Shown here piece by piece: positions 1-34,392 of a stretch of 34,392 nt of DNA; position 1 is the stretch's first letter, and the number at the start of each line of letters is the position of its first letter. The position numbers and the translations under genes are program-made. The notes beneath the pieces are model-generated. The model was not told the DNA's origin and did no database searches. It saw only the letters and a list, made by a program, of their open reading frames with translations. The stretch is from Methanopyri archaeon (GTDB lineage: Archaea > JAADCQ01 > Methanopyri > Methanopyrales > Methanopyraceae): assembly GCA_013154335.1 (NCBI GenBank), contig JAADCQ010000038.1, positions 1 through 34,392 on the forward strand, read 5' to 3'.

Positions 1-296
1 TGACCGCGCTTCTTCCAGACCTCGAGGGCCTTCTCCAAGTCCAGGGCGCCAGCCTTCTCGATCTTCGCGTCCGCGGGCACGGCCACCACCGCGTAACCCG
101 AGGACCCCTTCACGATCGCCTCGTAGGCGATGACGTTCCCGTCGGGGTCGGGCACGGGGTGGACGTAGTAGTTGGCGTCGTGGGAAGGCCCCACCTGGAG
201 GGGCAGGCCGGACGTCGGGACTATGGGGAGGGCGTCGGCGAGGGCGGGGGTTTGGGGTAGGAGGACGACGGCGAGGGCGATTATCACGTTCCGCAT
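1..296 (-). CDS. Secreted protein of unknown function (3' part outside window)
   Basis: An open minus-strand frame begins with ATG at 296 and runs off the left edge; 98 codons are visible. The first 20 or so residues (MRNVIIALAVVLLPQTPALA) form a signal peptide: a basic n-region, a hydrophobic core, and a likely cut after ALA. The mature part reads as a small beta-rich domain (NYYVHPVPDPDG, GYAVVAVPADAKIEKAG) and ends in a Lys-rich helix at the window edge. I do not recognise the family. Codon use matches its neighbours. It is transcribed divergently from nop5. It should lie outside the membrane, attached or in the cell-wall space, if the signal is functional. Confidence 0.6.
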   Translation of the reverse strand, partial: MRNVIIALAVVLLPQTPALADALPIVPTSGLPLQVGPSHDANYYVHPVPDPDGNVIAYEAIVKGSSGYAVVAVPADAKIEKAGALDLEKALEVWKKRG

Positions 297-300
297 CGTT

Positions 301-316
301 AAGGCCCCCGGGCCTT
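301..316. repeat. Perfect inverted repeat between two divergent genes
   Basis: AAGGCCC, a CC spacer and GGGCCTT form a perfect 7-bp inverted repeat. It starts 5 bp upstream of the minus-strand secreted-protein gene and lies just upstream of the A/T-rich promoter element for nop5. It could be an operator or an RNA hairpin; nothing in the sequence decides which. Confidence 0.4.
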
Positions 317-325
317 CTCGTCATC

Positions 326-336
326 TTAAACTATTT
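326..336 (+). promoter_or_regulatory. Likely TATA box for nop5-fibrillarin
   Basis: TTAAACTATTT is the only A/T-rich block in a GC-rich gap. Its centre lies about 45 bp upstream of the nop5 ATG. With the usual archaeal TATA-to-start spacing of about 25 bp, transcription would begin near 357, leaving a short leader that contains the GGGGGAGGGA ribosome-binding site at 361-370. Confidence 0.4.
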
Positions 337-375
337 GATCTAGCCGCCCGCGGGCGCGGAGGGGGAGGGAAGCTC

Positions 376-1659
376 ATGGCCGTGTACGTGACCGAGAACT
401 TCACCGGTGTGTACGCGTTCGATGAGGAGGGTGAGCTCGTCGACTACGAGCTGTTCCCGGCGGATCCCGAGGAGATAGTGAAGAGGCTCATCTCGCGGGA
501 GAAGGGAGAGGTCCTCGAGGAGGAGAAGGAGCTCCTCGGTAGGTTGGACGCGGACGTTGTGAACTTCGAGGGACCGAAGGCGGAGAAGGAGAGGTTGGAG
601 GGCGTGTTCGACGGGGAGATAGTGACGGAGTTCCCGAACCTGGCGGGTGAGATGTTCAGGGAGCGCGCCCGTGAGATAGCGGTCGAGGTGGGGTTCGTGT
701 CCGACGAGGACGAGTACGCGGAGATAGTGTATCAGGTAGGTTTGAAGCTGTCGAAGGAGAAGGTTAGGGAGACCATCGAGGAAAGGGATCAGATGATTAT
801 CCAGGCTATTAACACTATAGACGATATAGATAGGATCTTGAACATTCTGACCGATAGGGTTAGGGAATGGTACGGTATTCACTTCCCTGAGATAAACAAG
901 ATAGTGAAGAGGCACGAGGACTTCGTGAAGTTGGTCTCGGAGTTGGGTCATAGGGATAATTTCACGTTCGACAACATCAAGGAGGTGTTGCCGGAGTTCC
1001 CGGACCACCTGGCGGAGAAGCTGGAGGAGGCCGCGAAGGACTCGATGGGTGCGGAGATGGACGAGAAGGACTTGGCGGCCGTTCAGAGGATCGCGGAGAT
1101 CGCGTGCGAGTTGTACGAGGCGAGGCGTGAGATGGCGAGGTACATCGACGAGTCGATGGACGACGTGGCGCCGAACGTGAAGGCCTTGGTGGGTCCGTTG
1201 ATCGGTGCGAGGTTGATAGCCCTCGCCGGTGGTATCAAGGAGATGGCGAGGTTGCCGGCGAGCACGATCCAGCTGTTGGGTGCGGAGAAGGCGTTGTTCA
1301 GGCACTTGACGAAGGGCACGAAGCCGCCCAAGCACGGTGTGATCTTCCAGCACCCGTTGATCCACAGGAGCCCGTGGTGGCAGAGGGGTAAGATCGCCAG
1401 GGCGCTGGCGGGTAAGCTGGCGATCGCCGCGAGGATCGACGCTTACACGGGTGAGTACAGGGGTGACGAGCTGAAGAGGCAGTTGGAGCAGAGGGTGAAG
1501 GAGATCAAGGAGAAGTACCCGAAGCCGCCCAGGAGGAGGGGTAGGGGTCCGGGTAGGCCGTCGGGTCGTCGTCCGCCGAGGAGGCGTCCGAGCCGTAGGA
1601 GGACCAGGCGCGACAGGAGGAGGGCCAGGAGGTCGCGCAGACGCGACCGTAGACGTTGA
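376..1659 (+). CDS. nop5: Nop5 (Nop56/58), C/D box RNP scaffold protein
   Basis: Core protein of archaeal box C/D ribonucleoproteins. It bridges L7Ae-bound guide RNA and the methyltransferase fibrillarin for 2'-O-methylation of rRNA and tRNA. The N-terminal domain (about residues 1-115) binds fibrillarin. A long helical/coiled-coil segment follows (about 125-250, including NTIDDIDRILNILTDRVREW). The NOP domain (about 250-375) carries GPLIGARLIALAGG, RLPASTIQLLGAEKALFRHL and HPLIHRSPWW. The last 45 or so residues are an Arg/Pro/Gly tail, more than half Arg. The ATG at 376 was chosen for its strong purine-rich SD at 361-370 and its family-like start (MAVYVTENFTGVYAF); the frame is open upstream to 172, but that part overlaps the divergent gene. 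Codons around 780-960 are noticeably AT-richer than the rest. Fibrillarin follows after 47 bp. Confidence 0.96.
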   Translation: MAVYVTENFTGVYAFDEEGELVDYELFPADPEEIVKRLISREKGEVLEEEKELLGRLDADVVNFEGPKAEKERLEGVFDGEIVTEFPNLAGEMFRERAREIAVEVGFVSDEDEYAEIVYQVGLKLSKEKVRETIEERDQMIIQAINTIDDIDRILNILTDRVREWYGIHFPEINKIVKRHEDFVKLVSELGHRDNFTFDNIKEVLPEFPDHLAEKLEEAAKDSMGAEMDEKDLAAVQRIAEIACELYEARREMARYIDESMDDVAPNVKALVGPLIGARLIALAGGIKEMARLPASTIQLLGAEKALFRHLTKGTKPPKHGVIFQHPLIHRSPWWQRGKIARALAGKLAIAARIDAYTGEYRGDELKRQLEQRVKEIKEKYPKPPRRRGRGPGRPSGRRPPRRRPSRRRTRRDRRRARRSRRRDRRR

Positions 1660-1706
1660 AAGGCATATGTTTCCCTCTTCTCGAGACGAGGATGGGGGTG
1701 TCGCTC

Positions 1707-2405
1707 ATGGTCGAGGTGGAGATCAAGCCCCACGAGAAGTTCGAGGGCGTGTACTGGGCGATATTCGAGGACGGGACGAAGAAGCCCGCGACCGAGAACC
1801 TGGTCCCCGGTCACCAGGTGTACGGCGAGAGGCTCGTGGAGTACGACGGGAAGGAGTACAGGGTATGGGAGCCGAGGAGGAGCAAGCTCGCCGCGATGAT
1901 CATGAACGGGATGGAGCACTTCCCGTTCGAGGAGGGTACCACGGTCCTTTACCTGGGCGCGGCGGCCGGTACGACGCCGTCGCACGTTTCGGACATCATC
2001 AAGGAGTCGGGGATAGAGTACTGCGTGGAGTTCGCCTCGAGGATGATGCAGGAGTTGATCCCGGTGTGTGAGAAGCGCCCGAACATGGTGCCGATACTGG
2101 GGGACGCGACGAAACCCCACGGTTACGCCCCGCTGGTGGAGCAGGTGGACGTGATCTACCAGGACATCGCGCAGCCGAAGCAGGCCGAGGTTCTCGCCGA
2201 TAACGCGGAGGCCTTCCTGAGGCCCGGTGGTTACGGTATCATCGCTATCAAGGCCAGGAGCATCGACGTGACGAAGGAGCCGGAGGAGGTGTTCAGGGAC
2301 GAGGAGAGGAAACTGGAGGAGAGGGGTTTCGAGGTCCTGGAGGTCATAGACCTGGAGCCTTACGAGAAGGACCACGTGGGTATCGTCGCGGAGTACCAAG
2401 GGTGA
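1707..2405 (+). CDS. flpA: Fibrillarin-like rRNA/tRNA 2'-O-methyltransferase
   Basis: SAM-dependent catalytic subunit of the box C/D RNP. Motif I is VLYLGAAAGTTPSHVSDI (about residues 76-93). The GIEYCVEFASRMMQELIPV strand-helix, GDATKP and VDVIYQDIAQPKQAE follow, with the terminal GGYGIIAIKARSIDVT segment holding the catalytic Lys. Length (232 aa) is normal for archaeal fibrillarin. The frame is open back to a TTG at 1656 that overlaps the nop5 stop. I prefer ATG 1707, because MVEVEIKPHEKFEGVYW matches the family N-terminus; ATG 1692 is an alternative. It is co-directional with nop5, and two C/D guide RNA genes lie immediately downstream, so the three component classes of the methylation machine are clustered. 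Confidence 0.96.
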   Translation: MVEVEIKPHEKFEGVYWAIFEDGTKKPATENLVPGHQVYGERLVEYDGKEYRVWEPRRSKLAAMIMNGMEHFPFEEGTTVLYLGAAAGTTPSHVSDIIKESGIEYCVEFASRMMQELIPVCEKRPNMVPILGDATKPHGYAPLVEQVDVIYQDIAQPKQAEVLADNAEAFLRPGGYGIIAIKARSIDVTKEPEEVFRDEERKLEERGFEVLEVIDLEPYEKDHVGIVAEYQG

Positions 2406-2411
2406 ACCCTC

Positions 2412-2479
2412 GGGGCCGTGAGGAGCGTTTCGCTAACCGAGCCTTGAGGCCGTGACGATTTACTCCCGCTCCGAGCCCC
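2412..2479 (+). ncRNA. Box C/D guide sRNA 1, six bases after fibrillarin
   Basis: Order: 5-bp terminal stem GGGGC (2412-2416) with GCCCC (2475-2479); C box GTGAGGA (2418-2424); 12-nt guide gcgtttcgctaa; D' box CCGA (2437-2440); spacer hairpin GCC-ttga-GGC; C' box GTGACGA (2452-2458); 12-nt guide tttactcccgct; D box CCGA (2471-2474). Both kink-turns form with a three-nucleotide bulge and the tandem G.A pairs. The usual U.U pair is replaced by G-C in C/D and by C.C in C'/D'. The D guide is complementary over ten bases to GCGGGAGUAA, which I recall at the base of 23S helix 69. The D' guide would pair with UUAGCGAAACGC; UAGCGAAA occurs downstream of H69 in some LSU rRNAs, but this target is unsure. 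It may be co-transcribed with fibrillarin. Confidence 0.7.
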
Positions 2480-2612
2480 CCTTTCCATCGCATCGAATTC
2501 GGGGCGATGACTGTATTCACCCCTTCTGAGGGCGTGATGAGGCGGTCCCCTTAGGGAAGAGCCCCGCTCCCCCAACCGGTGATACCATTACGGTTATCGA
2601 ATCGAGAATCGC

Positions 2613-2620
2613 TATTATAT
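2613..2620 (+). promoter_or_regulatory. Candidate TATA box upstream of the Pit transporter
   Basis: TATTATAT is the most TATA-like octamer in the 2406-2700 gap. The usual spacing puts initiation near 2643-2647, inside guide RNA 2. It therefore fits the transporter mRNA (about 55-nt leader) better than the guide RNA, whose 5' stem begins at 2622. The remaining bases of this gap, about 2480-2610, hold no feature I can support. Confidence 0.35.
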
Positions 2621-2621
2621 C

Positions 2622-2687
2622 GGCCCGATGACGAGGCAGCCCCAGTCGGAACTTCAGTGGTGAAGACGGAGAGCCGAGCCGAGGGCT
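2622..2687 (+). ncRNA. Box C/D guide sRNA 2, predicted P-loop Gm2251 guide
   Basis: Order: terminal stem GGCCC (2622-2626) with GGGCT (2683-2687), one pair being G.U; C box ATGACGA (2628-2634); 12-nt guide ggcagccccagt; D' box CGGA (2647-2650); short spacer acttcagtg; C' box GTGAAGA (2660-2666); 12-nt guide cggagagccgag; D box CCGA (2679-2682). The D' guide pairs with ACUGGGGC of the 23S P loop, and the base opposite the fifth nucleotide upstream of D' is G2251 (E. coli numbering), a universally 2'-O-methylated site. The D guide matches UCGGCUCU in the peptidyl-transferase region, with the fifth position at G2509. The boxes are non-canonical at the position normally occupied by U. It ends 13 bp before the Pit start codon and overlaps that gene's expected leader. 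Confidence 0.7.
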
Positions 2688-2700
2688 AGGGGAGGAGTGT

Positions 2701-3657
2701 GTGGACCCCTGGAAGCTCATCGTCACCGGGATACCGTCCGTGTACATGGGGTGGACGATAGGTGCGGACGACGCCGGGGCGGCCATGGGGACCGCGGTCG
2801 GAGCGGGCGCTATAACCGTGAGACGCGCCGTCCTTATGATGGCCGTCATGGCCACGCTCGGGGCCGCCCTCGAGGGAGGCGCGGTGGTGAAGACCCTTGG
2901 ACACGGTATAGTCAAAACCCACATGGACGCCGTGGTCGCGGCCATAGTGGTGGCGGTCGCCGCCGTCTGGTGCCACGCGGCCGTGGCGGCGGGGATACCC
3001 CTCTCCACGACCCAAGCCACGGTAGGATCCATCATCGGCGCCGGTCTAGCCCTCAACGCCCCAGTCGATTGGGGGAAGACCGTCGAGATAATCTCCGCCT
3101 GGATCCTCGCGCCCACCGCCGCCGGGATCGTGGCCTTCCTGGTATCCCGCGCCTTCACGGCCTGGATAAGGCGTGGGAAGAGGTCCCTACCCGAGCTCGA
3201 GAGGATATTCAGGATCGCCCTCACGTTCTCGGGGTGCTACGTGGCCTACTCCATCGGGGCCAACAACGCGGCCAACGCCGTGGTACCGCTGGTGTTGTCC
3301 GGCGTCCTCGACGTCAGAACCGCCTCGATCCTGGGCGGTATCACGATAGCGCTCGGAGCGCTCACGGCGGGTAACAAGGTGATCGAGACCGTCGGTCATA
3401 GGATAACCCAGCTGGACCCACCCACGGCGTTCTCCGCGCAGGTCGCCGCGGCGGTGACCACCCACCTGGGATCCGTCCTCGGCCTCCCGTTATCGATCAA
3501 CGAGACCACGTCGGGCGCGGTGATAGGCGTCGGACTGTCCAGGGGCTCCCTTAACACGCACGTGATAAAGAGGATGGCGCTGACGTGGGCGATCAGCCCG
3601 GCCAGCGCCGCGCTCATCTCCTACCTGGCCGTTCACGCTTACCTCCACCTCACCTGA
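2701..3657 (+). CDS. Pit-family inorganic phosphate (or sulfate) transporter
   Basis: Integral membrane symporter of the PiT/PHO-4 family, 318 aa with about ten hydrophobic segments. The two inverted family repeats are visible: GADDAGAAMGTAVGAGA near the N-terminus and GANNAANAVVPLVLSG in the second half, each followed by a Gly/Ala-rich helix. VAAGIPLSTTQATVGSIIGAGL and GLPLSINETTSGAVIGVGL are the matching internal signature segments. The GTG start at 2701 follows the SD AGGGGAGG. The downstream DUF47 gene is the usual partner of phosphate-type members and favours phosphate, but sulfate (CysP-like) cannot be excluded. Its leader probably overlaps guide sRNA 2. Confidence 0.9.
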   Translation: MDPWKLIVTGIPSVYMGWTIGADDAGAAMGTAVGAGAITVRRAVLMMAVMATLGAALEGGAVVKTLGHGIVKTHMDAVVAAIVVAVAAVWCHAAVAAGIPLSTTQATVGSIIGAGLALNAPVDWGKTVEIISAWILAPTAAGIVAFLVSRAFTAWIRRGKRSLPELERIFRIALTFSGCYVAYSIGANNAANAVVPLVLSGVLDVRTASILGGITIALGALTAGNKVIETVGHRITQLDPPTAFSAQVAAAVTTHLGSVLGLPLSINETTSGAVIGVGLSRGSLNTHVIKRMALTWAISPASAALISYLAVHAYLHLT

Positions 3658-3677
3658 CGCGTTGGGGATGACGAGGG

Positions 3678-4271
3678 TTGCTGTTCAGGCCCAGCACCAA
3701 GCCCGGACGGGAGGCCCTGGAGTGCCTCAGAAGGGAGGTAGAGGACCTCGAACGCGCGGTCAAACTCCTGGAAGCCATCGTCGGCGACGGCAACGCGGAC
3801 GGCGCCGAGGAGGAGGTCGAAGAACTGTCCGAGGACGTCGTCGAGGCGAGGGATCGCGTCGAAGAAGCCATGAGCGACGGTCCGCTGGTACCCGCGGTCA
3901 AGGAGGAACTCCTCTCCCTGGCCGAGAACGTGAGGCGCGCGACCGAGGTACTGCTCACACTCGTCTCCATGATGGCCGCCCTCGAGGAGATCCCCGAGGA
4001 CCTCAAGGGCCTGGTCTCTCGCCTCAAGGAGGTCGTGGAGGGCCTCAAAACGGCCGTCGTCACCCTCGATGAAGACGTGGAGAAGGCCGCCGAGATAGCC
4101 GAGGACACGAGGAAACTCGAGGAGGACGTGCGGAACGAGATACGCGAGTTCATGTTCTCCAACCCGAACGACAAGCTGATCCCCATCCTGGTCGAGATGG
4201 AACGATGCCTCGACTACATCGACAGGGCCCTGGACGACGTCGTCAGCATCAAGATCAAGTTCCTAGGGTGA
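3678..4271 (+). CDS. DUF47 / PhoU-like phosphate transport regulator
   Basis: An all-helical 197-aa protein with long Glu/Val-rich amphipathic helices, typical of DUF47 (PhoU-divergent) proteins encoded beside Pit transporters. It is probably a cytoplasmic regulator of the upstream transporter. The start is TTG at 3678 (LLFRPSTKPGREALECL); an ATG at 3668 is out of frame. The gene follows Pit by 20 bp and ends in a GTGA overlap with pyrD, so phosphate uptake, pyrimidine synthesis and FEN-1 probably share one transcript. No enzymatic motif is visible. Confidence 0.8.
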   Translation: MLFRPSTKPGREALECLRREVEDLERAVKLLEAIVGDGNADGAEEEVEELSEDVVEARDRVEEAMSDGPLVPAVKEELLSLAENVRRATEVLLTLVSMMAALEEIPEDLKGLVSRLKEVVEGLKTAVVTLDEDVEKAAEIAEDTRKLEEDVRNEIREFMFSNPNDKLIPILVEMERCLDYIDRALDDVVSIKIKFLG

Positions 4272-5227
4272 AGGCGCCGTTGGAGGTCCTGGGATCCGAG
4301 TGGAAGCATCCCGTCGCGTGCGCGTCGGGCGTGCTGGGATCCAACGCCCCCGGGATGATGACCGCCGCCTCCATGGGCGCCTCCGCGATCTTCACGAAGA
4401 CCGTGACCCCAGACCCCAGACCCGGACACCCCGGCCCGTGTTACGTGGACCTCGTCGACGAGGAAGGGTACGCCATGAACGCCATGGGGCTACCCAACCC
4501 AGGTCCCGAGGTAATGGCCGAGGAGGTATCATCATTCAGGGAGGCGTACCCCGAGGTCCCCGTGTACTGCAGCGTGTCGGCGGAGGATCCCGACGGGTTC
4601 GCCCGTGTCGCCGCGACCTTGAGCGAGGTCTCCGACGGCGTCGAGATCAACGTGTCCTGCCCGCACGCCGGCGCCGGGATGGGGGCCGAGTTGGGATCGG
4701 ACCCTAACGCCGTGGAAGAAGTCGTATCCGCGGTCGTCTCTAGCGTCGACGTCCCGGTCTCGGTTAAACTCACCCCCAACGTGGACAGGAGGACACTCTT
4801 GGAAGTCGCCGAAAAGGCCGTGGACGCGGGGGCGGACGCCCTCACGGCCGTCAACACGTTGGGCCCAGGGCTGAGGATAGATCCCACCACTAGGTCCCCC
4901 GTACTCGGTGCGGGAGTGGGGGGTATATCCGGCCCCGCGCTCAAGCCCGTGGCCTTGAGGATCGTGGCCGACGTGGCCCTTCACCTAGGTGACGACGTCG
5001 AGATAATCGGCGTCGGGGGCGTATCCAAGGGTAGGGACGTCGTCGAGTTCCTCATGGCCGGGGCCAAAGCCGTTCAAATGGGAACCGCGACCCGCGACAG
5101 GACCTTCCACGAGGTGGCCCTCGAAACCGAACGCCTCCTCGAGGAGCTCGAGTTGACGTGGGAAGAAGCCATCGGAGCCGCCCTAGACTCGTACGAAAGG
5201 GCCCTCAGGAGGCTGGGTTGGGCATGA
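4268..5227 (+). CDS. pyrD: Dihydroorotate dehydrogenase, catalytic subunit (class 1B)
   Basis: FMN-dependent oxidation of dihydroorotate to orotate, the fourth step of UMP synthesis. It is a TIM-barrel protein of 319 aa. Visible marks are VACASGVLGSNAPGMMTAA at the N-terminus, AMGLPNPG, EINVSCPHAGAG, SVKLTPNVD, AVNTLGPGLRID and the phosphate-binding IIGVGGVSKGRD plus AVQMGTA. The GTG start at 4268 overlaps the DUF47 stop (GTGA); the open frame upstream is a shadow. PyrK follows directly, so the enzyme should be the heterotetrameric NAD-linked PyrDK type. Confidence 0.95.
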   Translation: MKAPLEVLGSEWKHPVACASGVLGSNAPGMMTAASMGASAIFTKTVTPDPRPGHPGPCYVDLVDEEGYAMNAMGLPNPGPEVMAEEVSSFREAYPEVPVYCSVSAEDPDGFARVAATLSEVSDGVEINVSCPHAGAGMGAELGSDPNAVEEVVSAVVSSVDVPVSVKLTPNVDRRTLLEVAEKAVDAGADALTAVNTLGPGLRIDPTTRSPVLGAGVGGISGPALKPVALRIVADVALHLGDDVEIIGVGGVSKGRDVVEFLMAGAKAVQMGTATRDRTFHEVALETERLLEELELTWEEAIGAALDSYERALRRLGWA

Positions 5228-5997
5228 TGCCGATCCCCGCGGAGGTACTCGACGTGGGGGAGGAGTGCAGGGACACCGTGATCCTCGAGTTGAAGACGGG
5301 GGAACCCCTGTCCTGGAAACCCGGTCAGTTCCTGATGCTCGGGATCCCCGGCGTCGACGAGAAACCCATGGCCTTCTCCGGAGGCGACGATCGCAGGTTG
5401 ATCCTGACGGTGGAGGTGGTGGGGCCCTTCACGGAGGCGTGCTCGGGTTTGGAACCCGGTGACATCGTCACGGTCAGGGGACCCTACGGGCGTCACTTCG
5501 AGATCAGGGGACCAAGGGCCGTGATCGTGGCGGGCGGTACCGGGGTGGCTCCCCTCGTTCCGCTGGCCGAGGAGCTGTCGAAGAGGGGGATTCACGTCAC
5601 CTCGATCCTCGGGGGACCGGACGCCGGTAGACTGCCCAGGAAGGACGATCTTAAGGCGTTCTCGGACGAGTTCCTGGTGACCACGGAAGACGGAAGCGAG
5701 GGAACGAAGGGCTTCCCGACGGACATCCTACCGGACCTCTTGGAGGAAGCGGACATCGTCTACGCTTGCGGTCCCGAAGCGATGCTCGAGTCAGTGGTCG
5801 AGATATGCACCCGCGAAGGCGTTCCCTGCCAAGTGAGCTTGACCAGGTACGTGAAGTGCGGCGAGGGAGTGTGCGGGTCCTGCGCCCTGGGTGACGGTCT
5901 CCTGGTCTGCAGGGACGGCCCCGTGTTCTGGGCCGAGGAATTGATCGGAACCGAGTTCGGAGACGTTAGAAGGGACGCCACCGGCGCCCCCGAATGA
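5224..5997 (+). CDS. pyrK: Dihydroorotate dehydrogenase electron-transfer subunit PyrK
   Basis: FAD and [2Fe-2S] subunit that passes electrons from PyrD to NAD+. The ferredoxin-reductase FAD domain carries KPMAFSGG (about 48-54) and GPYGRHFE. The nucleotide-binding part has VAGGTGVAPLVPLAEEL (about 102-118) and VYACGPEAML (about 179-188). The C-terminal cluster ligands are Cys212, 217, 220 and 229 in KCGEGVCGSCALGDGLLVC. Length is 257 aa from ATG 5224, which overlaps the pyrD stop by four bases (ATGA); the adjacent ATG 5227 is equally possible. Confidence 0.93.
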   Translation: MMPIPAEVLDVGEECRDTVILELKTGEPLSWKPGQFLMLGIPGVDEKPMAFSGGDDRRLILTVEVVGPFTEACSGLEPGDIVTVRGPYGRHFEIRGPRAVIVAGGTGVAPLVPLAEELSKRGIHVTSILGGPDAGRLPRKDDLKAFSDEFLVTTEDGSEGTKGFPTDILPDLLEEADIVYACGPEAMLESVVEICTREGVPCQVSLTRYVKCGEGVCGSCALGDGLLVCRDGPVFWAEELIGTEFGDVRRDATGAPE

Positions 5998-6012
5998 GGG
6001 GGCCGTCCTTCC

Positions 6013-7056
6013 ATGGGAGTCGCACGGCTGCGAGAGCTTCTGGAACCCCGGGAGATAGACTTCAAGGTGCTGACCGGTCGGGAGATAGCCATCGACGCCT
6101 TCAACGCCCTCTATCAGTTCCTCACCTCCATCCTTAAGGACGGGAGGCCGCTGATGGATTCCAAGGGCAGGATAACCAGCCACCTGAACGGTCTACTGTA
6201 CAGGACCGTCAACCTGATGGAGGAAGGCGTCAAGCCCGTCTACGTTTTCGACGGGGAGCCCCCCGAGCTCAAGCGTAGAACCCTGAAGATGAGGGAGAAG
6301 AGGAAGGAAGAGGCGGAGCGAAAACTCAGACGGGCCAAGACCAAGGAAGAACGCGAGAAGTACGCGAGACAGGTCGTGAGGTTGAACGAGGATATCGTGA
6401 AGGACGCGAAGAGACTCCTCGACCTCATGGGGGTACCCTGGGTCCAAGCCCCTTCGGAAGGCGAAGCTCAGTGCGCTTACATGGCCAGGAAAGGGGACGT
6501 ATGGGCGGCGGGGAGCCAGGATTACGACTCGTTGCTCTTCGGGAGTCCCAGACTGGTCAGGAACCTCACGATCGTCGGTAAGAGGAGGTTACCCTCGGGC
6601 GAGGAGGTCGAGGTGAAGCCGGAGCTCCTGGAACTGGACAAGGTGTTGGAGGACCTGGGCCTCGAATCCCGGGAGCAACTCGTCGACGTCGCCATCCTGT
6701 TGGGTACCGATTACAACCCGGACGGCGTGCCCGGGATAGGCCCGAAGAGGGCGCTGTCCCTGATCAGGAAGTACGGGTCCATCGAGAACCTGAAGGACAC
6801 CGAGATCTGGAGGAAGATCGAGGAGAGCCTCCCTGCCCCCGTCGAAGAGATCAAGAAGCTGTTCCTGGAGCCCGAGGTGACCGACGATTACGAGTTGGAA
6901 TGGAGGGAACCCGACGAGGAGGGCATAGTGGAGTTCCTCGTGGAGGAGAGGGACTTCTCGGAGGATAGGGTCAGAAGGGCCGTGGAAAGGCTCAGAAGGG
7001 CCGTTCACGAGCTCAAGAGGACGGGTAAGCAGGAGACGTTGGACGCCTTCTTCTGA
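6013..7056 (+). CDS. fen: Flap endonuclease 1
   Basis: Structure-specific 5' nuclease that removes flaps in Okazaki-fragment maturation and repair. The full-length archaeal FEN-1 is 347 aa. Acidic metal ligands are present: D28 (AIDAFNALYQFL), D80 (VYVFDGEPP), E149/E151 (APSEGEAQ), D170/D172 (GSQDYDSLLFG) and D233 (LLGTDYNPDGVPGIGPKRAL, the helix-two-turn-helix region). The C-terminus QETLDAFF is a PCNA-interacting PIP box. It begins 15 bp after pyrK and converges on the next gene with a 1-bp gap. Confidence 0.97.
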   Translation: MGVARLRELLEPREIDFKVLTGREIAIDAFNALYQFLTSILKDGRPLMDSKGRITSHLNGLLYRTVNLMEEGVKPVYVFDGEPPELKRRTLKMREKRKEEAERKLRRAKTKEEREKYARQVVRLNEDIVKDAKRLLDLMGVPWVQAPSEGEAQCAYMARKGDVWAAGSQDYDSLLFGSPRLVRNLTIVGKRRLPSGEEVEVKPELLELDKVLEDLGLESREQLVDVAILLGTDYNPDGVPGIGPKRALSLIRKYGSIENLKDTEIWRKIEESLPAPVEEIKKLFLEPEVTDDYELEWREPDEEGIVEFLVEERDFSEDRVRRAVERLRRAVHELKRTGKQETLDAFF

Positions 7057-7057
7057 G

Positions 7058-7633
7058 TCATCCCCTCAGCGAGTCCGCCTCTCGCAGGGCCCTGAAGAGG
7101 TTCCTAAACGGTTCTTCCCCCACGGTCCCCCCGAACACGAACGGACGTCGGAAAGGTCGGACCAGAGGCACGTCCTTTCCGTACCCCACCGCCACGTAGC
7201 CGGCATCCGAACCGGCCAGCACTCCCCTGACCTCGAACCTAGGTACCGTATCGTCCCTCACGTACTCCACGTCCAAGCTTTCCCTTATCCTCACGTCGAA
7301 CCCGAGGACGACGTCGGCTGTCCTGACGACCTTCAACGCGCGCCTCAGCGAGTCGACACCCAGGGAGAACCCCATCCCCCTCACCTCTATCCCGTTCGGC
7401 CCCGGGGGACCGTCGGTACCCGCCGGAGGCACCTTCTCGTCCAGCTCCTCCGGCGTTCCCTCCCCCTCGATACGGACGTCGTACCTGGCCACTACCCTCT
7501 TGACCCTGAGCGTCCTCAACCCCTCCAGCGTGCATAGGACCCTGGCTAGGAGGAAGGGACCGCGTCTCGGTGTCTCCTCGGGAGCCCTCAATCCGGGTTC
7601 CCCGAGGGGGTCGGTACGGTGTCCTGTCGTCAC
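7058..7633 (-). CDS. Conserved-looking hypothetical protein downstream of MurD-like ligase
   Basis: A 191-aa soluble protein without membrane segments, Cys clusters or a motif I recognise. Strand-rich blocks (TLRVKRVVARYDVRIEG, TADVVLGFDVRIRES, DAGYVAVGYGKDVPLVRPF) alternate with a Pro/Gly-rich linker near residues 67-80 and a C-terminal helix (EPFRNLFRALREADSLRG). The start is GTG at 7633; the only nearby ATG is out of frame. It lies 27 bp after the MurD-like ligase and is third in the hcgF transcription unit, so a link to that ligase or to cofactor synthesis is possible but only by position. Confidence 0.7.
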   Translation of the reverse strand: MTTGHRTDPLGEPGLRAPEETPRRGPFLLARVLCTLEGLRTLRVKRVVARYDVRIEGEGTPEELDEKVPPAGTDGPPGPNGIEVRGMGFSLGVDSLRRALKVVRTADVVLGFDVRIRESLDVEYVRDDTVPRFEVRGVLAGSDAGYVAVGYGKDVPLVRPFRRPFVFGGTVGEEPFRNLFRALREADSLRG

Positions 7634-7660
7634 GGTCGCCCTCGGCGGAGGTGCATGTCG

Positions 7661-9064
7661 TCATCCCCCACCGAGCACGGATTCCAAACCCTTTAGGAAC
7701 TCGCGCTTGACCCTCTCGTACGCGTTGACGACGCCCGGGCCGACGTGAAGGATCACGTCCCCCTCCTCCGAGAGCGCCGCCAGGAGCTCCGCCTCCTCCT
7801 CCACGGTGTCGACCACGTGAACCTCGCAACCCTCCGATTCGGCACCCTTGGCGACCTCCTCGGCGGCCTCCCTGTCTATCCTCTCGAGGGTCTCGTTCTT
7901 CGCGGAGGCCACCACGACGTCCGCGTACCGGCCCGCTATCCTGCCTATCTCGAGCTTGTTACGCTCGGTCACCGTGTCGGGATTGTCGATCCCCAGAAGG
8001 AGCCTACCGCCCCTCTCGTCCGCCAGCCTCCGGAAGGTCGGGAGGGTGGCCTCCAACCCATCCTCGTTGTGTGCCGCGTCCATGTAAGCCACACGCCCCG
8101 AGAAGTCCCCGAGGAACTCCATCCTACCCGGAACACCCTCGAACCTGGCGAGACCCTCCTCGACGCCCGCGGGGTCGGCCCCGAACTCCAACGCGGCCGC
8201 CACGGCCCCGGTGCAGTTCTCGACGTAGTACCCCACCAACCTGAAGGGAACCACCTCGACCTCGACGTCCGGTCCCTCGACGATCAGCGCGTTCCCCTCC
8301 TTCCGCCCCCTGTACTCGACGTCGGACCTCCTGACCCCGTACCTGACGACCTCGCCGGGCTCGAGGGCTTCCCTGATGTTCTCGCAATCCCACCCGACCA
8401 CGCTCTCGTCGGCCATCTCCAGGATGGTGAGTTTCCTCTCGAGGTATTTCTCGAAGGAACCCCCGAACTCGTCCAAGTGCTCGGGTTTCACGTTGGTCAG
8501 GACCCCGACGTCGAGACGGATCCCGGCCGCCATCCTCAGCGTTCCGTGCGGGAGTTCTAGGACGGCCACGTCGTGTCCCTCGACCTCGCCGGTGATCACC
8601 CCGTCGATTATCGCCTCGATCACCAGGTGCCTGTCCAGGGAGGAGCACCTCCACACGTCGTACCCGGCGCCCTCGAGGGCCGCGGAGAGCGCCCACACGG
8701 TCGTCGTCTTGCCGTTCGTCCCGGTCACGCCGATACAGGGGACCGGGAAGAGCTTCCCCAACGCGTGAGCGATATCCCTCACCGTGATCCTCTCCGGGAC
8801 CCTCTCGACGAGCTTCATGACCGGGGCGTCCTTCGGTATCGCGGGGGACACGAAGACGGCGTCGGCCCTGTCGAAGAGTTCCGGGGGGTGCTCGCCCAGT
8901 ACGAGTTCCACGCCCTCCCTTTCCAGGATGGCCAGGTACTCGCGTTCCTCTCCCGTGAACTCACCGGGTTTCCTCAGGTCGGTGACCACGACTTCGGCCC
9001 CGAGGTGGTTGAGGAGCCTGGCCGCGGACCTCCCGGCGCTCCCCGCACCGACGACGACTATCAT
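7661..9064 (-). CDS. MurD-like Mur ligase family protein
   Basis: ATP-dependent ligase of the Mur family (carboxylate activation as acyl phosphate, then amide formation), 467 aa. The N-terminal Rossmann-like domain is of MurD type (MIVVVGAGSAGRSAARLLNH, FVSPAIPKDAPV). The central ATPase P-loop is GVTGTNGKTTT (112-122), followed by LTNVKPEHLDEFG. The C-terminal domain has AYMDAAHNEDGLEATL and HVGPGVVNAYERV. The ATG at 9064 follows the hcgF stop by 5 bp; a longer start at 9094 would overlap hcgF. Possible roles are pseudomurein peptide synthesis, expected in a pseudomurein-walled methanogen, or a cofactor step. It does not look like CfbE at its N-terminus. The substrate cannot be read from sequence. 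Confidence 0.85.
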   Translation of the reverse strand: MIVVVGAGSAGRSAARLLNHLGAEVVVTDLRKPGEFTGEEREYLAILEREGVELVLGEHPPELFDRADAVFVSPAIPKDAPVMKLVERVPERITVRDIAHALGKLFPVPCIGVTGTNGKTTTVWALSAALEGAGYDVWRCSSLDRHLVIEAIIDGVITGEVEGHDVAVLELPHGTLRMAAGIRLDVGVLTNVKPEHLDEFGGSFEKYLERKLTILEMADESVVGWDCENIREALEPGEVVRYGVRRSDVEYRGRKEGNALIVEGPDVEVEVVPFRLVGYYVENCTGAVAAALEFGADPAGVEEGLARFEGVPGRMEFLGDFSGRVAYMDAAHNEDGLEATLPTFRRLADERGGRLLLGIDNPDTVTERNKLEIGRIAGRYADVVVASAKNETLERIDREAAEEVAKGAESEGCEVHVVDTVEEEAELLAALSEEGDVILHVGPGVVNAYERVKREFLKGLESVLGGG

Positions 9065-9069
9065 CGTCG

Positions 9070-9612
9070 CTAACCCCTGATCTTCTCCGCCCATTCGACA
9101 CCTTCCACGAACCGCTCCAGGTCGCCTAGAACGTACTCCCTGACGAGGAGCAGGGCCCGCTTTATCCCCTGCCTCTGTCTCCTGAGTATCCTCTCGTCCG
9201 GCTTCAGTAGGTTGGCCTCCACGTCGGTCCTGGCCACGACGGTTACCTCGCCGTCGTCCAGGGCGATGGCCCCCCTCCCTATTCCGGCGGTGGTTCCCAC
9301 GCCGAGGTCCGCCCCGGTCCTCTCCCTGACCGCCCTGGCCATCATGACGGCGACCTTTCTGTCGGTCTCTTCACGGTACGCCTTCGCCCCGGACGGGGTC
9401 ACCTCGTCGGGCTCCGGTGGTTCCAGACCGAGGAGCGTTCGGAGCCCGGAGATCGTCGGTATGAAGCAGGAGGCCACGAGGGAAGCGCGGCCCTTTAGGT
9501 CCGTGCCTATGACGTCGGCGCCGAGTTCCCCCTCGTACCCGCTCGCGGAGGCGTGTATCTCGCGTCCGACGTACCCGTGGGTGAAGCATTCGGCCGTGGC
9601 TATGCGTATCAA
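9070..9612 (-). CDS. hcgF: HcgF, FeGP cofactor biosynthesis protein
   Basis: Member of the family formerly called UPF0254. HcgF binds the guanylylpyridinol precursor of the [Fe]-hydrogenase cofactor and forms a thioester with its carboxylate through Cys9. Here residue 9 is Cys in IRIATAECFTHGYVGREIHA, exactly as expected. Other family blocks are GTDLKGRASLVASCFIPTISG and GADLGVGTTAGIGRGAIAL. Length 180 aa. The start is TTG at 9612, with GGGGAG about 12 bases upstream. It is transcribed away from hmd out of a shared 114-bp promoter region and heads an operon with the MurD-like ligase. Confidence 0.9.
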   Translation of the reverse strand: MIRIATAECFTHGYVGREIHASASGYEGELGADVIGTDLKGRASLVASCFIPTISGLRTLLGLEPPEPDEVTPSGAKAYREETDRKVAVMMARAVRERTGADLGVGTTAGIGRGAIALDDGEVTVVARTDVEANLLKPDERILRRQRQGIKRALLLVREYVLGDLERFVEGVEWAEKIRG

Positions 9613-9625
9613 GCGCGTCGAACTC

Positions 9626-9645
9626 CCCGGAAGGGTTTTTCCGGG
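9626..9645. repeat. Inverted repeat in the hmd/hcgF promoter region
   Basis: CCCGGAA, a six-base loop GGGTTT and TTCCGGG form a perfect 7-bp inverted repeat. It lies between the TTTAAA element and the hcgF start, where it would cover the hcgF transcription start. It is either an operator or a leader hairpin. Confidence 0.5.
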
Positions 9646-9651
9646 TTTAAA
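9646..9651 (-). promoter_or_regulatory. TATA-like element for hcgF
   Basis: CCTTTAAACC on the minus strand centres about 36 bp upstream of the hcgF TTG, giving an expected start near 9622 and a roughly 10-nt leader. The core TTTAAA is palindromic, so use in the hmd direction cannot be excluded. Confidence 0.4.
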
Positions 9652-9662
9652 GGACTTTCGGC

Positions 9663-9687
9663 GTCGCTTTAAGTGCGACTTTTAACA
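9663..9687 (+). promoter_or_regulatory. Inverted repeat and A/T-rich element upstream of hmd
   Basis: GTCGC (9663-9667), a seven-base A/T-rich loop TTTAAGT and GCGAC (9675-9679) form a 5-bp inverted repeat, followed at once by CTTTTAAC. Either A/T block could be the hmd TATA box, 40-55 bp before the ATG at 9727. The hmd start itself is preceded by ACGGGGTGGATCCCCC with a GGGGTGG ribosome-binding site. Confidence 0.35.
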
Positions 9688-9726
9688 AAGCCGCCCGCCG
9701 GCGTTCGTCAACGGGGTGGATCCCCC

Positions 9727-10806
9727 ATGGTGGAGATCAACAAGATCGCCATACTGGGAGCCGGTTGTTGGAGGACCCACGCGGCCACCGGTATCACCAC
9801 GTTCAAGAGGGCCTGTGAGGTCGCCGACCAGACCGGGATAAAGGAAGCGGCCCTGACGCACTCGAGCGTCACGTACGCCGCCGAGCTCAAGAACATCTGC
9901 GACGTCGATGAGGTCGTCGTCTCCGATCCCGTGTTCGACTCCGACGGCTTCACGGTCGTCGACATCGAGGAGGACTGCGGCGTCAGCCTGGACGAGTTCA
10001 TCGAGGCGCACCTGGAGGGTGATCCGGAGGACGTGATGCCGAAGATCAGGGAGTACGTGAAAGAGATCGCCGAGGAGGTACCGAAACCGCCCGAGGGAGC
10101 CATCCACTTCCTGACGCCGGAGGAGATGGAGGACAAGCTCAACATCGTCACCACGACGGACGACTCGGAGGCCGTCGAGGACGCGGACATGATCATCTCC
10201 TGGCTGCCCAAGGGCGGCGTTCAGCCGAAGATCTTCGAGAAGATAATCGACGACATCCCCGAGGGCTGCATCGTGGCCAACACGTGTACGATCCCGGCCA
10301 GGCAGTTCTACGAGATGTTCGTGAAGGACTTCGGCAGGGACGACCTGCAGGTGACCTCCTACCACCCGGCCACGGTGCCCGAGCACAAGGGTCAGGTGTT
10401 CATCGCCGAGGGTTACGCGGACGAGGAAGTCGTGGAGGCCGTGTACGAGCTGGGTAAGGAAGCGAGGGGCGTCGCGTTCAAGGTCCCGGGCTACCTGCTG
10501 GGCCCGGTGTGCGACATGGCGAGCGCAGTTACGGCCATCGTGTACGCCGGTCTGCTGACGTTCAGGGACGCTTGTACCGAGATACTCGGGGCGCCCGTGG
10601 ACTTCGTTCAGAACATGGCCGTCGAGTCCCTGAAGATGATGGCCAAGTTCATGGAGGAGGAGGGCTTGGACAAGCTGGAAGGCGCGCTGGACCCGGCGGC
10701 CCTGACGAACACCGCCGACTCCATGAACTTCGGACCGCTGGCCGACACCGGCCTGCTACCGAAGGCCCTCGAGGTGCTGGAGGAGTACTCGAAGAAGGGC
10801 GAGTGA
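9727..10806 (+). CDS. hmd: [Fe]-hydrogenase, H2-forming methylene-H4MPT dehydrogenase
   Basis: Reversibly reduces methenyl-tetrahydromethanopterin with H2 in CO2-reducing methanogenesis, using the iron-guanylylpyridinol cofactor. Length is 359 aa. The Rossmann domain begins IAILGAGCWRTHAATGI. The catalytic His (His14 of characterised enzymes) is H18, and the Fe-ligand Cys (Cys176 elsewhere) is C187 in VANTCTIPA. DMIISWLPKGGVQPKI and TSYHPATVPEHKGQVFIAEGY are family blocks. The C-terminal helical dimer domain starts at GPVCDMASAVTAIVYAGLLTFRD. ATG 9727 matches the family start; the frame is open upstream to 9673. Residue 15 is Trp where I recall Tyr (GAGCYRTHA) in other methanogens. The adjacent hcg cluster marks this as the genuine enzyme rather than an Hmd paralog. 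Confidence 0.97.
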   Translation: MVEINKIAILGAGCWRTHAATGITTFKRACEVADQTGIKEAALTHSSVTYAAELKNICDVDEVVVSDPVFDSDGFTVVDIEEDCGVSLDEFIEAHLEGDPEDVMPKIREYVKEIAEEVPKPPEGAIHFLTPEEMEDKLNIVTTTDDSEAVEDADMIISWLPKGGVQPKIFEKIIDDIPEGCIVANTCTIPARQFYEMFVKDFGRDDLQVTSYHPATVPEHKGQVFIAEGYADEEVVEAVYELGKEARGVAFKVPGYLLGPVCDMASAVTAIVYAGLLTFRDACTEILGAPVDFVQNMAVESLKMMAKFMEEEGLDKLEGALDPAALTNTADSMNFGPLADTGLLPKALEVLEEYSKKGE

Positions 10807-10819
10807 AGCCCCGCACCCC

Positions 10820-10824
10820 TTTTT
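10820..10824 (+). terminator. Oligo-T termination signal after hmd
   Basis: A TTTTT run in a C-rich context lies 14 bp after the hmd stop and before hcgC. Archaeal terminators are typically oligo-T. It could separate abundant hmd mRNA from the hcg genes by partial termination. Confidence 0.4.
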
Positions 10825-10860
10825 CCCACCCTCACCCCTTCCCGGGCAGGGCTGACCGGC

Positions 10861-11625
10861 TTGAGGGAGCACGGTATCACCGACCTCACGGAAACCGTGC
10901 ACACGAGGTCCTACTGGGCAGTGGTCAGCGAGATAGGTAGGAGGAAGGCGAAGGCCCTGCTCGACGGCGTGGAACCGTCCGGCGACGTGCTCGTCGTCGG
11001 TTTGTACCTGACAGGCGTGTTCCTCGTGAAGGAGCTCGTGGACAGGACCGGCGTCCACGTGACCGTGTACGACGAGGAGGTGTCGTTACGCGAATTGTTA
11101 CGATTACTGGACCTTGACGTCTACATGACGCACATCCCACCCAGCGGTGCCTTCGATTTCGTCATCGATTTGACGGGGCTTGGGGGCGTCGAACCCGAGG
11201 TTCTGAAGTCCTTCGAGCCGGACGTCATCGTGGTCGAGAACCCGCTGGGGAACGTGCGCGATCCGAAGATAGCGGACGTGGACGACACGGAGGAGCGTCT
11301 CTCCATAGCGCCCGAGGCCTACGAGTTGAGGCTCGGATCGTGCCCCTTCGAGGCCAAGACCTCGGGTACGATGACACTGTCCGTCGGCGCCGTGCGTGAG
11401 GCCGCCCGCAGGGTGGAGGAGGTCGACGGGGTGTTGTACGCGGTCCCTAACGTGGTCAACCTCGAGAGGTACATCTTCGTCAGGGGCAGGCCCGAGGTGG
11501 CGATAGAGGAGGCCGTGACCACCCCCGCCCTCACCGTGTCCCAGATCAAGGGATCGGCAGATCCCGACGCGGTACTCGGGGAAGTCCTGGATGAGATCGA
11601 CTTCGAGGTCCGTCACCGTGGCTGA
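10861..11625 (+). CDS. hcgC: HcgC, SAM-dependent pyridinol C-methyltransferase
   Basis: HcgC methylates C3 of the pyridinol precursor of the FeGP cofactor, using SAM bound in a Rossmann-like fold. Length is 254 aa (DUF1188). Family blocks are ITDLTETVHTRSYWAVVSEI at the N-terminus, VLVVGLYLTGVFLVKEL, DFVIDLTGLGGVEPEVL, SKTSGTMTLSV-type AKTSGTMTLSVGAVREAA and VDGVLYAVPNVVNLERYIF. The start is TTG at 10861. It follows hmd by 54 bp and overlaps hcgD by eight bases. Confidence 0.93.
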   Translation: MREHGITDLTETVHTRSYWAVVSEIGRRKAKALLDGVEPSGDVLVVGLYLTGVFLVKELVDRTGVHVTVYDEEVSLRELLRLLDLDVYMTHIPPSGAFDFVIDLTGLGGVEPEVLKSFEPDVIVVENPLGNVRDPKIADVDDTEERLSIAPEAYELRLGSCPFEAKTSGTMTLSVGAVREAARRVEEVDGVLYAVPNVVNLERYIFVRGRPEVAIEEAVTTPALTVSQIKGSADPDAVLGEVLDEIDFEVRHRG

Positions 11626-12307
11626 GGTCCTGGAACTCCTCGAGGAACTGGCCCCGTCCGAGTTGGCCGTCGAGGGGGACGAGGTGGGGCTGGTCAAGGG
11701 CTCTCCGGAGGAAAACGTTCAAGCCGTCGAGGTGCACCTGGATCCCGGGCCCGACGCGGGAGGCCCGGGCGTCCTCGTGGTGTCCCATCACCCCGTCCCC
11801 GAGCCCGTGCTCGAGAGGATAGGGTCACCCGTGGTGGTGTGGCACTCCAACTGGGACGCGGCCGCGGCCGTGGAGGCGTTGGCGGAGGCGCTGGGGTTGG
11901 AGCACGTCAGGAAACCGCACAGGTTGGCGGCCGCCGGTCGTTTCGAGGGGGACGTCGACGACCTGTTGAGGACCGTCAGGTGGGCGTTGAACCCGCCCGA
12001 ACTCCGCGTGGCCGGGCCCCGTGAGGGTCGCGTCGAGGAGGTCCTGGTCGTGTCGGGGTTCGGCCTCTCGGATCCGAGGTTCGTCGAGCTGGCCCACGAC
12101 GTCGGGGCCGACGCCTTGGTCTCGGGTGACATGACCCACAGGACCGCCCTCCTCGCCCGTGTGCTCGGGGTCACGTGCGTGGACGCGACCCACGCGGCCA
12201 CCGAGATCCCGGGCCTGGAGAGGTTGGCCTCGGAGTTGGACTCGGACCTCCCGGTACCCGTCAGTCTCGTACGACCAGAACACCCGGTGGAGGGTCTCAG
12301 GATATGA
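11618..12307 (+). CDS. hcgD: HcgD, Nif3-like metal-binding protein
   Basis: Nif3-family protein with a dinuclear metal site, proposed to deliver iron during FeGP cofactor assembly. Metal-ligand blocks are visible: VVSHHPVPEPV (about 48-58), VVWHSNWDAAAAVEAL (about 71-86) and ADALVSGDMTHRTAL (about 166-180). Length is 229 aa from GTG 11618, inside the hcgC end; ATG 11591 would give nine extra residues and a longer overlap. The stop overlaps the hcgA ATG (ATGA), which indicates translational coupling. Confidence 0.92.
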   Translation: MAEVLELLEELAPSELAVEGDEVGLVKGSPEENVQAVEVHLDPGPDAGGPGVLVVSHHPVPEPVLERIGSPVVVWHSNWDAAAAVEALAEALGLEHVRKPHRLAAAGRFEGDVDDLLRTVRWALNPPELRVAGPREGRVEEVLVVSGFGLSDPRFVELAHDVGADALVSGDMTHRTALLARVLGVTCVDATHAATEIPGLERLASELDSDLPVPVSLVRPEHPVEGLRI

Positions 12308-13380
12308 GGTTCAAGAGGGCGCTTAGGGAGGTTAGGAAGGACGGACCGCGGGCGTCCCTCGAAGCCCTCGAGACCCTCCTGAGGGCCAAACCGCCCCGCG
12401 TCCACGATCTCTTCAAGGCCGCCTTCGAGGAGAAGCTCGCGCACAGGGGCCCGAAGGTCAAGCTCACGTCCACTATCCACGTCACCAACGTGTGTAGGAT
12501 AGAACCCAAGTGCGCCTACTGCGGGTTCGCGGCCGGGACGTCCCCCGAGGGTTACTACAAGCCCTTCGAGAGGGATTACGACGAGATAGCGGAGGCCGCG
12601 GTGGCCATCGAGGAGGCCGGTATCCCTAGGGTTTCGTGCTCTGGGGCGTACCGCGGGGACGGTGGAAAGCTCGCCGTAGTGGCCGCTAGGGCCGTGAAGG
12701 AGAACACGAACCTAGAGCTTCTCATCAACTTCGGCCCCGACCTCTCCGAGGGAACCATCGCGGAACTGGCCAGGTTGGGTGTCGAGACCGTGTGCTGCAA
12801 CCTCGAGACCGTGAACAGGGAGCTGTTTCGGAGGCTCAAGCCGGGGGATAGTTTCGAGGCCAGGCTCGAGGTGTGCGAGCTCGTGTGCCGGTACGGTATA
12901 GATCTATCCTCGGGTCTCCTGGTCGGCATCGGGGAGAGTCCTAGGGATAGGGCGGAACACCTGCGTTTCCTGTCCAGGTTCGACACCCTGGCCGAGATCC
13001 CGGTCATGGGGTTCAACCCCTACCCGGGCACGCCGATGGAGGATCACCCGAGGTGTCCCCTGTTGGAGCAGGCGAAGGTCATGGCCGTCGCGAGGCTGGC
13101 GTACCCGGACGTCATGATCACGGCCCCCACCCCGACCATAGGGCCGGAGGAGGTCGAGGTCGCCCTCATGGCGGGGGCCGATAACCTGGCGACGGTCATC
13201 CCGGACAACCATCCCCACGAGGTGAAGGGAGTGGGGAACCCTAGGACGGGTAACCTGGAGAGGGTAGTCGAGTTGGTGAGGTCCGTCGGTCTCGAACCCG
13301 AGCTCAGGACCGGGGGAGGCGAGGCTTGCGCGACATCCTGCTCGAAGCCGCGGACTCGCTCGACCAGGCACTTGAACTGA
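12304..13380 (+). CDS. hcgA: HcgA, radical SAM enzyme with CX5CX2C motif
   Basis: BioB/ThiH-type radical SAM protein needed to build the pyridinol ring of the FeGP cofactor. The cluster motif is unusual and diagnostic: C64-R-I-E-P-K-C70-A-Y-C73, CX5CX2C instead of CX3CX2C. Downstream are VSCSGAYRGDGG, ETVCCNLETVNRELFRRL (SAM/substrate region), SSGLLVGIGESPRDRAEHL, MGFNPYPGTPMEDH and a C-terminal ITAPTPTIGPEEVEVALMAGAD barrel segment. Length is 358 aa. The last 55 bases overlap the start of hcgG in another frame, so the Cys/Arg-rich tail (ACATSCSKPRTRSTRHLN) may be a by-product of that overlap. Confidence 0.93.
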   Translation: MRFKRALREVRKDGPRASLEALETLLRAKPPRVHDLFKAAFEEKLAHRGPKVKLTSTIHVTNVCRIEPKCAYCGFAAGTSPEGYYKPFERDYDEIAEAAVAIEEAGIPRVSCSGAYRGDGGKLAVVAARAVKENTNLELLINFGPDLSEGTIAELARLGVETVCCNLETVNRELFRRLKPGDSFEARLEVCELVCRYGIDLSSGLLVGIGESPRDRAEHLRFLSRFDTLAEIPVMGFNPYPGTPMEDHPRCPLLEQAKVMAVARLAYPDVMITAPTPTIGPEEVEVALMAGADNLATVIPDNHPHEVKGVGNPRTGNLERVVELVRSVGLEPELRTGGGEACATSCSKPRTRSTRHLN

Positions 13381-14870
13381 AGAGGATGGCCTACTCTGGA
13401 GAGGTGGACCCGTACGAGCTCGTCGAGGAACTGGACTCCCTGGGCGATCGTGAGCTGGAGGCGCTGGGTGAGAACCTCAGGACGTTCCCGATGGGGTGCG
13501 ACCTGATAGAGATCGACGTGGGCCCTTGCGCCTCCGATTACTCGCCCGAGGTCCTGAAGGCAAACGCTCAGATAGCCGACAGGGCGGGTTTTCCCCTCCA
13601 CATCTGCGCGTACGCCGTGGCCGATGTGGCCGAGGCCCACGGCATGAGACCGATCGAGTTCATGCGGGAGATAAGACGGGACGTCAAGGGTCCGATAGAC
13701 ATCGATCACATCGGAGAGAACGGTCCCATGAGGTTCCCGCGGGACATCACCGCGTGCGAGGGAACGTGTTACCTAGAAGGGCCCCCGTTCAAGGAGTGTC
13801 CCAGGGGTAGGATCCACAGGCGTCTCGTGGACAAGGAGGAGGAGCAGGGTGAGGACCTGCGTGAGTGGGCCGAGTTGGCCTCGTCGATATGCGTCAACGT
13901 GGCGGGCGAGGGGGGTCAGGACGCGGAGTCCCACGCCGCCCCACTGGACGAGATGAGGAAGGTGGCCGAGGTCGCGAGGGAGGCGGGGGCCGGCGTCGGG
14001 GCGATAGTTCACGTGGCGGACGGTGGATCGGAGCTCGCGGCCGGTTTGGACGCCGCCGTCAACGACCTCGAGGTGGATCACCTCGCGATAGAGGGTGGTC
14101 CGTTCAACAGGGCCAGGGATAGGCTCCACGCGTTCAGGGTGGCCGTGGTGGCGGCCCGCATCCTGGCGCCGGGTAAGGTCGTCGTCACGAACGGTGCGTA
14201 CGAGGACGAGCTCAGGGTCGGTCTTCGGGCCGGGTTGAACGGTGCGATATCGGGGTTCCCTAGGAACCATCACGGGTACATGGTAGGGTACAGGCCCGGG
14301 ACGGCCAGGAGGGGTAAGTTCGGGCTCCCGAAGGTCATGGCGATCATGCAGGACGTGTTGGGACGCAGGTACGGTGCCACGCAAGTCCCGGCGGGTTGGA
14401 CGGAGTTGGAGGGTGTCACGAGGGCGGCGTTGTTCCTGGGCGAGGACCTGTTGTACCCGGAAGCCGTCGCGGGTGTGCCGATAGGGGACGTTCACTGGGT
14501 GGGCAGTCTCAGGACCAGGGCGGCCGAGGAACTTCGGGAGGAGGTTCCTTCGGTGGAGGACGTCGCCGAGAGGGTTGTCCAGGAGGGTGAGTCGGTGGCG
14601 TTGTTGGGAGGTAGGTTCCCGGCGTGGGGGCTGGCGCTCAGGCTGGACGAGTTGGGCATCGATGAGGTGATAATCAGCGATCCGGACGCGTGGGTGGAGA
14701 GGGCCACCGTCAGGTTGTTGGACGAGGAGTTGGACGCCAACGTCAGGGGCGCCTCCGGTGACGATCGTAGGGCCGTCGAGGAGGCGGATGTGGCCGTGGT
14801 CACCGCGGTGATGCCGGGGATAGCCGAGAGGTTGGCGGAGGAGACGGGTGCGATGACGGTATGCGGTTGA
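13326..14870 (+). CDS. hcgG: HcgG, FeGP cofactor biosynthesis protein
   Basis: A 514-aa protein in the Hcg cluster, assigned as HcgG by length, position and exclusion of the other members. Its chemistry is not readable from sequence. The N-terminal two thirds look like a barrel-type domain with GCDLIEIDVGPCASDYSPEV, IDHIGENGPMRFPRDI and three cysteines (144, 148, 158 in ACEGTCYLEGPPFKECP) that could bind metal. SHAAPLDEMRKVAEVAREAG and DHLAIEGGPFNRARDRLHAF follow. The last 100 or so residues form a Rossmann-like unit (ESVALLGGRFPAWGLALRL, EEADVAVVTAVMPGIAERL). The start is TTG at 13326 with SD GGGGGAGG; the overlap with hcgA is 55 bases. Confidence 0.82.
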   Translation: MRDILLEAADSLDQALELKRMAYSGEVDPYELVEELDSLGDRELEALGENLRTFPMGCDLIEIDVGPCASDYSPEVLKANAQIADRAGFPLHICAYAVADVAEAHGMRPIEFMREIRRDVKGPIDIDHIGENGPMRFPRDITACEGTCYLEGPPFKECPRGRIHRRLVDKEEEQGEDLREWAELASSICVNVAGEGGQDAESHAAPLDEMRKVAEVAREAGAGVGAIVHVADGGSELAAGLDAAVNDLEVDHLAIEGGPFNRARDRLHAFRVAVVAARILAPGKVVVTNGAYEDELRVGLRAGLNGAISGFPRNHHGYMVGYRPGTARRGKFGLPKVMAIMQDVLGRRYGATQVPAGWTELEGVTRAALFLGEDLLYPEAVAGVPIGDVHWVGSLRTRAAEELREEVPSVEDVAERVVQEGESVALLGGRFPAWGLALRLDELGIDEVIISDPDAWVERATVRLLDEELDANVRGASGDDRRAVEEADVAVVTAVMPGIAERLAEETGAMTVCG

Positions 14871-15337
14871 GCGAGGCGGTACGTGGGGCCCTTTGGGAGT
14901 CCGCTCTCGGTAGGAGGATGGGGGACAAAAGGGAGGAGGTAGAAACCGTCGCCAGGACGCTCCTCGAGGCCGAGGACTTGGTCGTGGTGACGTCGAACGA
15001 GAAGAAGGTGAAGGCCGTGAACGAGGTGCTTCGGGAGTTCGGGATGAGGGAGGCTAGACCGGCGGATCTACCGACCGATATGGCGGACGCTACCCCCTGT
15101 CCCGCCCTTTTCAAGGCGGTCATGGGTGTTCAGGCGACGGACGCGGACGTCGTTATAGCCAGGGGTAGGCTCGGTGTCCCAGGGTCTGGAGCGATGACGG
15201 TCCTGATGGATTCCAGGTGCCGCGTCCTGACCGCGGCCCTGTCCCCTCCCCATCCGCTGCATGGGATGGATGTGGAGGAGGCGGTGAGGAGGGAGCTCAG
15301 GGAGGCGCTCTCCAGGGTGATTCGGTCAAAAGGGTAG
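14861..15337 (+). CDS. hcgB: HcgB, pyridinol guanylyltransferase
   Basis: Joins GMP from GTP to the pyridinol hydroxyl in FeGP cofactor synthesis (DUF3236 family). The 158 aa is the family length. Conserved-looking blocks are DLVVVTSNEKKVKAVNEVLREFG, the ADLPTDMADATPCPALFKAV segment, DADVVIARGRLGVPGSGAM and LTAALSPPHPLHGMDVEEA. ATG 14861 overlaps the hcgG end by ten bases. The gene closes the cluster and converges with a 12-bp overlap on the minus-strand nuclease gene. Confidence 0.92.
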   Translation: MRLSEAVRGALWESALGRRMGDKREEVETVARTLLEAEDLVVVTSNEKKVKAVNEVLREFGMREARPADLPTDMADATPCPALFKAVMGVQATDADVVIARGRLGVPGSGAMTVLMDSRCRVLTAALSPPHPLHGMDVEEAVRRELREALSRVIRSKG

Positions 15338-16093
15338 GACCGCCACCACGCGGTCCCCGGGTTCTAAGCTCCCTTCCCACACCGTGACCCTGATCCTGTG
15401 CTTGCCGAAGGATTCGGGTTCGACCAGGGCGATGATCGGTGTCCCGTACCTGTTGGCGACGACTAGGGCGGTGGAGTCGGGGAAGGGTACCCTCGGGTCC
15501 ATCTCGATGACGGCCTCGTCGCCCTCGACGCCTTTCACGACCCCTATGGTCTCGCACGCCATCAGTTTCAGGAACGAAAGCGCCTTGGCCAGGTTTCTCG
15601 CGTCCTCCCCGTCACGTACCCCGAAGGTCCTGGTGACCTTCTTCAGGTCGCCCTTGAGGGCGGCCGCCAGGTCCCTCCAATCGGTGTCCGAGGCGGCGGC
15701 GAGTAGGGCTAGGATCCTCGAGGAAAGTTCGTCCCCCATGTAGGAGGCTAGCTCGTCGGCGGGTTCGACCTCGACGTACTCCGGGAACTCAAGGATCTCC
15801 ACGTCGAACCTCTTGGCCAGGACCTCGGCTGAGGGGTGGATCCTCCGCCCCATGACCATGGGCTTGTAGCCGGTTATGTCGGAGATCATCTTCACCTGGC
15901 GGATGGCATCGACACCGACTGTGCCGGCCTTGACCTCGACGGCGTAGGTCTCCCCGTCCTTCTCCGCGATTATGTCGATCTCGGCGACGGTCTCCCCGTC
16001 TATCTCCAGCCTCTTGTTTCTATCGATTATCTCGAAGCCCATGTCCTTGAGTACGGAGGCCGCGATGTCTTCGGCTCTCCTACCTCTGCGCAA
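15326..16093 (-). CDS. RecB-family (restriction-like) nuclease protein
   Basis: 255 aa. The N-terminal half (about 1-110) is a PD-(D/E)XK-type nuclease fold: GRRAEDIAASVLKDMGFEII, then AEIDIIAEKDGETYAVEVKAG with D40, E53 and K55 as the catalytic set, then AIRQVKMISDITGYKPMVM. A helical linker (about 115-180) and a C-terminal beta-barrel-like part (VIEMDPRVPFPDSTALVVANR, RVTVWEGSLEPGDRVVAVLPF) follow. The start is TTG at 16093; a start inside the domain would remove its first helix. The target is unknown; DNA repair or RNA binding are both possible. It overlaps the end of hcgB tail to tail. Confidence 0.75.
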   Translation of the reverse strand: MRRGRRAEDIAASVLKDMGFEIIDRNKRLEIDGETVAEIDIIAEKDGETYAVEVKAGTVGVDAIRQVKMISDITGYKPMVMGRRIHPSAEVLAKRFDVEILEFPEYVEVEPADELASYMGDELSSRILALLAAASDTDWRDLAAALKGDLKKVTRTFGVRDGEDARNLAKALSFLKLMACETIGVVKGVEGDEAVIEMDPRVPFPDSTALVVANRYGTPIIALVEPESFGKHRIRVTVWEGSLEPGDRVVAVLPF

Positions 16094-16111
16094 GGGCGGG
16101 CGCGTATCCCC

Positions 16112-16819
16112 CTACCTCGGTTTGACGGGGAGCGGGGGTGTCAGCCCCTTCAGGAAGGGTACGGCGGCGGCCATCATGGCGAACGCGTACTTCAACAGGG
16201 CCACCGTGACCACGCGGTCTATCCTCTTCTTGAAGCTGCTAGGGGGGCTCCCGACGAGAAGCTCGGATCTCGCCTTGAGCAATCCCCTGAGGAGGACTAT
16301 GGCCGCGAGTCCCGTCATCAGGAGGAAGGGCGCGGTGTAGACGAACGGGTGGTGTATGAAGACTATCCCCAGGTTGGGACCGAGCTGTAGCACGATGGTC
16401 CCTCCCAGAAGGTCCTTCAGGAGGGCGGCGATGAAGTCGAGGACGACGGCTATCGGTGGGAAGAGCGTGACGGAGGTGAACGCGGCGTCGAGTAAGGTCA
16501 TGTCCACGAACTTGAGCAGAGGTTCGTAGATGCCCGGTGTCACGTACGTGGTGCGGGCCAGCCTCTTGAGGGCGTTGCCCGTGAGCCTGATGTAGAGTAC
16601 GGACACGAGCAGCGTTAGCACGGCTCCCCCTGTGATCGTGAAGTCGATCCTGAGGGAGTGGGTGATCTCGACGACGGTAGGCCCGCCCGACTCGTACAGC
16701 GTGGCGACGACGGCGGCGGGCCCGGCCACGAGGGCCCAGAGGACGCAGGACGATGCCAGCGCCTGTTTTAGCCTCCGCTCCACGGTCTCGACCAGTAGGG
16801 GTCGGGAGGTCGGTATCAC
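16112..16819 (-). CDS. Polytopic membrane protein of unknown function
   Basis: 235 aa with about five hydrophobic segments, near 22-42, 62-78, 108-135, 150-180 and 205-225. A basic N-terminus (ETVERRLKQAL), a charged loop (NALKRLARTTYVTPGIYEPLL) and a basic loop before the last segment (PSSFKKRIDRVV) suggest cytoplasmic loops. No transporter or enzyme signature is recognised. The start is GTG at 16819, six bases after the stop of the PP-loop ATPase gene, so the two are almost certainly co-transcribed. Confidence 0.7.
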   Translation of the reverse strand: MIPTSRPLLVETVERRLKQALASSCVLWALVAGPAAVVATLYESGGPTVVEITHSLRIDFTITGGAVLTLLVSVLYIRLTGNALKRLARTTYVTPGIYEPLLKFVDMTLLDAAFTSVTLFPPIAVVLDFIAALLKDLLGGTIVLQLGPNLGIVFIHHPFVYTAPFLLMTGLAAIVLLRGLLKARSELLVGSPPSSFKKRIDRVVTVALLKYAFAMMAAAVPFLKGLTPPLPVKPR

Positions 16820-16825
16820 AACCCT

Positions 16826-17857
16826 TCACCACCCCGTCTCGATGATGCCGAGGGCCCTGGCCCTCTTGAACACGCTGCGCACGGGTGGATCCTCCGGCTC
16901 CACCGGCGGTAGCCCGATCTCGACGTCGTACCCCTCGTCCTCCAACGCCTTCACGGCCCCCTCGAACGCCCTTTGCGCCTCGGCGTTCCAACCCCAGGGT
17001 AACGGGATGAGGACGACGTAGGCCTTCGATCCGTCGTTGAACACGACCGCGGTGTCGTAGTGGTACCCACAGTGGGCTCCCCCCTCGGAGAGCGCCGAGT
17101 GGAACACGTCGTTCATGCGGGCGGTCTCCTCGACGGCGTCGGGTTCCGGTTCATCGAGTAGGAGGTCCCGTACCCCGCAGCCGCTCTCGTTCTTCCACCA
17201 TTCGAACCTCGGGAAATGCACTCCCGCCTCCCTGAGCCCCGCGACCACGTGACCTTTGGTGAGAGCGAGATCTATCAACGGTCTGTATTCGAGCCCGTGC
17301 TCGTGTTCCGTGAACGGACCCAGGGAGGCTCGGTGCGGGGCCTCGCCGAAGTTGGCCCCTCCGATCACTAAGGACCCGGGGAAGGCCTCCAGCACGGCCT
17401 CGAACCTCACCGACCCGCACGCCCGGCACAGTTCGCGCTTGGACTCGTGGGGAGGGTCCACCTCCAGGTGCCCCACGGACAGCGGGATTTCGGGGTAGTT
17501 CTCGCTTATGAACTCGGCGAGTCTGTACACGCGGGCGTGGGTGAGTCCCGTGGGCATGCCCGGATAGAAGCCAACCGTGTAGAGGACCAGCCTGGCACCG
17601 TAGCGTTGGCAGGCCTCGGCCGCGGCCACCGCGCAGAGGGTGCTATCCATGCCCTCGACTCCCACGCACACCGTCGAGAGTTCGGTGGCTCTAAGCACGT
17701 CGAACACGGCCTCGGCGATCTCCTCGAGTACCCCCTCCTCGTACTCATGGTGCGGGTAGACCTTGTCCCACACCGGAGCCTCTGTGATCGACGGGGTCTC
17801 GTCGACGACCTTCAGGAGGCGTTCCTCCGGTTCTATCCTGCACCCCTTCACCCTCAT
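16826..17857 (-). CDS. LarE/TtuA-like PP-loop ATPase with a modified loop
   Basis: 343-aa member of the adenine-nucleotide alpha-hydrolase (PP-loop) superfamily. The loop reads VCVGVEGMDSTLCAVAAAEAC (about 64-84), so the usual SGGxDS is EGMDS. ELCRACGSVRFEAVLEAFP carries a CxxC, and VIGGANFGEAPHRASLG with EYRPLIDLALTKGHVVAGL resemble the LarE-type continuation. Such enzymes adenylate a carboxylate or a tRNA base for sulfur or amino-group transfer. The last 110 or so residues form an extra domain (GGAHCGYHYDTAVVFNDGSKAY, NAEAQRAFEGAVKALEDEGYDVEIG). I chose ATG 17857; the frame is open to 17926. It is coupled to a membrane protein gene. The substrate is unknown. Confidence 0.72.
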   Translation of the reverse strand: MRVKGCRIEPEERLLKVVDETPSITEAPVWDKVYPHHEYEEGVLEEIAEAVFDVLRATELSTVCVGVEGMDSTLCAVAAAEACQRYGARLVLYTVGFYPGMPTGLTHARVYRLAEFISENYPEIPLSVGHLEVDPPHESKRELCRACGSVRFEAVLEAFPGSLVIGGANFGEAPHRASLGPFTEHEHGLEYRPLIDLALTKGHVVAGLREAGVHFPRFEWWKNESGCGVRDLLLDEPEPDAVEETARMNDVFHSALSEGGAHCGYHYDTAVVFNDGSKAYVVLIPLPWGWNAEAQRAFEGAVKALEDEGYDVEIGLPPVEPEDPPVRSVFKRARALGIIETGW

Positions 17858-18058
17858 GGGGAGCCATCCCTGCGATCGAATGGATGGCGCTGATAAGGAG
17901 GAGGCGCTGTACCCGGGTGTCGGCACCCGGCTTCATCCCATCCTGGCCGGTCGGCCACCCCCGTGTCCCGGGCTGGCGGGCCGGGCCGTCATCGGCGGCC
18001 CGAGAAAGGCTTTCCTCGGCCCGGGTCGCGGGACCATCGCCTCGTGGGGGTCGGCGGA
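17858..18058. other. Divergent 201-bp gap rich in hairpins
   Basis: This lies between the PP-loop ATPase (minus) and sufC (plus). A perfect 7-bp stem CCGGGTG-TCGG-CACCCGG sits at 17913-17930, followed by TGGCC-GGTC-GGCCA near 17944-17957 and GGCCG-TCAT-CGGCGGCC near 17984-18000. No clear TATA box, ORF, tRNA or C/D box unit is visible on either strand. It could hold an unrecognised structured RNA or a regulatory leader for suf genes. Confidence 0.4.
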
Positions 18059-18766
18059 GTGCTCGAGGTTAAAGATCTGAAGGTGGCGGCCGAGAACGGT
18101 CCCGTGATACTCGACGGTGTCTCCCTCGACGTGGAGGAGGGCGAGATCGTCGCCGTCGTCGGGCCCAACGGGTCCGGCAAGAGCACCCTCGCCAAGACGA
18201 TCATGGGGTGCTCGGGTTACGAGGTCCTCGAGGGCGACGTCCTCCTCGACGGTGAGAGCGTGATAGACCTACCGATCCACGAGAGGGCCAGACGCGGGCT
18301 CACGCTCGCCTGGCAGGATCCCGCCCGCTTCGAAGGTCTTACCGTGGGAGAGTACGTGTCCGTGGGTGCGAAGGACGAGGAGTGGGCCAAGGAGTGCCTC
18401 TACCGGGTGGGACTCGACCCCAAGGAGTACTGGGACAGGGAGTGCGGTGAGAACCTCAGCGGAGGCGAGAGGAAGAGGGTCGAGCTGGCCGCCGTGATGG
18501 CGATGAAGCCCAGGGTCGCCGTGCTCGACGAGCCCGACGCCGGGATAGACATGGCCTCGATGAAGGACCTCGGCGAGATCATCAAGACGATAAAGGACGA
18601 AGGGGCCGCCGTCCTCCTCATAACCCACAACCGGGACCTCGTGGAGGACGTCGCCGACAGGGCTTACCTGATGTTGAAGGGCGAGATCGTCGACGAGGGC
18701 GACCCGAAGAGGGTTGTGCAGCACTGCCTCGTGTGCGGGGGGACGGAGCCGTGTCCGGTGGACTGA
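18059..18766 (+). CDS. sufC: SufC, Fe-S cluster assembly ATPase
   Basis: ABC-type ATPase that drives the SufB scaffold in iron-sulfur cluster assembly, cytoplasmic. Walker A is GPNGSGKS (35-42), the Q-loop region LTLAWQDPARFEGLTVGEYV (81-100), the signature NLSGGERKR (132-140), Walker B VAVLDEPDAGID (153-164) and the switch His in LLITHNRD (187-194). The C-terminus has three cysteines, HCLVCGGTEPCPVD, which may bind metal or a cluster. GTG 18059 gives the standard MLEVKDLKV start; the frame is open further upstream without support. It overlaps sufB by 16 bases. 235 aa. Confidence 0.92.
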   Translation: MLEVKDLKVAAENGPVILDGVSLDVEEGEIVAVVGPNGSGKSTLAKTIMGCSGYEVLEGDVLLDGESVIDLPIHERARRGLTLAWQDPARFEGLTVGEYVSVGAKDEEWAKECLYRVGLDPKEYWDRECGENLSGGERKRVELAAVMAMKPRVAVLDEPDAGIDMASMKDLGEIIKTIKDEGAAVLLITHNRDLVEDVADRAYLMLKGEIVDEGDPKRVVQHCLVCGGTEPCPVD

Positions 18767-19674
18767 ACGTGGACGACGTGTTCGCCCCGACGGGCTTCCA
18801 CGCCTCGCCGGACGCCCCCAGGATCGTGGTGATCGAGGACAAGGTCGTGAACGTGAAGGAGGCCGAAGGCCTTGAAATATCCTCCGAGACCGAGGACGGG
18901 ACCGTCCGAGCGGAGCTGAGGGTCCTGCCCGGGTACGAGTTCGAGGAGCCGGTCCACTTCTGCGTGGGCATCCCGTGGGAGAGGGGAGTCCAGCGCATAA
19001 TAACCAGGATAATCGTCGAAGAGGGAGCCTCGATATCCCTCATGTCTCACTGCTCGTTTCCGCGCGCCGAGGACGTGCTCCACGAGATGGAAGCCGAGAT
19101 AATCCTCCACAAGGATTCGAGCCTCAAGGTCACGGACGTTCACTACCACGGGGAGAACGGGGTGAGGTTGAGGGCTGTTTACGACGTGGACGTGGGGCCG
19201 GGGGCCGAGTACGATTCGTCGTTCAAGATAACCCGTGGTAGGATCGGAGAGATGGAGTGGATCTCGAGGATGCGCGTGGACGAGGGGGGTGTGGTGAGGG
19301 CCGACGCGGCCATGAAGGCCGTCGACGAGGACGTGGTGGACGTCGAGGAAGTCGTACGTCTGGTGGGTGAGAACGCGAGGGCCTCCTTGGAGTTCAAGGC
19401 GGCGGCCATAGATGGCGCGGAGGTGAACGTGGTCGGTGAGATCTCGGGCGAGGCCGACGGTGTGAGGGGTCACGTCGAGTGTTCGGAAATAATTAAAGGG
19501 GATGGGAGGGTTTCGAGCGTTCCAAAGCTGAGGGTTTCCCACCCGGGGGCGAGGCTCACGCACGAGGCCGCCCTGGGTACGATCGAGAGGAAAGAGGTGG
19601 AAACGCTAATGGCCAGGGGCCTCACGGAGGAGGAAGCCGTAGACCTCCTCGTCGAGGCCATGCTCAGGGGATGA
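18751..19674 (+). CDS. sufB: SufB/SufD-family Fe-S assembly scaffold (short archaeal form)
   Basis: 307-aa right-handed beta-helix protein that pairs with SufC. Family blocks are PVHFCVGIPWERGVQRIITRI, SRMRVDEGGVVRADAAMKAV, ARASLEFKAAAIDGAEVNVVGEI and GRVSSVPKLRVSHPGARLTHEAALGTI, followed by ARGLTEEEAVDLLVEAML, the classic SufB/D C-terminal helix. It is shorter than bacterial SufB, as usual for archaeal SufBC systems. GTG 18751 is chosen for the GGGGGGACGG ribosome-binding site ahead of it. Confidence 0.9.
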   Translation: MSGGLNVDDVFAPTGFHASPDAPRIVVIEDKVVNVKEAEGLEISSETEDGTVRAELRVLPGYEFEEPVHFCVGIPWERGVQRIITRIIVEEGASISLMSHCSFPRAEDVLHEMEAEIILHKDSSLKVTDVHYHGENGVRLRAVYDVDVGPGAEYDSSFKITRGRIGEMEWISRMRVDEGGVVRADAAMKAVDEDVVDVEEVVRLVGENARASLEFKAAAIDGAEVNVVGEISGEADGVRGHVECSEIIKGDGRVSSVPKLRVSHPGARLTHEAALGTIERKEVETLMARGLTEEEAVDLLVEAMLRG

Positions 19675-19680
19675 TGAACG

Positions 19681-20361
19681 TTGTCCGGCGAGGGCAGGTT
19701 CCTGTTGATTCACTTCACGGGTAGGGTAAAGGAGACGGGAGAAGTTTTCGACTCGACCAGGGAGGAGGTCATCGAGGAGGAGAACCTGTCCAACGCCACC
19801 CCCGGTCCCTTGTTGGTGGTCACGGGCGCGGACATGGTCTGGGAGCCCGTGGACGAGGCCCTGAGGGAGGCGGAGCCCGGGGAAGAGCTCGAGGTCGAGG
19901 TCCCGCCGGAGAAAGCGTTCGGGGAGCGGGACAAGGGTAAGGTCAGGACCTACCCGAAGGACGCGGTAAGTCCGCTGGAGGGGTCCCTGGAGAAGGACGC
20001 CATGGTGGCCACCCCGGACGGTGTCGGTAGGGTCCTGCGGGTCGAGGGAGGTAGGGTCGTGGTGGACTTCAACCATCCCCTTGCCGGAAAGACGTTGGTG
20101 TACGAGATCGAGGTGGTGGACGAGCTCGAGGACGTCGAGGACAAGGTTGAGTGGCTCGTGAAGACCCTGACGGACGGTGACCTGGAACCCGCCGAGGTGA
20201 GGGTCGAGGATGGTACCGTGGTGATCGCCTTCGACGGCATCGTGGCGGGCGAGAGGTGGCCCAGGATCAAGGGTTCCATGGCGGCGATCCTGCTGGAGCA
20301 CTGCGACGACGTGGAGAAGGTCGTGTTCGAGGAGAGGGTGGAGAGGTCCGAGGAGGACTAG
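19681..20361 (+). CDS. FKBP-type peptidyl-prolyl isomerase (long archaeal form)
   Basis: 226-aa SlyD-like isomerase and folding helper. The FKBP domain shows [38 protein letters not shown] and [22 protein letters not shown], with an insert-in-flap domain between. An archaeal C-terminal extension (about 150-226) ends [10 protein letters not shown]. The start is TTG at 19681, six bases after sufB, suggesting co-transcription. The end overlaps the egsA stop by four bases on the other strand. Confidence 0.9.
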
Positions 20362-21416
20362 ATCACGCCCGTGACCCGGGCCACCCTCTCCGCCGCCTCC
20401 CTCGTGAGGCCTCTGTCCCCCAGTATCGTGTACCTCTCGGGCCTGATCTCGTGGGCCCTACACAGGGCTTCGATGACTTCCTCCTCGCTGACGCCTAGTT
20501 CCTCGGCCGTCGTGGGGGCGCCGACCCTCCTAAGGGTCTCGCGTATGCGCTTCCAGTCCCCGTCGTGTAGGTATTCCATCATTATCGTGCCGACGCCGCA
20601 CTGCTCCCCGTGGAGGGCGGGTCTGTCGGCTATCACGTCGAGGGCATGGCTGAAGAGGTGTTCCGACCCGCTGCAGGGCCTGGAGGAACCCGCTATGCTC
20701 ATGGCCACGCCTCCGCTGATGAGGGCCTGGACGAGTTTCTTCACACCCTCGGGTAGGCACTTCCCTATCGGCTTCACGTTGTCCATGACTATCTTGGCCG
20801 CCATCTTGGACATGGAAGCGGCGTACTCGCTGAAGGGCTCGTTCCTGAGCCTGTGCGCCAGTTTCCAATCCTTCACCGCGGTCACGTTCGATATCACGTC
20901 CCCGACGCCCGCTTTGAGGAGACGCTCGGGGGCGTTCCGTATGACCTCGATGTCGGCCAACACGGCCAGCGGGGCATGAGCCGGTTCTGAGTACGGTCTC
21001 CCCTCCCTGCGTATGGAGGCGAAGGGCGAGGCGATGCCGTCGTGGGAAGCGCTCGTGGGAACGCTGACGAAGGGGAGCCCGTTCCTGTGGCTGGAGACCT
21101 TCGCGACGTCGATGACCTTGCCACCGCCCACGGCCACCACCACGTCGGGTTCAACCCGCTCCACGTGTTCCGAAGCCTTTTTCACGTCCTCCACGGTCGA
21201 CCCCGTAACCTCGTGCGTCTCCACCTCGTACCCCGCGTCCTCGAGCGCCTCGAGGACGCGCTCTCCCGCGACCCGCATGGTCGTGGGGCCCGAAAACAGC
21301 GAGACCTTGCCGGGTGGAATCCCCACGCTCCTCAGAAGTTCCGGAGCGTCGTCGAGGACGTCCGATCCGACCATCACCTCCCGGGGGAACTGCATCCGCT
21401 TCTTCGGCACCGCCAA
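20358..21416 (-). CDS. egsA: sn-Glycerol-1-phosphate dehydrogenase
   Basis: NAD(P)H-dependent reduction of dihydroxyacetone phosphate to sn-glycerol-1-phosphate, the step that sets the stereochemistry of archaeal lipids. 352 aa. The nucleotide-binding loop is [18 protein letters not shown]. Family blocks are [56 protein letters not shown] and [17 protein letters not shown], whose acidic/His residues form the zinc site. TTG 21416 is supported by a GGTGGTGA ribosome-binding site five bases upstream; ATG 21395 is an alternative. It diverges from proS with only 29 bp between start codons. Confidence 0.95.
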
Positions 21417-21424
21417 CGGTTCAC

Positions 21425-21437
21425 CACCCTAGGGGTG
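21425..21437. repeat. Palindrome supplying ribosome-binding sites in both directions
   Basis: CACCCTAGGGGTG forms a 5-bp inverted repeat around TAG. Its right half is the SD of proS (GGGGTG, eight bases before ATG 21446). Its left half, read on the other strand, is part of the SD of egsA. The gap has no TATA-like sequence. Confidence 0.5.
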
Positions 21438-21445
21438 ACTAACGG

Positions 21446-22852
21446 ATGGAGTTCTCCGAGTGGTACTCGGAGGTTCTCAGGAGCGCCGAGGTTATGGACG
21501 TGAGGTACCCGGTCAAGGGAATGTACGTGTGGATGCCGTACGGGTTCGAAATAAGGCGTAGGGTCGTGGAGCTCCTGAGGAAGAAGCTCAGGGAGACCGG
21601 TCACGAGGAGGTCCTCTTCCCCACCCTCATACCGGAGGGCAACCTGTCCAAGGAAGCCGAACACATAGCCGGGTTCGAGGACGAGGTCTACTGGGTGACG
21701 CACGGGGGTACGAAGGAACTCAACGAGCGCCTCGCCCTGAGACCCACCAGCGAGACCGCGATATACCCCATGTTCGCCCTGTGGATTAGGTCCCACGCGG
21801 ACCTGCCCCTCAAGATCTTCCAGGTCGTGAACACGTTCAGGTACGAAACCAAGCACACGAGGCCCCTGATCAGGATGAGGGAGATAACCACGTTCAAGGA
21901 GGCCCACACGGCGCACGCCACCGAGGAGGAGGCCGAGGAGCAGGTGCGCGAGGCCTTCGAGATATACTCCTGGCTCTTCGATACCCTGGGCATCCCGTAC
22001 ATCGCCTCCGTGAGACCCGAGTGGGACAAGTTCCCCGGGGCGGAGTACACCGTAGCGTTCGACACCCTCATGCCCAACGGGAGGGCCCTCCAGATAGGCA
22101 CCGTGCACATGCTGGGACAGAACTTCTCCAAGACCTTCGAGGTCACCTTCGAGACCGAGGAGGGAGAGACGGAGTACGTGTACATGACCTGTTACGGCGT
22201 CTCCGACAGGGTCGTAGCCGCCGTCATAGGGATCCACGGGGACGAGAGCGGTCTCGTGCTGCCCCCCGTGGTCGCCCCGATACAGGTGGCCGTGGTCCCT
22301 ATACCCAAGAAGGGCGCCAGGAGGGAGGTGAAGGAGGCGGCGGGCGACGTCGCCGATCTCCTGAAGGAACACGGTTTCCGGGTGGAGTTGGACGATAGAG
22401 ATATCAGCCCCGGGCGGAAGTTCCACTACTGGGAACTGAAAGGGGTCCCGGTGAGGGCGGAGGTGGGCCCCCGGGAGGTCGAGGCCGGGACCGTTGTTCT
22501 TTTCAGAAGGGACGAGTTCGAGAGGGAGGAGGTCGACCTGGACGACCTCCCCAGGGCCGTGGAGGCCCTCCTCGAGGACGTGGCCGAGAACCTCCGAGAG
22601 AGGGCCCGGGAACGCTTCGAGTCCATGCTTCACCGGGCCGAGACCCTGGACGATCTCGAGGCCGCCGTCCGGGACGGGGGCGTAGTAGAGACCGGTTGGT
22701 GCGGTTCCGAGTCCTGCGGCAGGGAACTCGAGGAGAGGCTCGACGTGGACGCCCTCGGGACCCCTTACCCGGACGACGAGCCGGAGTTCGAGAGGTGCCC
22801 CGTGTGCGGGCGGCGTGCCGACCACACGTTGAGGTTGGCGAGAACCTACTGA
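21446..22852 (+). CDS. proS: Prolyl-tRNA synthetase, archaeal/eukaryal type
   Basis: Class II aminoacyl-tRNA synthetase, 468 aa. Catalytic-core blocks are [20 protein letters not shown], the motif 2 region [39 protein letters not shown] and, for motif 3, [21 protein letters not shown]. The anticodon-binding domain begins [14 protein letters not shown]. The C-terminal zinc-binding domain retains four Cys ([26 protein letters not shown]) and ends in Tyr (RLARTY), as in the archaeal type. The start ATG lies at 21446. Confidence 0.96.
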
Positions 22853-22868
22853 GCGGGGGAATGTCGAG

Positions 22869-23528
22869 GTGATTGTGGACATCACGGAGAACGTGGCTCA
22901 AGAACTTGAGAGACTCACCAAAGGGACCACGACCGTCGGCATCGCCACGGAGGAAGGCGTGGTCCTGGCCGCCGACAAGAGGGCCGTCATGGGCAACCTC
23001 ATCGCCGGCAAGGACGTCAGGAAGATCTTCAAGGTCACCGACCACGTCGGCGTGACCACCGCCGGCTCCGTCGCCGACGCTCAGAAGATAGTCGGTCTCA
23101 TGAGGGCAGAGTCCAGACTCTACAGGCTCAGACACAAGAGGGAGATAACCGCCAAGGCCCTCGCCAACGTCACCTCCCACGTCCTACACTCGAGCCTGAA
23201 GGCGTTCAGACCGTACCTCGTTCAGCTGATAATAGGAGGCTACAACGTGGACGAGCCCGCGCTCTACAACCTCGACCCCAGCGGGTCCGTCATCGAGGAG
23301 AAGTACACGGCCACCGGATCCGGATCACCCGTGGCCTACGGTGTCCTCGAGGCCGGTTACGACGAGGACATGAGCCTCGAGGACGCCGTCGAACTGGCCG
23401 TCCAAGCCGTCAAGTCAGCCCTCGAGAGGGACACCGGCACCGGGGAAGGTATCGACGTCGTAACCATCACCCGGGACGAGGGGTACCGCCGCCTCCCGGA
23501 GGAGGAAGTGGAGAGGATCATCCGCTGA
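22869..23528 (+). CDS. psmB: Proteasome beta subunit
   Basis: Catalytic subunit of the 20S proteasome. A 19-residue propeptide ends in KG before T20, which becomes the N-terminal nucleophile (GTTTVGIATEEGVVLAADKRA). The Asp/Lys of the active site are D36 and K37 in AADKRAVMG. VTTAGSVADAQKIV, QLIIGGYNVDEPALYNLDP and YTATGSGSPVAYGVLE are standard beta-subunit blocks. The start is GTG at 22869 with GGGGGA upstream; the ATG at 22861 runs into a stop at once. 219 aa precursor. It is followed by aCPSF1 at 13 bp, a common archaeal pairing. Confidence 0.96.
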   Translation: MIVDITENVAQELERLTKGTTTVGIATEEGVVLAADKRAVMGNLIAGKDVRKIFKVTDHVGVTTAGSVADAQKIVGLMRAESRLYRLRHKREITAKALANVTSHVLHSSLKAFRPYLVQLIIGGYNVDEPALYNLDPSGSVIEEKYTATGSGSPVAYGVLEAGYDEDMSLEDAVELAVQAVKSALERDTGTGEGIDVVTITRDEGYRRLPEEEVERIIR

Positions 23529-23541
23529 TGGGGACCAAGGA

Positions 23542-25497
23542 TTGACTGAGGGAGAACGATCGCTTAGCGACGTCAAGAGGCGGATAATGAGGAAACTCGA
23601 GGAGATACTACCCTCGAACGTCGTCGTGACCGACGTCGAGTTCGAAGGACCCGAGGTCGTCCTCTACACCAACGCCCCCCACGTGTTCGTCAAGGACAAC
23701 TCCGAGCTCATATCCAAGGTAGCCAGGGAACTCCAGAAGAGGATCAAGGTCAGACCCAACCCCACCGCCCTATCCCCCATCAAAGTCGCCAGACGCGTCA
23801 TACTAGACTACATACCCGAGGACGCGGGCGTGGGCGAGAAGGACCTCGTCTTCCTCGACACGGGCGAGGTCGTGATCTTCTCCGAAAAACCCGGCCTCGT
23901 CATAGGGAAGGGAGGCAAGAACATCCACAGGATCTCCAGGGACACCGGCTGGGTACCCATAGTCCTCAGGAAACCCCCGATACGCTCCAAGACCATAGAC
24001 ACGACCCGATCCCTCGTCCTCGGCGACGCCTCACGCAAGAAATTCCTCAGGAACGTCAGCAAACGCGTCTTCTGCGGCAGAACCAGGAGCAGAGGCTCCG
24101 AATCCAGATGGGCCAGGGTCAGCGCCCTCGGAGGCTTCCAAGAGGTGGGCCGATCCTCCCTCTTCTTCCACACCGAGGAGAGCAGGGTCCTCATGGACTG
24201 CGGCGTGAACGTCGCCGCACCACCCGACGACCCATCCGCCTACCCCCACTTCAACGTCCCCGAGTTCAAGATGGACGACCTCGACGCCATAATCATCACC
24301 CACGCACACCTCGACCACTGCGGCTTCCTACCGTACTTCTACAAACACAAAGTGGTATCGGAAAGGGTCCCGGTGTACTGCACACCACCCACACGAGATC
24401 TGATGTACCTCCTACTGACGGACTTCATCAAAGTCGTCGAGAAGCGAGGGCACGAACCACCCTTCACCGAACAAGACGTCAAACGCGTCATCAAAAGAAC
24501 CGTCACCATCAAGTACAGGGAACCGACCGACATATCACCCGACATCAGCATCACCTTCCACAACGCCGGCCACATACTCGGCGCCTGCTCCGTCCACGTG
24601 TTCCTCGAGGACAAAGGGCACAACTTCGTCTACACCGGCGACATCAACCCATCACCCTCCAGACTCCTGGACCCCGCCGACAACAGGTTCAAGCGCGTCG
24701 ACTCCATGGTGATAGAATCGACCTACGGGGACAGGAGACACGGTAGCAGGAGGAAACAAGAGGCCAGGTTCAGACGCATAGTCCAAGACACCCTCAAGAA
24801 GGGCGGCAAGGTCCTCATCCCCTCCTTCGCCGTGGGCAGGGCACAGGAGATAATGCTCGTGCTCGAGGACATGTACAGACGCGACGAACTCGAGGCCCCC
24901 GTGTACCTCGACGGTATGATATGGGAAGCCACCGCGATCCACACCGCCTACCCCGAGTACCTGAACAGACACCTAAGAAGGAGGATACTCCGCGAGGACG
25001 ACAACCCCTTCGTGGCCGAGTGCTTCCAACCCGTGGAGGACGCCGAGCACAGGAAGGACATCATAGACTCGGACGACCCCGCCGTGATAATCTCAACGTC
25101 CGGAATGCTCGAAGGAGGCCCCATACTCGACTACCTCAGGGCCCTGGGCGAGGACGAGAAGAACACCCTCATCTTCGTCGGCTACCAGGCCGAAGGCACC
25201 CTCGGTAGAAGGATCCAGGAGGGAGAGAGGGAGGTACCGCTCCCCACCCCCAACGGGAAGACCGAGACCCTACGCGTCAACCTCAGGGTCGAGACCGTGA
25301 GCGGGTTCAGCGGTCACGGGGACTTCATCGAGCTCATCAAGTACGTCAGAACGATAAGACCCAGACCCCCCAGGAGGATCTTCACGAACCACGGCGAGCG
25401 CAGGGCGTGCAGGATACTCTCCAGGAAACTCCAGAGCAAGATAAGGGTAGCCTTCTCCGTGGCCCCCGAGAACCTCGAATGCTTCAGGGTCACGTGA
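23542..25497 (+). CDS. fttA: aCPSF1/FttA, KH-domain beta-CASP ribonuclease
   Basis: Archaeal CPSF73-like endonuclease that cleaves nascent RNA and terminates transcription. 651 aa. Two N-terminal KH-type domains (about 1-70 and 70-145) include the GxxG loop VIGKGGKNIHRIS (120-132). The metallo-beta-lactamase domain has ALGGFQEVGRSS and the metal motif HAHLDHCGF (254-262), then FHNAGHILGACSV and YTGDINP. The beta-CASP domain follows (KVLIPSFAVGRAQE, VIISTSGMLEGGP). The C-terminal metal His lies in VSGFSGHGDF and the last conserved block is RRIFTNHGE. The start is TTG at 23542. Codons are strongly C-ending (GAC, AAC, CCC, ATC/ATA), unlike genes before 22.8 kb. Confidence 0.96.
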   Translation: MTEGERSLSDVKRRIMRKLEEILPSNVVVTDVEFEGPEVVLYTNAPHVFVKDNSELISKVARELQKRIKVRPNPTALSPIKVARRVILDYIPEDAGVGEKDLVFLDTGEVVIFSEKPGLVIGKGGKNIHRISRDTGWVPIVLRKPPIRSKTIDTTRSLVLGDASRKKFLRNVSKRVFCGRTRSRGSESRWARVSALGGFQEVGRSSLFFHTEESRVLMDCGVNVAAPPDDPSAYPHFNVPEFKMDDLDAIIITHAHLDHCGFLPYFYKHKVVSERVPVYCTPPTRDLMYLLLTDFIKVVEKRGHEPPFTEQDVKRVIKRTVTIKYREPTDISPDISITFHNAGHILGACSVHVFLEDKGHNFVYTGDINPSPSRLLDPADNRFKRVDSMVIESTYGDRRHGSRRKQEARFRRIVQDTLKKGGKVLIPSFAVGRAQEIMLVLEDMYRRDELEAPVYLDGMIWEATAIHTAYPEYLNRHLRRRILREDDNPFVAECFQPVEDAEHRKDIIDSDDPAVIISTSGMLEGGPILDYLRALGEDEKNTLIFVGYQAEGTLGRRIQEGEREVPLPTPNGKTETLRVNLRVETVSGFSGHGDFIELIKYVRTIRPRPPRRIFTNHGERRACRILSRKLQSKIRVAFSVAPENLECFRVT

Positions 25498-25509
25498 GGG
25501 GGCCTCCCC

Positions 25510-26556
25510 TTGGGCAAACCCAGCACCTACGAGGAGGCAGGGGTGGACATAGACGCCGAAGCCGCGGCCGTCGAAGCCATACGGGAGACCCTGGCCAAGT
25601 ACGGGGTTCAACCCGAGGGCGTCGAGGTCCTCGAGGACATCGGCCACTACGCGGCCGTGATGCGCGTGGGAGAGGACCTGTTCACGTTCAACATCGACGG
25701 CGTGGGATCCAAGGTCCTCGTCGCCCAACTCGTGGACAGGTACGACACCATCGGGATCGACGCGATAGCCATGAACGCGAACGACGCGGTGTGCCTCGGC
25801 GCGAGACCGATCGCCTTCCTCGACTACTTAGCCGTGGAGGAACCCGATCCCGAAGTCGCCGCGGAGATAGCGGAGGGACTGGGGAAGGGTGCCGCCGAAG
25901 CGGGCGCCCCCGTGGTCGGTGGTGAGCTGGCGACCCTACCGGAGATAATCAAGGGCGAGGAGGAAGGGAAGGGCTTCGACCTGGTGGTGGCCTGCCTGGG
26001 TCTCGTCGAGCACGGGCCGATCACGGGGGAGGACATCGAGCCCGGCGACGTCCTGATCGGGTTGAGGTCCTCCGGGATCCACAGCAACGGCCTGACGCTG
26101 GCGAGGAAGGTCCTCCTCTCCGAGTACGACCCCTGGGACGAGTTACCCCACGGGGAGACCGTGGCCGACGAGCTGCTCAGGCCGACGAGGATCTACGTGA
26201 AGCCGGTCCTCGAGGCCTTGGAGGGTAACGAGGTGCACGGGATCGCCCACATCACGGGCGGTGGCCTGGAGAACCTGACCAGGCTCAGGGAGGACGTGTC
26301 CTACGTGGTGAGCGATCCTCCCGAGCCGCACCCGGTGTTCGAGGAGATAAGGAGGCTGGCCGACGTTCCCCTCGACGAGATGTACAGGACCTTCAACATG
26401 GGTGTCGGGATGGTGTTGGTGGTGCCGGAGAACGAGGCGGAGGACGTGCTGGACACGGTGTCGAAACACGTGGAGGCCGAGGTCATCGGCAGGGTCGAGG
26501 AGGGACGGGGCGTGGTCGTGATCACGGACGAGGGCGAGGTGCGCCTAGGCGTTTAA
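25510..26556 (+). CDS. purM: Phosphoribosylaminoimidazole synthetase (AIR synthetase)
   Basis: ATP-dependent ring closure of FGAM to AIR in purine synthesis. 348 aa. Signature blocks are [37 protein letters not shown] (first part binds ATP), [52 protein letters not shown] and [14 protein letters not shown]. The start is TTG at 25510, 12 bp after the aCPSF1 stop. The end overlaps the convergent eL32 gene by 12 bp. Confidence 0.95.
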
Positions 26557-26940
26557 AACAACGATACCGAGTTCTTTCGCCTTCTTGATGATCTCCTCCC
26601 TCTTCCGCGCCCCGACCCTCGAGGCTATCCTGGCGGCCTGCCTCTCCGGGTCTATCTTCTCGAGGTCCTTGGGGTTGTACACGAGAACCTCCTCGTAACC
26701 CGATGGGTGCAGTCCCCTGACCTTGGCGGGCGAGCCGTACCCCGGGTTCGGCATCTTCGGCTTACCCTTGAACTTCCTCCTCATCTTGCTGTGCCTACCC
26801 CTGGGCCTGCGCCACTTCTCACCCAACCTCTTGTACCTGTGCCACTCCTGCCTCCTGAACTTGGGCTTCTTCCTCTTCAACTCCTCCCTCAGTTTCAGGA
26901 GCCTCTTCTCTTCCTCGGTCAGGTTAGGGTTCCTAACCAT
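26545..26940 (-). CDS. rpl32e: Ribosomal protein eL32
   Basis: Large-subunit protein of archaeal/eukaryal type. [29 protein letters not shown] is the conserved basic core, followed by [22 protein letters not shown] and the helix [27 protein letters not shown] 26940 is chosen because GGGGTG stands about nine bases upstream; GTG 26952 would have that SD touching it. 131 aa. It is the last gene of this ribosomal run; the usual eL19, uL18 and uS5 genes do not follow. Confidence 0.95.
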
Positions 26941-26955
26941 CCTCGACGACACCCC

Positions 26956-27579
26956 TTAGACCCTTAGTTCGATCTTCTTGCCATCCTTCTCCACTATGTA
27001 TATACCGTCTTGGAAGACCCTCGGGTCCTTGTCCTTGATCTTCGTGGCCTGCTCTAGGTTGGCCGCTGTTTGACCTACAGCCTCCTTGTCTATTCCTCTT
27101 ACGATTATGTCTTGACCCTGTACTATAACCTCGGTGTTCTCAGGATCTACTATTTTAGCGACCCTAGGTACGTTCTCTCCAAGGAAGTTCTCTATGTATA
27201 CGACACCTTTTTCCTGGTCTACTTTAACCTCCGGTGGGAAGTGTGAGTACACCAGTTTAAGCTTGTACTCGTGGCCTTCCGTTACTCCTTTCTGCATGTT
27301 TTGTACGTAGGATTTGATCATTCCTATTATAGCCTTGTGCCTGCGGGTGTTCCTGGTGGCGGCTATGACGACCTCGTCGTCCTCCACCCAGATGTACACG
27401 TCCGGGTAGTAGAACTCCTTGGTGACCTCTCCCTTCGGTCCCTTCACGGTGACGAGGTATCTCTTGTCCTTGGCCCTGGAGACCTCGACCTCCACCTCGT
27501 CCTTGATCGGGACCCTCTCCTCCATCAGGATGATGCCGGGGATGGCTCCCTCCTTCTCGCTCACGGTCTCGAGGGTCAA
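26956..27579 (-). CDS. rpl6: Ribosomal protein uL6
   Basis: 207-aa large-subunit protein. Two typical uL6 repeats are visible: [26 protein letters not shown], and the second, [18 protein letters not shown] followed by [51 protein letters not shown] 27579 is chosen since GAGGGGGAT lies seven bases upstream, giving an 18-residue N-terminal extension; ATG 27525 is the other option. About 27010-27330 is clearly AT-richer than all neighbouring sequence. Confidence 0.94.
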
Positions 27580-27592
27580 GGGAGGATCCCCC

Positions 27593-27985
27593 TCAGTACA
27601 CGTAGGCCAGGAGTCTACCTCCGAGTCCCTTCTCCTTCGCCTCGTAGTGGCTCATGACGCCCTCGGGCGTGGTGACTATCAGGAGGCCGAAGTCCCTGGC
27701 GGGTAGGAACCTCTGCTCCCACTCGTCCCACTCGTCCTTCTTCACGGGGTGCCTGGGCTTGATGGCGCCGCACTCGTTTATCCTTCCGACGAGCTTGACC
27801 AGGAACTTGCCCGACCTACCGTCGTCTATGTACTCGAACGTGCCGATGTAACCGTACTCCTGCATGACCTTGAGCACGTTGCCTATGAGTTTGGAGGCGG
27901 GGGCTATCACGCACTCCTTGTTACCCACCATCTCGTTGTTCTTCAGGGTGGCCATGGCGTTCGCGAGCGGGTCCAGCAGGGTCAT
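27593..27985 (-). CDS. rps8: Ribosomal protein uS8
   Basis: 130-aa small-subunit protein that binds the central domain of 16S rRNA and usually autoregulates spc operons in bacteria. Blocks: [53 protein letters not shown] and the conserved [20 protein letters not shown] near the C-terminus. Start ATG 27985, 13 bp after uS14. Confidence 0.95.
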
Positions 27986-27998
27986 GATCCTACCCCCT

Positions 27999-28145
27999 CT
28001 AGTGGTACTTCTTGAACCCCATCTTCCTGGCTACCTCTCGGAAACACTGCCTGCACAGGTAGATCCCGTACTTCTGTATGACCCCGTGCGTGTCCCCACA
28101 CCGGCGGCACCTGTGGGCTCCCTTACCGAACTCCCTCTTCGCCAT
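27999..28145 (-). CDS. rps14: Ribosomal protein uS14 (zinc type)
   Basis: A 48-aa gene between uL5 and uS8, in the standard spc position. Translation begins [20 protein letters not shown] and ends KMGFKKYH. It has two CxxC pairs (C13, C16 and the LCRQC pair at about C31/C34) that bind zinc. ATG 28145 follows a GGGGGTGA ribosome-binding site; the stop is TAG. Confidence 0.95.
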
Positions 28146-28167
28146 CCGGGGATTCACCCCCGATGTT

Positions 28168-28725
28168 CTATTCCACGACGGTGACGTCGAACTCCTCCTC
28201 CATGAAGACTATGCCCTCCTCGCGCGTGAGCCGGTGCCGCCTCGGGACCTTCCTCCTCTCCTTCCTCCTCCTCATGACCCTGAAGCCCGGTCTCTCGAGG
28301 GACACCGCGATGTCCATACCGAAGATACCGATCTCGGGGTCGTACTCCACGCCCTCGAGGGCGATGTGCTCCTCGAGACCGTAGCACACGTTCCCGAACT
28401 CGTCGAACTGGCTCGCCTTCAGCTCCCTGTCGATGGCGTCCAGGGTCCAGTTCAGGAACCTGATCGCCCTGTCTCCCCTCAGGTCGACCTTGACCCCGAT
28501 GGGTAGACCCCTCCTGATACCGAACGTGGGGTTCGTGACCTTGGCCTTCGTGTACACGGGCCTCTGACCCGTGAGGTCCTTCAGGAGCTCGTAGGCCTTC
28601 TCGAGCCTGTCACCGGCCTCGCCCACGCCGATGTTGACGGTGACCTTCTCGACCCTCGGTCTCCTCATCGGGTGCTTCTCCCAGTCCTCCAGGATGGCCC
28701 TCCGCGTCTCCTCGTCCACGACCAC
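28168..28725 (-). CDS. rpl5: Ribosomal protein uL5
   Basis: 185-aa protein of the central protuberance that contacts 5S r[53 protein letters not shown] and [20 protein letters not shown] are standard blocks. GTG 28725 follows AGGGGTGA by five bases. It lies seven bp after eS4. Confidence 0.95.
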
Positions 28726-28732
28726 GGCGCGT

Positions 28733-29518
28733 TCACCCCTCCTCCCTCTTCACCGTGACCAGGGGCTCGTCCCTGCCTATCGCGATCAGCCTGTCGGCGG
28801 TGGTCTGGAACCTGTCGCCCTCCTCGTTCTCCACGGTCACCAGGTCCTCCTCCGGACCCTCGAACGTCTGGATCTCCACGACCTTACCGGTCTCGCCGGA
28901 GTGCCTACCCGTCGTGGCGTACACCCACACGCCCTCCTCGAACGGGATGTGATCCTCGACCTCCCAGCGACCGTCCTCATCGGGCTCGGGCAGGCGCAGG
29001 ACCACCGAGTCACCCACGCTGTACACGTCCTCCTTCGGGTCCGTCGGGTCCTCGATCTCCACGAGGAAGTTCTTACCGTCGTGCAGCGTGACCTGTAGGT
29101 TCCCTCCCTTCACGTACGTCTTGTTCTTGATCTTGCACACCTTGATCCTGGCCTCGTCCTCGTCTATCGGCACCACATCGATCCTGTGGTGCTCGTTCAT
29201 GATGACCCTGTACCTCTCGTCGACCCTCGGTATCTCGACGACGTCCATTATCCCCACGGGGTACTTCGGCTCCTTCCTGGGCACGCCGTCGACGTAGATC
29301 TCGCCCCTCGTGATGATCTTCCTGGCCTCCCGGGCGTAGTCCGCGTACCCCAGGATGTCCCTCACCAGTATCAGGAGAGGGACGGACGTGTCCATGGTGT
29401 GCGGACCAGGGTAGGGCCTGGGGGCGAACCTGCCGCCCTCCTTCCTCGGGATGGGCCAGGCGTAGGGGGCGGCGAGCCTCTTGACGTGCCTCTTCGGGCC
29501 CTTACGCGCGCGTCCCAA
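28733..29518 (-). CDS. rps4e: Ribosomal protein eS4
   Basis: 261-aa small-subunit protein. [19 protein letters not shown] at the N-terminus, the S4-like RNA-binding domain ([31 protein letters not shown]), a central domain with [14 protein letters not shown] and a KOW-like C-terminal part ([19 protein letters not shown]). The start is TTG at 29518. It lies between uL24 and uL5, as in other archaea. Confidence 0.95.
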
Positions 29519-29532
29519 GCACTCCTACCCCC

Positions 29533-29916
29533 TCACTCGGGCTCTCCGCCCGACCTCTCGATGATCTTCCTGCGCATTGGGTCGTCCATGTTCGGCTCGA
29601 TTATCATAAGGTTAGAGGGGTGGATCGGGTAGTACACCTCCTGACCGTCCGAACGCTCGATCGTCGCTCCCTCCACGTAAACGCGCAACCTCTTGAGATC
29701 GACCTCCACGACCTCGCCCTCGTGCCCCTTGAAATCGCCCCTCATGATCCTGACCACGTCACCCTTGCGCACGGGCAGGCTCCTACGGTTGAACTTCTCC
29801 CTCAGGTCCGGGTGTAAGGTCGCGCTCATCAGCTTCTGCCGCTTGTGCAGCGGCGCCTCCCTCAACGCCTTCCTCTGCTTCCTCGGTTGCCTGGACTTGG
29901 TCCACCTCACCGTCAA
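29533..29916 (-). CDS. rpl24: Ribosomal protein uL24
   Basis: 127-aa large-subunit protein with a KOW motif ([21 protein letters not shown]). The archaeal N-terminal extension is [20 protein letters not shown] and the C-terminal [13 protein letters not shown] block is typical. The start is TTG at 29916, nine bases after the uL14 stop. Confidence 0.95.
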
Positions 29917-29925
29917 CGAACCCCC

Positions 29926-30327
29926 TCAGACGATGATGCTGGCTATGCTACCGATCCTGGGCCACCTCTCCGCCGCCTCCTTCGCGACGGGACCCCTGAT
30001 CTCGGTACCCTTCGGGGCACCGTCCGGGGACGTGATCACGGCGGCGTTGTCCTCGAACTTCACCCGCGTCCCGTCCGGCCTCCTGTACTCCTTCCTCTGC
30101 CTGATGATCACCGCGTTGACGACCTCCTTACGCATGTCCGGGGTACCGTCCTTCACCGAGCACACGACCATGTCCGCGATACCCGCGTTCGGCAACCTCC
30201 TCCTGATGCCCTTGTAACCCCTGACACCGATGATCTGCAGGATCCTAGCACCCGTGTTGTCCGCGCAGACCAGCCTGGCCCCTACCGGCAGCGCCGCCCT
30301 CGGGGACTTCGCCTTGATCGCCTTCAT
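29926..30327 (-). CDS. rpl14: Ribosomal protein uL14
   Basis: 133-aa large-subunit protein at the subunit interface. [57 protein letters not shown] and [22 protein letters not shown] are family blocks. ATG 30327 overlaps the uS17 stop (ATGA), consistent with translational coupling. Confidence 0.96.
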
Positions 30328-30665
30328 CTGCCCTCACCCGCCCGCTCGAGAACCTCTACCACGACGAAGCTCTTCGTCTTGCTCAGCGGCCTACACTCCG
30401 CGATCTTGACCCTGTCGCCCTCCTTGGCGTCGATACACGGAGGGTTGTGCGCGGGGATCCTGGACCTCCTCCTCTCCCACCTCTCGTACTTCGGGATGTA
30501 CTGGTAGTACTCCCTCTCCACTATCACCGTCTTGTCCATCTTATCGCTGACCACGACTCCCTCCAACACCATCCCTCTCACCGACAGGTTCCCGTGGAAC
30601 GGACAGTTGGGATCGTCGCACTCCTTCCTAGGGGGCTTGAAGCCCATTCCCGCGTCCCTAGCCAT
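30324..30665 (-). CDS. rps17: Ribosomal protein uS17
   Basis: 113-aa small-subunit protein. [17 protein letters not shown] is the archaeal N-terminal block, then [39 protein letters not shown] and [18 protein letters not shown] 30665 is supported by GGGGGTT nine bases upstream; TTG 30686 lies too close to the preceding stop. Confidence 0.95.
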
Positions 30666-30682
30666 CGCACAGCGAACCCCCG

Positions 30683-31006
30683 TCAACCGTCCACGTAATC
30701 CTCGGGGTCGAACCTTCCCCTGACCGTCTCCGCGAACCGGAGCCGCTTAGTAAGCCTTTCCTCCGGCCTCCCGACCAACAAGGCCCCGTCGACCCTAACC
30801 ACCTCCCCCGACGGAAGCTCGAAATCCAACAGGACCAACTCCTTCACGACCCTCGCCTCGCCGGAACCCGTGTCCAAAACCAAAGTGTTCCTCGTCTCGT
30901 CCACCACCACCCCCTCCAAACCCTCCCAAGAACCCGGCCCCAACGACCTCACGACCCTACACCTGAGCCCGATCAGCTCGTGCCTGACGATGTCGACCGG
31001 CCTCAA
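30683..31006 (-). CDS. rnp1: Ribonuclease P protein component 1 (Rpp29/Pop4)
   Basis: 107-aa Sm-like barrel protein that binds the specificity side of RNase P RNA for tRNA 5' maturation. [32 protein letters not shown] and [21 protein letters not shown] are the family blocks. TTG 31006 overlaps the stop of the upstream flavoprotein (TTGA). The frame is open to 31105, but those residues are Gly-rich and overlap that gene. Its place just before uS17 is conserved in archaea. Confidence 0.93.
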
Positions 31007-32085
31007 CGACCCACCGCCCTCGAAACCTCCTCCGCCACCGCCAGGATCCAACCGATCGGCGGAGCACCCGGCGCCCGATCCAACACGGAAGAATCCGAAA
31101 CCCAAACGTTGGCCGAAGGAACCCGGAAACCCTCCACGAACGAGGCCAAAGAACCACCCGGGTGCGCCGCCGCCGGACCCACCACCCCCTCCACGCCCAG
31201 ACCGGCCTCCCTCAACACCTCCACGGCCACGGCCACACCCTCCGCGATCCTCCTCACCGTCTCACCCTCCAACGGCTTCCTCCTCGACGCCACGGAACCC
31301 GACACGCCGTCCGCCACCTTCACCATCAGACAGTAACGACCCCTCGCCCCCGACGTCGCGTGCGGGTACACGTTGAAACCATCACCCACCAACTTCCAAC
31401 CCATCTGGATCGAAGGCTCCCACCGCGCGTCCGACACCACGTGAACGTAAGGATCCACGAAGAAACCCGAATCCCCCACCAAACCCGCCCCCCTCAACAG
31501 ATCGTGCGACCCGAACGCCCCCGCCGCCAACACCAGACGATCACCCCCCACCACGTCACCGTCCTCCAAAACCACGACCCCATCCGGGTCCACGGACACC
31601 GCCCTACCCTCCACCACGTCCACACGCTCCGGGACCTCGACCCAAGGATCCCACTTCGCACCCCGCGGACACTCCAAACACCGCCCGCAACCGTCGCACG
31701 AACCGAAATCCACCGCCTTGAACGTCCGGGAAACCCTCAACCCCCTACGCTCGGCCACCTCCGCGGCCGCCCCCTCCACCTCCAGATCCAACCCCGACAG
31801 GACCCAATCCGGCGTCTCCGACACCGGCGTCGAGATATCCTCCGTCACCGACCGGAAAGCACCCTCCAGACGACCCGGACCGTGGAACTCCAGGTTACCC
31901 ATCGAGTAGACCGCACCACCACCGGGCCCCTCACCGACCAGGACCTCCAACGGCCCCACGTCGACCCTCTCCAGACGCCTCTCCGGCGGGACGACCAACG
32001 ACACCTCATGACCCGCCTCCACCAACCTACGGGCCACCCAACACCCACCCGGACCCGCACCCACCACCGTGACCCTCACCACCAT
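31003..32085 (-). CDS. GMC-like FAD oxidoreductase with a four-Cys cluster motif
   Basis: 360-aa flavoprotein. The N-terminal FAD-binding Rossmann motif is [21 protein letters not shown] (about 6-26). Four cysteines, C130-x2-C133-x2-C136-x2-C139 in [17 protein letters not shown], suggest an Fe-S cluster; related GMC proteins have CxxCGxCxxGCPxGAK, one residue longer. A second nucleotide strand is [20 protein letters not shown]. The C-terminal [11 protein letters not shown] and [20 protein letters not shown] segments match GMC C-termini. The electron partner and substrate are unknown; no secretion signal is seen. Start choice among GTG 32088, ATG 32085 and GTG codons downstream is uncertain. 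It heads the ribosomal operon and is coupled to rnp1. Confidence 0.82.
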
Positions 32086-32141
32086 CACCCCCGACGGTAC
32101 GGTTACGTAGGTGATCGGACACCCTTACGGGGGGTTTCGAA

Positions 32142-34367
32142 GTGACGAGGGGTCGAAAGAGGATCAACGTGGCGATAGCCGGCCACGTCGACCACGGCAA
32201 ATCCTCGCTCCTGGAGAGGATCACCGGCGAATTCCCGGACGAGGAAGGCTTCGAACTCGAACGCGGGATAACCGCGGTCATGAAGGTCATCCCCGTCGAG
32301 GTGGAGGACACCGAGATCAGGTTCCTCGACACGCCCGGCCACTCCGACTTCAGGGAGGAAGTCGGCAAAGCCCTCATGGCCGCCGACGGCCTCGTCCTCG
32401 TCGTGGCCGCCGATGAAGGCGTCCAAGCCAGAACCGAGGTCCTCATAGAACTCGCCAAGGAACTCGGCCTACCCGTCATCCTAGCCGTCAACAAGATGGA
32501 CAGGGCCACCGACTCCGACTTCGAGGAAGTCGTGAACGAGGTCAAGAACCGAGGCCTGGAACCCGCGGCCGTCGTCCCCACCTCCGCGAAGACCGGCGAA
32601 GGCATCGAGGAACTACTCAAAGCCGTGATCGAAAACGTGGAGCCCTCCAGGTGGGGATCCGAGGACGACGAGACCGCGTTCCTCGTCATCGACGTCCACG
32701 AGGAGGAAGGCCTAGGCAACGTGGCCGTGGGAGTCGTAAGATCCGGAACCCTCCGCGAGGGAGACACCCTCAGGATCGGCGACGACGAGTACAGGGTCAA
32801 AGCCCTCATGGGGCCCGACGGCTCCAGGATCCGGGAAGCTCGACCCGGGGACATAGTCCAGGTAGCCTTCGACGAGACCCCCGAGGCCGGATCCCTCCTC
32901 ACCGAAACCGGCGGATACCGCGTCGACAACCCCGAGGACGTGAGACCCTGCGTCAGGTACGCGCTCTCCGTGGACGACCTGAGAACCGCCCTAGACGTCC
33001 TCGAATCCTGGAAACGCAGGTACCTGGGCATCGAGTACGAGGTCGACGAGGACGGCAGACTGCACGTATCGTGCCTCGGGGACGTCCAGTTCGACAAACT
33101 GAAGACCGACATGGAGGAAGCGGGCGTCAACGTCGAGGTCCTAGGGAGGGAGTTCGAAGGCGTCAGAACCGTGGGCGGCAGGGAAACCGGCAGGGCCGGC
33201 CCCACCGTCGTCGAAGTCCTACCTAGAACCGTCGAAGGCGTCAGGGTGTTCAGGAAGGGCAAGGAAAGGACCACGGTGGAGGAACAGACCGCCGCGGCCC
33301 TGGCCGCCGAAGAACTCGGCGTCGACGGCCTCGTCGTCAACATCCTCACCGACGACGAGGTCGACCCGGAGAACCTCGCCGAGGCCGTGGCCGACGCCGT
33401 GGAGAAAGCCGGCGTCTTCGAGGTGTACCCCGTCGAGAACGTGCTGATAGAGGTCGAGAACGTCGGAAAGGCCGCCTCCCTCGTCTACAAGCACGAAGGC
33501 CACGTGATAGAATCAGACGCCGACTCCATCAAAGCCGTCGTCCCGGCCCCCAGGCTCAACGAACTCGTCGACGACCTCATGAAGGAAACCTCCGGCAGGG
33601 CCAGGATCAAACTCCTCTCCTCCCAAGGCGTGGACGGACCCGTCCTCTCCCTCGACCCCGGCACCGTCAACTTCGGAATCGCCTACATACCGAGGAGAGG
33701 CCCCTGCGACGTCACCTCCGTCAAAGTCAGGGCCCCCGAGGACGAACAGGTGGAAGAACTCGCCAGAACGCTCAGGATGTTCCTCGCCGACAGGGAAGAA
33801 CCCGCCGTAGTGTACGTGGGCCACGGACCCGGCAGGGAGACCGCCGTGAAGGCCGTCAAGAAGGTACTCCCCGACTCCGACGTCGTGATAGTCGACGAGA
33901 GCGAGACCACGAAGGAAGCCGTGTACAGGCTATCGTCCGGGAAGCTGGAGAACGTCAGGGCCAAGGACCTTAGGGACCACGGCGTCGCGGCGCTCGCGAT
34001 AGCCAGAAGGGGACAGATGGGCAAGAGGGTGGAACCGAAGGCCTCCAAGGAGGACGTACGACGGAAGGTGAGCTCCGCCTTCGGGGGAGGATCCAAGAAG
34101 TTCGCCGACTACTCCAGACTACACGTCGAAAACCCGGAAGACCTCAAGGAAGGGACGATGCTACAGGTGAAGAACCCCGACCTGATATCCACCGACCTAC
34201 CCAAGGGAGAGGTCGTCGTGTTCCACGGGTGGAGGGAAGACGGCGGCATGATAGCCTCCACCCTCACCGGCGGAAGGATAATAGTGAAACCGGCCGACGG
34301 AACCGGCTCCCTCAAGAACCCACGCGTGTTCTTCGAGGCGTTCAGACCGGTGAAACCCAGGGACTAA
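32142..34367 (+). CDS. Translational GTPase fused to a YqgF/RuvC-like nuclease domain
   Basis: 741 aa. The GTPase domain has G1 GHVDHGKS (14-21), G2 ERGIT (40-44), G3 DTPGH (63-67), G4 NKMD (117-120) and G5 SAK (148-150). An EF-Tu-type domain II follows (about 178-256, GTLREGDTLRIGDDEYRV). The middle resembles EF-G/BipA domain III (LGDVQFDKLKTDMEEAGVNV, 312-331) and domain V (SIKAVVPAPRLNELVDDLM, 462-480). From about 499 an RNase H-fold domain starts with VLSLDPGTVNFGIAYI (D505), then VVIVDESETTKEAV (E586) and DHGVAALAIA (D612), matching the YqgF-type triad. A C-terminal tail (about 650-741) is unassigned. GTG 32142 follows GGGGGGTTT. It is not IF2, EF-2 or a typical SelB. Its function is unknown; action on ribosome-bound RNA is a guess. 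Confidence 0.85.
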   Translation: MTRGRKRINVAIAGHVDHGKSSLLERITGEFPDEEGFELERGITAVMKVIPVEVEDTEIRFLDTPGHSDFREEVGKALMAADGLVLVVAADEGVQARTEVLIELAKELGLPVILAVNKMDRATDSDFEEVVNEVKNRGLEPAAVVPTSAKTGEGIEELLKAVIENVEPSRWGSEDDETAFLVIDVHEEEGLGNVAVGVVRSGTLREGDTLRIGDDEYRVKALMGPDGSRIREARPGDIVQVAFDETPEAGSLLTETGGYRVDNPEDVRPCVRYALSVDDLRTALDVLESWKRRYLGIEYEVDEDGRLHVSCLGDVQFDKLKTDMEEAGVNVEVLGREFEGVRTVGGRETGRAGPTVVEVLPRTVEGVRVFRKGKERTTVEEQTAAALAAEELGVDGLVVNILTDDEVDPENLAEAVADAVEKAGVFEVYPVENVLIEVENVGKAASLVYKHEGHVIESDADSIKAVVPAPRLNELVDDLMKETSGRARIKLLSSQGVDGPVLSLDPGTVNFGIAYIPRRGPCDVTSVKVRAPEDEQVEELARTLRMFLADREEPAVVYVGHGPGRETAVKAVKKVLPDSDVVIVDESETTKEAVYRLSSGKLENVRAKDLRDHGVAALAIARRGQMGKRVEPKASKEDVRRKVSSAFGGGSKKFADYSRLHVENPEDLKEGTMLQVKNPDLISTDLPKGEVVVFHGWREDGGMIASTLTGGRIIVKPADGTGSLKNPRVFFEAFRPVKPRD

Positions 34368-34392
34368 CCCCTCCCCGCACGCGCCACACCCC

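Follow-up and report, generated by a model that had tools for sequence, protein, structure and literature searches.

The gene at positions 32142..34367 of the window (the whole stretch of DNA that was analyzed, 34,392 nucleotides from a Methanopyri archaeon) is a genuine protein-coding fusion gene with a two-part architecture, in which a putative translational GTPase (trGTPase) of the EF-2/EF-G group is continued by a predicted nuclease module of the YqgF/RuvX type. It lies on the forward strand, as do all window features described below, and forms a single frame of 741 codons plus stop, with a GTG start. The window represents one entire contig of a 1.37-Mb genome, and this contig ends 25 bases past the stop codon of the fusion. 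A sequence-only reading of this DNA had proposed the same frame, and conservation over its full length confirmed that it is a gene and not a chance frame. As best explanation for the encoded protein, held with about even confidence, we propose a GTP-dependent, ribosome-docking RNase that most likely acts on rRNA in assembled ribosomes.

That two genes were joined here by a sequencing or assembly error, an explanation with practically no probability left, was refuted by the presence of the same junction in single-contig genomes (G001 and G002) and in unrelated Asgard assemblies. Further, when the Methanopyrus genome G002 was compared with the window, different codons were used for 202 of the 352 residues identical in the GTPase half and for 43 of the 96 identical in the nuclease module. 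In both halves it is thus the protein, and not the DNA, that is under selection.

The GTPase half

The G domain occupies residues 1-167 (32142..32642), as defined by the Pfam family PF00009 GTP_EFTU (1.6e-42, matched residues 6-167) and by a motif census of 20 members of the fusion family. All five GTPase motifs claimed earlier were recovered, namely G1 GHVDHGKS, G2 GIT, G3 DTPGH (with the catalytic His67), G4 NKMD and G5 SAK; G1-G5, including the catalytic His of DxxGH, were kept in all 19 aligned members spanning that region. The domain is compact, with no space for the G' or G'' insertions of EF-G/EF-2, which are likewise missing from LepA and TypA (PMC4342817). In the Asgard members, the G1 motif reads H[AS]Q[HAS]GK(S) as opposed to HVDHGK(S), and G4 reads TKMD as opposed to NKMD, which is unusual among translational GTPases.

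The order of the following domains is the one common to EF-2/EF-G and LepA/TypA (G, II, III, V). An EF-Tu-type domain II had been claimed, and the corresponding β-barrel was found next to the G domain at residues 178-255 (32673..32906; PF22042 EF-G_D2, 1.4e-12, matched residues 181-255), with the Pfam model matching only 5 of the 20 members. An EF-G-like domain III follows at residues 262-340 (32925..33161), identified by hhalign against archaeal EF-2 and by Foldseek matches to EF-G. Comparison of the 20-member profile with archaeal EF-2 gave an hhalign probability of 99.6 across domains I-III. Residues 341-430 (33162..33431) form a shortened and divergent domain IV-like segment with a weak collinear EF-2 alignment and a constant span, and residues 431-493 (33432..33620) a domain V-like segment with a weak match to PF00679 EFG_C (433-490) and in register with EF-2 domain V. 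Both segments align collinearly with EF-2, yet no significant hhalign score was obtained for domains IV and V by themselves. Of the EF-G-like domain III and V segments proposed before, the former was thus recovered by hhalign and the latter by a weak yet collinear match, together with a fold match over the full length: in Foldseek searches with the full-length AlphaFold2 model (pLDDT 60.3, which like the C-terminal model described below is of low to moderate confidence), EF-G, EF-2 and LepA matched across the GTPase part, the best at 1.8e-27.

The 'domain IV' region (residues ~361-430) comprises 67-69 residues in every member, whereas its EF-2 counterpart has ~140 residues in the hhalign alignment. 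Domain IV is therefore much reduced, and a full-length version of the kind that would reach the decoding site was not observed. The scores against the NCBIfam equivalog models were all far below the respective cut-offs (IF-2, 151.9/424; SelB, 124/242; Tet, 116/775; LepA, 111/534; TypA, 108/757), as was that against the EF-G equivalog. Phylogenetic analysis together with archaeal EF-2, EF-1A, aIF5B and SelB placed the fusion GTPases in a separate clade with a support of 99/98, whose place relative to these four factors is unsure because the branches are long. Unlike EF-2/EF-G, the fusion combines a shortened domain IV region with a position in a clade apart from archaeal EF-2. We call the GTPase half an EF-2/EF-G-group translational GTPase that probably constitutes a subfamily of its own, and file it as EF-2-group, not EF-2, because, in the alignment, its domain IV is only about half as long.

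The YqgF-type module and the C-terminal tail

Residues 500-625 (33639..34016) are predicted to be a nuclease module of the YqgF/RuvX-type RNase H fold, based on PF03652, on hhalign comparison with bacterial YqgF and on the modelled fold. The three acidic residues that had been assigned to a YqgF/RuvC-type triad were found in the order and spacing of YqgF: D505 in strand 1 (LDPG; codon at 33654..33656), E586 at the end of strand 5 (VDESETT, the equivalent of the DER of YqgF; 33897..33899) and D612 in the C-terminal helix (DHGVAALAIA; 33975..33977). All three were invariant in 20/20 aligned members and in register with D9, E96 and D122 of E. coli YqgF, and the Glu-Asp spacing is 26 residues in both. 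The wording 'RuvC-like' did not hold and was rejected, since the second acid is located after strand 5, which is the arrangement of YqgF and Tex, and not in strand 4 as in RuvC (PMC3985635).

PF03652 RuvX matched all 20 C-terminal parts at E<=1. The best match, that of the genome G115 (4.2e-7), reached 30.8 bits and so exceeded the cut-off (29.2); the window member scored 19.8 bits and, like most members, remained under the cut-off. In profile-profile comparison with eight bacterial YqgF sequences (hhalign), a probability of 95.5 (E 1.3e-8) was obtained, compared to 0.2 in the cross-controls (nuclease vs. EF-2 and GTPase vs. YqgF). A sequence profile of the module gave weak matches against the PDB, the best being RuvC (E 0.7). 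The module is also the part with the highest identity between Methanopyrus and the main Asgard group, namely 37% vs. 34% for G plus domain II, 23% for domains III-V and 27% for the tail.

The AlphaFold2 model of the C-terminal part (pLDDT 64.7, moderate, from a 5-row alignment) showed the RNase H order of elements (strands 1-3, helix, strand 4, helix, strand 5, C-terminal helix). Foldseek searches with this model returned Tex (2oce), RuvC (4ep5), the UvrC nuclease domain and M. tuberculosis RuvX (7ess), with retroviral integrases (RNase H fold as well) and Pelota also among the top matches. Structure prediction and fold search, which had been proposed as a check of the sequence-only reading, are therefore in agreement with an RNase H fold for the C-terminal part and an EF-G/EF-2 fold for the GTPase part.

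The module shares with bacterial YqgF/RuvX (PF03652, COG0816) the common fold, the acid triad with Glu after strand 5, the DEx-TT segment and the Glu-Asp spacing. Bacterial YqgF/RuvX proteins are free-standing (~140 aa), whereas the module was found in every member as the C-terminal part of a GTPase fusion, followed by an extra domain, and never in a free form of that size. Archaeal DUF460 (PF04312/COG2433) and the Tex/Spt6 domains belong to the RNase H-like superfamily near YqgF, but DUF460 keeps the second acid in strand 4 and Tex is devoid of the third acid (PMC3985635). The fusion module is unlike both. To our knowledge, neither DUF460 nor a Tex/Spt6 domain occurs fused to a translational GTPase.

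The case of Tex raises the alternative that the RNase H module is a non-catalytic platform for RNA or protein binding, and that the whole protein functions as a GTPase switch lacking nuclease activity. Tex was among the Foldseek matches, its YqgF-like domain lacks an acid of the triad, and according to an earlier review the β5 carboxylate of YqgF itself is bent away from the functional site, which counts against catalysis (PMC3985635). However, a binding platform would not need three acids kept invariant in 20/20 members over about 2 changes per site, and the same acids in D. radiodurans YqgF (D22/E106/D122) are needed to digest 16S and 23S rRNA (PMC9601230). We therefore regard this alternative as quite unlikely.

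Downstream of the module, a tail of about 115 residues (residues 626-741; 34017..34364) comprises a linker helix and a small β-rich domain with strands in the model. It is kept in all members and matched no Pfam family and no PDB structure.

Distribution of the fusion and its gene neighbourhoods

Profile searches recovered the same fusion in other genomes, both in Methanopyrus and in Asgard archaea. It was present at full length and in single copy in 5/5 Methanopyrus genomes, the sole genus of its phylum in the collection, with 70-72% identity to the four others; the nearest Methanopyrus genomes include single-contig ones of 1,421,521 and 1,694,969 bases. Over 394 genomes, a profile of the C-terminal half was positive in the five Methanopyrus and in two distant genomes. 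Both distant genes also carry the GTPase, and one of them is interrupted by a contig end. The fusion was found in none of about 390 other, widely sampled archaea. Searches of further archaeal samples of 115, 345 and 36 genomes, runs with no positive genome inside, gave no match, and a free C-terminal module was found neither there nor among the 394 genomes.

In a phylum of 228 genomes, a full-length profile detected 16 carriers with 28-35% identity, of which 15 belong to a family of about 60 genomes and the remaining one to a second family; two of the 16 copies are cut by contig ends. An ESCRT-II Vps25 gene was present in 7/8 carriers tested and was lacking in Methanopyrus and in the three other archaea included in this test, and the phylum is therefore taken to be Asgard. 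The truncated member of G115 (start of contig C49, L034/L037 1-20) begins with the peptide MCIRDS, which we take to be a translated sequencing-adapter remnant of the type met at MAG contig ends; its true N-terminus is missing.

The branches that join the three carrier lineages in the tree are long (about 2 or more changes per site); the fusion is thus old and has been kept. Its patchy occurrence within Asgard (16/228) indicates, on the other hand, that the function is dispensable there.

The distribution of PF03652 itself was also analyzed. Over 197 archaeal genomes the cut-off was passed once, by the fusion of G115, while 10/14 control genomes were positive. Free YqgF/RuvX is thus absent from the sampled archaea, where the sole YqgF-type domain is the GTPase-attached one. 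That the domain occurs only with a ribosome-type GTPase is, at the level of sequence comparison, the strongest hint that the fusion may matter.

In the main Asgard family, the gene order is conserved (L071 1028-12138 and matching regions of L068-L081). Genes for GlpA-like and GlpB-like FAD proteins (glycerol-3-phosphate dehydrogenase-like), a DUF1667 protein and a dual-specificity phosphatase precede the fusion, which is followed by a small protein with Cys pairs, an ABC transporter pair, a radical SAM gene and an EMC3/TMCO1-like gene. Neither these genes nor the neighbours in Methanopyrus point to a function, nor to ribosomes.

A role in DNA or nucleotide metabolism, with the module acting as a Holliday-junction or branched-DNA nuclease and the GTPase recruited to a non-ribosomal task, is improbable in our view. 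The YqgF homologues M. tuberculosis RuvX and H. pylori DprB do act on branched DNA (PMC9601230). Moreover, a dCTP deaminase gene (dcd) is located immediately downstream of the fusion in Methanopyrus, but this linkage is confined to that genus. The GTPase half, in turn, retains EF-G-type domains II, III and V, which serve ribosome binding in characterised EF-G-type members.

An assignment as a defence system was also rejected: PADLOC returned a generic GTPase match only (LeoA, 6.9e-10, residues 4-129), whereas the nuclease part gave no match. No viral carriers were detected in an IMG/VR scan. Among the matches listed for phage records there were only the GTPase halves of IF-2/LepA-like proteins, none covering 80% of the query.

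Elsewhere in the window, an FeGP-cofactor biosynthesis gene (PF10113, 13326-14870) lies close to hmd (9673-10806) in a methanogen hydrogenase cluster, and an FttA-type transcription termination factor (KH_TffA plus β-CASP) is encoded at 23542-25497. A SelD-like (AIR synthase-related) gene at 25510-26556 and a SelB-like gene, which lies on contig C61 of this genome, are together consistent with selenocysteine use in Methanopyrus. The presence of hmd, the FeGP-cofactor gene and the SelD-like gene also agrees with an assignment of the window to Methanopyrus.

Proposed role and known relatives

Ribosome binding, nuclease activity and the substrate of the fusion protein are all properties that we infer. 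If the protein is a ribosome-docking RNase, its EF-G-like body would dock in the GTP state at the ribosomal factor-binding site. Docking would bring the metal-dependent nuclease, located beyond domain V, into contact with RNA in the assembled particle, the target most likely being immature or defective rRNA, and the factor would be released upon GTP hydrolysis. Because domain IV is shortened, ordinary translocation is unlikely. The literature agrees with the earlier claim that bacterial YqgF participates in 16S rRNA maturation, as pre-16S rRNA is a substrate of the E. coli protein only within 70S ribosomes (PMC9601230); the fusion would perform in cis what E. coli YqgF does there by trimming pre-16S rRNA.

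The main rival explanation is that of a ribosome rescue or stress factor, in which the GTPase would sense stalled ribosomes and the YqgF module would cut mRNA or tRNA instead of contributing to rRNA maturation. The patchy, dispensable distribution in Asgard resembles that of condition-specific factors, a shortened domain IV could leave space in the A site for RNA or for the nuclease, and ssRNA and poly(A) are among the RNAs cleaved by bacterial YqgF (PMC9601230). Yet no Pelota, ABCE1 or other quality-control genes were located nearby in the neighbourhoods examined, and a housekeeping role fits the presence in every Methanopyrus at least equally well. Overall, we consider a rescue function unlikely, though less so than the other alternatives, and favour the rRNA-directed RNase. 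In its broader form, the proposal is that the family may constitute an archaeal trGTPase subfamily additional to the seven counted in PMC4342817, a GTP-gated and ribosome-dependent ribonuclease replacing the bacterial free YqgF in these archaea, to which we give a little less than an even chance.

The sequence-only reading knew of no characterised protein of this design. This stood insofar as no paper describing a YqgF-trGTPase fusion was found in the open-access literature. It did not stand for the combination of a trGTPase with an RNase as such, since in clostridia ten Tet proteins are fused to a YacP-like NYN RNase (PMC4342817). These represent the closest precedent, with an EF-2-family trGTPase and an RNase in one chain, and are also a computational finding with no known biochemistry. 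They differ in being bacterial, in belonging to the Tet subfamily and in having an NYN/PIN-fold RNase, in contrast to the RNase H-fold YqgF and the distinct archaeal subfamily described here. A 2015 survey listed seven archaeal trGTPase subfamilies with aSelBL as the sole archaeal addition, and its main text does not mention Methanopyrus (PMC4342817). The pairing of a trGTPase with an RNase is therefore not entirely without precedent. The new features are a nuclease of the RNase H/YqgF type, the occurrence in archaea, a GTPase in a subfamily of its own, conservation over a long time and the coincidence of the fusion with a missing free YqgF.

If the proposed role is true, the conformational cycle of a translation factor would be coupled to RNA cleavage in one polypeptide, with the GTP switch setting the timing of the nuclease and its place on the ribosome. 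This would account for the attachment of the sole YqgF-type nuclease of the sampled archaea to a ribosome-type GTPase, and would point to a need for similar docking in bacterial YqgF, for which pre-16S activity has been reported only within 70S ribosomes. It would also add to the archaeal trGTPase repertoire, regarded as nearly fixed, a new family common to a deep-branching methanogen and Asgard archaea. For heat-stable protein, M. kandleri is the obvious source.
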